The position numbers and the translations under genes were made by a program. From Acidimicrobiia bacterium (lineage in GTDB: Bacteria > Actinomycetota > Acidimicrobiia > Acidimicrobiales > Aldehydirespiratoraceae): DNA of 58,889 nt. The stretch spans positions 1 to 58,889 of the forward strand of contig JAUIML010000003.1 of the NCBI GenBank assembly GCA_030432715.1. Direction: 5' to 3'. This document shows, piece by piece, positions 1 through 58,889 of the stretch. The notes under the pieces were generated by a model. The model saw nothing but the letters and a program-made list of their open reading frames with translations. It made no database searches and was not told where the DNA came from. The first letter of the stretch is position 1; the number at the start of each line of letters is the position of its first letter.

Positions 1-743
1 ACGAAGTTGAATCCAGGGCCCCGGAAGAACGAGCCGATCATCACGAGAACCGCCCAGAACATGAGGTGGATCGTCATGAGGGAGACCGCGAACTTGCGAT
101 CCTCGGGCTTGTTCGACGGGTTCTTGTCGATGTAGGGCGCCAGGATCAGGACGAACAGGCCGATGCCCGGGATGGTCACACCGGCGACCATCGGGTGGAA
201 CATCGTGAGGAGCTCCTGGAGACCGAGGAAGTACCACGGCGCCTTCGACGGGTTGGGGGTCTCGTTGAAGTTGGCGAGCTCGAGCAGCGGGGCGTTGACG
301 AAGATCGAGAAGATCAGGGTGAACGCGGTGATGAACAGGGCCGCCGCGAACTCGATGACCAGGAGGTGGGGCCACACGTGGACCTTGTCCTGTGGGACCG
401 CCTTGACGTCCTGGATCGACCCCGACTTGACGACGGTGAGCAGTCGCTGGGTGTGGCCGCCGGGACCGGTGGCCAGGGGTGCGGCGGCTGCTGCCGCGGG
501 CGCCGCGGCGGGCGCGGCCGTCGCCACGGCACCGCCGGTGTCGCCACCGTCGGCCTTGGACTTGGCGGCCTTGGAGCGCTCGAGCAGGTGGGCCGGGATC
601 TTGGACGCGGCCTCCTTCTGTTCGTCGCTGAGTTCGGTCTCCTCGGCCGGGGCGGCGTCGCCCGACGCCGCAGCCTTGGCCGCGGCGGCCTTGGCCCTGG
701 CCTCTTCGGCCCGCTTGCGGAGATGCTCTGGGACTTCGGTCAT
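1..743 (-). CDS. Cytochrome b C-terminal half (subunit IV-like), 3' end cut by window edge
   Basis: The ATG is at 743 and the reading frame stays open to the window edge, so the C-terminus is missing. The first ~130 residues are an Ala/Pro/Lys-rich cytosolic extension carrying two copies of a P-x-HL-x-(K/E)-R motif (VPEHLRKRAEEARAK, then IPAHLLERSKAAK). After this come membrane segments typical of the cytochrome b C-terminal domain, including NPSKAPWYFLGLQELL. In bc1/b6f complexes this place holds PEWY, whose Glu helps quinol oxidation at the Qo site; here it is APWY. It lies just downstream of the b6-like gene, as in split cytochrome b systems. Likely part of a menaquinol-oxidising complex. 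Family is clear; partner set and reaction are inferred. Confidence 0.85.
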   Translation of the reverse strand, partial: MTEVPEHLRKRAEEARAKAAAAKAAASGDAAPAEETELSDEQKEAASKIPAHLLERSKAAKSKADGGDTGGAVATAAPAAAPAAAAAAPLATGPGGHTQRLLTVVKSGSIQDVKAVPQDKVHVWPHLLVIEFAAALFITAFTLIFSIFVNAPLLELANFNETPNPSKAPWYFLGLQELLTMFHPMVAGVTIPGIGLFVLILAPYIDKNPSNKPEDRKFAVSLMTIHLMFWAVLVMIGSFFRGPGFNF

Positions 744-770
744 CGTTCCTCGTCTCTACCCATCCCCGGC

Positions 771-1568
771 CTACAGCGGACCCGAGATGCCGCCGTCCTT
801 GCGCACCCGCCAGAAGTGAATCGCCATGAAGATGACGATCACGAACGGGAGCATCAGAACGTGGAGTACGTACCAACGCAACAGGGTGTCGGTGCCGATC
901 TCGACGCCGCCGAGCAGCACGAATCTCACCTGATCACCGAAGACGGGGGTGTACCCCATCATGTTCGTTCCCACGGTCACCGCCCAGAGGGCCAGCTGAT
1001 CCCAGGGCAGGAGGTAGCCGGTGAACGACAACAACAGGGTGAGCATCAGCAGGATCACGCCGATGACCCAGTTGAACTCACGGGGTGGCTTGTAGGCGCC
1101 GTGGTAGAAGACGCGAGCCATGTGGAGGAACACGGTCAGCACCATGAGGTGCGCACCCCATCGGTGCATGTTGCGGACCAGCAGACCGAAGGTGACCGAG
1201 GTCTGCAGGGTGTAGATGTCGTCCCAGGCGGCCGCCGCGGTCGGGCGGTAGAAGAACATGAGGAAGATGCCGGTGACGGTCAGGAGGATGAAGAGGAAGA
1301 AGCTGAGCCCACCGAGGCAGAGGGTGTAGCTGACCTTGACGGCGTGACGCTTCACCTTCACCGGGTGCAGGTGGTACAGCACCGAGTTCATGATCACGTA
1401 GGACCGGTTCCTCGGGCTGTCGGTGTAGCCCTTCCGGAAGATCGAACCGGGACGGAAGATCGAATTCCAGGCCTGGCTGGAGACGATGTCGTCGCCGAGC
1501 TGCGACATGGAGTCCTGCACCCGCTGCGGGAGTGGCTTCTGGATTTCTTCGTCGGTGTCGTTCGCCAT
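771..1568 (-). CDS. Cytochrome b6-like N-terminal cytochrome b subunit
   Basis: 265 residues, ATG at 1568. After a ~60-residue hydrophilic N-terminus there are four membrane helices. Helix B has HRWGAH...FLH and helix D has LH...AIHF, giving two His pairs about 14-15 residues apart, the ligands for two b hemes. The protein ends RKDGGISGPL, close to the RKQGISGPL end of chloroplast/cyanobacterial b6. It carries electrons across the membrane from quinol. It lies 28 bases downstream of the ferredoxin gene and 27 bases upstream of the subunit-IV-like gene, so the four minus-strand genes from 2462 to the window edge look like one operon. Confidence 0.92.
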   Translation of the reverse strand: MANDTDEEIQKPLPQRVQDSMSQLGDDIVSSQAWNSIFRPGSIFRKGYTDSPRNRSYVIMNSVLYHLHPVKVKRHAVKVSYTLCLGGLSFFLFILLTVTGIFLMFFYRPTAAAAWDDIYTLQTSVTFGLLVRNMHRWGAHLMVLTVFLHMARVFYHGAYKPPREFNWVIGVILLMLTLLLSFTGYLLPWDQLALWAVTVGTNMMGYTPVFGDQVRFVLLGGVEIGTDTLLRWYVLHVLMLPFVIVIFMAIHFWRVRKDGGISGPL

Positions 1569-1596
1569 GATGCGTCTTTCTCCTGCGTCGCCCGGC

Positions 1597-2013
1597 TCAG
1601 CCGAGGCGCATTCCGTATCCGTAGCCGTGAGAGTTGGTTCGTTGGTGGGCGTCGCCGCCGGCGGCGGGGTCGCCGATCTTGCCGAGGATGATCACGCCGG
1701 TGGGGCAGCGATCGACACAGAGTGCGCAGCGGGTGCACACGTCGTCGTCGATCGTGAAGATCACGTGGTCGTTGGGGTCGGTGCCCGGGAGTTCGGTGCC
1801 GATGGCCTCGTCGATGGCGTCGGGGCGCACCATGAAGATGCACTTCCACGGGCAGATGTCGACGCAGCCCTCGCACATGATGCACTCGGACTGGTCGATG
1901 TGGATGAACTGCTTGGGCTTCACCGCCTGGCTGAGCCAGGCCGCATCGACTTCCTGGAGCACGTAGTCGTCGCGGAACTCCGGCATCGGGGGATTCGCAT
2001 CGGTCTTGGTCAC
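1597..2013 (-). CDS. Two-cluster [4Fe-4S] ferredoxin associated with cytochrome b
   Basis: 138 residues, starting at the GTG that overlaps the TGA of the upstream gene (GTGA). Two cluster-binding motifs are visible: CIMCEGCVDICPW and CTRCALCVDRCPT, each C-x2-C-x2-C-x3-CP, about 50 residues apart, so two [4Fe-4S] clusters are expected. There is no signal peptide or membrane segment, so it should sit on the cytosolic face. Its position, coupled to a membrane protein and directly ahead of b6, suggests it is a subunit of the cytochrome b complex or its redox partner. In ordinary bc complexes a Rieske [2Fe-2S] protein occurs in such operons; none is seen here. Confidence 0.9.
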   Translation of the reverse strand: MTKTDANPPMPEFRDDYVLQEVDAAWLSQAVKPKQFIHIDQSECIMCEGCVDICPWKCIFMVRPDAIDEAIGTELPGTDPNDHVIFTIDDDVCTRCALCVDRCPTGVIILGKIGDPAAGGDAHQRTNSHGYGYGMRLG

Positions 2014-2462
2014 GACGCCGCACCCTCCTTGACGAGGGGACGACCGAAGCTCGAACGGGCCGGCGCGGTCGACTCCTGCGCCTTGCCGCGATTCTGCCAG
2101 ACCGACCAGAGCCAGATGTTGCCACCGAGCACCACGCCGTAGATGACGACGGCGATGATGTGCTCGATGTGGAGATAGTTGATCGTGATGGGGTTCCAGC
2201 CGCCCTCGGTCTGGGGCTTGAGGAAGCCGCCGGGGCCGTGGAAGAACTTGTCGGAACGCCAGTTGAGCTCGTTCTCCGCCCAGACGAGCCACTGGTGCGG
2301 CACGACGCCGTAGGCCCAGAACATGAGGAAGAACACCACGAAGGCACCCATCATCGCCTCGCCCCAGGTGTGGGGCTGACCGACCGGACGTCGCTTCGCG
2401 TACGCGAGAATGCCCCCCACGATGACGGCGGTGATGACGATGGAGAGGGTGAAAGCAACCAC
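2010..2462 (-). CDS. Small membrane protein of the cytochrome b/ferredoxin operon
   Basis: 150 residues. The GTG at 2462 is chosen because AGGAG lies seven bases upstream; the longer ORF in the track runs back through the intergenic region. It has an N-terminal helix (AFTLSIVITAVIVGGILAYA), a second near residues 35-55 and a third near 100-125 (IEHIIAVVIYGVVLGGNIWL). Conserved-looking Trp and His residues (HQWLVW, HIEH) suggest a quinone- or heme-adjacent role, but I do not recognise the family. Its stop overlaps the ferredoxin start by four bases, so the two are translationally coupled and probably interact. First gene of the operon. Confidence 0.8.
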   Translation of the reverse strand: MVAFTLSIVITAVIVGGILAYAKRRPVGQPHTWGEAMMGAFVVFFLMFWAYGVVPHQWLVWAENELNWRSDKFFHGPGGFLKPQTEGGWNPITINYLHIEHIIAVVIYGVVLGGNIWLWSVWQNRGKAQESTAPARSSFGRPLVKEGAAS

Positions 2463-2497
2463 GAGCGGCTCCTGCTGGAGTCGTGGACCCACGGGGC

Positions 2498-2515
2498 TCG
2501 TGAATCCACGCACAA
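2498..2515 (-). promoter_or_regulatory. Candidate Rex operator upstream of the cytochrome b operon
   Basis: Read on the minus strand the site is TTGTGCGTGGATTCACGA. Against the Rex pattern TTGTGAA-N4-TTCACAA it matches 11 of 14 positions. It lies 36 bases upstream of the first gene of the ferredoxin/cytochrome b operon. The rex gene and a much better site (13 of 14) lie in the same window. Rex represses respiratory genes at low NADH/NAD+ in other actinobacteria. Weak by sequence alone. Confidence 0.35.
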
Positions 2516-2664
2516 GTGTAGACCCGAGCGGACCTGCGACTCGGGTTGGGCGAAGGTTTACCACGGGAAAAGTCGCCCGGACCCAATCCGGCGCCGCAGA
2601 AATCTGACGCGGGTTCGATTCCCTCCCCAAGTTGCTCCTACGTGCGACACTGCCTCTATCCTTC

Positions 2665-2692
2665 GCTCGGTCTGCACGCGTGCAGACCGAGC
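2665..2692. promoter_or_regulatory. Perfect 28-bp palindrome upstream of cytochrome c
   Basis: GCTCGGTCTGCACG is followed immediately by its exact reverse complement, with no spacer. The site lies 38 bases before the cytochrome c GTG. A loose promoter, TTGCTC at 2632-2637 and TCTATC at 2655-2660 with a 17-base spacer, would place the palindrome at the transcription start, a usual place for a repressor. It could equally act as a hairpin in the 5' leader. Nothing here identifies the regulator. Confidence 0.55.
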
Positions 2693-2730
2693 TGTAGAGA
2701 TCTTGTCCTGACCCCGCACCGGAGACGACG

Positions 2731-3552
2731 GTGACCGAAGTACCCGAGCATCTGCTCAAGAAGGCCGCAGAGGCCCGTGCCCGCCTCAAGGGTGAGAGCA
2801 CCGACGCCGCCGAAACCGCCGAGGCGCCCGCCGCCGAGGCCGCGCCCGCATCGGCCGCACCGGTTCCCGCCGCGGCCGCGGTGCCCGCCGAGCCCGAGCC
2901 CGAACCCGAGCCGGTCCCCGACACGCCCTGGGTCGCGGCGGCCAAGGCCCGCAAGACCATTCCGGTCTGGGTCATGCCCGTGCTCTTGTTCCTCCCCTTC
3001 TGGGCCATCTACTACGTCGGCTATCTCGAGCGTCCGCCGGCCGAGGGCGGTCTCGCGGTCGAAGGCGAGGAGATCTACGCCCAGTGCGCCGGCTGCCACG
3101 GTGGCGGCGGTGGCGGTGGCACCGGCCGCCAGCTCAACGACGGTGAGGTCACCCGTACCTTCCCGCACGGCGTCACGGAGAACGGCTACGACGGCCTCGC
3201 CGGCATGATCGCCTGGGTGGCCAACGGCTCGAACAAGACCGCCGAACTCGAGGGTGGCCCCGGCTACGGCGATCCCGATCGCGAGGGTGGCCAGCACCAG
3301 ATCGGTGGGGGCGGCATCATGGCCGGCTTCGCCGCAGGCCTCAACGTCGAGACCCTCGGCGCCGTGGTCTTCCACGAGCGCTCGCAGTTCGGCGACCTCG
3401 AGGCCGACCTCGTCATCGAGGAGCTCGAACTCATCGAGGAGTGGATCGAGGTCATGGAAGAGGAGGGGATCGAGATCGTCGACATCCCCTACGACACCGT
3501 GCACGAGACCCTCGAGACGGCTCGCGGCAACCTCGGTCTCGCCGAGAGCTGA
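2731..3552 (+). CDS. Membrane-anchored cytochrome c with N-terminal PEHL motif
   Basis: 273 residues, GTG start with GGAG six bases upstream. The N-terminus (TEVPEHLLKKAAEARARLKG) nearly repeats the start of the subunit-IV-like protein at 1-743. It is followed by an Ala/Pro/Glu-rich linker, one membrane helix (about residues 75-100) and an outside c-type domain with one heme site, CAGCH, next to a long Gly run. A Met in GGGGIMAGF is the likely sixth ligand. The C-terminus is very acidic. Divergent from the cytochrome b operon and probably its electron acceptor: the helix and N-in topology would hold the heme on the outer face while the PEHL tail meets its partner inside. Confidence 0.88.
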   Translation: MTEVPEHLLKKAAEARARLKGESTDAAETAEAPAAEAAPASAAPVPAAAAVPAEPEPEPEPVPDTPWVAAAKARKTIPVWVMPVLLFLPFWAIYYVGYLERPPAEGGLAVEGEEIYAQCAGCHGGGGGGGTGRQLNDGEVTRTFPHGVTENGYDGLAGMIAWVANGSNKTAELEGGPGYGDPDREGGQHQIGGGGIMAGFAAGLNVETLGAVVFHERSQFGDLEADLVIEELELIEEWIEVMEEEGIEIVDIPYDTVHETLETARGNLGLAES

Positions 3553-3555
3553 CCC

Positions 3556-4368
3556 TCAGCCCACCTCGACGACGGCGCGCGATCCCAACTCGGCGCGCAA
3601 CGAGTCGGCCAAGGCGGCCAGCGCCGGGTCGTCGGCGAGCAGCGCGATCTTGGCGTCGATGACGTCGCCCTCGACCGGCCATCCGAGCACCCACGCGGTG
3701 AACGTCTCCGACAGGTCCTCGTGGGCCGAGGTCGACGCGTAGGAGTTGACGAAGTGTGCCTCGTCGCCGCTCGCGACGCCGTCAGGCCAGAACCGTTGGG
3801 CGTAGCGGGCCAGGACCGACCCTTCGGCCGCGCACCCGAGGTCGATCACCACACCGTCGCAGTCGTCGACATGGCTGAAGGTGAACACCGCACGGTCGAG
3901 CGTGACCACGTGCGACAGCTCGTGGACGATCGTCTCCTCCAGCAGGGCACGATCGGGAAGGTCGGCCACGTCGAGACTGAGGATCCAGCCGCCGGTCGCC
4001 GACGGGTGGACGACGCCGACGAGGCCCCGCGGCTCCTCGCGCACCACCGAGAGCTGAGCCAGTGCGTCGCGGTGGGCCGCCGGCCAGATGCCGTCGACGA
4101 CCTCCCAGACGGCGGCCAGCTCGCCCTGCAGCTCGTCGCCGGCGCCGCCGTCGACGACGATCACGTCGCCGACCCGTTCGACGGTCTGACGGTACGACAC
4201 CCGTTCGACGACACGGGCGGTCTCGTCGCCGAGCTCGACGCCGGCGAGGCCGACCCGGGTCGCCGGCGGACCGCCATCGCCGTCCCACGGAGCGGCGATG
4301 TTCAGCGCCGCGGCGAGGCCCACAGCCACCGAGAGTCCTGCGATCCGTGTTCGTCGTGTGGCCATCAT
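3556..4368 (-). CDS. Membrane-anchored or secreted zinc metallopeptidase
   Basis: 270 residues from the ATGATG at 4368/4365, preceded by GGACGGAAG; the longer ORF extends antisense into the pgi gene and is not credible. An N-terminal hydrophobic stretch (IAGLSVAVGLAAALNIA) is a signal peptide or anchor. The catalytic motif HELSH is at about residue 150, and about 60 residues later HEDLSETFTAW offers a third, Glu, ligand, as in gluzincins. A Cys pair (DDCDG, LGCAAEG) may form a disulfide. I cannot assign a peptidase family or substrate. It converges on cytochrome c with a 3-base gap. Confidence 0.7.
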   Translation of the reverse strand: MMATRRTRIAGLSVAVGLAAALNIAAPWDGDGGPPATRVGLAGVELGDETARVVERVSYRQTVERVGDVIVVDGGAGDELQGELAAVWEVVDGIWPAAHRDALAQLSVVREEPRGLVGVVHPSATGGWILSLDVADLPDRALLEETIVHELSHVVTLDRAVFTFSHVDDCDGVVIDLGCAAEGSVLARYAQRFWPDGVASGDEAHFVNSYASTSAHEDLSETFTAWVLGWPVEGDVIDAKIALLADDPALAALADSLRAELGSRAVVEVG

Positions 4369-4564
4369 CTTCCGTCCGATCCGTCCGCTCCCGAGGATAG
4401 AGACCTCTCCGGCGCGGTCTCCATGGGCCGTCCGGCACGCTCTTCCTGAGCCCTCCGGCACGGGGGCGACGATCCGGTGGGCCGGAAGCACCAGTCGGGC
4501 GCGGTGACCCGCGAGACTGAGGCCGCGGCGCAGCGATGACGACTCGACCCGCGGAGGCGACCAG

Positions 4565-6199
4565 GTGGACATCACGACGAGCGAGGAGTGGTCGGCCGTC
4601 GCCGACCACGCAAGCCGCTTCGACGACCTCGAACTGCGCCGGCTCTTCGCCGACGACCCCTCACGAGCCGACACGATGACGCTGCTCGTCGGCGATCTGT
4701 TCATCGACATGTCCAAGCACCGTGTCACCGCAGCGGTGCTCTCCGACCTCGTCGCCCTGGCCGAACGGGCCGGTCTCCCGGAGCGCATCGAGTCGATGCT
4801 GCGCGGTGATCGCATCAACACGACCGAGGACCGGGCCGTCCTCCACACCGCCCTGCGAGCTCCGGCCGATCGGGTGATCGAGGTCGACGGCGAGAACGTC
4901 GTCCCTGCGGTCCACGCCGTGCTGCGCAAGATGACGGCGTTCACCGACCGCGTCCGCGACGGCGACTGGACCGGGCACACGGGCCGAGCGATCGAGACGG
5001 TCGTGAACATCGGGATCGGAGGGTCGGACCTCGGCCCGGTGATGGCCTACGAGGCGCTGGCCGCCTTCCACCACCCGCGCCTGCGCTGCCGGTTCGTGTC
5101 CAACGTCGACGGCAGCGACCTCCACGCAGCGGTCCGCGACCTCGATCCGGCCACCACCCTCTTCGTCGTCTCCTCGAAGACCTTCACCACCCAGGAGACC
5201 CTCACCAACGCCCACTCGGCGAGGCGCTGGTTGACTGCGGCACTCGGCGACGAGGCAGTCGCCACCCACTTCGTCGCCGTCTCCACGAATGCGCCCGAGG
5301 TGCAGGCATTCGGGATCGACACCAACAACATGTTCGGCTTCTGGGACTGGGTCGGCGGTCGCTATTCCGTCGACTCGGCGATCGGACTCACGCTCATGCT
5401 CGCGATCGGAGCCGAGCACTTCATGGCGTTCCTCGAAGGCTTCCGGCTCGTCGACGAACACTTCGCGCGGGAGCCACTCGAGCGCAACGCACCCGTCCTG
5501 CTCGGTCTCCTCGAGGTCTGGTACCGGACGTTCAACGACCTGCCCACCCGAGCGGTCCTCCCCTACTCGCGGTACCTGCACCGCTTCCCGGCCTACCTCC
5601 AGCAGCTCGACATGGAGAGCAACGGAAAGCGGGTGCGCGCCGACGGCACCGAGGTCACCCACGAGACGGGACCCATCGTCTGGGGCGAGCCCGGCACCAA
5701 CGGACAGCATTCGTTCCACCAGTTGCTGCACCAGGGCACCACCATCGTGCCGGCCGACTTCATCGTGATGGCCCGCCCTGACCACACCGAGGACGAGATC
5801 CCGGGGATCGGTGTCCATCACGACCTGCTCGTCGCGAACTGTTTCGCCCAGTCAGAGGCGTTGGCCTTCGGCCGGACGGCCGACGAGGTGGCTGCCACCG
5901 AGCCCGACCCGGCGCTGGTGCCCCACCGCACCTTCCCGGGCAACCGGCCCTCGACCACGATCATGGCGCCGGCCCTCACGCCCTCGGTCCTCGGGCAACT
6001 CATCGCCCTCTACGAGCACCAGGTGTTCACCCAGGGCGTGGTCTGGGGGCTCAACTCCTTCGACCAGTGGGGGGTCGAGCTCGGCAAGGTGCTCGCCCAG
6101 GCGATCGTGCCCGAGCTCAGCGACCCATCGCTGCCGCTCGCGCACGACCCCTCGACCAACGCCCTGATCGAGCGCTACCGCAACGATCGGGCGAACTGA
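4565..6199 (+). CDS. pgi: Glucose-6-phosphate isomerase
   Basis: 544 residues, the usual length for the long bacterial type. GTG start with GGAGG seven bases upstream. Interconverts glucose-6-phosphate and fructose-6-phosphate in the cytosol. Family signatures are present in order: [18 protein letters not shown] (phosphate binding), [17 protein letters not shown], the [11 protein letters not shown] block with the catalytic Glu, [18 protein letters not shown] and [12 protein letters not shown] with the catalytic Lys. It stands alone on its strand; the 3' end is one base from the convergent YceI-like gene. Besides glycolysis it feeds the sugar-nucleotide pool that the distant polysaccharide locus would draw on. 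Confidence 0.97.
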
Positions 6200-6200
6200 C

Positions 6201-6980
6201 TCAGCGGGCCAGGATCAGCTGGAACTCGACGATGCCGTCGTCGGCCACCGACACCACGATCGGGGCCGAGGGCGGAGTGACGCCGAAATCCTCCCAGAAG
6301 AGCCCGGTGCTCCCGACGATGACGGCGAAGCCGTCGTCTCGCACGTTGGCGTCGATGTCGAACTCGACGCTCCGGGTCACGCCGGCCACCGTCAGGTCGC
6401 CCTCGATCGAGAAGCTCTGCGCGTCGCCGCCGACCTCGAGTGACGACACGTCGACACCACCCGCGAACGTGAAGGTGGCCTCGGGGAACTCGCTGGCGTT
6501 GATGGCCCTGCGAATCGCGTTCTCGCGACGGGAGTCGTTGGACGAGATGGTGGTCATGTCGACGGTCACCTCCGCGCCCGTGAGCTGACCGTCGGTGATC
6601 GTCACGGTGCCGGTCACGTTGCCGGAGCGCCCGACCGCGGTCACCGCCCCGACCGTCAGCTCCTCGTCGACCCGGAACCCGGCGAAGCTGCCACTGGCCG
6701 ACTCGAAGTCGAACTCGCCCACTTCGTCGTCGACGACCCAGACGCCATCGATCCCGTCGGCGACAACCGGGGCGTCGTCGCCAGTCCCCTCGTCGTCACC
6801 GTCGTCGGGATCAGCGTCGCCACCATCACCATCGGCGGCCAGGTCGGCATCGAGCTGGTCGTTGGCGCTGCCCACGTCGACCGCGTCGGGGGCGTCGTCC
6901 TTGAGGAAGAGGAACCACACGGCCACCGCCACTGCGATCACCGCGACCAGTCCGCCACCGATCAGATACTTCTTGTTCAT
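6201..6980 (-). CDS. YceI-family protein with N-terminal membrane anchor
   Basis: 259 residues from the ATG at 6980, which has AGGAGCAGGACA just upstream. A Lys-rich start and one helix (LIGGGLVAVIAVAVAVWFLF) are followed by a strongly acidic linker (about residues 35-75, Asp/Gly-rich) and a YceI-like beta-barrel domain (WVVDDEVGEFDFESASGSFAGF ... GDLTVAGVTRSVEFD). YceI proteins are lipocalin-like barrels that bind isoprenoid-type lipids. The anchor holds the domain outside the membrane. It lies 75 bases downstream of hemL on the same strand and may be read through from the heme operon, but a role in heme synthesis is not implied. Confidence 0.85.
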   Translation of the reverse strand: MNKKYLIGGGLVAVIAVAVAVWFLFLKDDAPDAVDVGSANDQLDADLAADGDGGDADPDDGDDEGTGDDAPVVADGIDGVWVVDDEVGEFDFESASGSFAGFRVDEELTVGAVTAVGRSGNVTGTVTITDGQLTGAEVTVDMTTISSNDSRRENAIRRAINASEFPEATFTFAGGVDVSSLEVGGDAQSFSIEGDLTVAGVTRSVEFDIDANVRDDGFAVIVGSTGLFWEDFGVTPPSAPIVVSVADDGIVEFQLILAR

Positions 6981-7055
6981 TGTCCTGCTCCTGAGAGGGT
7001 CGTTGGTCGCCTGTTCGTGCACCGAAGCCGAACGGTTCGCGATTTCGATGAGAAA

Positions 7056-8318
7056 TCAGAGATTCTTCGCCACCCGGCGAACGGCCTCGATCGTGGCATC
7101 GACCTCGTCGCTACCGTGGGCGAGGCTGGGGAAGAGGGCCTCGTAGGCCCCGGGAGCGAGCGCCACGCCGGCCTCGAGCATCCCGTGGAAGAAGCGTTCG
7201 TACACGCCGTTCTCACAGACGGCCTTGGCCCCCTCGAAGTCGACCGGCGCCTGCGGGCCGAAGAAGAGGCCGAGCAGAGGGCCGACCCGCGGCACGGAGG
7301 CGACCACGCCGGCGTCGGCGAAGGCCTCGATCATCCCGGCCTGGAGCGTCGCCGCGGTGGCGGTCAGCTGGTCGTAGGCGGCCGGCGTGAGCTGCTCGAG
7401 TTGGGCCAGACCGGCCGCCATGGCGAGCGGGTTCCCCGACAGGGTCCCCGCCTGGTACACCGGCCCGAGCGGGGCCAGGTGCGACATGATCTCGCGTGAG
7501 GCGCCGAAGGCGCCCACGGGCAGTCCGCCGCCGATCACCTTGCCGAAGCACCAGATGTCGGGCTTGACCTCGAACCACTCGGCCGCCCCGCCGCGGCAGA
7601 GGCGGAACCCGGTGATCACTTCGTCGAACATCAACAAAGCACCCGTGTCGTCGCACGCGGCGCGCAGGCCGGCGAGGAAGCCGGGCTGGGGCTCGATGAG
7701 CCCCATGTTGGCCGCGACCGGTTCGACGATGACCGCCGCGACCGTGTCGTCGATCTCGGGGACGACGTTGTAGGGCGCGACGATCGTGTCGGCGACCGCC
7801 CCTTCGGTGACCCCTTCGGATCCCTTGAGTCCCTGTTGGGCGACTCCCGACCCTCCGGCGACGAGCAGCGAGTCGGAGTGGCCGTGGTAGTTGCCGGCGA
7901 ACTTGAGGATGCGGTCTCGACCGGTCGCGCCGCGGGCGAGACGGATCGCCGTCATCGTCGCCTCGGTGCCGGACGACACCATGCGCACCATCTCCATGCC
8001 GTCGATGCGGCGACACATCTCCTCGGCCAACAGCACCTCCGCCTCGGTCGGCGCGCCATAGCTGGTGCCCTTGGCTGCCGCCGACTCGACCGCCGCGGTG
8101 ACCGCGGGGTGGGCGTGGCCGAGGATGCCGGGGCCGTAGCTCATCACGTAGTCGATGTAGCGGTTGCCCTCGACGTCGTAGACGTGCGGCCCCTCGGCCC
8201 GAGCGACGAAGTAGGGGGTGCCACCGACCGAGCCGAAGGCCCTGACCGGGGAGTTGACCCCGCCGGGGATCACGGCGCGGGCGCGCTCGAACAGCGCGGC
8301 GTTCGTCGGCTCGGTCAC
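7056..8318 (-). CDS. hemL: Glutamate-1-semialdehyde 2,1-aminomutase
   Basis: 420 residues. The GTG start overlaps the hemB stop (GTGA). Converts glutamate-1-semialdehyde to 5-aminolevulinate with PLP, the second step of the C5 pathway begun by HemA in the same cluster. Visible features: PGGVNSPVRAFGSVGG at the N-terminus, VSSGTEATMTAIRLARG, FDEVITGFR (PLP ring) and CFGKVIGGGLPVGAFG with the Schiff-base Lys near residue 260. Last heme gene of the operon, in the unusual order hemB then hemL after the hemA-hemC-hemD block. Confidence 0.96.
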   Translation of the reverse strand: MTEPTNAALFERARAVIPGGVNSPVRAFGSVGGTPYFVARAEGPHVYDVEGNRYIDYVMSYGPGILGHAHPAVTAAVESAAAKGTSYGAPTEAEVLLAEEMCRRIDGMEMVRMVSSGTEATMTAIRLARGATGRDRILKFAGNYHGHSDSLLVAGGSGVAQQGLKGSEGVTEGAVADTIVAPYNVVPEIDDTVAAVIVEPVAANMGLIEPQPGFLAGLRAACDDTGALLMFDEVITGFRLCRGGAAEWFEVKPDIWCFGKVIGGGLPVGAFGASREIMSHLAPLGPVYQAGTLSGNPLAMAAGLAQLEQLTPAAYDQLTATAATLQAGMIEAFADAGVVASVPRVGPLLGLFFGPQAPVDFEGAKAVCENGVYERFFHGMLEAGVALAPGAYEALFPSLAHGSDEVDATIEAVRRVAKNL

Positions 8319-9295
8319 TGCATCAGCTCCGACAGTCGGCGGGCGAAGTAGGTGAGGATCAGGTCGGCGCCCGCCCGCTTGATGGCGAGGGTGTGTTCGA
8401 AGGCCACGGCGTCGAGCTCGAGCCAACCCCGCTCGGCGGCTGCGTGGACCATCGCGTACTCGCCGCTGACGTGGTAGGCCGCAATCGGGATGTCGACCTC
8501 GGCCCGGGCCCGGGCGATGACGTCGAGGTAGGGCAGGGCGGGCTTGACCATGACCATGTCGGCACCCTCCGCGATGTCTTCGCGGATCTCCTCCATCGCC
8601 TCGCGGGCGTTGGCCACGTCCTGCTGGTAGCCCTTGCGGTCTCCGCCACCGGTGATGGTCACGTCGACCGCATCGCGGAACGGCCCGTAGAGGGCCGTGG
8701 CGTACTTGGCCGCGTAGGCGAGGATCGCGGTCTCGTCGAAGCCGGCGTCGTCGAGCGCTTCACGGATCGCGAACACCTGCCCGTCCATCATCCCCGACGG
8801 CGCAACGATGTCGGCGCCGGCCGTCGCCTGGGCGACGGCGATCTGCTCGTAGAGCTCGAGTGTCGCGTCGTTGTCGGGCTGGCCGCTGTGGTCGAGCACG
8901 CCACAGTGACCGTGGTCGGTGTATTCGTCGACGCACAGGTCGGCGATCAGCACCATGTCGTCGCCGTGGTCGTCGCGGAGATCCCCCAGTGCGACCTGCA
9001 CGATGCCGTCGGGGTTCCACGCCTCGGATCCCTCGGCGTCCTTGTGTTCGGGCACGCCGAACAGCACCACCGCGGGCACCCCGAGATCCTTTAGCTGGCG
9101 TACCTCCTGGCGCAACGACGCCCGGGAGTGCTGGAACTGGCCGGGAAGCGACTCGATGGGTTGGGGTTCGTCGATCCCTTCGCGCACGAAGAGCGGGGCG
9201 ATGAAGTCGTCGGGGTGGAGTCGGGTCTCGCTCACCATGCGCCGCAACGTGGGCGTACGGCGGAGGCGACGCAGACGACGCTGGGGAAAGGTCAC
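8315..9295 (-). CDS. hemB: Delta-aminolevulinic acid dehydratase (porphobilinogen synthase)
   Basis: 326 residues, GTG at 9295. Joins two aminolevulinates into porphobilinogen. The two active-site Lys are in YAAKYATALYGPFRDA and MVMVKPALPYLDV. The metal site reads ADLCVDEYTDHGHCG: the first and third Cys of the zinc type are kept, but the middle one is Asp, a mixed pattern between zinc-type (C-x-C) and magnesium-type (A-x-D) enzymes, also known from other actinobacterial sequences. Nine bases downstream of the membrane-protein gene at 9305-9979 and coupled to hemL by GTGA. Confidence 0.96.
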   Translation of the reverse strand: MTFPQRRLRRLRRTPTLRRMVSETRLHPDDFIAPLFVREGIDEPQPIESLPGQFQHSRASLRQEVRQLKDLGVPAVVLFGVPEHKDAEGSEAWNPDGIVQVALGDLRDDHGDDMVLIADLCVDEYTDHGHCGVLDHSGQPDNDATLELYEQIAVAQATAGADIVAPSGMMDGQVFAIREALDDAGFDETAILAYAAKYATALYGPFRDAVDVTITGGGDRKGYQQDVANAREAMEEIREDIAEGADMVMVKPALPYLDVIARARAEVDIPIAAYHVSGEYAMVHAAAERGWLELDAVAFEHTLAIKRAGADLILTYFARRLSELMQ

Positions 9296-9304
9296 GCCGT
9301 GAGG

Positions 9305-9979
9305 CTACCGAGGTGTGCGGTGCCGACCCGCCTCGTGGCGGGCCCGCACCTGGCGGTCGGCGGCGCGCGCGAAGTCGGGATGGACGTTGCGGAGCTCGAC
9401 CCAACGACCCGTGCCGTCGAGCACGACCGACACGCGGCGACGGTTGGCGAGCGTGGAACTGACCGTCAACGCCACCAGGCCACCGAGCATCGCCACCACG
9501 AGGAGGACCACGCCGAATGACTCGTGACGAACCGGCAGCCAGTCGACATAGGCCGAGGGCGCGGCGAGCACGGCGACACCGGTGACGAAGGCGAGCACCG
9601 GAACGGCCGCGACCCAGTTGCCCCAGCCGATGATGCGGTTCTGGTCCTCGAGCGCGGCGCGGGTCATGGGCACCGACCCGCCGACCCGACCCGGGCGCCG
9701 ACCGAAGACCCACATGACGGCGATGGCGACGATGCCGAGGGGTCCGAGCAACAGCAACAGCAACCACCAGGCCTGGAAGGACGACTCGTCGCTCTCGACG
9801 CCCACCAGCCCGTCGGCCGGGGCCCCGGTGCGGGCACAGACCATCGGCAGGTCGCCCACCACGAAATCATCGACGGGGACCCGGGCGAGACAGCCCTGCG
9901 CTCGCCGGGACGACGGCGACACCGCGGCCAACAGCGCGAGGAAGCCGACCACGAGGACGCCGAAGATCAGGACGGACAT
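9305..9979 (-). CDS. Four-helix membrane protein of unknown function in the heme operon
   Basis: 224 residues, ATG at 9979, four bases after the stop of the HAD phosphatase gene. Four predicted helices: residues 3-20, 68-90 (WWLLLLLLGPLGIVAIAVMW), 120-145 and 155-175. Between the first two lies a soluble loop with a Cys pair (QGCLARV, MVCARTG). The C-terminal ~45 residues are basic and include WVELRNVHPDFARA. I do not recognise a family. Position between hemD and hemB, with short gaps on both sides, says it is co-transcribed with heme genes. Confidence 0.75.
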   Translation of the reverse strand: MSVLIFGVLVVGFLALLAAVSPSSRRAQGCLARVPVDDFVVGDLPMVCARTGAPADGLVGVESDESSFQAWWLLLLLLGPLGIVAIAVMWVFGRRPGRVGGSVPMTRAALEDQNRIIGWGNWVAAVPVLAFVTGVAVLAAPSAYVDWLPVRHESFGVVLLVVAMLGGLVALTVSSTLANRRRVSVVLDGTGRWVELRNVHPDFARAADRQVRARHEAGRHRTPR

Positions 9980-9983
9980 CTGC

Positions 9984-10637
9984 TCAGACTAGGCCGAAGC
10001 GGCCGAACGGGAAATCGAGGAGCGAGTCGAGCAGCAGGTCGGCGTCGTGCGGTGGATCGAGCACGGTGATGCGGTTGGGCACGACGAGGCAGGTCATGCC
10101 GGCGGCCTTGGCCGCCGCGCACCCGTGCCGTGAGTCCTCGATCGCAACCGCATCGCCCGGATCGACACCGAGTTCGGCTGCCGCCGAGAGGTAGAGGTCC
10201 GGGGCCGGCTTGCCCCGGTCGACGTGGTCGCGGGTCCGGATGGTGACGAAGTGGTGGATCAGCTCGAGCCGTTGGAGGTGCGGCTCGACCCACGCGGACG
10301 TGGAACTCGACGCGACCGCGAGCGGGATTCCGGCGTCGGCCGCCGCAGAGATGACCTCGACGACGCCGGGGAACAGCCCCATCTCCTCGGCCCAGGTCGC
10401 CCGCCGGCGGGCGGCCGACCGGATGATCTCCGGATCGGGCGGCTCGCCCAGCGCCTCTTCGAGCAGTTCGGGCAGCGACTTGTTGTCGGCGAGTCCGATC
10501 CCCTTGACCCACTCCTCGAGTGCGTAGTCGAGGCCGTGGGCGCGGAAGGCATCCCTGACGAGCTCGAAGATGGGCCACTCGGTGTCGGCGATCGTGCCGT
10601 CGAAGTCGAAGACGATGGCCGCCGGCCTCTCGCTCAC
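9984..10637 (-). CDS. HAD-superfamily phosphatase (beta-phosphoglucomutase/phosphoglycolate phosphatase-like)
   Basis: 217 residues, GTG at 10637 inside a GTGA overlap with the previous gene; the much longer ORF in the track is a shadow extension. Motif I is VFDFDGTIAD (nucleophile Asp and acid/base Asp), motif II ASSS, motif III the Lys of RGKPAPDLY, motif IV AIEDSRHG. The alpha-helical cap lies between residues 20 and 90. Soluble hydrolase or mutase of a small phosphorylated metabolite; the substrate cannot be read from the sequence. Co-transcribed in the heme operon, perhaps as a housekeeping passenger. Confidence 0.88.
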   Translation of the reverse strand: MSERPAAIVFDFDGTIADTEWPIFELVRDAFRAHGLDYALEEWVKGIGLADNKSLPELLEEALGEPPDPEIIRSAARRRATWAEEMGLFPGVVEVISAAADAGIPLAVASSSTSAWVEPHLQRLELIHHFVTIRTRDHVDRGKPAPDLYLSAAAELGVDPGDAVAIEDSRHGCAAAKAAGMTCLVVPNRITVLDPPHDADLLLDSLLDFPFGRFGLV

Positions 10638-10969
10638 AGGGCGAGATGTTCGTCGTCGCGCAGCTTGGTGGCCATCGTGAACGCGGCCCCCCGCAGGGTG
10701 CGCAGGCGGTCGTTCACCGGGCGCACACGATCGTCGGCGATCGCGTGGCCGTTGGCCGGGTGGATCGTCAGGTCCCGCAGGCTGCCCATACCGCCGAACG
10801 CAGCCAACAGGTGACCCAGGGCGTCGGGGTGACCTTCGGCGATGAGTCGTCGATCGCGCTCGATCCAGTCGGCCCAACGATCCTCGTCCCAGGCCCGCAG
10901 GAGCGATCCGAGTTCGTCGAGCACCCGGAGGAGATCGTCTCGTTCGGGGGTGGCATTGCGGCGGGCCAT
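10634..10969 (-). CDS. Small soluble protein of unknown function
   Basis: About 111 residues from the ATG at 10969; a GTG at 10987 would add six residues, and neither has a strong ribosome site. The N-terminal half is helical and acidic (RDDLLRVLDELGSLLRAWDEDRWADWIERD), the middle has a Gly-rich turn (LLAAFGGMGSLRDLTIH), and the end is basic. It resembles small uncharacterised actinobacterial proteins but I name no domain. Its stop overlaps the start of the HAD gene by GTGA, so it is translated together with it. Confidence 0.7.
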   Translation of the reverse strand: MARRNATPERDDLLRVLDELGSLLRAWDEDRWADWIERDRRLIAEGHPDALGHLLAAFGGMGSLRDLTIHPANGHAIADDRVRPVNDRLRTLRGAAFTMATKLRDDEHLAL

Positions 10970-11005
10970 CACCCAAGAGTGGCGCACCGGAGGCCGTCGC
11001 GGGGG

Positions 11006-12217
11006 TCAGACGGTGAAGTCGAGTACGAACCAGTGGTCGGCGTGGGGTTCCTCGTTGAAGGGCTCGACCTCCACGAAACCCTCGCTGCGATAGAGCGAGA
11101 TGGCTTCGGTCAGCGCCCGGTTGGTCTCGAGCCGCACGCCGGAACGCCCCATGGCCCTGGCCTCGGCCACCAGGCGGCGCAGCAGTCGGCGACCGACACC
11201 ACGCCCCCGGACCTCGTCGCTCACCCACATCCGCTTGATGTCGATGACTGCGGGATCGACCGCCTTCAGAGCACCACAGGCGACCGGCCGCCCGGCCAAT
11301 CGGCCCGCCACGAACAACCCGTCGGGCGGACTGATCTCGTGCGGGTCCGACGTGAAGATCGCCGCCCGGTCGAGGCCGGTCTCGAACCGTCGATCGATTT
11401 CGGCGTAGTACTGCTCGATCAGCCAGCGGGCATCGTCGCTGTCGGCCGGCTCGGGCCGCAGGAGGACCATCGTCGGCACCGCCGCCACGATGGCCTCCAC
11501 GAGGCCGGGGATCGTGTGGGGATCGGCTTCGACGTCGACCGACAGGTCGAGGGCCCGCGCCGCTTCGGCGGTGGCCGGCCCGATGCAGGCCAGCACGGGC
11601 GGCAGGTTCTCACGCCCCACTCCCTCCACGAGGTGGCGGACCGTCGAGGCCGATGTGAAGGCGGCGACGTCGGCATGGCGACAGGTCGTGCGGTCGGCGG
11701 TCGGCACCGGCACGCCGACCGTGCGGTAGGCCGCGACGTCGTGCACGGTCCATCCGCGGGATCGCAGCCCTTCGGGAAGCACGGCCCGAGCGGTCTCGGC
11801 CCGGGCGAGCACCATGGTGCCGCCGTCCGGTCCGGGGTCGGGAAGCGCATCGAGGAGCCCCTCCGCGATCGAGCTGCCCGGCACGAGGTCGACGCGCAGC
11901 CCGGCGGCGAGGGCCCGGGCCCTCGTGCCGGGACCGATCGCCGCGACCGACACGCCGTCGGGCAGTGGTCGATCACGGAGCGCGGCGGCCACCCGCGTTG
12001 CGCCGTTGGGGCTGCTGACCACCAGCCAGTCGCCGGCGTCGAGCGAGGCCAACGCCGCCCGGAGGGCCGCACCGTCGTCAGCCGGATCGGTGATCTCGAT
12101 GACCGGGACGGGGACCGCGGTGGCCCCTTCGGCCTCGAGCGCCGACACGAGGGAGGCCGACTGTGCGCGCGGTCGAGTGACGACCACCCGGACACCGTGG
12201 AGCGGCGCGACGCTCAC
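11006..12217 (-). CDS. hemD: Uroporphyrinogen-III synthase fused to a GNAT acetyltransferase domain
   Basis: 403 residues in one uninterrupted frame, GTG at 12217 overlapping the hemC stop (GTGA). Residues 1 to ~245 are HemD: VVVTRPRAQSASLVSALEAEGA at the start, VVSSPNGATRVAAAL, then AAFTSASTVRHLVEGV and IGPATAEAARAL. HemD closes hydroxymethylbilane with inversion of ring D. From residue ~250 there is a complete GNAT fold with the acetyl-CoA loop RGRGVGRRLL and the ending LYRSEGFVEVEPFNEEPHADHWFVLDF. An in-frame ATG at 11470 could also start a free 154-residue GNAT, though no ribosome site is seen there. The fusion is seen directly; the acyl acceptor is unknown. Confidence 0.9.
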   Translation of the reverse strand: MSVAPLHGVRVVVTRPRAQSASLVSALEAEGATAVPVPVIEITDPADDGAALRAALASLDAGDWLVVSSPNGATRVAAALRDRPLPDGVSVAAIGPGTRARALAAGLRVDLVPGSSIAEGLLDALPDPGPDGGTMVLARAETARAVLPEGLRSRGWTVHDVAAYRTVGVPVPTADRTTCRHADVAAFTSASTVRHLVEGVGRENLPPVLACIGPATAEAARALDLSVDVEADPHTIPGLVEAIVAAVPTMVLLRPEPADSDDARWLIEQYYAEIDRRFETGLDRAAIFTSDPHEISPPDGLFVAGRLAGRPVACGALKAVDPAVIDIKRMWVSDEVRGRGVGRRLLRRLVAEARAMGRSGVRLETNRALTEAISLYRSEGFVEVEPFNEEPHADHWFVLDFTV

Positions 12218-13107
12218 CGAGCGTCCACGAGCAGGTCGGCGCCACCCGCGTCGTCGAGCAGATGGCGGGCCGCGGCCCGCCCGAGCGCCTCGGGCTCGCG
12301 TCCCCGCCGGCGGTCGCGGATCAGGACCCGGCCGTCGAGCGAGGCCAACACGGCGACCAGTTCGATCTCGTCGCCCTCGAGCACGGCGTGAGCCCCGGCC
12401 GGAAGGTCGCAGTCGCCGCCGAGTTCGGAGAGGAAGGCCCGTTCGGCGTCGACGGCTCGACGGGTCGGCGCATGGTCGATCGCCCGCAACCGCTCGATGG
12501 TCGGGCCGTCGTCGACCCGGCACTCGATGGCCAGTGCGCCCTGAGCGACCTGGGGCAGCATCACCGACGGGTCGAGACGGTCGATCACGGGAGCCGAGAG
12601 CCCGAGCCGGTCGATCGCCGCAGCCGCGACCACGATCGCGTCGAAGTCGGCGGCCTTCTCCATCCGCGTGGGCACATTGCCCCGCAGCTCGGAGAACCGC
12701 AGGTCGGGTCGCAGCCAGGCCATCTGCGCCCGGCGCCGAACCGACCCCGTGGCCACGTGGGCCCCCGGCGCGAGATCGTCCCAGCGGCAGCCAACGAGCG
12801 CATCGCGGGGGTCGGCCCGTTCGGGGACGGCGATCAGCACCAGGCCGTCGGGTGTTTCCGCCGGGAGATCCTTGCCGGAGTGCACGGCGAGATCGGCGCG
12901 GCCGTCGAGCACCGCCGCCTGGACCTCTTTGACGAAGACGCCCTTGCCGCCGATCGCGTGCAGGGGGGTGGACTTGTCGCGGTCGCCGAGCGTCGACACG
13001 ATCACCTCGTCGACCCCGCCGCCGCCCGACGCGTCGAGCAGGGCGCCCACGTGGGCCGTCTGCCAACGGGCGAGAGCGCTGCCCCGGGTGGCCGCCCGCA
13101 AGGTCAT
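12214..13107 (-). CDS. hemC: Hydroxymethylbilane synthase (porphobilinogen deaminase)
   Basis: 297 residues, ATG at 13107, ten bases after hemA. Polymerises four porphobilinogens. The start TLRAATRGSALARWQ matches the family. HAIGGKGVFVKEVQAAVLDGRADLAVHSGKDLPAE holds the substrate-binding Lys and Asp residues, and the dipyrromethane cofactor Cys is in ELGGDCDLPAGAHA. The usual third domain follows. It overlaps hemD by GTGA. The order hemA-hemC-hemD behind rex matches the rex-hemACD arrangement known from Streptomyces. Confidence 0.96.
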   Translation of the reverse strand: MTLRAATRGSALARWQTAHVGALLDASGGGGVDEVIVSTLGDRDKSTPLHAIGGKGVFVKEVQAAVLDGRADLAVHSGKDLPAETPDGLVLIAVPERADPRDALVGCRWDDLAPGAHVATGSVRRRAQMAWLRPDLRFSELRGNVPTRMEKAADFDAIVVAAAAIDRLGLSAPVIDRLDPSVMLPQVAQGALAIECRVDDGPTIERLRAIDHAPTRRAVDAERAFLSELGGDCDLPAGAHAVLEGDEIELVAVLASLDGRVLIRDRRRGREPEALGRAAARHLLDDAGGADLLVDAR

Positions 13108-13117
13108 CGTCGGCGGC

Positions 13118-14377
13118 TCAGAGATCGAACAGGTCGCGCAACGACTCGGCCAGGCGATCGCCGCGGGCTCGCCCGGCGGCGTCCTTGAGCCGAACGGTCG
13201 GCTGGTGGAGCAGCTTGTTGACGATGCCCTTCGTGAGGGCCTCGACCGCCTCGCGTTCGGCCGGCTCCAGGCCGGCGAGCTTCTTGGCATGACGCTCGAG
13301 CTCGGTCGTGCGGATGAACTCGGCGGTGGCGCGGAGGTCGCCGATCAGCGGAGCGACCTCACGGGCCGACACCATCGCGTGATAGCGGTCGACCTCGGCG
13401 TCGACGATCGCCCGCACGCTCTCGACCTCGTTGTTGCGTCCTTCCAGACCCGTGTCGATGAACGCACCGATGTCGTCCATGTCGAGCAGGGTCACCCCGG
13501 GCAGCGCCCGGGCCGCGGGGTCGACGTCGCGGGGGACGGCGACGTCGACGATCACGAGATCGCGGCCGTCGCGCTGGGCGGCGAGGCCGGTGACGTCGGA
13601 GGCTTCGAGGATGAGGTCCTGCGCACCCGTGGTCGTGACCAACACGTCGACCCGAGCGAGGGCGGTCGCCAACTGGTCGAGGGGCACGGCGACACCGGCG
13701 CAGGCCGAGGCGAGCGCCACGGCCCGCTCCCAGGTGCGGTTGGCGACGAGGACCTCTGCGGCGCCGGCCTTGGCCAACGACTTGACCGTTCCCTCGGCCA
13801 TCTCACCCGCGCCGATCACCAGGACGGTGCGACCGCGGATGCCGCCGATGCGGTCACCGGCGAGCGCCACTGCGGCCTGCGAGACCGAGGCGATCCCGCG
13901 GGCGATCGAGGTCTCGGTGCGGGCCCGCTTGCCGGTCTCGACCGCATGGCGGAACAGCCCGCCCAGGGCGGAGCCGACCGTGCCCTCGACGCGCGCCGTC
14001 TCCCAGGCGTCGCGGACCTGCCCGAGGATCTCGTGTTCGCCGACCACGGCCGAATCGAGACCGGCGGCGACGGAGAAGAGGTGGCGGACGGCCTCGGTGT
14101 CGTGATGGGCGTAGAGGTGGTCGGCGACGTCTTCGGGGGCCAGCCCGGCCTGCCGGGCGAGGAACTCGCGGACGTCCTGGTAGCCACCGTGGAACCGCTC
14201 GGCGAAGGCGTAGACCTCGATTCGGTTGCAGGTCGACACCACGACGACTTCGGAGAGGTTCTCGGCCTCACCCAGTCCGGAGAGCGCCTTGGGGAGGCCA
14301 CCGGGCGCGATCGTCATCCGCTCGAGCTTGGCGAGCGGGGTCGACCGGTGGTTGCAGCCAATGGCGACGATCGACAC
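13118..14377 (-). CDS. hemA: Glutamyl-tRNA reductase
   Basis: 419 residues, GTG at 14377. Reduces glutamyl-tRNA to glutamate-1-semialdehyde with NADPH, the committed step of C5 heme synthesis. The catalytic Cys is in VVVSTCNRIEVYA; the substrate region EHEILGQVRDAWETA and the NADPH-binding Rossmann segment VLVIGAGEMAEGTVKSLAKAGA follow, and the C-terminal dimerisation helices end in LRDLFDL. The 127-base gap after rex holds no ORF or clear hairpin; a separate promoter there is possible. First heme gene after the redox sensor Rex, so heme supply is probably tied to NADH level. Confidence 0.97.
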   Translation of the reverse strand: MSIVAIGCNHRSTPLAKLERMTIAPGGLPKALSGLGEAENLSEVVVVSTCNRIEVYAFAERFHGGYQDVREFLARQAGLAPEDVADHLYAHHDTEAVRHLFSVAAGLDSAVVGEHEILGQVRDAWETARVEGTVGSALGGLFRHAVETGKRARTETSIARGIASVSQAAVALAGDRIGGIRGRTVLVIGAGEMAEGTVKSLAKAGAAEVLVANRTWERAVALASACAGVAVPLDQLATALARVDVLVTTTGAQDLILEASDVTGLAAQRDGRDLVIVDVAVPRDVDPAARALPGVTLLDMDDIGAFIDTGLEGRNNEVESVRAIVDAEVDRYHAMVSAREVAPLIGDLRATAEFIRTTELERHAKKLAGLEPAEREAVEALTKGIVNKLLHQPTVRLKDAAGRARGDRLAESLRDLFDL

Positions 14378-14504
14378 GGAGGGCCTTACGGGCAGCGGAT
14401 GTGGTGGGAAACGTGCGGCCGGCGACGAGCACGCGTCGGCAACACTCCAGCGTGACGGAAAAGGCGGTGCTTTGCCAACCTCTGGGCCGTCGCGGCGACC
14501 TTCG

Positions 14505-15134
14505 TCACAGGTCCCGCTGAAGATGGAATCCCAGGATCTGCAGCTCCGTCGACAGATCCACCATCCGGACCTCGACCGTGTCGGGCACGCTGACCACCCG
14601 CGGACTGAAATCGAGAATCGACCGCACCCCCGCGGCCACCAGCAGATCGGCCGTCTCCTGCGCGGCCTCGGCCGGTGTCGCGATCACCCCGATGGCGACC
14701 TCGAGATCGTGGACGAGGGCCGCGAGCTCGTCGGGAGAATGCACCCGAAGCCCGTCGATGGTGGTGCCGACGATCTCGGGATCGACGTCGATCGCGGCCA
14801 CCACCGGGAACCCCCGCTCGGTGAACCCCGTGTGCTTGGCCAGGGCCCTGCCCAGGTTGCCGAGCCCGCACACGACGACCGGCCAGGTGTTGGCCACGCC
14901 CAGCGCCCGGCTCACCTCGAAGGTGAGGTGACGCACGTCGTAGCCGACCCCGCGGGTGCCGTGGGTCCCGAGGTAGCTGAGGTCCTTGCGCACCTTGGCC
15001 GCGTTCACCCCGGCCCGTTCCGCCAGGACGTCGGAACTCGTCGTGGGCTCTCCCGCCGCAGCCAGTTCGGTCAGGCTGCGCAGGTACAACGGAAGCCGGG
15101 CGACCGTCGCCTCGGGGATGTGTCCTGTAGCCAC
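14505..15134 (-). CDS. rex: Redox-sensing transcriptional repressor Rex
   Basis: 209 residues, GTG at 15134. N-terminal winged helix (residues ~5-80: ATVARLPLYLRSLTEL, VNAAKVRKDLSYLGTHGTRGVGYDV) and C-terminal Rossmann domain (VVVCGLGNLGRALAKHTGF ... VVAAIDVDP) that senses NADH/NAD+. At high NADH Rex leaves DNA and respiration and heme genes are expressed. A near-consensus Rex operator lies just upstream, so the gene is very probably autoregulated, and with it hemA-hemC-hemD. It follows the acyl-CoA ligase on the same strand after 45 bases. Confidence 0.97.
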   Translation of the reverse strand: MATGHIPEATVARLPLYLRSLTELAAAGEPTTSSDVLAERAGVNAAKVRKDLSYLGTHGTRGVGYDVRHLTFEVSRALGVANTWPVVVCGLGNLGRALAKHTGFTERGFPVVAAIDVDPEIVGTTIDGLRVHSPDELAALVHDLEVAIGVIATPAEAAQETADLLVAAGVRSILDFSPRVVSVPDTVEVRMVDLSTELQILGFHLQRDL

Positions 15135-15152
15135 ACGCTTACGGTACGGAAT

Positions 15153-15170
15153 TCGTGAACGCTTTCACAA
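15153..15170 (-). promoter_or_regulatory. Rex operator (ROP) in front of rex-hem operon
   Basis: On the minus strand the site reads TTGTGAAAGCGTTCACGA, matching TTGTGAA-N4-TTCACAA at 13 of 14 positions. It lies 18 bases before the rex start codon, where a bound repressor would block RNA polymerase or elongation. It indicates autoregulation by Rex. Confidence 0.88.
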
Positions 15171-15179
15171 GCGCACGAG

Positions 15180-16673
15180 TCAGCGAAGTTCGCGGCGCAG
15201 GACCTTTCCACCGAGACCACGGGGGATCTCGTCGACCACGTCGACCTTCGTGGGGCACTTGTAGCGGGCGAGTTCGGTCGCACACCATTCGATGAGTTCG
15301 TCCTCCTCGACGGCGCGGTCGGGCTTCGCGACCACGAACGCCTTGACGGCCTCGCCGCTGTGGGGGTGCGGAACCCCGACCACACCGGCCTCGGCCACGG
15401 CCGGATGGGTCTCGAGCACCCGCTCGACTTCGGCGGGGAAGACGTTGAACCCGCTGACGATGATCAGATCCTTCGCCCGGTCGACGAGATAGAGGATGCC
15501 GTCGTCGTCGACCACGGCCATGTCGCCCGTGTGCAACCAGCCGTCGGCGTCGAGCACCCTCGCGGTCGCCTCGGGATCGTCGAAGTACCCGGGAAACACG
15601 TTGGGCCCCCGCACGAGCACTTCACCCGTGTCGCCGATGTAGACGTCGTCGCCCTCGGCGTCGACCAAGCGGACCTCGACGCCCGGAATGGGTCGACCGA
15701 TGGAGCCGACCGGGTCGTCGCCCGACGCGACGGTGACGGACGGACTCGCCTCGGTCAGGCCGTAGCCCTCGTGGATCCGAAAACCCAGCCGGTCGCGGGC
15801 GTCGTGGACCACGCGGTCGGGAATCGACGCGGCGCCCGAGACGGCCAGGCGGAGCGAGGCGAACGCCTCCGGCCGGGCGTCGTCGACATGGGTGAGCGCC
15901 GACCACATGGTGGGCGGACCGGCCAGCACCGTCACCCGTTCGTGTTCGATCGTGTCGATCATCGACATCGGGTCGAACCGCTCGACGAGGACGAGCGTGC
16001 TCCCCACCCACATCGCCAGATTGAGGATCGAGTTCAGCCCGAGCACGTGGAACAGGGGCACGACACAGATCGAGACGTCGTCGGGGCGGGTCACCTGGTC
16101 GGGACGACTCAGCATCTGGCGGAGGTTGGCCGCGAAGTTGCCGTGGGTCAGCATGGCGGCCTTCGGGCTGCCGGCGGTGCCGCTCGTGAAGAGCAGGGCG
16201 CAGAGGTCGTCGTCGGCCCGATCGACGATCGGGGCACCGTTGTCGAGCTGCATGGCCTCGTCCAGATCCACGGTGCCGCCGAGGTCGGCGCCGGTCGGTG
16301 CGAAGATGTGCTCGAGGGTGGGCACCGCCGAACGGTCGAGATCCCGCAGCGTCGCGATGCCCGCCGGACCGGCGATGACGGCGCGGACGCCCACGGCCGA
16401 GAACTCGCGTTCGACCTCCGGCGCCGGCGCCTGCGGGTTGACCGGCACGGCCACGAAGCCGGCGCCGATGACGGCGTACCAGGCCCGCACGAAGCGGGGG
16501 TTGGTGCCACACATGATCGCGACCCGATCGCCTTCGTCGAGGCCCAGCCGTCCGAGCACGCCGCGCACCGCATCGATCTCGTCACGGAGTCGCCCGTAGC
16601 TGATGCGGTCGCCGCCGGCGACGATCGCGGTCCGGTCGCCGGGGTGGTCTTCGAGGAGTGTCGCCAGGTTCAC
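15180..16673 (-). CDS. AMP-forming acyl-CoA synthetase (fatty-acyl-CoA ligase type)
   Basis: 497 residues. GTG at 16673 (VNLATLLEDHPGDRTAIV) fits the family's normal start; the longer ORF runs antisense through the neighbouring CAP gene. Activates a carboxylic acid through an acyl-AMP. P-loop-like motif LLFTSGTAGSPKAAMLTHGN at about residue 155, GYGLTEASP, the GWLHTGDMAVVDDDG hinge and the catalytic Lys near the end (RGLGGKVLRREL). Closest in layout to FadD-type medium/long-chain ligases; the substrate is not readable. Just upstream of rex on the same strand, divergent from the CAP gene. Confidence 0.92.
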   Translation of the reverse strand: MNLATLLEDHPGDRTAIVAGGDRISYGRLRDEIDAVRGVLGRLGLDEGDRVAIMCGTNPRFVRAWYAVIGAGFVAVPVNPQAPAPEVEREFSAVGVRAVIAGPAGIATLRDLDRSAVPTLEHIFAPTGADLGGTVDLDEAMQLDNGAPIVDRADDDLCALLFTSGTAGSPKAAMLTHGNFAANLRQMLSRPDQVTRPDDVSICVVPLFHVLGLNSILNLAMWVGSTLVLVERFDPMSMIDTIEHERVTVLAGPPTMWSALTHVDDARPEAFASLRLAVSGAASIPDRVVHDARDRLGFRIHEGYGLTEASPSVTVASGDDPVGSIGRPIPGVEVRLVDAEGDDVYIGDTGEVLVRGPNVFPGYFDDPEATARVLDADGWLHTGDMAVVDDDGILYLVDRAKDLIIVSGFNVFPAEVERVLETHPAVAEAGVVGVPHPHSGEAVKAFVVAKPDRAVEEDELIEWCATELARYKCPTKVDVVDEIPRGLGGKVLRRELR

Positions 16674-16752
16674 GGCCGCATGATGCCACGCGCCTGCTGC
16701 CGGACGACAAGGAGGCTCAAGGATCCCGGCGGTCGGCCGAAGGGAAGGTGTC

Positions 16753-17392
16753 ATGAACCGCGCCCCGGATACCCGACGTCTCCGCACCCGGAACCGGCTG
16801 GTGTTCGTGGTCGTCGCCACCCTGGCGGTGGTCGGTTCACTGCTCTGGCACGAGCCGGCGGCCGTCTCGGCCTCGGCGGACGACGAGGCCGCCTTCGTCG
16901 CTGCGCTCAACCAGGTGCGGGCGGAACACGGGCTGGCGCCCTTCGTCGTGAACCGGGAGCTCTCCGACCTGGCCCGCGCCCATGCGCAGGTGATGGCCGA
17001 CGCCGGCGAGATCTTCCATGCCAGCCCGATCAGCGCCGGGTTCACCGGATCGTGGAAGAAGCTCGGCGAGAACGTCGGTGTCGGCGCCAACGTTCAGGTG
17101 TTGGTCGATGCCTTCGTCGCCAGTTCGGGCCACTTCGCGAACATCATCGACCCGTCGTTCGTCGAGATCGGGGTGGGCGTCGTGTGGAAGGACTCCGCCC
17201 TCTACACCACCCACCGCTTCCTCCAACCCCAGGCTGCGGTCCACCACGACCGCACCCCCGACCACCACCACCCCGCCCACCACGACCGCACCGCCGGTCA
17301 CCACCACGACCGTTGCACCGCTCCCCGCTCCGGCGATCACTCCGGAACGGATGATCGCCCTGCTCGAGATGCTCGACCAGGTCGGAACCTGA
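16753..17392 (+). CDS. Secreted CAP (SCP/PR-1-like) domain protein with apparent +1 frameshift in its tail
   Basis: ATG at 16753. An N-terminal helix (LVFVVVATLAVVGSLLW) is the signal peptide, followed by a CAP domain (residues ~45-150: FVAALNQVRAEHGLAPF, LARAHAQVMADAGEIFHAS, LGENVGVG, SGHFANIIDPSFVEIGVGVV). In the annotated frame the protein then turns into His/Arg-rich sequence and runs without a stop into the ABC ATPase. Shifting +1 at about 17230-17245 gives a normal Thr/Pro linker (APPTTTTPPTTTAPP) and the end MIALLEMLDQVGT with TGA at 17390, six bases before the ATPase ATG; the GC-rich third codon position also moves to that frame. So either one inserted base (error or mutation) or a slippage site. 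Confidence 0.82.
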
Positions 17393-17397
17393 ACTCG

Positions 17398-18357
17398 ATG
17401 ACATCCACCGACGCCCCCTCGATCATCACCCGCGCCCTCTCCCGCTCGTTCGACGATCGCGTCGCGGTCGACGGCCTCGATCTGGAAGTCCGACGCGGCG
17501 AGGTCCTCGCCCTGCTGGGCCCGAACGGGGCGGGCAAGACCACGACCGTGAGAATGCTCAACGGTGTGCTCACCCCCGACCGCGGAGAGGTGCGGGTTCT
17601 CGGGCTCGACCCTACGGTCAACGGTGACGAGGTGCGCCGACGCACCGGCGTACTCACCGAGAACGCCGGGCTCGACGACCGGCTGACGGCACGCGAGAAC
17701 CTCGAATACACCGCTCGGATGCGCGGCTACTCGATCGCCGACGCCCACGCTCGCGTCGCCGACCAGCTCGATCGCTTCTCCATGCGCGACATGGCCGACC
17801 TCCGCACGGCGGGGTTCTCGACCGGCCAGCGCAAGCGCCTGGCGCTCGCCCGCGCCCTGCTCCACGACCCCGAGATCCTCTTCCTCGACGAACCCACGTC
17901 GGGTCTCGATCCGGCTGCGACCCGCGAGGTCACCGACCTGATCGGCACCCTCGCCCGCGAGCACGGCCGCACGGTGCTCCTCGCCACCCACTTCCTCGGT
18001 GAGGCCGGCCGGGTCGCCGACCGAATGGCGGTCCTCGACCGCGGACGACTCCGGGCCCTCGGGCGACCGGACGACCTCGCCGCCGAACTCTGGGACGGTG
18101 TGCCCGCCGACCTCGACTTCGGCGGCCCCGTGAGCCAGGCCGTGCTCGATCTCGTCGACAGTGTCGACGGCGTGTTGCGCACCGAGGCCCGGGCAACGGG
18201 AGCCACGATCGCCATCCGCGACCGGGCCACGATGGCCCGGGTCCTCGCCACCCTCGCCGGTCGCCGGATCGACGTCTTCGGGGCGACGATCCGTCAGGCC
18301 TCGATGGAGGACGTCTACTTCGCGCTGGAGTCGAGCTTCGCCACGGAGCCCCGATGA
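17398..18357 (+). CDS. ABC transporter ATP-binding protein (ABC-2 exporter type)
   Basis: 319 residues from the ATG at 17398; the ORF track joins it to the preceding CAP gene in one frame, which I consider an artefact of the frameshift there. Walker A LLGPNGAGKTTT, Q-loop region TENAGLDDRLTARENLEY, signature FSTGQRKRLALARALL (STGQ in place of LSGGQ), Walker B ILFLDEPTSGLDP, H-loop LLATHFLGEA. The C-terminal ~100 residues are the usual extension of NatA/DrrA-like ATPases. It couples by ATGA to its permease. The pair probably exports a small lipophilic compound or ion; the substrate is unknown. Confidence 0.93.
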   Translation: MTSTDAPSIITRALSRSFDDRVAVDGLDLEVRRGEVLALLGPNGAGKTTTVRMLNGVLTPDRGEVRVLGLDPTVNGDEVRRRTGVLTENAGLDDRLTARENLEYTARMRGYSIADAHARVADQLDRFSMRDMADLRTAGFSTGQRKRLALARALLHDPEILFLDEPTSGLDPAATREVTDLIGTLAREHGRTVLLATHFLGEAGRVADRMAVLDRGRLRALGRPDDLAAELWDGVPADLDFGGPVSQAVLDLVDSVDGVLRTEARATGATIAIRDRATMARVLATLAGRRIDVFGATIRQASMEDVYFALESSFATEPR

Positions 18358-19232
18358 CCACGACCTCACCCGCCACCACCCCACCCGCCTCCACCCCACC
18401 CGCCTCGGCCACTCCCCGCCTCGGTCCCGACGTCCACGCGATCCGAGCCATCGTCGCCCGGGATCTCCGCGCCGTACGCCGCAGCAAGGCGGTCGTGATC
18501 CCGATGCTCACCGTGCCGGTGATCCTGATGGTCGTGCTGCCGCTGGTGGTCGGCTACGCGGCGCGGCGAGCGAGCCGAACCGGTGCCCGCATCGAGTTCC
18601 TCGACTCCCTGCCCTCGCAGTTGGCCGATCCCATCTCGAGCCTCCCTCCCGAGGAGCAGCTGCTGACCCTCGTGCTCGGCTTTCTCCTTGCCCCCCTCTT
18701 CCTCATCGTCCCGCTCATGGTGTCGGCGGTGTTGGCCGCCGACGCGTTCGCCGGGGAGAAGGAGCGTCGAACGATGGAGACGCTCCTGCATCTCCCGATC
18801 GCCGACCGCGACCTGTTCATCGCCAAGTTCCTGACCGGCTTCCTGCCTGCGGTGGCCGTCTCCTGGATCGGCTTCGCCTGCTTCACCGTGGTCGCCAACG
18901 CCGTGTCCTACGGCATCGTCGACGGGCTCGTGGTGCCCAACGCGCTCTGGTTGATCGTCATCTTCTGGGTGGCCCCGGCCATCGCCACGCTCGGTCTCGG
19001 GATCATGGTGCGGGTCTCGGCCCGGTGCAGCACCACCCAGGAAGCGAACCAGCTCGGCGGTGCGGTGATCCTTCCGCTGGTCTTCCTCGCGGTCGGCCAG
19101 TCGACGGGCCTCCTGCTCGTCGATGCCCCGCTGGCCCTCGCCATCGGCGGCGTCATCTGGTTGGTCGCCCTCACGCTCGTGGTGCGCGGCGCGGCACGGT
19201 TCACCCGGGACCGGGTGGCCGGAACCGGCTGA
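18354..19232 (+). CDS. ABC-2 type permease (NatB-like)
   Basis: 292 residues, ATG overlapping the ATPase stop (ATGA). A ~35-residue Thr/Pro/Ala-rich cytosolic head comes before the first helix (VVIPMLTVPVILMVVLPLVVGY). Further helices are near residues 100-125, 160-185 (FLPAVAVSWIGFACFTVVA), 195-220 and a C-terminal pair. The soluble stretch ADAFAGEKERRTMETLLHLPI is the ABC-2 coupling-helix motif that contacts the ATPase. Forms one exporter with the preceding gene. The Thr/Pro head (TTTSPATTPPASTPPAS) is unusual for a cytosolic end. Confidence 0.9.
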   Translation: MTTTSPATTPPASTPPASATPRLGPDVHAIRAIVARDLRAVRRSKAVVIPMLTVPVILMVVLPLVVGYAARRASRTGARIEFLDSLPSQLADPISSLPPEEQLLTLVLGFLLAPLFLIVPLMVSAVLAADAFAGEKERRTMETLLHLPIADRDLFIAKFLTGFLPAVAVSWIGFACFTVVANAVSYGIVDGLVVPNALWLIVIFWVAPAIATLGLGIMVRVSARCSTTQEANQLGGAVILPLVFLAVGQSTGLLLVDAPLALAIGGVIWLVALTLVVRGAARFTRDRVAGTG

Positions 19233-19244
19233 GGACTCCCGCGC

Positions 19245-19334
19245 TCAGCGGGCGAGCAGGAAGAACTGCAACGCGCCCGCCGCCAGGATGGCCATCAACA
19301 GGAGGGCGATCACGAGCGTGGTGCCCGACCGCAT
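19245..19334 (-). CDS. 29-residue single-helix membrane peptide
   Basis: Below the ORF-track cutoff. The ATG at 19334 shares one base with the TGA of the SAM hydrolase gene (TGATG), a classic re-initiation junction. The product starts MRSGTTLVIALLLMAILA and ends in QFFLLAR: one hydrophobic helix with a basic residue at each end. No function known. The exact coupling and the clean helix argue that it is real; its shortness argues for caution. Confidence 0.55.
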   Translation of the reverse strand: MRSGTTLVIALLLMAILAAGALQFFLLAR

Positions 19335-20197
19335 CAGGGTCGCCGCCCCAGCTCGACCGGGGTGACGACCCCCTGATTGGTGCCCTCGGCGAGGGTCGAG
19401 ATCCGCACCTCGTCACCCTCGCCCAAGCCGAACTCGGCGGCGGCCGAGGTGCGAGCGGCGGCCACCGAGAGCAACCCACTCGAGTCGACGACGAGGCCGA
19501 CCCGCCCGGTCGGGATGTCGTCGTAGGCATCGGCACGAACGCCGACCCGGTCGTCGCCCCCGATCGTGACGCCGAGCAGCTCGCCGAAGGCGGCGAGTTC
19601 GAGCGGATCGACGTTGAGCTGGCAGTTGCCGAACCGGTCGACCCAGAGCACTTCACACACGAGGGTCTCGCCCTCGACCTGACTGACCGGGAGGATGCCG
19701 GGCATGAGTCCGGCCGGGTCGATCTCGGGGCCGAGGTCGGTCAGGGGCACGCCGTTGCAGAGATGGGCGGCCGCCGGGGCGAACACGTCACGGCCGTCGA
19801 ACGTCGACCCGCCGGCTGCATCGAGGCGATGGTCGGCTGAGGTGAGCTCGACCGCCCGGGTCGCTCCACCGACCAACCCGACGGCCGGGGCGAGCAGCCC
19901 GTTGTCGGGACCGACCAGGTACGAGGCGCCGTCGCCGACCTCGATCGCGATCGGACGACGCGCCGTGCCGACGCCGGGGTCGACCACCGCGACGACGACT
20001 CCCGGGCACAGATAGTTCGCGGCGCGGGCCAGCGCGAGACCACCGGCCCGCGTGTCGTGGGGGGCGATGCCGTGGGTGACGTCGATGACGGCGGCATGGG
20101 GGGCGATCGAACGGATCACCGAGTGCACGACCCCCACGAATTCGTCGCCGTGTCCGAAGTCGGACAGGAACGAGACGGTGTCGAAACGCGGGTTCAC
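19334..20197 (-). CDS. S-adenosyl-L-methionine hydrolase, adenosine-forming (SAM hydroxide adenosyltransferase, DUF62)
   Basis: 287 residues from the GTG at 20197 (VNPRFDTVSFLSDFGHGDEFVGV). The family splits SAM with hydroxide into adenosine and methionine; relatives use fluoride or chloride. Visible signatures are FLSDFGHGDEFVGVV, IDVTHGIAPHDTRAG, VVDPGVGTARRPIAIE, GPDNGLL and FDGRDVFAPAAAHL in the N-terminal domain, and WVDRFGNCQLNV in the C-terminal barrel. 34 bases downstream of proC. No fluorinase-type gene context, so the hydrolase role is favoured. Confidence 0.92.
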   Translation of the reverse strand: MNPRFDTVSFLSDFGHGDEFVGVVHSVIRSIAPHAAVIDVTHGIAPHDTRAGGLALARAANYLCPGVVVAVVDPGVGTARRPIAIEVGDGASYLVGPDNGLLAPAVGLVGGATRAVELTSADHRLDAAGGSTFDGRDVFAPAAAHLCNGVPLTDLGPEIDPAGLMPGILPVSQVEGETLVCEVLWVDRFGNCQLNVDPLELAAFGELLGVTIGGDDRVGVRADAYDDIPTGRVGLVVDSSGLLSVAAARTSAAAEFGLGEGDEVRISTLAEGTNQGVVTPVELGRRP

Positions 20198-20231
20198 GCT
20201 CGCGACGCTACCGGTGCGGTCGGGCCGGTGG

Positions 20232-21023
20232 TCACTCGGCGCCCAGCTCGCGGGAGCGCTCGGCGGCGGCATGGACGACGTCGGCCACCAGACCGAGGAA
20301 GTCGGCATCGTCGAACACGGCGAGACCGGCGGCGGTGGTGCCACCCTTCGAGGTCACGTTGGTGCGCAGCACCGCCGGGTCCTCGCCCGACGTCGACAGC
20401 AGCGTGGCCGCGCCGAGCAGGGTCTGGCGGGCGAGTGCATCGGCCGTCGCCGGGTCGAGGCCTTCGGCGACGCCGGCCGCTATGAGACCCTCGGCCATCC
20501 GGAAGAGATACGCGGGGCCCGACCCGGAGAGTCCGGTGACGGCGTCGAGGTCGGCCTCGTCGACCGTGACCACGAGCCCGACGGCCGACAGGATCCCGGC
20601 CGCCCACTCGAGATCATCGGCGTCGGCGTGGGCGCCGGCCGCGATGCCGGCGGCGCCCTGACCGACCAGAGCCGGGGTGTTCGGCATGCACCGCACCACG
20701 GCGGTGCCCTCACCCATCGCCGCTTCGATGGCGGCGGTGCGGACGCCGGCCGCGATCGACAGCACCCGGCGCACACCGGCGGTCGTGAGGCCCGTGAGGA
20801 CCAGGGGCACCACGTCGGGTTTGACGGCCACGAGGGCATCGGTGCCGGGGACGGGTTCGGTGCCGGCGGAGAGCCCCGGGTACCGCTCGGTCAACTCCTG
20901 CCGGCGAGCGGCGACCGGTTCGACGACGTGCAGGTCATCGGGCTGCGCCCAACCCTGCTCGATCATTCCGCCGAGGAGCGCCTCGGCCATCTTGCCGCCG
21001 CCGATCATCTGGAGCTTGGTCAC
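20232..21023 (-). CDS. proC: Pyrroline-5-carboxylate reductase
   Basis: 263 residues, GTG at 21023. Last step of proline synthesis, NADPH-dependent. Rossmann start LQMIGGGKMAEALLGGMI, substrate/cofactor segment RCMPNTPALVGQGAAGI, and the family signature region LSGSGPAYLFRMAEGLIAAGVAEGL with the DPAVLRTNVTSKGGTTAAGL block. Normal length. It has its own promoter candidate at 21108-21135 and a long inverted repeat in its leader, so it need not be read from mshA-ybjN upstream. Confidence 0.96.
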   Translation of the reverse strand: MTKLQMIGGGKMAEALLGGMIEQGWAQPDDLHVVEPVAARRQELTERYPGLSAGTEPVPGTDALVAVKPDVVPLVLTGLTTAGVRRVLSIAAGVRTAAIEAAMGEGTAVVRCMPNTPALVGQGAAGIAAGAHADADDLEWAAGILSAVGLVVTVDEADLDAVTGLSGSGPAYLFRMAEGLIAAGVAEGLDPATADALARQTLLGAATLLSTSGEDPAVLRTNVTSKGGTTAAGLAVFDDADFLGLVADVVHAAAERSRELGAE

Positions 21024-21043
21024 GGCCGGACACCGTATGCGAA

Positions 21044-21099
21044 ACCCGGTGGAGGCAGGACCCGCGCACTTCCCCGAGCGCTTCGCACCTCCACCGGGT
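21044..21099 (-). repeat. Inverted repeat in proC leader
   Basis: Twelve-base perfect arms (ACCCGGTGGAGG and its complement) enclose 32 bases that can form a smaller GCGC hairpin. With the promoter just upstream, the transcript would begin almost exactly at the outer arm, leaving about 20 bases between the second arm and the proC GTG. It could be an attenuator, an RNA-binding site or a DNA operator; only a short U run (UUU) follows the second arm, so it is a poor terminator. Confidence 0.6.
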
Positions 21100-21107
21100 C
21101 AAGGACG

Positions 21108-21135
21108 AATATACATGGGATGATATGAAAGTCAA
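21108..21135 (-). promoter_or_regulatory. Strong sigma70-like promoter for proC
   Basis: Minus strand: TTGACT (21135-21130), 16-base spacer, TATATT (21113-21108). Five of six matches to each consensus hexamer, in the most AT-rich spot of the neighbourhood. The predicted start near 21100 is about 75 bases before the proC GTG. The -35 hexamer overlaps the stop codon of the YbjN gene. Confidence 0.65.
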
Positions 21136-21596
21136 TCCTTGAAGCGGGAGGCGAAGCCGAGGCGCATCGCCGGCCGGAAGACCAGTTCGACGGCCGCCCA
21201 CATCGACCCGAGGATGCGGTCGAGCTCGGCATCGGTGACGGCCGCCACCGGCAGCGATCCCCGCAGGAAGACCGCGTCCTCGTCGCCCAGCTCGAGGTGG
21301 AGCCCCGTCAGCTTGTGGTTGCGGCGCAGGAGATGCTCGAACAACTCGGCCCGGTTCTCCTCCGGCGCCGGCATCAGGAAGGTCTCGAAGCCGAGAGTGC
21401 GTTGACCCAGCGTCCACCAGGCGGTCCACACGTCCTTCTCCTCGCCGAGGAATCGGATGTACCAGCGGATCACGTCGCCTTCGGCCCGCTCGACGGCATC
21501 GATGGCGGGATTGTCGGCCATCTCGGCCGCGAGCCATTCGTCGATCCGCCGCTCCAGGGCGGCGAGTTCGGCGGGCGTGGCCGGCGGTGACTGCAC
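21132..21596 (-). CDS. YbjN-domain protein next to mshA
   Basis: 154 residues, GTG at 21596, four bases after the mshA stop. The sequence (VIRWYIRFLGEEKDVWTAWWTLGQRTLGFETFLMPAPEENRAELFEHLLRRN in part) has the alternating strand/helix pattern of the YbjN fold, related to type III secretion chaperones. A YbjN-like gene directly after mshA is also found in mycobacteria, which supports the call. Cytosolic, no catalytic motif. Likely a folding or binding helper, perhaps for MshA; this is inference from context. Confidence 0.72.
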   Translation of the reverse strand: MQSPPATPAELAALERRIDEWLAAEMADNPAIDAVERAEGDVIRWYIRFLGEEKDVWTAWWTLGQRTLGFETFLMPAPEENRAELFEHLLRRNHKLTGLHLELGDEDAVFLRGSLPVAAVTDAELDRILGSMWAAVELVFRPAMRLGFASRFKD

Positions 21597-21600
21597 GATG

Positions 21601-22812
21601 TCAGGCGAGACAGTCGACGGGTTCGCGCAGGGCGAGGTCGGCGTAGACCCGGCGGAGGCGGGCCGCCATGGTGGTCCACGTGTAGCTGACGGCGGCCTCG
21701 GCCGCCTGTCGCGAGAGTTCGTCGGCCAGCAACGGCGAGTCGAGAATGCGTCGGGTGGCGGCCGCGAAGTCGCGGGGGTCACGGCCGCTGATCCGGAATC
21801 CGGTACGCCCCTCTTCGACCAGGGTGCGGAGCCCGCCGACGTCGGAGGCGACGACCGGCGTGCCGCAGGCCGCCGCTTCGAGGGCGACGAGGCCGAACGA
21901 CTCGCTCCGGGAGGGCACGAGGCACACGTCGGCGGCGCGGTAGTAGGTGGACAGCACGTGGTGCGGCTGGGGCGGCACCATCGACACGCGGTCGACGAGG
22001 CCGCGATCGGCGATGAGCTTCTCGATCTTGCGGACCTCGTCGTCGCCCTCGATCCCGCTCGACCCGCCGACGATCAGGAGGCGCGCATCGTCGATGTCGA
22101 GCGCGGCGAGCGCCTCGACCGCGACGTCGACCCCCTTCAGCGGCTGGATGCGGCCGACGAAGAGCAGGAGAGGCGACGCATCGAGCCCCAACGCCGCTCG
22201 GGCACCGTCGCGAGCGCCGGGCGAGAAGAAGGCGTGGTCGACCCCGGGCGGCACGACCTCGACCCGGTCGGCATCGGCCCCGTAGTGGGTGACGAGTTCG
22301 TGGAGCTCGGTGACCGAGTTGGCGGTGATCACGTCGGCGCAGCGGATCACCTCGGCCTCGGCATCGATGCGACGCTGCGGCTCGTCGTCGCCCGTCTCGG
22401 CCTTGACCCGGGCCAGCGTGTGGAACGTTGTGACCAGCGGCAGATCGAGCTGGTGCTTCAACCGGTGGCCCGCCACACCCGAGAGCCAGTAGTTGGCGTG
22501 GATGACGTCGACGGGACGCTCGACGAGATCACGCCCGACGGCCTCGGTGAACTCATCGACGATGTCGGGCAATGCCTCCTTGGCGAGCCCGACGGGACCG
22601 GCGTCGACGTGGACGACCCGGAACCCGGGCTCGACCTCGACCACGTCGGGGAGATCGTCGTCCCAACGACGCACGTAGACGGTCGCATCGGTGCCGCCCT
22701 GAGCCAACGACGACACGAGCTCGCGGATGTAGACGTTCATCCCTCCCGCGTCGCCGTGCCCGGGCTGGACCAGGGGCGACGTGTGCAAGGACAGAACGGC
22801 GACGCGGCTCAC
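21601..22812 (-). CDS. mshA: D-inositol-3-phosphate glycosyltransferase (mycothiol synthesis)
   Basis: 403 residues from the GTG at 22812 (VSRVAVLSLHTSPLVQPG), with GGGACAGG just upstream; an ATG at 22845 would add 11 residues. GT4/GT-B fold. The N-terminal HTSPLVQPGHGDAGGMNVYIREL is characteristic of MshA, which transfers GlcNAc from UDP-GlcNAc to inositol-3-phosphate, the first step of mycothiol, the actinobacterial thiol. The UDP site includes LLFVGRIQPLKGVDVAVEAL and VPSRSESFGLVALEAAACGTPVVAS. Followed by the YbjN gene. Its presence supports an actinobacterial host. Confidence 0.88.
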   Translation of the reverse strand: MSRVAVLSLHTSPLVQPGHGDAGGMNVYIRELVSSLAQGGTDATVYVRRWDDDLPDVVEVEPGFRVVHVDAGPVGLAKEALPDIVDEFTEAVGRDLVERPVDVIHANYWLSGVAGHRLKHQLDLPLVTTFHTLARVKAETGDDEPQRRIDAEAEVIRCADVITANSVTELHELVTHYGADADRVEVVPPGVDHAFFSPGARDGARAALGLDASPLLLFVGRIQPLKGVDVAVEALAALDIDDARLLIVGGSSGIEGDDEVRKIEKLIADRGLVDRVSMVPPQPHHVLSTYYRAADVCLVPSRSESFGLVALEAAACGTPVVASDVGGLRTLVEEGRTGFRISGRDPRDFAAATRRILDSPLLADELSRQAAEAAVSYTWTTMAARLRRVYADLALREPVDCLA

Positions 22813-22894
22813 GACCTGTCCCAACGCACGGGGCCGACCAGACATTCCGTGACCCTGCGGGCGGGCGACCGGCCGGCGAGCGCAGGGTCGCCGA

Positions 22895-23422
22895 TCACGA
22901 GGGGGAGGTGGACGCTTCTCCGCCGGCGATCCGACGGGCGAGCTCGTCGTTGAGCGAGTCGATGGTGTCGTGGAGCGAGCGGCGACTCGTCGACAGTCGC
23001 TCCTCGAAATCGCGCAGGGCGATGACGGCCGCGGACAGCTCGTCGTCACCCAGATCGGCCACCTCGGTCATGATGGACGGCCCGACCACGTCGTCGAGCA
23101 CCGCGGTGAGCGGATCCACCACGGCTTCGGGCGGATCGAGCTCCTGGTCGACACGCCCCGATCCCGGCGCCCGGACCCCATCGCTCAACAGCTCGGGCAG
23201 GCGGGCCACCAGGTCGGCCAGGTCGCCGCCGCCGCCCTCGGTGCGGCGCTTGGTCTCGGCCACGATCACGTCGAGGCGTCCCTGCGCCAGCCGGCGCACA
23301 TAGGAGACCCCGTTCTCGAGGTCGGTGCACTCCGAACGCATCCTGCGGAGATCATCGGTTGCGGACTCGGCGAGCCCGGCCAGGTAGCCGGCCTCCAGCA
23401 CTCGTTGGAGATCTGGGATCAT
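22895..23422 (-). CDS. RsiG-like (AmfC family) coiled-coil protein with two c-di-GMP-type motifs
   Basis: 175 residues, ATG at 23422; upstream extension in the ORF track is not needed. Mostly helical. Residues ~35-50 read ENGVSYVRRLAQGRLD, an exact E-x3-S-x2-R-x3-Q-x3-D, the c-di-GMP-binding signature of Streptomyces RsiG, the anti-sigma factor of WhiG. Near the C-terminus EERLSTSRRSLHDTID gives E-x3-S-x2-R-x3-H-x3-D, the same motif with His for Gln. Streptomyces RsiG has two such motifs in an antiparallel hairpin, matching this layout. It probably binds c-di-GMP and a sigma factor; no WhiG-type gene lies in the window. Between moaD and mshA. Confidence 0.8.
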   Translation of the reverse strand: MIPDLQRVLEAGYLAGLAESATDDLRRMRSECTDLENGVSYVRRLAQGRLDVIVAETKRRTEGGGGDLADLVARLPELLSDGVRAPGSGRVDQELDPPEAVVDPLTAVLDDVVGPSIMTEVADLGDDELSAAVIALRDFEERLSTSRRSLHDTIDSLNDELARRIAGGEASTSPS

Positions 23423-23496
23423 CGGGATGGGTCGACCTTGCTTCTCGTCGCGCGTCTCGTCGCGGCTTCTCGGTGGTGTCCGGCGGACGCGGCAGC

Positions 23497-23757
23497 CTAC
23501 CTGCCGCGGACCGCCGCGCCGGATCCGCCCGAGACCGGAGGCAACACGGCGACCTCGTCGCGGTCGCCGACCGGGTGGTCGCGCCCGACGGCCTCGCCGT
23601 TGCACCACACCGCGGCCGTCTCGAGAATGCCCGCGAAATCGGATCCGTAGCGAGCCACCGCGGCGTCGAGCACCTCGCCCACGGTGGCACCGGGAACGGT
23701 GTCGTGCTTCGTGCCGGCGGCCTCGCGGGCCGAGGCGAACAAGCGGAGCTGGGCCAT
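23497..23757 (-). CDS. MoaD/ThiS-family sulfur carrier (molybdopterin synthase small subunit-like)
   Basis: 86 residues, ATG at 23757. Ubiquitin-like fold: LRLFASAREAAGTKHDTVPGATVGEVLDAAVARYG, then VWCNGEAVGRDHPVGDRDEVAVLPPVSGG, which is the usual MoaD ending. In MoaD the Gly-Gly must be the very C-terminus to be adenylated and thiocarboxylated. Here eight more residues (SGAAVRGR) follow, so the tail would need trimming, or the protein acts differently. No other molybdenum-cofactor gene is in the window. Confidence 0.82.
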   Translation of the reverse strand: MAQLRLFASAREAAGTKHDTVPGATVGEVLDAAVARYGSDFAGILETAAVWCNGEAVGRDHPVGDRDEVAVLPPVSGGSGAAVRGR

Positions 23758-23843
23758 GGACGACCACCGTAGCGGGAGGCCCTCGCGCGCCCCATCGCCA
23801 TCCCCGCCACTGTCAGTGTGCGCCGGTACGGTCGGCGCTGATC

Positions 23844-24437
23844 ATGTTGAACGTGCTTGTCGCCCGTCACGGGCAGTCGGAGTGGAACGCCGTGGGGCGC
23901 TGGCAGGGCCAGGCCGACCCGCCGTTGTCCGACCTCGGCCGCGCCCAGGCGGCCGGTGCGGCGATGCAGCTCGGCGCGTTCGATGCCATCGTCGCAAGCG
24001 ACCTCGACCGTGCCCTCACCACCGCGATGATCATCGCCGAGCACCTCGGCATCGGCCCGGTCCTCGTCGAACCCTCCTTCCGCGAACGCCACGCCGGCGA
24101 GTACCAGGGGCTCACCCGCGAGGAGATCGAAGCTCGCTTCCCCGGCAACCTCGATGCCGGGATCTGGCCGCCGGGTTGGGAGCCCGACCGCGAGGTCCAC
24201 ATCCGAGTGACCGAAGGTCTGGAGCGGGTCCGCGACGAGATCGGGTCGGGCGATGTGCTGATCATCTCCCACGGCGGCGTGATCTACAGCCTCGAAGGGC
24301 ACCACGGTGTCCCCCACGAACGCATCGCCAATCTCGGGGCCCGCTGGTTCCACCACGACGAGCGCGGCTGGCGGCTGGGCGAACGGGTGCAGCTCTCCCC
24401 CGACGAGGTCACCATCGAGAACCAGGACATCTTCTGA
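23844..24437 (+). CDS. Histidine phosphatase (phosphoglycerate mutase-like)
   Basis: 197 residues, ATG at 23844. Catalytic RHG motif in LVARHGQSEWNAVGRWQGQADPPLSDLGRAQA, the acid residue in FRERHAGEYQGLTREEI and the second catalytic His in VLIISHGGVIYSLEG. Size and motif fit broad-range phosphatases of the GpmB/CobC type rather than glycolytic mutase. The C-terminal half has an extra segment (ARWFHHDERGWRLGERVQL). Divergent from moaD by 86 bases and 13 bases ahead of the peptidase gene. Confidence 0.9.
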   Translation: MLNVLVARHGQSEWNAVGRWQGQADPPLSDLGRAQAAGAAMQLGAFDAIVASDLDRALTTAMIIAEHLGIGPVLVEPSFRERHAGEYQGLTREEIEARFPGNLDAGIWPPGWEPDREVHIRVTEGLERVRDEIGSGDVLIISHGGVIYSLEGHHGVPHERIANLGARWFHHDERGWRLGERVQLSPDEVTIENQDIF

Positions 24438-24450
24438 TGGGTCCCCGCCG

Positions 24451-25011
24451 ATGATGTCGTCGCGCTATCCCGTCGAGGTGATCCGCTCCGAGCGGCGGGT
24501 GAAGACCGTCTCGGCCCGCATCGTCGACGGTGTGATCCGGGTCCGGATCCCGGCCTGGATGTCGGAGAGCGACGAGCGGAAGTTCGTCACCGACGTCGTC
24601 GAGCGGATCGAACAGGAACGCCGTTCCCACGCAATCGATCTCGAGGCGCGGGCGGCAGCCCTCGCCGACGAGTTCGATCTACCGAAGCCCGAGTCGATCC
24701 GCTGGTCGAAGACCCAACGTCAACGCTGGGGGTCGTGTTCGGTCCACAGCGGCCACATCCGGGTCTCCGACCGCCTGGTCGACGTGCCGCCCTGGGTGCT
24801 CGACCACGTGATCGTGCACGAGCTCGCCCACCTCCGCGTCGCCGACCACTCCCCCGCCTTCCAGGCGCTGGTCAACCGCAACCCGCTCGCGGAGCGGGCC
24901 ACCGGCTATCTCCTGGCGGTGAGCGACCGCCTCGACCGACTCGAGCCCGCGCCGTCCGCCGGAGCCGAGGAGATCGTCGATCACTTCGACGGTCTCGACG
25001 CAGCCGGCTGA
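24451..25011 (+). CDS. YgjP-like zinc metallopeptidase (M48-type, DUF45)
   Basis: 186 residues from ATGATG at 24451. Family hallmark RWSKTQRQRWGSCSVHSGHIRVSDRLVDVPPWVLDHVIVHELAHLRVADHSPAF: the WGSC block followed by zinc motif HELAH and a third His. Cytosolic, no signal peptide. Function of the family is not established; relatives are linked to restriction-modification or protein quality control in places, but nothing here supports that. Its last 31 bases overlap the 3' end of the convergent AarF-kinase gene. Confidence 0.9.
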   Translation: MMSSRYPVEVIRSERRVKTVSARIVDGVIRVRIPAWMSESDERKFVTDVVERIEQERRSHAIDLEARAAALADEFDLPKPESIRWSKTQRQRWGSCSVHSGHIRVSDRLVDVPPWVLDHVIVHELAHLRVADHSPAFQALVNRNPLAERATGYLLAVSDRLDRLEPAPSAGAEEIVDHFDGLDAAG

Positions 25012-26459
25012 GCGGCCTTCGCCGCCAACCAGGCCGCTTCCTCGTGGCCCAGCGGTGTGCTCGGTGGCGCATCGGTCCAGACCCAGAGTTCCTCGGAGAT
25101 CGCCCGCCAGTTCGCGGTCGCCCCGAGCTGACCGAGGATCGAGAAGAGACCGAGGTTGATGCGTTGGATGAGGGCGAACGTGGGCGGGACGTTGGTGTGC
25201 TTCAGGATGTCGTGCGTCTTCGCGTCGAAGGTCCGGTAGAGCAGGTCGACCGTGTAGTCGGTGGTGACCATGACCGGCTCGTCGTCGAGGATGAGCTCGT
25301 AGTAGGCCGCGAACCAGTCGAAGATCTCCTGGTCCTCGAAGGGGGCGCCGGGTCGCAGGACCAGCTGATCCTCGGCCGCCGAACGGAAGCGGGCCGGGTC
25401 TCGATCGATCATCGCCCGGATCAGCACCGCGAACTGGTCGACCTCGTCCTCGGCGAAGTGCTTCACGAGTCCGAAGTCGAGAAACGCGACCCGGCCGTCG
25501 TCGGCCAGGAGATAGTTGCCGGGATGGGGGTCGCCGTTGAACAGGTACTGACGGTTGAGGCTGCGGAACACGAAGCGGTAGACGATCTCGGCGACCCGCT
25601 GACGCTCTTCCTCCGGTGCCTCGTAGACCTCCTCGAAGGGCCGACCCCGCACGAACTCGGTGGTGAGCACGTTGACGGTGGTCAGGTCGTCGTGGACGGC
25701 GGGCACCCACACGTGAGGGTGGCCTTCGTAGTAGTCGGCGAACACCTTCTGGTTCCTCGCCTCGTTCAGATAGTCGAGCTCCTCGTTGATCCGGTCGCGC
25801 AGCTCCCGGACCAGCTCGTCGGGGTTGAGTCCCGGATACACGAGGGCGAGCAACATCGCGAGCCGTTCGGTGTTGTCGAGGTCGGCGGCGATCGCCTCGG
25901 CGATCCCCGGGTACTGCACCTTGACCGCGACCTCGCGGCCGTCGACCGTGACCGCCCGATGCACCTGACCGATCGACGCGGCCGCGACGGGCGTCTCGTC
26001 GATCTCGAGGAACATCTCGTGGAGGGGACGGCCCAGTGATCGCTCGATCTCGGTGAGGGCGAGATCCGACGGCATGGGTGGCGCGTCGGACCGCAGGCTG
26101 GCGAGCGCCTGACGCATGGGCTCGGGCATGCCTTCGTCGAGATAGCTGGCCATCTGCCCGAGCTTCATGAGGGCGCCCTTCATCTCCCCGAGCGAACCCA
26201 CGACGTCGTCGGCCTCGCGGCGCTCGAGTTCGGCCTGGAGCCGTCGCCGGGTCTCGTCGGACGCGAGCCTCGACCGGGCCTTGGTCACACCCCGATCGGC
26301 CGCCCGGCGGGCCACGAGCCGCCCCATCTCGACCCGCCGCTGCCCCCGGGTCAACGCCGCGATCGGCGAGTGGGCGACGCCGACGCGACCGCGACCGACC
26401 ACGGCCACCACGACTGCGACGAGGCCGGCCAGGCCGAGGAGGCCGACGACCCGCTTCAC
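24981..26459 (-). CDS. AarF/UbiB/ADCK-family atypical kinase
   Basis: 492 residues from the GTG at 26459, one base after the small acidic protein's stop; the longer ORF runs antisense to the monooxygenase. An N-terminal helix (VVGLLGLAGLVAVVVAVVG) anchors it. The kinase-like part has the family's KxGQ motif (LMKLGQMASYLDE), the Ala-rich loop AAASIGQVHRA, VAVKVQYPGI with the ATP Lys, and GDPHPGNYLLADDGRVAFLDFGLVK. UbiB/ADCK proteins act as ATPases for isoprenoid-quinone or lipid handling. In a menaquinone-using actinobacterium a quinone or lipid role is likely. Confidence 0.92.
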   Translation of the reverse strand: MKRVVGLLGLAGLVAVVVAVVGRGRVGVAHSPIAALTRGQRRVEMGRLVARRAADRGVTKARSRLASDETRRRLQAELERREADDVVGSLGEMKGALMKLGQMASYLDEGMPEPMRQALASLRSDAPPMPSDLALTEIERSLGRPLHEMFLEIDETPVAAASIGQVHRAVTVDGREVAVKVQYPGIAEAIAADLDNTERLAMLLALVYPGLNPDELVRELRDRINEELDYLNEARNQKVFADYYEGHPHVWVPAVHDDLTTVNVLTTEFVRGRPFEEVYEAPEEERQRVAEIVYRFVFRSLNRQYLFNGDPHPGNYLLADDGRVAFLDFGLVKHFAEDEVDQFAVLIRAMIDRDPARFRSAAEDQLVLRPGAPFEDQEIFDWFAAYYELILDDEPVMVTTDYTVDLLYRTFDAKTHDILKHTNVPPTFALIQRINLGLFSILGQLGATANWRAISEELWVWTDAPPSTPLGHEEAAWLAAKAAQPAASRPSK

Positions 26460-26460
26460 G

Positions 26461-26691
26461 TCAGCTCGGCGCAGCGTCGGATGCAGGGTCGGCCGCAGCC
26501 TCGGCGTCGCCGAGTCCGGCGACCAGCGCTTCGGCGGTGTCGAGATCGTCGGCGTCGAGCGCATCGAGTGCGGCGGACACGTTGTCGAGATCGGTCTCGA
26601 ATCCGTCGAGCACGGCATCGCCTTCCGACGGCGGCGGCGCGGCGGGCTCACCGACCGGTGCGGCTGACTCGGGAACGTCCGTCTCGTGCAT
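26461..26691 (-). CDS. Small acidic protein upstream of the AarF kinase
   Basis: 76 residues from the ATG at 26691. Almost no basic residues; Pro/Ala-rich start, then a predicted acidic helix hairpin (LDGFETDLDNVSAALDALDADDLDTAEALVAGLGDAEA). No known domain. Ends one base before the kinase GTG, so the two are translated together. The acidic helices could bind the basic N-terminal part of the kinase; that is conjecture. Confidence 0.55.
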   Translation of the reverse strand: MHETDVPESAAPVGEPAAPPPSEGDAVLDGFETDLDNVSAALDALDADDLDTAEALVAGLGDAEAAADPASDAAPS

Positions 26692-26712
26692 CTCGCCGAG
26701 GCTAGCCGGGCC

Positions 26713-26748
26713 GTGCGCCCGCCCGAACGGCCGCGCGATTGGGCGCAC
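26713..26748. promoter_or_regulatory. Inverted repeat in the monooxygenase upstream region
   Basis: GTGCGCCC and GGGCGCAC, perfect 8-base arms 20 bases apart, in the 83-base divergent gap before the monooxygenase ATG. A second short palindrome (CCCGAGTTCGGG, 26751-26762) lies beside it. A plausible regulator site; no regulator gene is adjacent. Confidence 0.35.
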
Positions 26749-26774
26749 ACCCCGAGTTCGGGCACAGTGGCTCC

Positions 26775-28736
26775 ATGGCTTCCTCTCCAGACGCCGAGCG
26801 TCACCCCCATGCCGGTCTCCCGTTCGACGACGACGACGCCGCGATCGCCGCGGCCCTCGAAGACGTCAGCATCCCGACCCTGCTGTGCACGATGGTCCAC
26901 ATCACCGGCGATCCGTCGTGGGTTCGCGGCGACCTGCGCCCCGCCGGCCTGTTCCTCAACGAGTACCAGGGGTTCATGGACGAGGAGGCGAAGGCCGAGG
27001 CGCGGCGTCGAGCCCTGCCCGAGATCATCCGCTTCCGCGACAACGGCTGTGTGCTGCCGGAGTCCCAACCCGATGCCGAACTCCTCCACGAGATGATGAA
27101 CTTCATCGGCTGCGACGAGATCCCCGACGACGTCGTGCCGATGATGCTCGACGAGATGGGACTCGGCGACGTCGACGTGAACCGCGTCGACTGGGCCGAC
27201 GACGTGGCACCCGAGGCGCGAGCCGACTTCCCCGTGGTCGTGATCGGGTGCGGCCAGTCGGGGCTCCTGGCCGGGATCCGCCTACAGGAAGCAGGCATCC
27301 CGTTCACCATCATCGAGAAGAACGGCGGACCGGGCGGTACGTGGTGGGAGAACAGCTATCCCGGAGCTCGGGTCGATGTGGGCAGCCACTTCTACTGCTA
27401 CTCGTTCGAACCCTCCGACCACTGGACCGAGTACTTCTCCCAGCAACCCGAACTCCAGCGCTACTTCCAGAACGTGATGGAGGACCATGGCATCGACGCG
27501 AACTGCCGCTTCCACACCGAGGTGGTCGCCGCCACGCTCGACGAGGAGAGCGGCCGGTGGTCCGTCGTGGTCCGGGACGCAGACGGCAACGAGGACACGC
27601 TCGAAGCGCGAGCCCTCATCAGCGCCGTGGGCTCGCTAAACCGTGCCAAGATGCCCGACATCGAGGGCATCGACGACTTCGCCGGACCCTCGTTCCACTC
27701 GACACGATGGGACCACACCGTCGACTACGAGGGAAAGAAGTTCGCCCTGGTCGGAGCCGGGGCGAGCGGGTTCCAGATCGCGCCCACGATCGCCGACGAC
27801 GTCGAACACCTCACGGTCTTCCAACGCACCGCCCAGTGGATGTTCCCCAACCCCAACTACCACGAGAAGGTCCCGGAAGGGCAGAAGTGGGCCATCCGTC
27901 ATCTCCCGTTCTTCGGGCGTTGGTTCCGCTTCCTCCAGTTCTGGCCGGGCTCCGGCGGCGACCTCTCGGGTTCCCGCATCGATCCCGACTACGACGACAG
28001 CGACGGGCTCGCGGTGAGCGAGCGCAACGCCGCGACCCGCGGCTTCTTCGAGGGCTGGATCCGCGAACAACTCGCCGACGCCCCGGAGCTGCTCGACGAC
28101 GTCATCCCCGACTATCCGGCCACCGGGAAGCGCACGTTGCAGGACAACGGCTCGTGGCTGCGATGCCTCACCCGCGACGACGTCGACCTGGTTCGCACCG
28201 GCATCGAGCGCATCGAGCCCGACGGCGTGCGCACCGTCGACGGCGTGCTCCACGAGGCCGACATCATCTGCTACGCCACCGGCTTCCATCACAACCGCTT
28301 CCTGTGGCCCATGGACATCCGCGGCCGAGGCGGCAAGACCCTGGTCGAGCACTGGGGTGAGGAACCGTCGGCCTACCTCGGTATCACCGTGCCCGAGTTC
28401 CCGAATCTGTTCTGCATGTACGGCCCGGGCACCAACCTCGCCCACGGCGGCAGCCTGATCTTCCACTCGGAGTGCCAGATCACCTACATCATGGGCTGCA
28501 TCGAGCAACTCATACGCGGCGGGCACACGACGATGGAGCCCAAGCAGGAGGTGCACGACGAGTTCGAGGCCCGCCGGAACGCGGAGATCCACCAGATGGT
28601 GTGGTCGCACCCGTCGATCCAGCACACCCACTTCAAGAACGCCAACGGCCAGATCTTCACCCTGTCGCCGTGGCCGATCCACAACTATCAGCAGTGGACC
28701 AAGGCCCCGAATCCCGACGACTACGTGTTCACGTAG
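26775..28736 (+). CDS. Baeyer-Villiger-type flavin monooxygenase with long N-terminal extension
   Basis: 653 residues from the ATG at 26775. The first ~155 residues are a helical extension, then a Rossmann FAD fold (VVVIGCGQSGLLAGIRLQEAG), GGTWWENSYPGARVDVGS, the Baeyer-Villiger fingerprint FAGPSFHSTRWDH (F-x-G-x3-H-x3-W), and an NADPH Rossmann motif (FALVGAGASGFQIAPTI). Enzymes with an extension of this size include 4-hydroxyacetophenone monooxygenase. It inserts oxygen next to a ketone, using NADPH and FAD. The substrate is unknown. Its stop is directly adjacent to that of the convergent MFS exporter. Confidence 0.9.
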   Translation: MASSPDAERHPHAGLPFDDDDAAIAAALEDVSIPTLLCTMVHITGDPSWVRGDLRPAGLFLNEYQGFMDEEAKAEARRRALPEIIRFRDNGCVLPESQPDAELLHEMMNFIGCDEIPDDVVPMMLDEMGLGDVDVNRVDWADDVAPEARADFPVVVIGCGQSGLLAGIRLQEAGIPFTIIEKNGGPGGTWWENSYPGARVDVGSHFYCYSFEPSDHWTEYFSQQPELQRYFQNVMEDHGIDANCRFHTEVVAATLDEESGRWSVVVRDADGNEDTLEARALISAVGSLNRAKMPDIEGIDDFAGPSFHSTRWDHTVDYEGKKFALVGAGASGFQIAPTIADDVEHLTVFQRTAQWMFPNPNYHEKVPEGQKWAIRHLPFFGRWFRFLQFWPGSGGDLSGSRIDPDYDDSDGLAVSERNAATRGFFEGWIREQLADAPELLDDVIPDYPATGKRTLQDNGSWLRCLTRDDVDLVRTGIERIEPDGVRTVDGVLHEADIICYATGFHHNRFLWPMDIRGRGGKTLVEHWGEEPSAYLGITVPEFPNLFCMYGPGTNLAHGGSLIFHSECQITYIMGCIEQLIRGGHTTMEPKQEVHDEFEARRNAEIHQMVWSHPSIQHTHFKNANGQIFTLSPWPIHNYQQWTKAPNPDDYVFT

Positions 28737-30155
28737 TCACGACACCGGCTGCTGGCGGCTCTGCGCGGAGCCAGCCGGGTAGAAGGTGGCCATGATCGCG
28801 GCCGAGATGGCGTAGCACACGACGATCCACGCGTAGCCGGCTCGGAACCCGGCGACGTCGAGATCGGCGGCGAGCGTCAGCACCACGGAGATGCCGATGG
28901 CGTAGCCGACCTGCTGGAGCGTGCGCGTCGTGGCGTTGGCGCTGGCGAACTGTCGCGGTTCGACCTCGGCCATCGCTGCGCTCTGGAGTCCGGCGATGGT
29001 GGCGCCGACACCGAGACCGAGCACGAGCATCGCCGGGATGAAGACCGTGAGGACCTGCTGTTCCTCCGACATCCTCGCCAACAACGACAGATACGAGGCA
29101 CTCGCCGCCATCGCCCCGATCGAGATGACCCAGCGATGCCCGATCCGGTCGGCCAGGCCACCGAACGGTGCGGACGAGACCGCGCCGACCACGGGGCCGG
29201 CCGACATCGCAAAGCCGGTTTGGAGCACGCTCATGTCCCACAGGCTCTGGAGCATGAAGCTGTTGAGCAGGAAGCCTGCGGTGAAGGCGAGCGAGAAGAC
29301 CCAGATCGACGCAGCGGCGACCGAGAACGAGCGGTGGCGAAACAGCGAGAGGTCGAGCAGGGGTGAGGCATGGCGGGCCGAGCGCCACACGACGACGGGC
29401 ATGAGGGCCAACCCGACCAGGATCGGAGCGAGCACCCAACCGTCGGTCCAGCCGTGGGACTCCGAGCGGACGATGCCCGACATCACCAGGCCGACACCGA
29501 CCACGCCGATCGGTACACCGATGAGGTCGAAGCCGGCGGCTGCATCGTCGTCGCGGCTTTCGGGCACGAGGCGGCGGGCGGCCCAGAGCACCGCAGCCCC
29601 CAACGGGATGTTGACCAGGAAGATCAGGCGCCACCCGGAGGCTTCGATCAGCAGCGCCCCAACGGTCGGGCCGAACGCGGCGCCCAGCGCTCCCATCGCG
29701 CCCCACACCCCGATCGCAACGCCGCGCTTCGACAGGGGGAATCGGGGCAGCACCATCGCCAGCGACGCCGGGGTCAACAGTGCCCCGCCGACAGCCTGGA
29801 CGACCCGGGCGGCGATGAGGGCGTTGGCGTTGGGGGCGAGGCCACACAGCGCCGAGCCGAGGAGGAAGCCGACGACCCCGGTCATGAACATGCGTCGTCG
29901 GCCGCGGCGATCGGCGAGCCGACCGGACAGCAACAGGAGCGACGCCAGGGCGATGTTGTAGCCCGACACGACCCACGACAGCTCGGTGGTCGTGGCCTCG
30001 AAGTCGGTCGCGATCGAGGGCAGGGCGACGTTGACCACCGACACGTCGATCACCACCAGGAAGGCCGCCGACGTCGCCACCGCCAGGGCGAGCCACGCCT
30101 CGCGCGACACCTCGGTCGGAGCCGGGGGAACGGGTGGCGGGGTGCGGGACTCCAT
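28737..30155 (-). CDS. MFS exporter, DHA2/EmrB-QacA type
   Basis: 472 residues, ATG at 30155. Fourteen predicted helices. Motif A-like GRLADRRGRRRMFMTG after helix 2, motif C-like region ALGAAFGPTVGALLIEASGWRLIFLVNIPLG typical of 14-helix drug/proton antiporters, and an early Asp (VIDVSVVNVALP, motif D1). Exports hydrophobic compounds with proton exchange. Sits back to back with the monooxygenase, which may or may not be functionally related. The long ORFs on the opposite strand are shadows. Confidence 0.92.
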   Translation of the reverse strand: MESRTPPPVPPAPTEVSREAWLALAVATSAAFLVVIDVSVVNVALPSIATDFEATTTELSWVVSGYNIALASLLLLSGRLADRRGRRRMFMTGVVGFLLGSALCGLAPNANALIAARVVQAVGGALLTPASLAMVLPRFPLSKRGVAIGVWGAMGALGAAFGPTVGALLIEASGWRLIFLVNIPLGAAVLWAARRLVPESRDDDAAAGFDLIGVPIGVVGVGLVMSGIVRSESHGWTDGWVLAPILVGLALMPVVVWRSARHASPLLDLSLFRHRSFSVAAASIWVFSLAFTAGFLLNSFMLQSLWDMSVLQTGFAMSAGPVVGAVSSAPFGGLADRIGHRWVISIGAMAASASYLSLLARMSEEQQVLTVFIPAMLVLGLGVGATIAGLQSAAMAEVEPRQFASANATTRTLQQVGYAIGISVVLTLAADLDVAGFRAGYAWIVVCYAISAAIMATFYPAGSAQSRQQPVS

Positions 30156-30222
30156 CGGCCCGAGGACCGTAGTCCGGGAATGCCTCCGTCCCCGACGTCG
30201 CGGGTCGTACTCTGGGGGCGAC

Positions 30223-30684
30223 ATGACTTCGACCGTCAACCCGACGCCGCTGCTCGATGGCCCACGACGCAGCCTGGCCCTGGCCCTGATCTCCCTCGTC
30301 CTCGCCCTGATGACGGTCGACGGCGTCGTCACCTGGACCGAGGCTCGCGATGCCGACGACATCGTCGAGCAGGTCGTCGCCGCGAACCCCGATCGCTACC
30401 CGACCGGGGTCGGGGCCAACTGCGGCATCTGCCAGCCCGACGACCGGGCGACGATCGCCGCGAACACCGACGGCGACCGTCTCGACCGCGACACCGTCAC
30501 CGTCAAGACCTGGCTGGCGGTGATCGGCCTGATCGCCTCCGTGGCCCTGACCATCGCGTCCGGCCCCGGGTCGTCGCGCAACGTGCTGGCCGCCGCGATC
30601 GTGATCGCCGCGGCCGCGTTCTTCGTGCCGCTGGTCCTCCACGGCGACACGATCGACATCGTCACGACCGCCCACGGCGGCTAG
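30223..30684 (+). CDS. Three-helix membrane protein of unknown function
   Basis: 153 residues, ATG at 30223 after a GGGGG tract. One helix at residues 18-36, then a ~65-residue outer loop with C-G-I-C (GANCGICQPDDRAT) and then two C-terminal helices (WLAVIGLIASVALTIAS, VLAAAIVIAAAAFFVPLVL). The CxxC could form a disulfide or bind metal. Family not recognised. Eight bases upstream of the SDR gene, so likely co-transcribed. Confidence 0.7.
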   Translation: MTSTVNPTPLLDGPRRSLALALISLVLALMTVDGVVTWTEARDADDIVEQVVAANPDRYPTGVGANCGICQPDDRATIAANTDGDRLDRDTVTVKTWLAVIGLIASVALTIASGPGSSRNVLAAAIVIAAAAFFVPLVLHGDTIDIVTTAHGG

Positions 30685-30691
30685 CGCCACC

Positions 30692-31459
30692 GTGCTCGAC
30701 GGACGCGTGGCGGTGGTCACCGGCGGTGGCCGCGGCATCGGCCGCGCCCTGGCCCACTCGATGGCATCGGCCGGGGCCGACGTGGTGATCAGCGCCCGCA
30801 CGGCCACCGACCTCGACCGCGTCGTCGACGAGATCACGCAGTCGGGCGGCCGCGCGACGGCCGCCGTGGCCGATGCGACCGACCGGAGCGACGCGGTCCG
30901 GCCCGTCCAGGCCGCACTCGACACCTACGGCCGCGTCGACATCCTCGTCAACAACGTCGGCGGAACCGCACCGGGCGACCAGCATCCGTACGGCGACGAC
31001 CTCGACGCCATCGAGGCGACGCTGACCCTCAACCTCACGTCGGCGTTCTGGATCACCCACGCCGCGCTCCCCCACATGCGGACGCAGGGCTACGGCCGCG
31101 TGATCTCCATCGGTTCGGGCGCGTCGCGACGGGCCGCCGCCTCGTGGGCCTACACCACCGCCAAACACGGGTTGGTCGGGTTCACGTCACAACTCGCCGC
31201 GATCACCGGGACCGACGGGATCACCGTCAACTGCCTCTGCCCGGGATGGACCAACACCTCGCTCGTGGATTTCGAGCGACTGGCCCGGAGCCGCGACGTC
31301 ACGCCGCGCGAGGCGAGGGCCGCGGCCGAAGCCGAGTCGGCCCAGGGCCGCATCCTGGAGCCCGAGGAACTCGGCCCGCTCGCGGTGCTGCTCGCGTCAC
31401 CGGCGGGCGGTGCGATCACGGGCCAGACCATCGGCGTCGACGGCGGCTACCGCCTCTGA
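30692..31459 (+). CDS. Short-chain dehydrogenase/reductase
   Basis: 255 residues, GTG start. Cofactor motif TGGGRGIGRAL, NNVGG (a variant of NNAG), catalytic Ser in ISIGSGASRRAAASWAYTTAKHG with Tyr and Lys as YTTAK, and the end GAITGQTIGVDGGYRL, all as in classical FabG-like SDRs. An Arg in SAR after strand 2 suggests NADP(H). Substrate unknown. Its last 63 bases overlap the 3' end of the convergent MFS gene, so both C-termini are encoded by the same DNA. Confidence 0.92.
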   Translation: MLDGRVAVVTGGGRGIGRALAHSMASAGADVVISARTATDLDRVVDEITQSGGRATAAVADATDRSDAVRPVQAALDTYGRVDILVNNVGGTAPGDQHPYGDDLDAIEATLTLNLTSAFWITHAALPHMRTQGYGRVISIGSGASRRAAASWAYTTAKHGLVGFTSQLAAITGTDGITVNCLCPGWTNTSLVDFERLARSRDVTPREARAAAEAESAQGRILEPEELGPLAVLLASPAGGAITGQTIGVDGGYRL

Positions 31460-32626
31460 GCGTCGGCCCAGACCGGCCACCGGGGCCATGAAGGGGCTGC
31501 GCATGAGGGCGACGGCGAGCAGGGCCGCTCCCGCCACCATGAAGTACATGCCCTCGTAGTCGACGGCGTCGGCGATCACCCCGAGCAGCAACGCGCCGGC
31601 CGAGTTGGCGAGGTCGCCGAACGTGGTCACCGTGGCGACGACCTTGGAACGCTCGTGGTCCTCGGCCGAGTCGACGGCGATCAGCATCAGGAGCGGGACG
31701 TTCCACGCCATCCCCGCGGCGATGACGAACGCACCCACGTAGAGCTGTCCGGCGCCGTCGGCGGTGGCGAGGATGACGGCACCGGTCGCGACGACGGTGT
31801 GCGACACCGAGGCCAGGTTGCGGCGGTCGAAGCGGTCGATCACCCAGCCGCCGGCGAACCGCAGGACGAGGGTGGTGCCCGAGTAGGTGAGCAGCAACCA
31901 ACGCGCCTCCTCGATGCCGAACTCCTCGCTGTAGTCCTGGATGAACCCGTTGAAGCCCATGAAGGTGATGAAGATCAGGAGGTTGACCAGTCCGATCCGG
32001 GCCGCGACCGGGTGGAAGACGTCGCGGAGGCCCTCGGCCGGCCGGACCTCGTCGGGCTTCGTCTCCGGCAGGACGAGTGCCACCAGGGCCGAGAGCCCAG
32101 CGGCGCCCGCCGCGACGGCGAACGTCCAGGCGAAGCCGTGGGCCTGGAGCATCGATTCGCCGAGGATCGGCCCGATCGCGAAGCCGACGAACACCGCCAC
32201 GGAGAACGTCGAGAAGACCCTGGCGCGGTGTCGAGCCGAGGGCATCTCGGTCGCGGTGGTCGCCTGGGCCAGGTACATCAGCGAACTGCACGCGCCGGTC
32301 ATGATCCGCACGAGCAGGAGCACCCACAACTCGCCGGTGTCGGCGGCGGGAACGTGGAGGAGTTGGAACACCGCGATGCCGAGCGCCCCACCGATCATCA
32401 GCGGGCGTCGCCCGATTCGGTCGGATGCGACGCCGGCGACCGGGCGCACGAGCAGCATCCCGAGGGCGAACACCGCGAACGCCAGCCCGATGTCGGTCTT
32501 CGACCCGCCGAGCTCGTCCTCGACCAGTCTGGGAAGCACCGGGAAGGAGATCCCGGCCACCGTGAAATAGGCGATGCCGGCTGCGAACAACGCCAGGACC
32601 CGAGGTGTGTAGGCGCGCTCGCTCAC
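31397..32626 (-). CDS. MFS transporter (12-helix)
   Basis: 409 residues from the GTG at 32626 (VSERAYTPRVLALFAAGIAYF); a GTG three bases earlier is equally possible. Twelve helices in two halves, motif A RPVAGVASDRIGRRPLMIGG, and in the second half GGWVIDRFDRRNLAS. The first helix region FTVAGISFPVLPRLVEDELGGSKTDIG is typical of general drug/sugar facilitators. The C-terminal ~20 residues (SEAVAAVDADGLARDRTARR) are read antisense to the end of the SDR gene. Substrate unknown. Confidence 0.9.
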   Translation of the reverse strand: MSERAYTPRVLALFAAGIAYFTVAGISFPVLPRLVEDELGGSKTDIGLAFAVFALGMLLVRPVAGVASDRIGRRPLMIGGALGIAVFQLLHVPAADTGELWVLLLVRIMTGACSSLMYLAQATTATEMPSARHRARVFSTFSVAVFVGFAIGPILGESMLQAHGFAWTFAVAAGAAGLSALVALVLPETKPDEVRPAEGLRDVFHPVAARIGLVNLLIFITFMGFNGFIQDYSEEFGIEEARWLLLTYSGTTLVLRFAGGWVIDRFDRRNLASVSHTVVATGAVILATADGAGQLYVGAFVIAAGMAWNVPLLMLIAVDSAEDHERSKVVATVTTFGDLANSAGALLLGVIADAVDYEGMYFMVAGAALLAVALMRSPFMAPVAGLGRRSEAVAAVDADGLARDRTARR

Positions 32627-32701
32627 CACCAGCACCGTAGGCCGTGGCGCCCGTTTCCACGATCGTGCACACGTGACCGCCACGGCACTAGAACACACTG
32701 C

Positions 32702-33385
32702 GTGCCCGTCGACCCCGACCAACAAGCCGCCGACATCCGTCGGTTCCACAAGTGGGCTCGGCGGATCCGCCGCCTGGGTCACCTGCTCCGCCGGATCTCG
32801 TACCATCCGCCGGAGATCGGCGACGAGATCCCCCGCCGGGTGGTGATGGTGGCCAACCACCGGAGCCTGTCCGACGTCTTCGTCGCCATCGAGGCGCTCG
32901 CCCACTACGACTTCCCGGCCCGATGCCTGGTGCGCGCCAAGTACTTCGAGGCCCCCGGCGCGGGACGATTCCTCCGCACCCTCGGCTGCATCCCGGCCGG
33001 CGACGGCAAGCGACAGTCGATCGAGGTCGCCAAGGAGACGCTCGAGGCCGACCGACCCGTCGCGGTGATGATCGAGGGCAAGATCGTGCCCCCGGATCGA
33101 CGCGAGGCCGACGGACTCGGCGAGATCCGCCCCGGGTTCATCGAGATCGCCCGCGCCGGCAAGGCCGACGTGTTGCCGATCGCCCTCGTGAACACCGAAC
33201 ACATCTGGCGCAGCCGGGGCAGGTTGCCCCGCATTCCGTGGCGCGGACGGCCCCACATCGAGGTCCACACCGGCCGGCTGGTCGAAGTCGAGGGCCGGTC
33301 CGACGAGGAGATCATGGCCGACACCCGTGCGATGATCGCCGGGTACCTGGCCGAGGCCCAGCAATCCGAACTGCGCCGCGCCTGA
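32702..33385 (+). CDS. 1-acylglycerol-3-phosphate acyltransferase (PlsC-like)
   Basis: 227 residues from the GTG at 32702. Catalytic NHRSLSD (H-x4-D), the glycerol-phosphate-binding region MIEGKIVPPDR (variant of EGTRS) and a third block FIEIARAGKADVLPIAL. No membrane helix at the N-terminus, which is basic (RRFHKWARRIRRLGHLLRR) and amphipathic. Makes phosphatidate or transfers an acyl group to another lipid. The altered EGTRS box (EGKIV) could mean another acceptor. Divergent from the MFS gene, 20 bases before the sulfatase. Confidence 0.85.
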   Translation: MPVDPDQQAADIRRFHKWARRIRRLGHLLRRISYHPPEIGDEIPRRVVMVANHRSLSDVFVAIEALAHYDFPARCLVRAKYFEAPGAGRFLRTLGCIPAGDGKRQSIEVAKETLEADRPVAVMIEGKIVPPDRREADGLGEIRPGFIEIARAGKADVLPIALVNTEHIWRSRGRLPRIPWRGRPHIEVHTGRLVEVEGRSDEEIMADTRAMIAGYLAEAQQSELRRA

Positions 33386-33405
33386 CCCGAAGGGGAGACC
33401 CCGTC

Positions 33406-34896
33406 ATGGGAACCCAACCCAACATCCTCATGATCGTGTCGGACGAGGAACGCCGCAACGGCTGGCTCGCGGGCAAGGCCGACATGCCGGCCCATGACCG
33501 ACTCGCGGCCGACGGCCTCACGTTCAACCGCTACTACACCCACTCGTCGCCGTGCTCGCCCTCGCGGGCCAGCCTCTACACGGGCAGCTATCTCGCCCAG
33601 CACGGGGTGTCGGACAATGTGTCGTTCCCCGCCCACACGGCCCTCGATCCAGCCATCCCGACCATCGGCAGCCTGCTGGTGGACCAGGGGTACTACTCCG
33701 CCTATCTCGGGAAGTGGCACCTCTCCCACGAACACATACCCGAGATGACGCGCCACGGCTACCAGGACTTCCGCGGCAACGACATGCACTACACCGGGGC
33801 CGCGTGGAGCGGAAGGTTCTTCGACCCGATCATCACCGCCGACGCGATCAACTGGCTACGCGACCACGCCCACGACGACCGGCCGTGGCACCTCACCGTC
33901 GCCCTGGTGAACCCCCACGACATCATGTGGTACCCGATCGACCATCCCAGCTATCAGAAGACCAACCCGGAGGACGCCAAGGTCTTCGAGTTCATGCGCA
34001 ACCTCCGGATGGAGGGCGTCCCGGTCGAACCCATGTCGGAGGATTACGCCGAGCGCTTCGACACCCTGCCCGAGAACTTCCACGACGACCTCCACACGAA
34101 GCCCGAGATCCAGCGGGCGTGGCGGCAGGTCCGCAACCACGAGCACTTCGTCGGCACGATGGATCTCGCCGACGAACGATCCTGGCTCCGCCAACTCGAC
34201 TACTACGCGTACCTCCACGAAGAGCTCGACAAGAACCTCGCCGAGCTGCTCGGGACCCTCGACGAGCTCGGGATCTACGACGACACCGTCATCGCCTACA
34301 CGTCCGACCACGGCGATGCGTGCGGCTCCCACGGGCTGCGGGCCAAGTTGCCCTGCGTCTACGAAGAGGTGATGGGGGTGCCGCTGACGATCAAGGCACC
34401 GGGGATCACCCAGCCTGGCACCGAGACCGATGCCCTCGCGACCCATGTCGACCTCGCCGCGACCCTGTGTGCGCTCGGCGGGGTCGATGTCGACGACACG
34501 CCGTCGTTGTCCGGCGTCGACCTGCGGCCCGCGCTCGCCGACCCTGGCGCGTCACCCCGTGACCACGTCTTCTTCAGCCAGGACAGCGCCCAGTCACCAC
34601 TCATCCGCAGCGTCCGCTATGCCGTGCGCGGCTTCTTCGACGGCGCGACCAAGTACGCCCGCTACTACGGCATCGGCGGCGGCATCGAACGCGATGGCCG
34701 ACCGGCCGAGTCACCCAAACTCTTCGACGTCGATGCCGCGTTCGAGGATCACGATCACGAGTGGTACGACCTCGACGAGGACCCCCACGAGCTCGTCAAC
34801 CTGGCCAACGACCCGAGTCGCCGCGACGAACTCCGGGCCAACTTCGCCCGCCTGCTCGACATCGAGGCGGCCGAACTCGGCGCCCCGCAGACCTAG
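33406..34896 (+). CDS. Type I sulfatase (arylsulfatase/choline-sulfatase-like)
   Basis: 496 residues, ATG at 33406 after GGGGAG. Metal residues in MIVSDEERR, the formylglycine signature SPCSPSRASLYTGSYLAQHG (C-x-P-S-R, the Cys is converted to formylglycine), YLGKWHLSH and the second metal site YTSDHGDACGSHG. No signal peptide, so cytosolic. Hydrolyses a sulfate ester. Next to a locus with a sulfotransferase, so it could act on the same sulfated sugars or recover sulfate; the link is by position only. The stop shares CTAG with the convergent cytidylyltransferase. Confidence 0.93.
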   Translation: MGTQPNILMIVSDEERRNGWLAGKADMPAHDRLAADGLTFNRYYTHSSPCSPSRASLYTGSYLAQHGVSDNVSFPAHTALDPAIPTIGSLLVDQGYYSAYLGKWHLSHEHIPEMTRHGYQDFRGNDMHYTGAAWSGRFFDPIITADAINWLRDHAHDDRPWHLTVALVNPHDIMWYPIDHPSYQKTNPEDAKVFEFMRNLRMEGVPVEPMSEDYAERFDTLPENFHDDLHTKPEIQRAWRQVRNHEHFVGTMDLADERSWLRQLDYYAYLHEELDKNLAELLGTLDELGIYDDTVIAYTSDHGDACGSHGLRAKLPCVYEEVMGVPLTIKAPGITQPGTETDALATHVDLAATLCALGGVDVDDTPSLSGVDLRPALADPGASPRDHVFFSQDSAQSPLIRSVRYAVRGFFDGATKYARYYGIGGGIERDGRPAESPKLFDVDAAFEDHDHEWYDLDEDPHELVNLANDPSRRDELRANFARLLDIEAAELGAPQT

Positions 34897-35594
34897 TACT
34901 CCGACGGTCGGGGATCCATGTAGACGAGGAGCCGACCGAGGTCGTCGGAGGTCGTCAACTTGATGTTCGAGCGGGGCGATTCGACCAGTCCGATGTTCGC
35001 GCCGAGCCGTCTCGCCATGTCGAGCGTGGTCTCTCCCGACTCGCCTCCGCGCATCTCCTCGGCGATGCGCCGCAGGAGGCTGAGGCGGTAGGCGGTGGGG
35101 TCGACGGTGAACCCGGTGATGTCTCGCGAGATGACCCAGTCGAGGTTGTCGTTGGCCCGCACGAAGGTCGTTTCGTTGGACCGCACGAACGCCTGCATGC
35201 CGTCGTGCTCGCCGATGCCGTCGACGATCGCCTCGATCAACTCGTCGGGGGTGTTGGGCGAGGCCGCGTTGCGCAGGATCGCGGCGGCGTCGGGATCCAT
35301 GTCGTCGGGAATGGCGGCGATTCCCGCCAGCACCGACTCGCGGCGCGTGTCCCCGCCCACCACCATGTCGATCTCACGGCCCGGAAGGTGGTCGCGGATG
35401 TGACCGGCGATCTCCTCACGGGCGGACTCGCCGACGACCGTGACCACGTGATGCCCGAGCCGGGTGTGTTGGTCGAGGGAATGGATCAGGACGGGGCGGC
35501 CCAGCAAGGGGAGGAGTTGCTTGGGACGATTCGCGCCGAATCGACTTCCGGTCCCGGCGGCGAGAACGATCGCAACCGGGCGTGGTCCACTCAC
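34893..35594 (-). CDS. IspD/TarI-family cytidylyltransferase, probably for polysaccharide sugar activation
   Basis: 233 residues, GTG at 35594 in a GTGA overlap with the epimerase. The nucleotide-binding start AIVLAAGTGSRFGANRPKQLLPLLGRPVLIHSL is canonical. But the IspD block VHDAARP is changed to LRNAASP, and the C-terminal part has ESPRSNIKLTTSDDLGRL, where IKVT/IKLTT fits both IspD and TarI (ribitol-5-phosphate). Coupled to an NAD-epimerase and next to chain-length and polymerase genes, it more likely makes a CDP-activated sugar or polyol than an isoprenoid precursor. The exact substrate is open. Confidence 0.78.
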   Translation of the reverse strand: MSGPRPVAIVLAAGTGSRFGANRPKQLLPLLGRPVLIHSLDQHTRLGHHVVTVVGESAREEIAGHIRDHLPGREIDMVVGGDTRRESVLAGIAAIPDDMDPDAAAILRNAASPNTPDELIEAIVDGIGEHDGMQAFVRSNETTFVRANDNLDWVISRDITGFTVDPTAYRLSLLRRIAEEMRGGESGETTLDMARRLGANIGLVESPRSNIKLTTSDDLGRLLVYMDPRPSEY

Positions 35595-36523
35595 GGCATC
35601 CCGAGAACGGCGTCGATCGTGGGCGCGAGCGCATCGGCCAGGGAGGGCATTCGCGGGGCGGCGAAGGCAATCATGCGCTCGGCATCGGCGAGGGTCACCG
35701 TGAGCGTCCCGTCGCGGGGTTCGCGATAGGAGACCTCGAGGTCGCGGCCGGCGACCGCCGAGAACGTGCGGGTCAGGTCGTCGAGGGTCGTCGCCTCGCC
35801 AGAGCCGCAGTTGAGCGAAGGCGGCGGCGTGCGGTCGGCGAGGGCGGCCGCGACACAGGTGTCGACCACGGTGTCGATCGACACGAAGTCGCGCACCGTC
35901 TCGGGGCTTCCCGGGAGAACCACCCGTCCACCGTGGCACGCCGCGTCGAGCAGTGCACCGACATAGCCGGTGTTGGTCGGCTGGCCCGGACCGAAGACGG
36001 AGAACGGACGGATGGAACACACCTCGAGCCCGTGGTCGGCCGCGAACCGGACGCCGTACTGCTCGGCGACGACCTTGCCCAGCGCGTAGGCATCGATGGG
36101 GACCACGAGGTCGTCCTCGTGCGACGGTCGACCCTGGTTCTCGCCGTAGACCTTGGCGCTCGACAGGTTCACGAGGCGGGGGACCCCGTACTCGACCATG
36201 GCCTCCAACAGTCCGAGGGTGCCGGAGACGTTGACCTCGATGTGACGCAACGGCTGCGACTCGACCTCGTCGACCTGGTGCACGCCGGCGCAGTGCACGA
36301 CGGCATCGACACCCTGGAGGTGGTGCGTCCACTGATCGCGGTCGAGGATGTCGGCGACCACGATCTCGGGCTCACGATCGAGCGCGCGGGCAGCCAACCC
36401 GGGAAGGGTCACGGCGCCGAACCGGGGAAGATCGACGACGGTGACGCGTACGCCTTGCTCGAGCAGCGTCAGGCCGACGTGGTGGCCGATGAAGCCGACC
36501 CCTCCGGTGATGAGGACGTGCAC
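35591..36523 (-). CDS. NAD-dependent epimerase/dehydratase (extended SDR)
   Basis: 310 residues, GTG at 36523. NAD motif LITGGVGFIGHHVGL, HCAGVHQVDEVE, catalytic NLSSAKVYG and YALGK (Y-x3-K), and RPFSVFGPGQ, all as in UDP-glucose 4-epimerase-like enzymes. Modifies a nucleotide sugar or a sugar on a carrier. Stop overlaps the cytidylyltransferase start by GTGA, so the two likely work in one pathway. 13 bases downstream of the coiled-coil gene. The substrate cannot be told from the sequence. Confidence 0.88.
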   Translation of the reverse strand: MHVLITGGVGFIGHHVGLTLLEQGVRVTVVDLPRFGAVTLPGLAARALDREPEIVVADILDRDQWTHHLQGVDAVVHCAGVHQVDEVESQPLRHIEVNVSGTLGLLEAMVEYGVPRLVNLSSAKVYGENQGRPSHEDDLVVPIDAYALGKVVAEQYGVRFAADHGLEVCSIRPFSVFGPGQPTNTGYVGALLDAACHGGRVVLPGSPETVRDFVSIDTVVDTCVAAALADRTPPPSLNCGSGEATTLDDLTRTFSAVAGRDLEVSYREPRDGTLTVTLADAERMIAFAAPRMPSLADALAPTIDAVLGMP

Positions 36524-36536
36524 GGGGCGAGGCCGG

Positions 36537-37373
36537 TCAGTTCGTCCGTCGGCTTCCCCACCCGGCGATGTTCGGGCCGGGAGGAGGCAACGTCGGAGTG
36601 GTGCGCCGTTGTTCGAGATCCTGCGAGCGACGAACCAGCTCGGCTTCCCACTCGACGAGCTCGGCTTCACGGTCGCGCAGCGTCTGCTCGCGAAGGTCGA
36701 ACTCACCGTCGCGAAGATCGATCTCGTCGTCGCGGAGATCGATCTCGGGATCAGCCGGCCCGTCGTCGGCGGCGCTCTCTCGCTCGTCGATCGTGGTGAT
36801 GGCCTCGTCGACCAGGCGCTGGGCCTCCAGCCGCTCGGCCTCGATCACGGCACGGAGTTCGCCGAGTTCGCGCTCGGCATCGCCGACCGCTGCGAGGCGA
36901 CTGTCGGCCTGCTCCTCCAGGTCGATGAGTTCGGCTCGGCGGGCGGCCACCTGACCCTCGTGCTCACGCACGCGTTCCCACGCTTCCGCGAGGCGCTCGG
37001 CTTCGGCCTCGGCGGTCGCGGCGATCGCCCCCTTGGCTTCGACGGCCTCGCTCGAAGCCTTGGCCCGGATGGCCGCTGCTTCCGTTCGTGCCTCGCGGAC
37101 GGCGGCTTCCATCCGCGAGAGATCGAGTTGGAGCCGTTCGTGAGCCCGACGAGCGTCGGCGACTTCGCTCAGCGTCGTCTCGAGGGTGGCGTTGGCCGAC
37201 TCGATCTGGGCCCGCATCGCGTCGATCGCCTCGCGCTTCTGCTCGTGGAGCAAGGTGACCACCCGGTTGGCGGTGGCCTCGCCGCACTCGCGCCGAATCG
37301 CCTGGGCGACGCGGGTGATGATCACGCCCCACTCCCCCGCTTCGAGGGCTTCGTTCTCGTCGAGTGTGGTCAC
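36537..37373 (-). CDS. Coiled-coil protein coupled to the Wzz/BY-kinase
   Basis: 278 residues, GTG at 37373 overlapping the kinase stop (GTGA). Residues 1-45 are a small globular or helical head (WGVIITRVAQAIRRECGEATANRVVTLL). From there nearly everything is coiled coil rich in Glu, Ala and Arg. Near residue 207 lie three tandem 7-residue units (EIDLRDD, EIDLRDG, EFDLREQ), followed by heptads with Leu/Glu, then a short Pro-rich tail (TPTLPPPGPNIAGWG). No enzyme motif. By position a scaffold or regulator for the tyrosine kinase or for polysaccharide export; DivIVA-like in style but without that domain's start. Confidence 0.78.
   Translation of the reverse strand: MTTLDENEALEAGEWGVIITRVAQAIRRECGEATANRVVTLLHEQKREAIDAMRAQIESANATLETTLSEVADARRAHERLQLDLSRMEAAVREARTEAAAIRAKASSEAVEAKGAIAATAEAEAERLAEAWERVREHEGQVAARRAELIDLEEQADSRLAAVGDAERELGELRAVIEAERLEAQRLVDEAITTIDERESAADDGPADPEIDLRDDEIDLRDGEFDLREQTLRDREAELVEWEAELVRRSQDLEQRRTTPTLPPPGPNIAGWGSRRTN
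36689..36751. repeat. 21-bp tandem repeat (three units) inside the coiled-coil gene
   Basis: Three consecutive 21-base units based on CGCGAAGATCGATCTCGTCGT, differing at a few positions. They encode the 7-residue units EIDLRDD/EIDLRDG/EFDLREQ, so length change by whole units would keep both reading frame and heptad phase. Confidence 0.7.
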
Positions 37374-39004
37374 AGCAGGGCTCGTTCCTTGTCGCGACCG
37401 CGTTGGCCGGCGAGGTAGATCGGGTGGCTCGCCCGCGAGCGGTTGGCCACGAGGCCGACCAGGTTGGCGCCCGAGTTGCGAAGAAGGTCGATCGTCAGCT
37501 GGAGCTCTTCACGACGGGAGTCGGCGGGGTCGTACACGACCACCACGGCATCGGCCTGCAGGGCGACGAGACGGGAGTCGGACGTGCCGAGGGTGGGCAT
37601 CGCGTCGACGATGATGAGGTCGTAGGCATCCGAGAGCTGCTCGAGGGCGAGCCCGAAGCGATCCGACCGCAGGAGGTCGCTGGCCGAATCCGACTGGGCA
37701 CAGTCGATCACGTGGAGGGTGGGGAGATGGGTGGGGATCAACACGTCTTCGATGGCCGCGTGGCCGGCCAGGAGATCGGTGAGCCCCATGCCCCGATGCT
37801 CGAGCTCGAGCCGATCGACGACCGAGGGGTTGGCGAAGTCGGTGTCGATGACGAGCACCCGGGTGCCCCTCGAGGCCTCGGCCTGCGCGACGTTGACGAC
37901 GGTCTGGGTCTTGCCGACGCCGGCCCGATCCGAGCTGAAGACGATGCTCTGGAGCGGGTTGGACACGTTGCTCAGCCAGAGGCTGTTGAGCAGGACCTGG
38001 TACCCCTGGAGTTCCTTCGGTGACAGGTCGGCGAAACGCTTGATGCGGCCCGGCGCGCTGCGCTCGCTGCGGATCTCGCCGATCGTGGCCATCACCGGGG
38101 TCTCCACGAGACGGGCCAGCTCGGCCCCGTCGAAGGGACGGCTGTCGAGCAGATCCCGCAGGATGGCGAGGATCGCACCGACGATGAGACTGACCACCAC
38201 GGCCAACACGATGTTGCGGGGGATGTCGGGCGAGATCGGCGAGGATGGGGCCTCCGGCCGGCGAAGGAGCACACCGATCGACTCCGGATCCTCCAGATCG
38301 ACCAGCAGACCGCGGAGTTCCGCGATCCGGACGTCGAGTCGGCCGATCTGCGAGCTCAGGCCGTTGAGCGTCGGCTGTCGTTCGGCCACGAGGAGCTGAT
38401 ACGTGGAATCGGCAGCCAGCCGGTCGATTTCGCTCACCGCCGCGTCGACGGCGAGACGGGCCTCCTCGAGTTCCTCGTTGATCACCCGCCGATCGGCGGC
38501 GACATTGGCCCGCGTGGTCTCGACCGCTTCCAGTTGCTCGCTGAACGCAGTGCGGAACTCGTCGAGCCGTGCCTGCAGGTAGGTCTCCGCGGCCGCTTCG
38601 GCCCCGATTCGCGCGAGCTCGGCTTCCGGTGCTTCGACGGTGAGGGCGATCACGTTGATCTCCTCGGTCTTCTGGGCGGAGGCCTGGGCCAGGAGCTCGG
38701 CATCGACCTCGGCACGGAAGCCGGCAGCCTCCTCGACGGCGTCGAGATACTGGTCACGCCTGAAGTAGGCGAGTTCGGCAATCGGCTCGCGGAAGAGCTC
38801 GTCGTCGCGCTGCTGGAAGAGCGCCTGGTTCTCCTCCGTCAGCACCTCGACCACGGCGCGTGACGAGTAGGTCGCTTCTCGTGTGAAGGAGATGATCGCG
38901 ACGAGTCCCACGACGAGGACGATGGTGCCCGCGACCCAAGGCCAGCGCCTCCGGAACAGGGCGACGTAATCGCCGAGTCCCAGTTCCTCCGAGTTCTGTT
39001 CCAC
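37370..39004 (-). CDS. Wzz chain-length determinant fused to BY-type tyrosine kinase
   Basis: 544 residues, GTG at 39004. Two helices (WVAGTIVLVVGLVAIISF near residue 25, and NIVLAVVVSLIVGAILAIL near 285) frame a long outer coiled-coil domain, the Wzz fold. The cytosolic part has Walker A FSSDRAGVGKTQT, Walker A' VLVIDTDFANPSV and Walker B LIIVDAMP, as in bacterial tyrosine kinases that control capsule chain length. The C-terminal tail (YLAGQRGRDKERALL) has only one Tyr, not the usual cluster used for autophosphorylation. Coupled by GTGA to the coiled-coil protein, which may stand in as the target or adaptor. Confidence 0.9.
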   Translation of the reverse strand: MEQNSEELGLGDYVALFRRRWPWVAGTIVLVVGLVAIISFTREATYSSRAVVEVLTEENQALFQQRDDELFREPIAELAYFRRDQYLDAVEEAAGFRAEVDAELLAQASAQKTEEINVIALTVEAPEAELARIGAEAAAETYLQARLDEFRTAFSEQLEAVETTRANVAADRRVINEELEEARLAVDAAVSEIDRLAADSTYQLLVAERQPTLNGLSSQIGRLDVRIAELRGLLVDLEDPESIGVLLRRPEAPSSPISPDIPRNIVLAVVVSLIVGAILAILRDLLDSRPFDGAELARLVETPVMATIGEIRSERSAPGRIKRFADLSPKELQGYQVLLNSLWLSNVSNPLQSIVFSSDRAGVGKTQTVVNVAQAEASRGTRVLVIDTDFANPSVVDRLELEHRGMGLTDLLAGHAAIEDVLIPTHLPTLHVIDCAQSDSASDLLRSDRFGLALEQLSDAYDLIIVDAMPTLGTSDSRLVALQADAVVVVYDPADSRREELQLTIDLLRNSGANLVGLVANRSRASHPIYLAGQRGRDKERALL

Positions 39005-39063
39005 GAGTGTGGACTCCCACTTCCGACGGCCAGCAACGAAACGAAGATAGCACCCTGTGGAAA

Positions 39064-39157
39064 ACCTCCCGCAAGGGCCGTATGGCTCAATGGGCCGAGG
39101 TGGGACGGAGCCAGGGCCTCCATGCCCGCTCCGAACCATGGGTGGTAAGGCCCATGG
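39064..39157. promoter_or_regulatory. Structured divergent region between Wzz-kinase and O-antigen ligase
   Basis: The 241-base gap (39005-39245) has no gene. It holds CCC-GCAA-GGG (39068-39077, a GNRA-type hairpin), an outer pair ACCTC/GAGGT (39064-39068 with 39097-39101), and a perfect repeat CCATGGG-N8-CCCATGG (39136-39157). These could form a folded leader for the plus-strand ligase or DNA operators shared by both divergent genes. No known riboswitch pattern fits. Confidence 0.35.
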
Positions 39158-39245
39158 CCACCGGTCACATCATGGGCGACAATTCGTCTGTACTGTCGTC
39201 GGCGCTAGCGTTGGACGAATCCACTCGGCGGAAGCAGCCGCATCG

Positions 39246-40529
39246 ATGTCCACAATCCAGGCGAGAGCGACGGCGGTGCGGCACGGGTTGCTCGCCGCGT
39301 CCGCTCACTCGTCGGGCCCGGCCGACTCGACGCCGACCACCTCCGTCGCGCTCTGGCTCTTCCTCGCCGCGGTGTTCCTGATGCCGCTGCAACTCGAGAT
39401 CGAGAGCTTCAAGGACGCCACGGGAACCCGTCTCCCTCCCGGCGATGCCCTCCTCGCACTCTCCGTGCTCGCCGCGCCGCACACGGTTGTCTTCCGACGC
39501 CAGCGGATCACCTTGCTGCCCCTCGCGATGATGGTGATGCTCGCCTGGGGATTGTTCATCGCGTTGGTCTATGCAGGGGGTGCCACCGACCACGCCTTCA
39601 CCGTGAAGTTCATCGGAGCCGCCGTCCTCGCGATCTGGGGTCTCGTCACCATCACCCACGTACGGGCCGGTCACGGCACTCGGATCATCCGGGTCTTCCT
39701 CGTCGGCATGGCCTTCTGGGCGGTGGTCTCCTTCGTGGACTGGCGCTACGTCGACTTCCTGGGATTCGTCGACCCGAAGACGCCGACCCGATTCGGGGGG
39801 ACCCAGTTCGATCCCAACAACGCGGGCGCCGCATTCGCCGTCGCCCTCGTGATGCACTGGAAGTTCGGTCATCGCGTCTTCGCCACCCGGTGGGTGCGGT
39901 TCCTCGTCGGCGCCGTCTTCGTGGTCGCCCTGTACTACACGTTCTCCCGCGGTGGCTACATCAGCCTCGCGGCCGGCGCCGCCGTCGTCCTGCTCTTCGA
40001 CACCGTCCGCACCGGACGGTGGCTGCGCTACGCACTGATCGGCGGGTTGATCGTGGTGGGTACGTTCGCGATCGGCGTGATCGGCGACTCCATCGACGAG
40101 TTCGAACGTCGGCCCGACAACATCAACAGCCGCGACGAGATCCTCGACAAGGGGCTCGATCGGTTCGTCGACTCGGGCGGACTCGGTATCGGCCTGGGCA
40201 CGTACCGAGCCGAGACCGACACCATCGTCCACAACACCGCGCTCGGCCTTCTCGTCGAGATGTCCGTCGTCGGACTCGCGTTCTTCCTCGCCCTCGCGAT
40301 CATCCCGCTGCAGGAAGGCCTGAGGATTCGATCGTTCGATCGCGACCTCGCGCTGGCGATCATCGGGGGCCACACGGTCATGGTCGTTGCGAGTGGCGGA
40401 ATCGAGGCCATGTATCAACGTCAGTGGTGGCTCGTCATCGGCTTGGCGGCAACCCCCGCCGCCGCCCGAGCCATCGGCCGCCCGAGGGGGGCCGACCCGC
40501 TCGACGTGGCAGCCGGCGCTCACCCATGA
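39246..40529 (+). CDS. O-antigen ligase/Wzy-type polymerase
   Basis: 427 residues, ATG at 39246. About eleven helices, with the large outer loop expected for the Wzy_C/O-antigen ligase family between residues ~290 and ~330 (DEFERRPDNINSRDEILDKGLDRFVDSGGLGIGLGTY, then DTIVHNTALGLLVEMSVVGL). The loop His (IVHN) and the GxG-x-GTY block are family hallmarks, and RGGYISLAAGA is typical too. It joins lipid-linked repeat units or transfers the polymer. Followed by a sulfotransferase through ATGA overlap; divergent from the chain-length kinase. Confidence 0.88.
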   Translation: MSTIQARATAVRHGLLAASAHSSGPADSTPTTSVALWLFLAAVFLMPLQLEIESFKDATGTRLPPGDALLALSVLAAPHTVVFRRQRITLLPLAMMVMLAWGLFIALVYAGGATDHAFTVKFIGAAVLAIWGLVTITHVRAGHGTRIIRVFLVGMAFWAVVSFVDWRYVDFLGFVDPKTPTRFGGTQFDPNNAGAAFAVALVMHWKFGHRVFATRWVRFLVGAVFVVALYYTFSRGGYISLAAGAAVVLLFDTVRTGRWLRYALIGGLIVVGTFAIGVIGDSIDEFERRPDNINSRDEILDKGLDRFVDSGGLGIGLGTYRAETDTIVHNTALGLLVEMSVVGLAFFLALAIIPLQEGLRIRSFDRDLALAIIGGHTVMVVASGGIEAMYQRQWWLVIGLAATPAAARAIGRPRGADPLDVAAGAHP

Positions 40530-41470
40530 GCGACTCACCCATGAGCGACGAGTCCCCCGATCCGAGTGCGGTGATCTTCGTCGGCGGCTGCGACCGAAGC
40601 GGCACGACGATCGTCAGTCGGCTGATCGCAGAACAGCTGGGGCTGATCATGCTTCCCGAGGCGTACTTCCACGCCGTGGCGTTCCGCCGGTTCGGGGCCG
40701 ATGTTTCCGCCCTGGTCGCGCTGCGCCACTGGCGACGCCGCAGCTGGGGGCTCTCGGTCGACGACGACCGCCGCGACATGCGACTGGCCCCGTACCTGCG
40801 CGAGTGCATGTCCGACATCCAGGAGTCACGCCGCGGGCGGCGCACGCCCCTGCGCACCGTCGAGAGCACTCCGGAGAACATCGAGATCGGATCGACGCTC
40901 CTCTCCGAGTTCGCCGACGCGACCCTGGTCCACGTCGTGCGCGACCCACGGGCCGTCGCCGCGTCGCTGCGGGCCGCCGACTTCGGGCCCACGACCGTGC
41001 AGGAGTGCGCCCGCTTCTGGAAACAACGGGTGGCCAGCGGACTCGCCCTCGAGACCTCCCAGCCCGATCGGGTCGCTCGGGTGCGCTACGAGAGCTTCCT
41101 CGCCGATCCGACCGACCTGCCCGGACCCTTGGCCGGCGTGGCCCCGAGCCGCGACTTCACGTTCGAACCCGAGCGCGACGCGATTCTCGACCCGACCAGT
41201 CGGCAGCTGCAGACCCAGGCGCTCGCCGCGGTCGACACGAGCCGTATCGACGGTTGGCGGTCCATCCTCACGCCCGAGGAGGTCGGCATGATCGAATACG
41301 AGTGCCGCGAGCTGATGGTCGCGTTCGGCTACGAACTCGAGGGTTCGCCAGACGCCAGGACGTCGACGCAACGGCTCCTGACGTCGACCCGGTCCGCGCT
41401 CGGCGAACTCACGACCGGATCGTTCCGCCGACTAGTGCGGGTGGCGCGAGCTCGGGTCCGGCACCGCTGA
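40526..41470 (+). CDS. PAPS-dependent sulfotransferase
   Basis: 314 residues, ATG at 40526 overlapping the polymerase stop (ATGA). A second in-frame ATG sits 15 bases on, because ACCCATGAGCGAC is repeated in tandem; either may be used. The PAPS 5'-phosphosulfate loop is IFVGGCDRSGTTIVSRLIAEQ, and the 3'-phosphate site VHVVRDPRAVAASLRAADFG is conserved. No signal peptide: sulfation occurs in the cytosol, on lipid-linked units. It points to a sulfated polysaccharide. The last 39 bases overlap the end of the convergent methyltransferase gene. Confidence 0.9.
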   Translation: MSDSPMSDESPDPSAVIFVGGCDRSGTTIVSRLIAEQLGLIMLPEAYFHAVAFRRFGADVSALVALRHWRRRSWGLSVDDDRRDMRLAPYLRECMSDIQESRRGRRTPLRTVESTPENIEIGSTLLSEFADATLVHVVRDPRAVAASLRAADFGPTTVQECARFWKQRVASGLALETSQPDRVARVRYESFLADPTDLPGPLAGVAPSRDFTFEPERDAILDPTSRQLQTQALAAVDTSRIDGWRSILTPEEVGMIEYECRELMVAFGYELEGSPDARTSTQRLLTSTRSALGELTTGSFRRLVRVARARVRHR

Positions 41471-42295
41471 CCGGGGGGCGTCTCGGAAGAAGACGAAGTC
41501 CGACACATAGGTCGCCGGAAGGACACCCGACTCGAACCCCTCGCCGCTGTAGTTCGATGCAGAGAGTTGGTCGACCTGGTCGCGGGTGACATCGAAGTCG
41601 TCGATGGGCACGAGCCCGCCGTCGCGGATGAAGAAGCCATGGGGAAACTCGGTGGCGAGGTCGTCGATCGTGGCCGCGAGCGCATCGACACCACAGTGCC
41701 GGGCTTCGATCTCGATGATGAGCGTCGGCACGTCGCCCAGGCAGCCGCGCATGCCCTTCAGCACGTTCCCCTCGAGACCCTCGACATCGATCTTCACGAC
41801 GTCGAAGGGCCCCGACGCCTGCCAGATGTCGTCGACCGTCGCAACCGGCGTGATCTCGACCATGGCATTGGCGAGGCGCTCGCGCCCGGTCGCCAGCCAG
41901 TGCATGGGATTGCCGTCGCGATCGAGTGGAACCGAGAGGTGCATGACGCCCGCGACGGCGTCCACCGCGGCGGGGAGGAAGACCCGGCCGGGGGCGGACG
42001 TCGCCCACTTGGAGAGGCGCACGCGGTGGGTCGCGCCGGGTTCGACCGCGACGACCATCCCGTCTCGACCGACCCGGCCGGCCGCGACGGCGGCGTAGTC
42101 GCCACGATTCGCGCCGATGTCGAGATACCGCCCGCCGGGTTCGAGGTGCGTCTCCAGCAGGTCGACGATGACGTCGCCTGCCCGCCGGCGCCGAAGGATG
42201 GCCAAACGAGACGGCAACCTGACGAGGACCCGGTGGATCAGCCGGCTGACGGGCCCAAGTGACCGAAGTTTCTGAAGCATCCGCCGCTCGTTCAT
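41432..42295 (-). CDS. FkbM-family methyltransferase
   Basis: 287 residues, ATG at 42295 in an ATGA overlap with the glycosyltransferase upstream. SAM-binding motif GGRYLDIGANRGDYAAVAAGRVG, VAVEPGATHRVRLSKW, and DVVKIDVEGLEGNVLKGM, the FkbM signature. N-terminal ~45 residues are basic and may touch the membrane. O-methylates a sugar, often at a non-reducing end where it may stop chain growth. Read in one operon with the glycosyltransferase and SLH-hydrolase. Confidence 0.9.
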   Translation of the reverse strand: MNERRMLQKLRSLGPVSRLIHRVLVRLPSRLAILRRRRAGDVIVDLLETHLEPGGRYLDIGANRGDYAAVAAGRVGRDGMVVAVEPGATHRVRLSKWATSAPGRVFLPAAVDAVAGVMHLSVPLDRDGNPMHWLATGRERLANAMVEITPVATVDDIWQASGPFDVVKIDVEGLEGNVLKGMRGCLGDVPTLIIEIEARHCGVDALAATIDDLATEFPHGFFIRDGGLVPIDDFDVTRDQVDQLSASNYSGEGFESGVLPATYVSDFVFFRDAPRSAVPDPSSRHPH

Positions 42296-43275
42296 CGGGA
42301 GAGTGAATGGCCCACGCGGGATACCACCTCGTCCCAGTTGTATACCCGTCGGTAGACCTGCGCGGCAATGTCGCGATCGGCGACGTCGAGCGGTGCCCGG
42401 GCCAGGCCCTCACGGAGGAGACCGACGAGCTCATCGTGGCTCGCGAAGAACCGCACCCCACCGAGGTCGACTTCGCGGAAGATCGGGGTGTCGCGACAGA
42501 TCACCGGGGAACCACAGGCGCGAGCCTCCGCCACCGGGAGTCCGAATCCTTCGCTGTGCGACGGCACGACCGTGACCGTGGCCTCGTTGTAGAGCGCGAC
42601 CAGCGCTTCGTCGGAGACATCGGAGACCAGGTGCACCCGTTGGGGCGGGATCCCCTCCGAGGTGAGCACCTCGAGGGCGCGGTCCCGCCCCCGGGTCACG
42701 ACGGTGAGTCGGGCATCGGGTTCGTCGAGCGCGGCGAACGCCGCCGCGAGGTCTTCGAACCCCTTGTTCGCGTTCATCGAGCCGACATACAGGATCGAGG
42801 GACGGTCGGGGGTCGACGCACCCGGCTGCACCGAGAAATGCGGCTCGACGCCGGCTCCCACGTTGACGATGGTCGGTCCCTCGTCGGCGAGCCATTCGCG
42901 GATCGCATCGGCGCTCTGCTCGCTGATCGTGAAGATGAACTCCGCGCGCCGCGCGCCACGGCGAACGACGGTGTCGTAGTACGCGCGGTAGTAGCGGGGA
43001 AAGCCGAGCGACGGGTCGCGCTGCATCAACCCGTAGATGAAGATCGAATACGGGACCGAACGCAGAAGCGGGCTGCTGAACCCCATGCTGAGGAAGTAGT
43101 CGGCGTCACCCGTTCGCCGAAGGGCGCCGGAGATCTGCACCGGAGCGAGCGGCGTGCCGGCGCGCCCCTCGAGCGGGAGACGGCGGAGGCCCAGACCCTC
43201 GGTCACGTGATGGGCGTACCGGCCGATGCCGGACATGCCCTCCCAACGAGGGTCGGTGTAGACGGAACGGTTCAG
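42292..43275 (-). CDS. GT-B glycosyltransferase (GT4-like), probable CTG start
   Basis: 327 residues if started at the CTG at 43275, which overlaps the upstream TGA as CTGA. Family N-termini begin close to SVYTDPRWEGMSGIGRYAHHV, so the first ATG (within WEGMSGIG) would cut off a conserved strand, and no ATG, GTG or TTG lies in frame between that and the upstream gene's stop. Donor-site features are ILYVGSMNANKGFEDLAAAF, VHLVSDVSDEALVALYNEATVTVVPSHSEGFGLPVAEARACGSPVI. Inverting or retaining activity and sugars are unknown. Coupled to the FkbM gene by ATGA. Confidence 0.85.
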   Translation of the reverse strand: MNRSVYTDPRWEGMSGIGRYAHHVTEGLGLRRLPLEGRAGTPLAPVQISGALRRTGDADYFLSMGFSSPLLRSVPYSIFIYGLMQRDPSLGFPRYYRAYYDTVVRRGARRAEFIFTISEQSADAIREWLADEGPTIVNVGAGVEPHFSVQPGASTPDRPSILYVGSMNANKGFEDLAAAFAALDEPDARLTVVTRGRDRALEVLTSEGIPPQRVHLVSDVSDEALVALYNEATVTVVPSHSEGFGLPVAEARACGSPVICRDTPIFREVDLGGVRFFASHDELVGLLREGLARAPLDVADRDIAAQVYRRVYNWDEVVSRVGHSLSR

Positions 43276-45053
43276 ACGGATCTCAGGATCATGCCCTCTT
43301 GGGCGTCGAGTGTCACCGAGGTGACCAGATTGCCCGCAGGGTCGCGCATGGGTTCGTCCGGTGTGTAGGTCACCGGCCCGTTGCCGGGCTCGTTGAGGAG
43401 TACGACACCCTCGGTGAACTCGCGGACGAAGAGTCCGTCGTGGTAGGTCCGATCGGCGATCGCGTGCCCGAGATCGACATCGAACTCGCTCCACCAACCG
43501 TCGGGCGAACCCATCGACTTGCTGTCGGTGCTCACGAGATCGTTGCCGTTGTTCACGAGCAGCAGGGCGGCGAAGTTGTAGCGCTGCTCGGCTTCGTTCG
43601 TCGCCGACCGATCGACGAAGATCACGTTCGTACCGAGGGCATGGATTCGGTCGATGTTGTCGAAGAAGGCGAGGAGCGAGAACTTGCCCGCACCGCCTTT
43701 GAGGCCGCCATCGTTGACCCCCCGCTCGAGCGAGATGTAGTCGGCTGCCCGGATCGCCCGGTTGACGTACTGGTTCGAGAACGTCGGCGCATCGGCATAC
43801 CAGATCGTGTTGTGGACGATCTCGAGTTGGGGGAACTCGGCCCGCAACTGCTCCAGGAACTCCGCGAGGTATCGCTGCCAATCGGCCAGCGTCAGGGCGA
43901 CCCCGGTGCGCGGATCGATCGGGGTCGCCTCGTTGCCGTTCTGGTCGCCGAAGCGCCACATGAAGTTGACGTCGTCGAGCTTCAGTCCGGTGTAGCCGCG
44001 CTCGACCAGGTCTCTCACCTGCTCGACGAAGTCGGCACGGTACGCGGGGTTCCCGACATCCCCGGCGAAGTGGGCGCATCCGCCGCCGCACCCGAACGGG
44101 ATGTAGACCGGGTCGCCGTCCGCATCGCGCAGGACCCATTCGGGGTGATCGACCGATCGAGCATCGGATGCCGTGTCGGTGCTGATGCCGTAGGAGTTGC
44201 GGTAGGCCCAGACGTCGGAGAACGACTCGAGACGCGAGTCCCAGTAGGGGACGAACACGATGGCTCGGTCGACGTGCTCCTCGAACCAGGACCAGTGACC
44301 CCCCGAGGTCCACTGGTTCCACGACGAGTTCGCGGTCACCACGAACCCGGCGGAGCCCTCCGAGCAGCACACGGCCCCGGTCGAGTCGTCGGAGCCGGCG
44401 CCTTCGGACCGGAGCTGGTTGTAGAGGCGGATCAGGAACGCAGCCATCTGCTCACGCGTGACCACCGCCGCGGGCGAGTACTGCGTCGGCGAGGTGCCGG
44501 TGGTGATGCCGAGTCCGTAGATGCAGCCGACGGCCTCGACCGCGAACGAGGAATCGGGGACGTCGGTGAACGGCGTGGCGCCCGGCGTGCAGCTGTTGTC
44601 GCTGACCTCGTCGTAGAAGCGGGCCAGAAACGCAGCCATCTGTTCTCGGCTCACCGGTGCCCGTGGGGAGTACCGGGTCGGACTCGTCCCCGCGGTGATC
44701 CCGAGTCGATACATGCATCCGATCGGTCCGGCCGCGTACGAGGCGGCGTCGACGTCGACGAACGGTGTGGCGGCCGGGCTGCACGGCTGTGGGACCAGGA
44801 CCTCGTAGAGCCGCCCGAGGAAGGTCGCCATCTGCTCGCGGGTGACCGTCGCCCGAGGGCTGAACGTGGTCGGCGAGGTGCCGGCGGTGACGCCGAGGGA
44901 ATAGAGCGCCTCGATCGAGGGCTCGGCGAACGAATTGCCGATGTCGTCGAAGGGTGTCGGGCCGGTGGCCGCCGCCGTCTCCGCGGGGAGCAGGAGCGCC
45001 GCGATCAGCGCACACGTCATCATCGTGTGGCTGAGTCTGCTCAGTCGCTTCAT
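43272..45053 (-). CDS. Secreted glycoside hydrolase-like protein with three S-layer-homology repeats
   Basis: 593 residues, ATG at 45053. Signal peptide (MMTCALIAALLLPAETAAA). Three SLH-type repeats at about residues 33-85, 92-150 and 155-210, each with TPF-x-D(V/I) ... LG(V/I)T-x-GTSPT-x-(Y/F)SP ... REQMA(T/A)FL. They probably anchor it to the cell wall. The rest is a putative TIM-barrel hydrolase (HWSWFEEHVDRAIVFVPYWDSRLESF, GYTGLKLDDVNFMWRF, LEIVHNTIWY, ISLERG). DD in LKLDDVN and E in ISLER are catalytic candidates, as in GH114/GHL15-like enzymes. A paralogue without SLH lies at 46446-47852. Likely trims or releases the locus's own polymer. Confidence 0.8.
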   Translation of the reverse strand: MKRLSRLSHTMMTCALIAALLLPAETAAATGPTPFDDIGNSFAEPSIEALYSLGVTAGTSPTTFSPRATVTREQMATFLGRLYEVLVPQPCSPAATPFVDVDAASYAAGPIGCMYRLGITAGTSPTRYSPRAPVSREQMAAFLARFYDEVSDNSCTPGATPFTDVPDSSFAVEAVGCIYGLGITTGTSPTQYSPAAVVTREQMAAFLIRLYNQLRSEGAGSDDSTGAVCCSEGSAGFVVTANSSWNQWTSGGHWSWFEEHVDRAIVFVPYWDSRLESFSDVWAYRNSYGISTDTASDARSVDHPEWVLRDADGDPVYIPFGCGGGCAHFAGDVGNPAYRADFVEQVRDLVERGYTGLKLDDVNFMWRFGDQNGNEATPIDPRTGVALTLADWQRYLAEFLEQLRAEFPQLEIVHNTIWYADAPTFSNQYVNRAIRAADYISLERGVNDGGLKGGAGKFSLLAFFDNIDRIHALGTNVIFVDRSATNEAEQRYNFAALLLVNNGNDLVSTDSKSMGSPDGWWSEFDVDLGHAIADRTYHDGLFVREFTEGVVLLNEPGNGPVTYTPDEPMRDPAGNLVTSVTLDAQEGMILRSV

Positions 45054-45226
45054 GCGGACCCCTGGACGAACTCGGCACAAACCCGAGAAGGCACAGGGCC
45101 ATCCCGTCTCAGCTTGTATCGGCACCGCCCGTGCCCACTTGAGCGTGCAACCTAGCGGACGCGGATCCCGTCGTGGCGGCGGCCACCGGCGCCGACCCTC
45201 ACCGGGCACCGGCCTAAACTCCGCCG

Positions 45227-46438
45227 GTGCAACTGAGGAAGTCCTTGCTGAGCCGCGGGTCGACGCTGGCGTTCGACCAGATGCTCAGCAGCATGTCGAA
45301 CCTGCTGATGGGCCTCCTCGCGATCCGCTCTCTCGGGCTCGACGACTTCGGCGCGTTCTCGACCGTCTACGTCGCCTACATCCTCGTTCTCGGACTGATC
45401 CGCGCCGCCGTCGTCGATCCGTACATGGCGGGGATCTACGCGCATGACGAGCCGCACGACCGTCTGCAGCTCGTCCTCATCTTCGGTCTGGGCGGCTTCG
45501 TCTTCGGGCTCGTCGCGGCCGGGTCGATCCTTGCCCTCGACATGTCGAGCGTGACCGTCGCCCTGCTGCTGGTTCCGACGATCACCGGCGTCTTCGTGCT
45601 CGATGCCGTGCGCTACATCGGCTTCAAGGTGCCGGCGATGGCGGGTCCGTGCGTCGCCGATGGGATATGGGTGGCCATCGCACTGGTGGCGCTGCTGACC
45701 GTGGGCGACGAGCTCACCGTCGGCGAGGTGCTCCTGCTCTGGGCCGGAGCCGGCACGGTGGGACTCCTCGTCGCGATTCCCTTCGTGCCGCGCATCGAGT
45801 TCGGTCACGTTCGCTTCGATGCGCTCACCACGCACCGAAAGCTGCGGACCGCATACGCCCTCGACTATTCGCTCTCGAGCGGCGTCGGCCAGCTCGGCGC
45901 CCTGCTGCTCGGGGTGTTGTTCGGGTTCGCGGCGCTCGGATCGTTTCGCGCCGTCAGCCTCGTGATGCGACCGGCGACGACCGTCGTCACGGCGGTCCAG
46001 TCCGTTCTCCTGAACGAGTTCGACATGCGAACGCAGCGCCCCGGCGCGAACGTGCTCCGCTTCGCCCAACTGGTCGCGCTCGCCCTGTTGGCCATCTCCG
46101 TCCTCTGGTCGGCGTTCATCCTGCTCCTCCCGGAGAGTTGGTTGGTCGACCTGATGGGTCCTGACTGGCTGCGGGCGAAGAACCTCGTCCTGCCGGTGGC
46201 GGTCCTCAACTTCGGTCTCGTCGCGATCGTCCCGGCCCAGCTTCTGCTGCGCTTCCGACGGGCGTCCCGCTCGTTGTTGCAGGCGCGGGTGTTCGGCTCG
46301 ATCGCGCTGATCGGGGGGTTGCTCGTGGGTGACTACATCGCCGCGGTTCGCGCCGCGGTCTGGGGGATGGCCCTGGGCGCGCTGTTGGGCGCCGCGGTGT
46401 TCTGGATCGCCGTGTATCGCACCCCGAGCGAGCGCTGA
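45227..46438 (+). CDS. Wzx-type polysaccharide flippase/exporter
   Basis: 403 residues, GTG start. About eleven to twelve helices with short loops and the family's start (LLSRGSTLAFDQMLSSMSNLLMGLLAIRSLGLDDFGAFSTVYVAY: early helix and the LG-x-x-x-FG motif). Moves lipid-linked repeat units across the membrane. It stands alone on the plus strand between the two paralogous hydrolase genes, whose orientation is opposite; the second ends eight bases from its stop. A second, frameshifted flippase gene lies at 47964-49149. Confidence 0.85.
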   Translation: MQLRKSLLSRGSTLAFDQMLSSMSNLLMGLLAIRSLGLDDFGAFSTVYVAYILVLGLIRAAVVDPYMAGIYAHDEPHDRLQLVLIFGLGGFVFGLVAAGSILALDMSSVTVALLLVPTITGVFVLDAVRYIGFKVPAMAGPCVADGIWVAIALVALLTVGDELTVGEVLLLWAGAGTVGLLVAIPFVPRIEFGHVRFDALTTHRKLRTAYALDYSLSSGVGQLGALLLGVLFGFAALGSFRAVSLVMRPATTVVTAVQSVLLNEFDMRTQRPGANVLRFAQLVALALLAISVLWSAFILLLPESWLVDLMGPDWLRAKNLVLPVAVLNFGLVAIVPAQLLLRFRRASRSLLQARVFGSIALIGGLLVGDYIAAVRAAVWGMALGALLGAAVFWIAVYRTPSER

Positions 46439-46445
46439 GGTCCGT

Positions 46446-47852
46446 TCACACGGAGAAGAGCACCGCGGCCTCACGCGGACCGAGCGTGATCGACTGGACG
46501 AGCCGGCCGTCGAGGGTGCGCATGATCTGTCCGAGCTCGATCGTCGTACGGGCGGCCCCCGGTTCGGTCAGGAAGACGGCGCCGCGGCTGAAGGCCCGTC
46601 GATGGACTCCGTCCTCGAATCGCCGTTCACCGACCGCCGCGCCCAGGTCCGTGTCGAACCCGCCCCACAGGGACGACGGCGAAACGTGGGAGACCACATC
46701 CGAGGTGATCGCGTCGTGGCCGTTGCTGGTGAGGAGGGCCCCGCCGAGGTTGTACTCCAGCACCGCTGCGGAGTCCGCCGCCTTGTCGACCAGGACCACG
46801 GCCGCACCGTTCTCGTGGATCCGGTCGATCATCGCCATGAACGACCGGATCCCCCACCGGCCTCCACCGCCCTCGAGGCCGCCATCGCCGTAGCCGCGCT
46901 CGAGGGCGATGACGTCGGCCGACCGGATCGCGCGGTCGATCAGGGGGTCGGCGAGTCCGGGCGAGTCGCTGAACCAGATGATGTTGTGCATGATCTCGAG
47001 GTCGGGGAACTCGGCCCGGATCAGTTCGAGGAACTCGGTGAAGTACCGACGCCAGTCCTCGAGTTCGAGCGGGGCGCCGGTACGCGGGTCGATCGGCGTC
47101 GACGGACCCCCGTCGACCGTGCCGAAACGCCACTCGAAGTTGACGTCGTCCAGCATCAGGCCGGGGTACCCGCGGTCCACGAGCCCCGCGACGTAATCGA
47201 GGAAATCGGCGCGGAAGCCTGGGTCGCCGATGTCGGCGGCGTAGCGCGGGCAGCCGCCACCGCAGGCGAAGGGGATGTACACGGCATCTCCGTTCGCATC
47301 GCGCAGGATCCACTCCGGATGCTCGATGGCGCGACGGTCCTTGGTCGTGTTGACCGAGATGCCGTATGCGTTCTGGTACACCAACACGTCGCGGTAGCTG
47401 TCGAGACGCGTGTCCCAGTACGGCTCGAACACCACCATCCGGTCGAAGGTGGCGCCGAGCCAGTCCCAGTGTCCACCGGAGGTGTAGCGGTCGTAGCTCG
47501 ATCGAGCGTTGACGGTCAGGCCGAGGGTCCCCTCTCCGTGGGACAGCCACCGATCGGGTTGAGCCGTGGCCTCGACCACTGGCTCGACGGCCTCGGCGAC
47601 CGGCACGACGACCTCGGCTTCCTCGACCGCCGGCCCTGCGACCGCGACCACTCGCTCGACGGCCTCAGAGGCCGGCACCACGACCTCGGGCTCCTGGACG
47701 ACCGGCGCCGGAAGCTCACGGACGGCTTCCGTCTCGACCGTCCCCCCACGGACGGCCGCCACCAGCCCACAGGCCACCGCGACCACGAGGACCGCGGTGG
47801 ACCGGGCGACACCCGATCGACGGGGCCTCGGGGCCTCGGGGTGCTCGACCAC
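46446..47852 (-). CDS. Membrane-anchored paralogue of the SLH glycoside hydrolase
   Basis: 468 residues from the GTG at 47852, which has AGGAG seven bases upstream; the ATG at 47921 in the ORF track lacks one. One N-terminal helix (STAVLVVAVACGLVAAV), a Pro/Val/Glu-rich stalk with repeated units (EPEVVVPASEAVERVVAVAGPAVEEAEVVVP in part), then the hydrolase domain: HWDWLGATFDRMVVFEPYWDTRLDSY, GYPGLMLDDVNFEWRF, LEIMHNIIWF, VIALERGYGDGG. It matches the 43272-45053 protein along the whole catalytic part but has a stalk instead of SLH repeats. So one copy would be on the membrane and one on the wall. Confidence 0.8.
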   Translation of the reverse strand: MVEHPEAPRPRRSGVARSTAVLVVAVACGLVAAVRGGTVETEAVRELPAPVVQEPEVVVPASEAVERVVAVAGPAVEEAEVVVPVAEAVEPVVEATAQPDRWLSHGEGTLGLTVNARSSYDRYTSGGHWDWLGATFDRMVVFEPYWDTRLDSYRDVLVYQNAYGISVNTTKDRRAIEHPEWILRDANGDAVYIPFACGGGCPRYAADIGDPGFRADFLDYVAGLVDRGYPGLMLDDVNFEWRFGTVDGGPSTPIDPRTGAPLELEDWRRYFTEFLELIRAEFPDLEIMHNIIWFSDSPGLADPLIDRAIRSADVIALERGYGDGGLEGGGGRWGIRSFMAMIDRIHENGAAVVLVDKAADSAAVLEYNLGGALLTSNGHDAITSDVVSHVSPSSLWGGFDTDLGAAVGERRFEDGVHRRAFSRGAVFLTEPGAARTTIELGQIMRTLDGRLVQSITLGPREAAVLFSV

Positions 47853-47963
47853 CGCTGATCTCCTGTTCGGGTTCCGCACCTGCAACCGGCAGGGCCACCG
47901 CGGCGCGGCAGGAGTACCCATCGGCCCGGAGCACCGTTGAGTTGACGAGCCGGCGGCGAGATG

Positions 47964-49149
47964 TCAGCCGCACTCCGCATGGCCGCGCGCACCGCCGCCG
48001 GCCCGACGCAGTGCGAGCCATTGGGCGAAGGCGAGGTAGGCACCGAACCAGGTCGCGACCGCGAACAGGACCGCACCCCACTCGAGCCCCCCGATCGAGA
48101 AACCCACCACGGGCAGCGTCCACTGGGCCAGGGTCGCCGCCCAGCGGGCGGCGAGACTCTCCCTCGTGGCGTCGGCGACGCGAAGCGCGATGAGCGGCGC
48201 GCGCCAGACCGAAAGCCCCACGAACCGCGCCCCCGTCGCGAAGAAGAGCGCGTGCGACACCTCCGCGATCTCCAGATCGAACGGACCGGGCGCGAGTTCG
48301 GCCATGTTGGCCAGCGCGAGCACGATCATCCATCCCGACGTCAGGGCTGCGGCGACCACGGCGATCCGGGCCAACACGCCCGGCGCGACGACATGGATCC
48401 CGTTCGCGCGAACCAGGGTCGGTACCAGGAACGTGGACAAGGCCACGTAGACGACGGAGAGCGGAGAGAACACGAGCACCGCGGAGGCGACCGCACCGCT
48501 CGATTCGGCACTCAGCATGACGGCGGCCAGGAGCAGGAAGACGACGTAGACGCTGCGGGCGAGCGCCGCCTCGATGCCGAGCCGGACGCTCTGCCGGCCG
48601 GCAACCGCGGTGAAGGTCGAGCAGTCGACCCCCCGGGCCGTCACCCCCCTCAGCAGCGTCGGGCCGGCGCTGACCGTCGCGCCGAAGAGCCACGCCCCCA
48701 GGTAGCCCACGGCCGACATGGTCCAGAGCCCGAGCGCATCCCCGGTTGCGGCAGCGACCACCACGAACAGCCACACCGGGAGCGCCACACGCAGCCACGA
48801 GCAGCATCGTCCGCACGTCGCCCCCCAGGAGCATCCCGAGCGACGCGAAGACGAGACCGAAGACGAGACCGATCGCGAGGGCGATGGCCGAAGCTCCCGA
48901 GAGAAACCTCGCGTGGCTTCCGCCCCCGTCGTCGCTCCCGCGGAAGTGCACGAGGATCGCTTCGCCCAGCGATCCCTGGACAACTGTCACCACGAGCTGG
49001 CACGCCTGGAAGATCAAGGCGAACCGACCGAAGGTCGCCAGATCGGACGAGGTCAGAACGAGCGCGGGCGGCAGGAAGTTGGTGAGGCTGGAGACACCCT
49101 GCGCACCGATCGTCGCGGACGCGTTGCGGATCGCGGCCGCGCCCTTCAT
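47964..49149 (-). pseudogene. Second Wzx-like flippase, split by a frameshift
   Basis: ATG at 49149 overlaps the kinase-like gene (ATGA). The first ~120 residues (IRNASATIGAQGVSSLTNFLPPALVLTSSDLATFGRFALIFQ ... GGDVRTMLLVAA) look like a flippase start, then the frame turns into Arg-rich sequence. A different frame continues smoothly from about 48790 (LPVWLFVVVAAATGDALGLWTMSAVGYLGAW) to the stop at 47964 with the remaining helices. A one-base indel at about 48785-48800 explains both. Either a decayed gene or a sequence error; all helices are otherwise intact. Confidence 0.75.
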
Positions 49150-49991
49150 CGCGAGGCGAACAGGCGCCGCGCTTCACGCTCCACGACCGCCCAGTGGACC
49201 CGGCCGACCGTGCGGAGACCGACCTGGGTCGCCAACCCGGCGAGTCCGACTCGCTGGGGTTCCTGCTGGCGCAGCCGCGCCTGCTTCCCGAGCTCCGCCT
49301 CGACGGCCGCGAGGTCGGTCAGGTCGGCGATCGGCTCGCAGACGGCGCGGAGGATCGAGCGCTCGGGCCACACGAGGTGCGACCCCGGGCGGGCGACCCA
49401 TCGCGACAGAAGGCCGGCGGCGACCACTCGAGCCGCAGCAGCCGACACCGGCAGCACCGTGGCGGGGCCGAAGTCGAAGACCCACAGCTCCCCGCTCTTG
49501 GTCCAGCCGATGTTCTTGGGGTCGAGCCCCTTCCAGACGGCGACCTCGGGCGGATCGTGCGAGATCGTCCGTTCGTCGAGGATCGAACGCAGAGCCCGCC
49601 CGACCTGGCCGGCCGGCGCGGCGTGTCGGGGCAAGGCCTGGCTGATGGAGTCGATCGTGCTCATCTCGATGAACGGCGCCACCAGCAGCAGTCGTTCGTC
49701 GACTCGACCGAGGACGGGAACCACCCGCAGACCGTCGACGAGCGTGTCGGGCAGCGACGCGACGAAGTCGGTCTCTCCCCGAAAGCCCTTGTCGTGACGG
49801 CCGCCGATCCGGTCGGCGAACTGCTTCACGAAGTAGCGGGTGCCGTCGGCCGACTCGGCCCGTCCCACCCGAGACCAGTTTCGCTGCTTCACCGACTGGA
49901 TCGTGAGTTCGCCGACCCCGTCGACGACGAGACGTTCGCGGACGGTGATCACGTCGAGCGGCGATGTCGGGCGCGGATCGTCCATCGTCAT
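49146..49991 (-). CDS. Kinase-fold protein (APH/LPS-kinase-like) of the polysaccharide locus
   Basis: 281 residues, ATG at 49991 (a second in-frame ATG two codons on). Features of the protein-kinase-like fold: RYFVKQFADR with a Lys in the ATP strand, a conserved Glu in GETDFVASL, and WKGLDPKNIGWTKSGELWVFDFGPAT, where the usual catalytic H-x-D appears as G-L-D-P-K-N and the metal site as DFG. C-terminal ~80 residues are basic and helical. May phosphorylate a sugar or lipid carrier. Coupled by ATGA to the flippase gene. Confidence 0.7.
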   Translation of the reverse strand: MTMDDPRPTSPLDVITVRERLVVDGVGELTIQSVKQRNWSRVGRAESADGTRYFVKQFADRIGGRHDKGFRGETDFVASLPDTLVDGLRVVPVLGRVDERLLLVAPFIEMSTIDSISQALPRHAAPAGQVGRALRSILDERTISHDPPEVAVWKGLDPKNIGWTKSGELWVFDFGPATVLPVSAAAARVVAAGLLSRWVARPGSHLVWPERSILRAVCEPIADLTDLAAVEAELGKQARLRQQEPQRVGLAGLATQVGLRTVGRVHWAVVEREARRLFASR

Positions 49992-50198
49992 CGCCGTGCG
50001 CCGCGAGCCGCAGCCGGGCGTGGGAGTCGTGGATGGGTTGGCGTGCGATGCATGAGGGAGAACTCGGGAGAGCGAGGCTCACAGTACCGCTGACGAAGGA
50101 TCCGACTGCGGAAGGCGTGACGGTCAGTCGGTCGACCAGACGGCCCTGCGGGCTTACACTCCATCATCGGCAGCCGGGCGTAGGGAAGTAGGACACGA

Positions 50199-51173
50199 AT
50201 GGGCACCGGAGACCGCAGGGCCGCACGCGGTGCCGGCCCCCCTGGGGGTTCCGCCGACGATCTCGTGTCCATCGTCGTCCTGAACTGGAACAGCGGCGAC
50301 CTCGGCGTCGCTGCCGTGGCTTCGGCGTTCGCCCAGTCATGGCATGCCGTCGAAGTGATCGTGGTCGACAACGCCAGCACCGATCACTCGCTCCGACTGA
50401 TCCTCGACCGCCACCCCGACGTCGAGCTCGTCCAGAACGAGGCCAACCTCGGATTCGCACGCGGGATGAACAGCGGAATCGCCGTCGCCCGCGGCGCGTT
50501 CGTCCTTCCCCTCAACTGCGACGCCGAGCTCGACCCCACGTATGTCGAACGGCTGGTCGAGGTCCTGCGCTCCCATCCCGACGCGGCCGCCGCCGGCGGG
50601 CGCGTCTCATCGGGGCGGGTCGGAGAGTCGGGACCGCTCGCGGTCACGGCGACCATGCGAACCCGCAATCTGCCGGTCTCGGACCCGATCGCAGCCGACA
50701 AGCTCAACGGTGCGTGCCCGCTGTTTCGCCGCACGGCACTCGACCTCGTACGCGCCGAATTCGGTGGACCCTACGACGACTCCTACGACATGTACGGCGA
50801 GGACGTCGATCTCGCACTGACCCTCGGCGCACTCGGGTGGACGCTTCGCTACGAACCCGAAGCGCGCGCCACCCACGTGCGGTCGTACGGCTCGGCGCCG
50901 AGGGTGGCCGATCGACGGGGGCGTTTCCGTGTCTCGACGTTGGCGAACCGCCACCGCAACATCGTCCGCCACGCGCCCGCGCCGTGGCCGGCCACGACCC
51001 TCTTCGCGCTCGGACAGGACATGGGATTCATGGTCCTGCGGATCCTGGCCCGCGACCGCGACGCCGTTCGCGACGTGACGGCAGCCTGGCGCCGGGTGGT
51101 CCGGAACCTGCGCGCGGACCTGCGGAAGCGGCGGACGCTCAGGCGGCGGAAGGGCCAGGAGCCGAGGCGCTGA
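50199..51173 (+). CDS. Glycosyltransferase family 2 (rhamnosyltransferase-like)
   Basis: 324 residues, ATG at 50199 after AGGA. GT-A fold: VSIVVLNWNSGDLGVAAVAS, VIVVDNASTDHSLRLI, ANLGFARGMNSGIAVARG, LPLNCDAELD (D-x-D-like metal site) and YGEDVDLALTLGALGWTLRYEPEARATHV (the ED-x-D catalytic block). Adds one sugar to the lipid-linked unit. The C-terminal ~50 residues are very basic (RKRRTLRRRK). The last 35 bases overlap the convergent glycosyltransferase-like gene. Confidence 0.9.
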   Translation: MGTGDRRAARGAGPPGGSADDLVSIVVLNWNSGDLGVAAVASAFAQSWHAVEVIVVDNASTDHSLRLILDRHPDVELVQNEANLGFARGMNSGIAVARGAFVLPLNCDAELDPTYVERLVEVLRSHPDAAAAGGRVSSGRVGESGPLAVTATMRTRNLPVSDPIAADKLNGACPLFRRTALDLVRAEFGGPYDDSYDMYGEDVDLALTLGALGWTLRYEPEARATHVRSYGSAPRVADRRGRFRVSTLANRHRNIVRHAPAPWPATTLFALGQDMGFMVLRILARDRDAVRDVTAAWRRVVRNLRADLRKRRTLRRRKGQEPRR

Positions 51174-52371
51174 GCACCCTACGCACCGCGCCGACGTCGC
51201 TGTCGGCGACGACCGCAAACCAGGGCCCGCCGGCGATGCACCCGGCGAAGGCGCGTACGAACTCGCCGGCCACCACGTCGCGCTGAGCCCGGGTCACCCG
51301 CGGGCTCCGCAGCACGGCAGCCGTGTGGCGCAGCAGCGCGTCGGTACCCGGCGGCCATTCCTTGCGGTGCTCGGCGCGAACCCGCTGCGTCCATCGCCGA
51401 ACGGCCGATCGGGACGGTTCATCGAGCGCGGCGAGCAGGCCGTCGTCGCCCGACAGCAGGCTGAGGTCCACGTCGACGCGACCGTCGAGGTCGGACTGCT
51501 CATCGTCGGGCCCGGCATCGTCGGACCGGGAGACGATCAGCGGCTCACGGTCGTCGGGGCGGAACAGGGTCGGTACCGAGTCGATGGTCCTCGCGACGAA
51601 CGGACCCTCCGGGTCGCCGGCGAACTCGGGGGCGAAGGGCGCCTCCGGCCGGTCGAGGGTCGACACGAAGACCTCGGGGTCGTCGGCGAGCAACCGGGCG
51701 TAGTGTCCGACCTGCCAGCCCGATGCCGCCCTCGAGCGGGCCCGGGCCACGAGCTGCTCGGGATCGCGCTCGTTGTACTGCACGATCACGTAGCCGTCGA
51801 CGAGCTCCCCGGGCCGGTGTGATCGAGGGATCACCTTGGAGTGCAGGGCGGGATCGAAGTCGCGGCTGCCGTCGTCGAAGAAGAAGCGCGACTCGGGGAC
51901 CCCCGGCCACATGGTGTGGAGAACCCGCTGCCGCATGGGAACCCCCGACTTCCATCGTTGTTCGTCGTCGGGGTGGAGGAACGCGTGCGCGACCCGCACT
52001 CGCACCGAGGGATGCAGCGCCGGATGGCGGGCCGCCAACATCGGCCGCGGGTCCTGGTCGAGGAACTCGTCGGCGTGGAGCACGCCGATCCAGTTGTCGA
52101 CCCCGTGGTCCCGGCGGATGCGGTCGAGGAGCACCTGCCGGGCACCGTCGGTCACGCCGTCGGGGAACCAGTCGGCGTCGCGGGCGTGCCAGCACACCTC
52201 GGGTCGCGCCGCGAGAATCGCATCGGTGCGGGCCACCCGATCTGGGTCGGTCGTGCCGTCGAGCACATAGATCCGATCGAACCAGCGCACCGCGCCGGCC
52301 AGGGTCTCGGCCAGGACGTCGTCCTCGTCGCGGATCATCATCATGCCGATCAGGCGGTCGCCGTCGCCCAC
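51139..52371 (-). CDS. Glycosyltransferase-like (GT2_4-type, GT-A) protein
   Basis: 410 residues from the GTG at 52371 (VGDGDRLIGMMMIRDEDDVLAETL). The IRDED start, the FDRIYVLDGTTDPDR strand, WIGVLHADEFLDQDP (D-E metal site) and the later VIPRSHRP fit families of GT-A proteins that begin with M-x-R-(N/D)-E-x-D. The C-terminal ~110 residues form a separate helical part (SRSAVRRWTQRVRAEHRKEWPPGTDALLRHTAAVL). Sugar unknown. Divergent from the next GT2 gene by 150 bases without a clear feature, and convergent with the previous one. Confidence 0.75.
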   Translation of the reverse strand: MGDGDRLIGMMMIRDEDDVLAETLAGAVRWFDRIYVLDGTTDPDRVARTDAILAARPEVCWHARDADWFPDGVTDGARQVLLDRIRRDHGVDNWIGVLHADEFLDQDPRPMLAARHPALHPSVRVRVAHAFLHPDDEQRWKSGVPMRQRVLHTMWPGVPESRFFFDDGSRDFDPALHSKVIPRSHRPGELVDGYVIVQYNERDPEQLVARARSRAASGWQVGHYARLLADDPEVFVSTLDRPEAPFAPEFAGDPEGPFVARTIDSVPTLFRPDDREPLIVSRSDDAGPDDEQSDLDGRVDVDLSLLSGDDGLLAALDEPSRSAVRRWTQRVRAEHRKEWPPGTDALLRHTAAVLRSPRVTRAQRDVVAGEFVRAFAGCIAGGPWFAVVADSDVGAVRRVLSASAPGPSAA

Positions 52372-52521
52372 GCCCCCCAGGCTGTGGAGCCGGCCCGGCC
52401 GGCTCCGCCGGACCAGGGCGGTCGGGTGATCCCGGAGCTCCCGGAGGCGGCCTCGGCCCGGGAGCCGACCGCGTCGGCGGGGCCATCGCCAACGTTCGCC
52501 GAACTGAGCCACACTGGCGCG

Positions 52522-53457
52522 GTGCCCAGTTCCCCTGAATCGCACGTGACGATCCTACTCTCGACGTTCAACGGCGAACGATGGCTCCCCGCACTCCTCG
52601 ACTCGATTCGGGCACAGACGCACGGTGAGTGGACCCTCCTCGTCCGCGACGACGGGTCCACCGATCGCACCGGCTCGCTGATCGATGCCGCGGCGAACGA
52701 CGACCCCAGGGTCCGTCGACACGACGACGATCTCGGCAATCTCGGTCCCGCGGCGTCGTTCATGATCCTGCTCGGACTGGTCGAGTCGGGCTGCTTCGCG
52801 TTCTGTGACCAGGACGACGAGTGGCTTCCCGACAAGCTCGAGCAGACTCTCGCGGCCATGCCCGGCGACCCCATCGCCGCGGTCTACACCGATGCCACGC
52901 TGGTCAGCGCCACGGGCGAGGTGCTCCATCCCTCCGCCCTCGCCGAACGCGGCCTCTCACCAGATCGCGCACTCCCCTTCGGCCAACTCCTCGTCAACAA
53001 CGCGGCGATCGGCGCGACGATGGTCGGCACGGCCGACCTCGCGCGGCGGGCCGTCGAACTGGCCGACGACCGCCCCGTCCTGATGCACGACTGGTGGGTG
53101 GCGCTGGTGGCCGAGCACCAGGGAACGCTGGCGTGCCATCGGCGGTCGACCCTGCGGTGGCGACGGCACGACGCAACCGTGACCGGTGGGCGCCCGAGCG
53201 GGATACGCGGCCGATCGGCGCGGCGCCGCGAGTACCTGCGCTGGTCCATCGACGCCGGCCGCCGGTTGTCGAGCGCCGGCCATGCCGTCGACGCCGGCCA
53301 CGACGCTGCCGCACGCGCGATCGGGGCGCTCGACCCCTCTGCGCCCGGTGTGGTTGCACTGTCCAGACTGTGGTCATCACACGGCGTGAGAGCGTGGCCG
53401 ATGCGGCGGCAGTGGCCACTACTCCTCGCCGTCGCGCTGGGCCGAACGGATCAATGA
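52522..53457 (+). CDS. Glycosyltransferase family 2 (rhamnosyltransferase-like)
   Basis: 311 residues from the GTG at 52522. VTILLSTFNGERWLPALLDSIRAQTHGEWTLLVRDDGSTDRTGSLI and CFAFCDQDDEWLPDKLEQTL (Q-D-D metal site) are the pattern of rhamnosyl/alpha-1,3-rhamnosyl GT2 enzymes; MHDWWVALVA is the later catalytic region. The longer ORF upstream is an antisense shadow of the 51139-52371 gene. Probably adds a deoxy-sugar to the lipid-linked unit. 112 bases upstream of the phosphoglycosyl-transferase fusion. Confidence 0.88.
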   Translation: MPSSPESHVTILLSTFNGERWLPALLDSIRAQTHGEWTLLVRDDGSTDRTGSLIDAAANDDPRVRRHDDDLGNLGPAASFMILLGLVESGCFAFCDQDDEWLPDKLEQTLAAMPGDPIAAVYTDATLVSATGEVLHPSALAERGLSPDRALPFGQLLVNNAAIGATMVGTADLARRAVELADDRPVLMHDWWVALVAEHQGTLACHRRSTLRWRRHDATVTGGRPSGIRGRSARRREYLRWSIDAGRRLSSAGHAVDAGHDAAARAIGALDPSAPGVVALSRLWSSHGVRAWPMRRQWPLLLAVALGRTDQ

Positions 53458-53489
53458 CGTCAGTTCCTCGCTCTGGGTCTTGCGCGAAA

Positions 53490-53525
53490 CCACTCTTGGT
53501 GGCCACACTGTGGGCAACTAGTGGC
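53490..53525. promoter_or_regulatory. Cluster of small palindromes before the phosphoglycosyl transferase gene
   Basis: CCAC-TCTTG-GTGG (53490-53502), CCACA-C-TGTGG (53503-53513) and GCCAC/GTGGC (53502-53506 with 53521-53525) overlap in a 36-base stretch, 45 bases before the TTG start. Could be an operator or leader hairpin. GCCACACTG also occurs just before the GTG of the preceding GT2 gene (52509-52517). Confidence 0.3.
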
Positions 53526-53569
53526 AAAAGTCACCGAGAAGCCCGCCTTTCGCACCCAAGAGCCGGACG

Positions 53570-55411
53570 TTGAGCAACACCACCGACGCAACCTCACGGA
53601 CAATCCATGTCGTCGACGAGCCCCGCGTCGACGGACCCCGTCAGCGGCGCTTCTACGAGCGGCATCTCAAGCGACCGATCGACGTCGTCGGGGCCGCCAT
53701 CCTCATCGTGTTGACCGCCCCACTGACCGCGTTGGTGGCGCTCGCCGTGGCGGTCACGCTGGGTCGCCCGGTGATCTTCCGTCAGACCCGCGTCACCAAG
53801 GGTGCGGAAGACTTCACGATGTTCAAGTTCCGTTCGATGCGGCCCGAGGACAAGCCGATGGCCGACGGGCAGTACCACGCACCGAAGGACGACCCTCGCC
53901 ACACCCGCTTCGGCAAGTTCATCCGCCGAATCTCGCTCGACGAGCTTCCTCAGCTCTGGAACGTGTTGCGCGGCGACATGAGCCTCATCGGCCCGCGCCC
54001 CGAGCTGCCGGCCGTGGTGAAGGCCTTCGATCTCGCCGGACACCCTCGTCACGAGGTGCGGGCCGGGATGACCGGGCCATGGCAGGTGTCGGAGTACCGC
54101 AACGGCTACGTCCACATGAACGTCCACGTCGACGCGGAGTACGTGGGCGACCTGACGTTCCGCCGCGACATGGAGATCGCGCTGCGGACGATCGGATTGT
54201 TCATCGGGCTCGGTCATCCGGCGCTGCCTTCGGAGCTCGCCGCGCCGCCTCACCTGCGGGCGCCGTCGGACAAGCCCTTGCGGGTCCTGCATGTCCTCGA
54301 GCCGGCCATGGCCGGCGTGCCCGCCTACGTGGAGAAGCTCGGGCGCGAGCTCCACGGCCGCGGGATCGACCAGATCGTGGTGACCACCGATCGACAGGAG
54401 TGGGCCTTCGACGAGTGGCCGACCCGGGTGATCCACCTGCCCTGGAAGCGCAACCTGCGCGACACGCTCGCCGTGTCGAAGACGATCCGTCAGCTCGTCA
54501 TCGACGAACAGATCGACCTCGTCCACGCCCACGCCACCTTCGCCGGTCTCGCCACCCGGGTTCGCCGTCTCGGCGCACCCGTGATCTACCAGCCGCACGG
54601 ATGGGGCCACCTGTCGATCCGGCGTCGTTCGGTCGCCCACGCAGTGCGCGCCGTGGAGAAGCGACTCGACCGGCACACCGATGTGCTCCTCACGCTCAGC
54701 GAGCACGAGGACGCCGACGCCCCGATCGCCCGCGAGACCCAGCGCGTGCGCCCGGTGGTGGACCTCACCGGGTTCGAGTCGCTCCCCGACATCGACCGCA
54801 TCGAGACCCGCCTCGAGCTGGGGTGGGGACGCGACGAACGGATCCACATCTGTGTGGGCGAGCTCAGCCACCGCAAGAACCAGATGGCACTCGCCGTCGC
54901 GTGGACCAAGCACGCAGGTCCCCGCGACCGCCTCGTGTTCGTCGGCGACGGCGCGTTGCGGGGCGAACTCGAGGAGCTGTGCAGCGACCGCATCCAGTTG
55001 GTCGGCTGGCGCAGCGACATCGCCCGCCTGATGGGCGCGGCCGACTCCCTCGTCGTCCCGTCGCTCGGCGAGGGCTTCTCACTCGTGATCCTCGAGGCCT
55101 TGGCCTGCGGCCTCCCCGTCTTCTCCACCTCGATCGGTGGCACCGAGATCATCTCGCCCGCCGATGGCCGCGTCCTGACCACGCCCGACGAGGTCGTCCG
55201 GGCTGCGATCGCGTCGCCTCTGCCCGACGGTGGCCCCGAGGAGCGCCTCGCTCGCGCCGAGCGCCATCACAACGCGGCGTCGCTCGAAACGGTCGCCGAC
55301 GACTTCATCGAGATCTATGCCCGCACCGTCGGACGCGAGCAGGACATCGTCGACCTCCGCGACGACCGGGCTCACGAACCGGTGCAGGGCCAGACCACGC
55401 CCCGCGCCTAG
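53570..55411 (+). CDS. Phosphoglycosyl transferase (WcaJ/PglC-like) fused to a GT4 glycosyltransferase
   Basis: 613 residues from a TTG at 53570 with AAGAGCCGG upstream; no other start is in frame. Residues ~25-220 are a monotopic phosphoglycosyl transferase: RPIDVVGAAILIVLTAPLTALVALAV (re-entrant helix), VIFRQTRVTKGAEDFTMFKFRSM, SLDELPQLWNVLRGDMSLIGPRPELP with the catalytic Asp-Glu, and RAGMTGPWQV. It puts the first sugar-phosphate on undecaprenyl phosphate. Residues ~240-590 are a GT-B enzyme: VLHVLEPAMAGVPAYVEKLGREL, VHAHATFAGL, HICVGELSHRKNQMAL, VVPSLGEGFSLVILEALACGLPVFS. It would add the second sugar. Starts repeat-unit assembly for the locus. Confidence 0.92.
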   Translation: MSNTTDATSRTIHVVDEPRVDGPRQRRFYERHLKRPIDVVGAAILIVLTAPLTALVALAVAVTLGRPVIFRQTRVTKGAEDFTMFKFRSMRPEDKPMADGQYHAPKDDPRHTRFGKFIRRISLDELPQLWNVLRGDMSLIGPRPELPAVVKAFDLAGHPRHEVRAGMTGPWQVSEYRNGYVHMNVHVDAEYVGDLTFRRDMEIALRTIGLFIGLGHPALPSELAAPPHLRAPSDKPLRVLHVLEPAMAGVPAYVEKLGRELHGRGIDQIVVTTDRQEWAFDEWPTRVIHLPWKRNLRDTLAVSKTIRQLVIDEQIDLVHAHATFAGLATRVRRLGAPVIYQPHGWGHLSIRRRSVAHAVRAVEKRLDRHTDVLLTLSEHEDADAPIARETQRVRPVVDLTGFESLPDIDRIETRLELGWGRDERIHICVGELSHRKNQMALAVAWTKHAGPRDRLVFVGDGALRGELEELCSDRIQLVGWRSDIARLMGAADSLVVPSLGEGFSLVILEALACGLPVFSTSIGGTEIISPADGRVLTTPDEVVRAAIASPLPDGGPEERLARAERHHNAASLETVADDFIEIYARTVGREQDIVDLRDDRAHEPVQGQTTPRA

Positions 55412-55467
55412 CTGTACGCGGCCGATCTCTCGACCCCCTGAGGTGCGGGACCGGTAACCTCGCCGGT

Positions 55468-55544
55468 GGGCCGCTAGCTCATCGGGTTAGAGCAGGGGAC
55501 TTTTAATCCCAAGGTGCCGGGTTCGAGTCCCGGGCGGCCCACCA
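55468..55544 (+). tRNA. tRNA-Lys (anticodon TTT)
   Basis: GGGCCGC acceptor pairs with GCGGCCC, discriminator A, CCA encoded. T arm CCGGGTTCGAGTCCCGG is perfect. The anticodon loop reads CTTTTAA between GGGA and TCCC, giving anticodon TTT for lysine AAA/AAG. No integrase or repeated 3' end is seen next to it. Confidence 0.96.
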
Positions 55545-55613
55545 ACCGAAACGCTCGGCTGGCGGCGACCCCTCAACGCCTCCGCACAGCTCACGAACGG
55601 CGCGATTCGCCAT

Positions 55614-55892
55614 TCACGTCCCTGACGGCGGGTGTGCAAGCGCAAAGAGCCAGTAGATGGAAGCGCTGACAAGGATTGCTCGCCTGCCCCCGAATGCTGC
55701 TGGCGCTACCCCTATGGCTCCGAGGATCACGACACCGAATCGCACGACGGTCCGGTCTTCCTCCCATGACTCGGGCACTGCCGGAAGCCAGGCCTCCAAC
55801 TCAAGCGGTTCTCTTGTTCCGAACAGGAGCAGGCCGCTGACGCCAACCGACAGTACGGCTGCAATCACAACCAGTCGTGGCCTACGGTTCAT
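55614..55892 (-). CDS. Small membrane protein, three helices
   Basis: 92 residues from the ATG at 55892 with GGAGAG upstream. Helices near residues 6-24 (LVVIAAVLSVGVSGLLLFG), 50-68 (FGVVILGAIGVAPAAFG) and 72-88 (AILVSASIYWLFAL), with one acidic outer loop (EPLELEAWLPAVPESWEEDR). Family unknown. It lies just behind the tRNA, in a stretch with a less GC-biased codon third position than the neighbours, so it may be a recent arrival. Confidence 0.6.
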   Translation of the reverse strand: MNRRPRLVVIAAVLSVGVSGLLLFGTREPLELEAWLPAVPESWEEDRTVVRFGVVILGAIGVAPAAFGGRRAILVSASIYWLFALAHPPSGT

Positions 55893-56031
55893 GAGGCACT
55901 CTCTCCGGCACGCAGCGAGGTGCAAGGGACGGGTGCAGAGGCGACACGATACTCCACTCACGCTCCCACCCTGGCCGCGTAGCGAGCATATCAGCCCCAA
56001 AGCGAAGGACTCTTACCGACAATCCCGCCGG

Positions 56032-56391
56032 CTAACCCAAGTCGATCTCGACGACTTCACCGGCGCGCCAAACCGGGAAACGAGCGCACGGACCGATCAG
56101 GTCTTCGAGGGAACCCTGCTTCGCACGATTGCCGCCGACCGCAACCGAAACGACCCCCCCATCTAGCGTGGCCTGGATCGCTGCCTCGACCTCCTGCTTT
56201 GCCGAGGCAGGCCATACGACAGCATGGCCGTCGACGAGGAGACAGTTGCCCCGGATCTCCGTAGTGCCGGTGAGACGGGCTCGCGCTGCACTCGGGCTTG
56301 AACCAACGAGATACGTGACGCCATCCTCCGTCTCCATGGCCACTGACACTGATTCGCCACGCTCTCCTTCATCGCTACTACAACCGCTCGC
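56032..56391 (-). pseudogene. 3' part of a putative lipoprotein, joined to a cyclase remnant
   Basis: Open frame ending TAG at 56034-56032. The readable part starts ASGCSSDEGERGESVSVAM, like a mature lipoprotein after its lipobox Cys, and continues as a plausible small globular domain (CLLVDGHAVVWPASAKQEVEAAIQATLDGGVVSVAVGG, FPVWRAGEVVEIDLG). Upstream of the Cys there is no hydrophobic signal peptide; instead the DNA is the start of a cyclase in another frame. An internal ATG at 56337 could still start a shorter protein. Looks like the result of a deletion or recombination. Confidence 0.5.
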
Positions 56392-56473
56392 CCAGTGCGC
56401 TGCGCGCCGCCGTCGAGCCGACGACGTCGGAGAACAGGACGGTGGCCGTGGTGGGCCGGTGGTCTTCTGACAC
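56378..56473 (-). pseudogene. 5' remnant of a class III nucleotidyl cyclase
   Basis: From a GTG at 56473 the frame reads VSEDHRPTTATVLFSDVVGSTAARS and so on to TAG after 31 codons. TVLFSDVVGST is the metal-binding start of class III adenylyl/guanylyl cyclases, which normally continue for ~170 more residues. Here it breaks off where the lipoprotein-like sequence begins. It sits just downstream of an intact cyclic-nucleotide-binding gene on the same strand. Confidence 0.72.
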
Positions 56474-56563
56474 CGCGCCAGAGTACGGCACCGCTCACCT
56501 CGGCGTTCCACTGTCCAGAAGGATGCCTCTCGGCGAAGGCCGCCAGCGGCGGCCTCGACCCTC

Positions 56564-56579
56564 GTCAACCTGGGTTGAC
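56564..56579. promoter_or_regulatory. Palindrome between the cNMP-binding gene and the cyclase remnant
   Basis: GTCAACC-TG-GGTTGAC, perfect 7-base arms. It lies 91 bases before the remnant's GTG. A second GC-rich hairpin (AGGCCGCC-AGC-GGCGGCCT, 56537-56555) is beside it; without a T tract it is a doubtful terminator. Possible old operator of the cyclase. Confidence 0.35.
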
Positions 56580-56607
56580 GACTCTCTCGTGCCGACGCTT
56601 CGGCGGG

Positions 56608-57087
56608 TCAGCCGCGCATGACGGCGAGGCGGCCGATCGCCCGCCGACTGATGCGGCTGGCCGCCACGGGGGCGACGTCCATGAGCGTCATCAGCTCGGC
56701 CCGGTCCAGCTCTCGCACCCGGGTGATGCCGGTGGTGCGGACCGTGGCGGTGCGGGGCAGCGCCACCGGTGCGGCGCCGGGTCCACCGGGGCGGGTGTAG
56801 AGCAGCGCCACTTCGCCGAAGAACTCGCCGGCGGCCAGGGTGTTGACGACCTCGCCGTTGACGACGACCTCGACCTCACCCTCGATGATGAGCGAGAAGC
56901 GCTCGGCCCGGGAACCCTCGGACACGATCTCGGCGCCGGGCAGATAGACGTATTCGGTGCCGAGATCACGCACTCGGCGGCGGGCACGACGCCCCACTTC
57001 GCCACAGACGCTCTCCCACCAGTACTCGTTGCCCGCCGTGGTCCGGACCTGGGTGGCGGTTGCGGGTGTGGTCGTGGTTGCGGTCAT
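56608..57087 (-). CDS. Cyclic-nucleotide-binding domain protein (Crp-like cap without DNA-binding domain)
   Basis: 159 residues from the ATG at 57087. A Thr-rich start is followed by a single cNMP-binding beta roll: YVYLPGAEIVSEGSRAERFSLIIEGEVEVVVNGEVVNTLAAGEFFGEVALLYTRPGG, with the phosphate-binding cassette FFGEVALL; the usual R-(T/S)-A appears in PRTATVRT. After it comes a short helix pair (ELDRAELMTLMDVAPVAASRIS). No helix-turn-helix, so it is a stand-alone sensor. Next to the truncated cyclase on the same strand, which may once have made its ligand. Confidence 0.85.
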   Translation of the reverse strand: MTATTTTPATATQVRTTAGNEYWWESVCGEVGRRARRRVRDLGTEYVYLPGAEIVSEGSRAERFSLIIEGEVEVVVNGEVVNTLAAGEFFGEVALLYTRPGGPGAAPVALPRTATVRTTGITRVRELDRAELMTLMDVAPVAASRISRRAIGRLAVMRG

Positions 57088-57261
57088 CGTGCTCCCCTTG
57101 CGGTGACTCGGCCGGCGCTTCCGGCTCGTGCCCGATGCGGACACAGTTGTCATCCAACCCGCTGCCCCGGATCCGTTCCGTGACGTGGGTTCCACACGGC
57201 GTGTGTCGTTGGTCACAGGGCCGCGTTCACGGCAGCGGCTCGGGCATCTACCATCGGGTCC

Positions 57262-58053
57262 GTGCCGTTCCGACAGATCTTCACCGTCCTGCTCGCGATG
57301 ATCGTGATCCTGCTCGCCGCCCTGGTCGTGCTGAGCTGGGGCGACGACGACGGCGACACGGCCGATCCCACCGAAACCACGCTGGCGCCCGACGACGAAT
57401 CGACCAGCACCACCAGCTCCACCACCACCACGCTGGCGCCGGTGACCACCTCGATCCCCGTCGACTGCGTCTCCGATCCCGACACCCCCGATACCGAGAC
57501 CACCACGACCACCACGGGCGACGTGACCACCACGTTCAACCCCGACGGAGCCGACGATGACGAGACCGACGACGGCACCGACGACGTCGCCCTCGAGCCC
57601 ACGCTCGGGCGCAACTCCTCGCTCAGCACCGTGGGCCTCGACACCGTCACCTTCGGGCTGACCGTCAACCAGGCCGAGCGGGCCTCCGGCCATCGGATGA
57701 GCAACTGCGAACCGGTCACCGACTGCTACCGGGTCACGCCCGACGGCGCCCCGACCGGCATCAGCTTCGTGGTCGACAACGGCACCATCGAGCGGGTCGA
57801 CATCGTCGGCGACAGCCCGATCACCACGCTCTCCGGGGCCGGGATCGGCACGACCGACGAAGAGCTCGACGAGTTGTTCGGCGACCAGCTCGACCGCGTC
57901 GACCTCGGCGGCGGACGCACCGACGTCGTGTTCGTCCCCGCCGACGACAACGACCAGGAGTTCCGCGTGGCCTTCACCACCCTCGACGGTGCGGTCGAGT
58001 CGCTGCGGTCCGGGCGGGTGCCCCTCGTGCTCGAGACCGAGGCCTGCGCCTAG
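57262..58053 (+). CDS. Membrane-anchored secreted protein with Thr/Asp-rich linker
   Basis: 263 residues, GTG start. N-terminal helix (IFTVLLAMIVILLAALVVLSW) is an anchor or signal. Residues 28-110 are a low-complexity Thr/Asp/Pro linker (TTSSTTTTLAPVTT, TETTTTTTGDVTTTFN), typical of actinobacterial wall-spanning stalks. The last ~150 residues form a globular domain (TVGLDTVTFGLTVNQAERASG ... TDEELDELFGDQLDRV) with a likely disulfide (SNCEPVTDCYRV). The layout recalls small periplasmic sensor or inhibitor domains; no family named. Shares the CTAG stop with the convergent lipoprotein. Confidence 0.8.
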   Translation: MPFRQIFTVLLAMIVILLAALVVLSWGDDDGDTADPTETTLAPDDESTSTTSSTTTTLAPVTTSIPVDCVSDPDTPDTETTTTTTGDVTTTFNPDGADDDETDDGTDDVALEPTLGRNSSLSTVGLDTVTFGLTVNQAERASGHRMSNCEPVTDCYRVTPDGAPTGISFVVDNGTIERVDIVGDSPITTLSGAGIGTTDEELDELFGDQLDRVDLGGGRTDVVFVPADDNDQEFRVAFTTLDGAVESLRSGRVPLVLETEACA

Positions 58054-58607
58054 GAGAACGGGTCGGTCGGGAGCGAGCGCACGAACCCCAGGCACTCCAC
58101 GACGACCGACCCGACACCACCCGGCACGAACTCGCCGGTGGCGAGGTCGAGATCCGTCACGAACTCGACGTCGACGAACTCGAGCCGTTCACCGTCGAAC
58201 TCGAACGGCAGCACCCCTTCGAGGCGGGGTTCGAACAGCACCGCATCGTCGCACTCCCCCCCCTGGAGGCCCACGTAGGGCTCGGCCTCGAAGGCGCGGA
58301 CACGACCCACCACGGGTTTGCCGTTGACATCCAGCCCGTTCACCGCGACCTCGACCTCGCTCGCGCCCCCGGCCGCGCAGACGGCGTCGAGCTCGTACAC
58401 GGCGGGCCCGATCTCGATCACTGCCGACGACAGCGGCACCGTGGTCGTCGTCGTCGTCACAGTTGTGGTCGGGGCCCGGGTGGTGGTGGGCGCCCGTTGA
58501 CCGGTGGGGCCGTCCTCCACCGAACACCCGGCCACGAGCAGCACCGCGGCGAGCAAGGCCGCCACGGCAAGGGTCGCCGACAGGGGCGGCAGGACGGGGC
58601 GGCGCAT
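58050..58607 (-). CDS. Lipoprotein of unknown function
   Basis: 185 residues, ATG at 58607. Signal peptide ends in lipobox LLVAGC (Cys near residue 28). A short Thr-rich linker (TTTRAPTTTVTTTTTTVP) is followed by a beta-rich domain (IEIGPAVYELDAVCAAGGASEVEVAVNGLDV, VGSVVVECLGFV) with four Cys, probably two disulfides. No known domain. Same style of Thr linker as the convergent neighbour. Confidence 0.82.
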   Translation of the reverse strand: MRRPVLPPLSATLAVAALLAAVLLVAGCSVEDGPTGQRAPTTTRAPTTTVTTTTTTVPLSSAVIEIGPAVYELDAVCAAGGASEVEVAVNGLDVNGKPVVGRVRAFEAEPYVGLQGGECDDAVLFEPRLEGVLPFEFDGERLEFVDVEFVTDLDLATGEFVPGGVGSVVVECLGFVRSLPTDPFS

Positions 58608-58634
58608 CCTTGCAGGGTAGAGCGGGTCAAAACG

Positions 58635-58667
58635 GGAAACGGACCGCCCGGTCGGCGGTCCGTTTCC
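58635..58667 (-). terminator. Rho-independent-like terminator
   Basis: Perfect 14-base stem (GGAAACGGACCGCC and complement) with a five-base loop. On the minus strand it is followed by CGTTTTG, a short T run, so it would end transcription of the partial gene at 58800-58889 before the lipoprotein gene. Confidence 0.65.
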
Positions 58668-58799
58668 AGATGCACTCTCGGGAGTCCAATCCGACAGGTG
58701 ATCCGTTGCCGCTGAGCGGCGTCACCGGTACTACGCACGAGATGGGCCCGAGTCGCGCGATTTCTCGGATTTCTTCGCGACTGGGCCGAACGACCCAGT

Positions 58800-58889
58800 T
58801 CAGGACACGTCGGAGCGGTGGACCCGCAGCGCGCCCCGTGCCAGATGCGTGTTGGGCACGTGCACCGTGGTCCCGTCACTCTCGATCTC
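58800..58889 (-). CDS. C-terminal end of a gene entering from the right edge (possibly MscS-like)
   Basis: Only 29 residues and the stop are in the window: IESDGTTVHVPNTHLARGALRVHRSD and so on. VHVPNTHL is like the (V/I)x(V/I)PN(S/T) strand in the beta domain of small mechanosensitive channels, but the fragment is too short for a firm call. The frame runs off the window's right edge. A terminator lies about 130 bases downstream. Confidence 0.5.
   Translation of the reverse strand, partial: EIESDGTTVHVPNTHLARGALRVHRSDVS

What the first reader, a model, noticed from the sequence alone, without database searches (positions are those of the whole stretch)
22895..23422. RsiG-like protein with two c-di-GMP motifs, the second with His for Gln
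One exact and one Q-to-H copy of E-x3-S-x2-R-x3-Q-x3-D lie on two helices, as in Streptomyces RsiG, which with c-di-GMP holds sigma factor WhiG. Finding it outside the sporulating streptomycetes, next to mshA and in a genome with a large polysaccharide locus, suggests c-di-GMP control of a motility/development-type sigma factor here.
Basis: partly seen in the sequence, partly recalled or inferred. Interest (0 to 1): 0.7.

Follow-up and report, generated by a model that had tools for sequence, protein, structure and literature searches.

The report
Twin-motif RsiG anti-sigma in Acidimicrobiales
The gene encodes an ordinary, order-wide version of RsiG, a protein thought to use the signal molecule c-di-GMP to hold the sigma factor WhiG inactive; its partner WhiG is in the same genome, and the histidine that looked odd is the normal residue at that position in this group of bacteria.

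Summary
Window 22895-23422 (-) encodes a 175-aa RsiG: Pfam RsiG E 1.4e-24 (two stretches), best PDB sequence hit S. venezuelae RsiG, and RsiG crystal chains as the only significant fold hits. Motif 1 is exact; motif 2 has His for Gln. The genome encodes a WhiG orthologue (E 9.6e-93 to S. venezuelae WhiG) with all three c-di-GMP-contact residues, plus 20 GGDEF domains. Among 61 genomes, all 35 with WhiG also have RsiG.

It is not new in kind. Twin-motif RsiG was reported in Acidimicrobiales in 2021 (PMC8325347), where Gln-to-His was judged compatible with binding and a His-bearing RsiG was shown to bind c-di-GMP. Added here: in this order the second motif carries His (34 of 39) or Phe (5), never Gln. 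The mshA-like neighbour is conserved gene order with no regulatory hint. FliF, PilM and PilB were not found in this genome, so motility control is unsupported here. But six pilus-bearing relatives in four genera share a WhiG-type element (cTCA-N15-GCCGAT) at pilB, and a similar conserved element precedes an HTH gene that this genome has. The switch's targets in this genome remain unknown.

The parts
22895..23422 (-). rsiG, 175-aa twin-motif RsiG (stop codon included)
   Evidence: PF22802 E 1.4e-24, two stretches; phmmer to 6pfj_T E 1.5e-12; Foldseek to 6pfv/6pfj RsiG chains only
23270..23317 (-). c-di-GMP motif 1, residues 36-51, ENGVSYVRRLAQGRLD
   Evidence: all five key residues invariant in 12 relatives; on predicted helix 22-61
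22958..23005 (-). c-di-GMP motif 2, residues 140-155, EERLSTSRRSLHDTID, His151 in place of Gln (codon 22970-22972)
   Evidence: all five key residues invariant in 12 relatives; His in 34 and Phe in 5 of 39 RsiGs of the order; on predicted helix 126-166
23497..23757 (-). upstream neighbour, ThiS/MoaD-family protein
   Evidence: PF02597 E 4.2e-14; the order is kept in relatives. Neighbour only, not part of the switch
21601..22845 (-). downstream neighbour, MshA-like glycosyltransferase
   Evidence: TIGR03449 E 1.1e-116 but 390 bits against a cut-off of 462.5. Neighbour only, not part of the switch

Best explanation
This is the Acidimicrobiales twin-motif RsiG. As a monomer it folds its two motif helices into an antiparallel coiled coil. 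At high c-di-GMP it binds a c-di-GMP dimer, with Gln47 (motif 1) and His151 (motif 2) stacking on guanines, and the armed form holds the WhiG sigma factor encoded elsewhere in the genome (G000:C148:2280-3053). When c-di-GMP falls, WhiG is released and reads promoters of about the form TMAR-N15-GCCGAT. Shown here: family membership, fold match, motif conservation, a WhiG with its contact residues, GGDEF proteins, and RsiG/WhiG co-occurrence. Inferred from the Streptomyces and Rubrobacter work: nucleotide binding, sequestration of WhiG and direction of control. The regulon in this genome is unknown; one candidate is an HTH gene on contig C169. Type IV pili are a likely target only in relatives that have them.
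For: PF22802 E 1.4e-24; S. venezuelae RsiG E 1.5e-12; Foldseek E 1.1e-4, probability 1.00, only RsiG chains significant. WhiG orthologue E 9.6e-93 with K57/G61/R62 conserved as K36/G40/R41, above the NCBIfam WhiG cut-off. 20 GGDEF matches. All 35 WhiG-positive genomes of 61 are RsiG-positive; Fisher 7e-13, not corrected for kinship. All ten key motif residues invariant in 12 relatives down to 53% identity. In G008, with no FliA/WhiG-type sigma match, rsiG is broken.
Against: No binding or interaction data for this protein. Four RsiG-positive genomes have no WhiG found (G005, G008, G012, G028), and G028 keeps both motifs intact; draft gaps could explain some. The complex was not modelled. The loop between the helices is low-confidence in the model.
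Confidence: 0.88

Rival explanations
1. The Gln-to-His change marks a degenerating or altered second site, so that the protein binds c-di-GMP through one motif only, or binds another ligand.
For: Gln at this position is well conserved in motif 2 of the published set; here it is never Gln.
Against: His151 is invariant in 12 relatives together with the other four key residues of motif 2, and His or Phe occupies the place across the order. The His-bearing RsiG of C. woesei binds c-di-GMP, 25 uM alone and 1.7 uM with WhiG, and not c-di-AMP. The 2021 authors judge His suitable for the stacking.
Confidence: 0.05
2. The true partner is the second FliA-type sigma factor (contig C193), not the WhiG orthologue.
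For: It is present in many RsiG-positive genomes, including G005, G012 and G028, where WhiG was not found.
Against: Its residues at the three c-di-GMP contact positions are R, F, Q instead of K, G, R. Its co-occurrence with RsiG is weaker: 32 of 39, and 6 of 22 RsiG-negative genomes have it.
Confidence: 0.05
3. The switch controls motility (flagella or type IV pili) in this organism.
For: Type IV pilus control is proposed for Rubrobacter. Six pilus-bearing family relatives have a conserved WhiG-type element at pilB. 14 of 15 PilM-positive genomes have RsiG, Fisher 0.006.
Against: This genome has no FliF, PilM or PilB match. Same-genus genomes G002 and G003 (93 and 99% complete) also lack them while keeping RsiG and WhiG. 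At 82.9% completeness absence is not proof.
Confidence: 0.1

Closest known systems
RsiG of Streptomyces venezuelae (PDB 6PFJ, 6PFV), twin-motif monomer
   Same: Same Pfam family, length (175 against 176 aa), two motifs on two long helices, best sequence and fold match
   Different: About 30% identity in the fold alignment; motif 2 has His instead of Gln; the organism is not known to sporulate, so the regulon must be a different one
RsiG of Rubrobacter radiotolerans (PDB 7LQ2-7LQ4) and Conexibacter woesei, single-motif homodimers
   Same: Same motif; the C. woesei protein carries His at the Gln position and binds c-di-GMP
   Different: Those are short single-motif proteins that dimerise; this one has both motifs in one chain
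Twin-motif RsiGs reported in 3 of 4 Acidimicrobiales (PMC8325347)
   Same: Same order (inferred here from relatives) and same twin-motif form
   Different: The main text of that paper does not describe the motif-2 residue or the regulon of that group; this is a further species

Membership tests
RsiG (PF22802) | Sequence similarity above the curated cut-off | tested here: met
   86 bits against a cut-off of 27, two stretches
RsiG (PF22802) | E-x3-S-x2-R-x3-[Q/H]-x3-D on each of two long helices | tested here: met
   Motifs at residues 36-51 and 140-155; helices 22-61 and 126-166 in the model. The [Q/H] form is that used by the 2021 authors
RsiG (PF22802) | RsiG fold | tested here: met
   Only S. 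venezuelae RsiG chains at E <= 0.001; TM 0.62-0.65 by query length
RsiG (PF22802) | Cognate WhiG sigma factor with the c-di-GMP-contact residues in the same genome | tested here: met
   C148 WhiG with K36, G40, R41
RsiG (PF22802) | c-di-GMP binding and c-di-GMP-dependent sequestration of WhiG | not testable with these tools
   Needs purified proteins
Rubrobacter-type switch controlling type IV pili | Type IV pilus genes with WhiG-type promoters in the genome | tested here: not met
   No PilM or PilB match in this genome, 82.9% complete; the feature is present in six family relatives

The most novel reading that the evidence does not exclude
In Acidimicrobiales the twin-motif RsiG-WhiG switch governs type IV pilus assembly through a conserved WhiG promoter at pilB, and lineages without pili, such as this genome, keep the switch for another regulon that includes an HTH regulator. 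The pilus role would then not be limited to the single-motif Rubrobacter form.
Probability: 0.4. Interest if true: 0.5.

Novelty: new member of a known kind. Interest (0 to 1): 0.3.

Why it matters
RsiG-WhiG was described in 2021 as the only sigma/anti-sigma pair known to be targeted by c-di-GMP. These results place an intact-looking copy across an order of non-streptomycete actinobacteria, show that its second stacking residue there is His or Phe, and give a concrete, testable promoter prediction (pilB) for what the twin-motif form controls outside sporulating bacteria.

Tried and rejected
Strict flagellar promoter scan (TAAA-N15-GCCGATAA, up to 2 mismatches) in this genome: 22 sites against 19 in the control, so uninformative; with 1 mismatch over 61 genomes no overall excess either. 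A relaxed TMAR-N15-GCCGAT scan in the genus gave more sites than its control, but the reversed control holds TAG, rare inside genes, and is not a fair one, so I drew nothing from the counts; the sites of this genome were not listed. Pilin upstream regions showed no shared WhiG-type element. No such element at a gene start was found in the window. A first pattern search of the genome found nothing and served only to get its size. My first pass at reading motifs missed loci on the minus strand and was redone. NCBIfam has no model that matches RsiG.

Full report
Observation. The ORF lies at 23422..22895 on the minus strand, 175 aa, with a start shared by the aligned relatives. Motif 1 is exact; motif 2 has His for Gln, aligned with the Gln of S. 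venezuelae RsiG. 200,000 shuffles of the protein never gave two such motifs.

What it is. Pfam RsiG (PF22802) matches at E 1.4e-24 with two stretches. The best PDB sequence match is S. venezuelae RsiG, E 1.5e-12, followed by the Rubrobacter RsiG chains. An AlphaFold2 model from 12 sequences (mean pLDDT 78, pTM 0.71) puts the motifs on helices 22-61 and 126-166. The only Foldseek PDB hits with E at or below 0.001 are four S. venezuelae RsiG chains. The window is one contig of a draft genome of 3.68 Mb, 310 contigs, 82.9% complete. The nearest named relatives of the protein are metagenome assemblies labelled Acidimicrobiales, 80-83% identical; the order assignment is inferred from these.

The His. 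Among 39 twin-motif RsiGs of the order, motif 1 carries Gln in 37 and His in one, and in the broken G008 copy that stretch does not align. Motif 2 carries His in 34 and Phe in 5, never Gln (Phe in G042, G045, G047, G054, G059). The published logos of 130 twin-motif RsiGs describe the reverse: His frequent in motif 1, with motif 2 well conserved. The 2021 authors consider His suitable for the same stacking, and RsiG of Conexibacter woesei, which has His, binds c-di-GMP at 25 uM alone and 1.7 uM with WhiG. The His is therefore a feature of the clade and most likely functional.

The partner. The genome has a WhiG orthologue on contig C148: E 9.6e-93 to S. venezuelae WhiG and above the NCBIfam WhiG equivalog cut-off. 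The three sigma residues that touch c-di-GMP in the crystal structure (K57, G61, R62) are present as K36, G40, R41. The gene follows xerC-like and precedes M23-peptidase-like and rpsB-like genes (names by reading the translations). A second FliA-type sigma on C193 has R, F, Q at those positions. There are 20 GGDEF matches; ten of the proteins were read and carry GGDEF-type motifs, several also an EAL-type motif.

Co-occurrence. Among this genome and 60 relatives, 39 have RsiG and 35 have a WhiG orthologue at 55% identity or more. All 35 have RsiG, four have RsiG only, and 22 have neither (Fisher 7e-13, not corrected for kinship). In G008, which has no FliA/WhiG-type match at E 1e-20, rsiG is split between frames and motif 2 has lost its Arg, as expected if the anti-sigma decays once its target is gone. 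G028 is a counter-case: no WhiG found, both motifs intact.

Neighbourhood. ThiS/MoaD, rsiG, an MshA-like glycosyltransferase, a YbjN protein and proC form an order kept, wholly or in large part, in the relatives examined. The glycosyltransferase scores below the MshA equivalog cut-off. Nothing in this order points to the regulon.

What it controls. FliF, PilM and PilB were not found in this genome, nor in two same-genus genomes at 93 and 99% completeness. In six family relatives from four genera that have this pilB, the stretch just before its ATG carries cTCA-N15-gGCCGAT at the same place: 3 of 4 columns of the -35 and 6 of 6 of the -10 are identical, against 1 of 15 spacer columns and 1 of 41 upstream columns. 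That is the form of a FliA/WhiG promoter. One of the six, G014, has WhiG as its only FliA-type match at E 1e-20, which favours WhiG as the sigma that reads it. Upstream of an HTH_31 gene (it also has a hydrophobic stretch by reading) that follows a dpm1-like gene, CCGA of the -10 is identical in 13 genomes and GCCGA in 11, while the following bases up to the start codon vary. In this genome it reads TCAGATTCCGACGCTGAATGCCGAT (C169:5371-5395). The -35 part overlaps the end of the upstream gene, so its conservation says little. For this gene WhiG and the second sigma cannot be told apart, since G028, with no WhiG found, keeps the site.

Relation to the literature. RsiG in Acidimicrobiales and the type IV pilus role in Rubrobacter were published in 2021. 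A 2026 paper adds that the phosphodiesterase RmdB binds WhiG and keeps RsiG off it in Streptomyces. A search for papers holding both RsiG and Acidimicrobi- found no work on RsiG in this order beyond the 2021 paper. The additions here are the order-wide motif-2 residue, the close pairing with WhiG, and the pilB promoter footprint.

Noticed in passing
G052:C7, 115.7 kb (L177, L178), an order relative without RsiG: A contig of many small genes, with by reading a portal-like protein carrying an intein-like insert and nucleotide-metabolism genes, looks like a phage. It holds at least 12 FliA/WhiG-type promoters (TAAAG...GCCGATAA), several a few bases before gene starts, as if the phage used a sigma-28-type sigma factor.
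   Followed up: partly
L045:1471-1758 (G003:C4): A 95-aa single-motif RsiG (EREVSRQRRMLHGRID; PF22802 E 8e-18) between pgsA-like and FHA/MerR-like genes, in a genome that also has a twin-motif RsiG. Single-motif forms were published only from Rubrobacteria and Thermoleophilia; the contig could be a contaminant (genome contamination 5%).
   Followed up: partly
L241 (G008:C43): rsiG remnant split between frames, with motif 2 Arg changed to Cys, in a genome with no FliA/WhiG-type sigma match.
   Followed up: yes
G000:C97:12358-12384 (L022): TCAACTCTGCGGTCGGCGGGCCGATGA lies 26 bases before a methyltransferase-like gene of 414 aa (by reading), a further possible WhiG-type promoter in this genome; seen in one genome only.
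   Followed up: no
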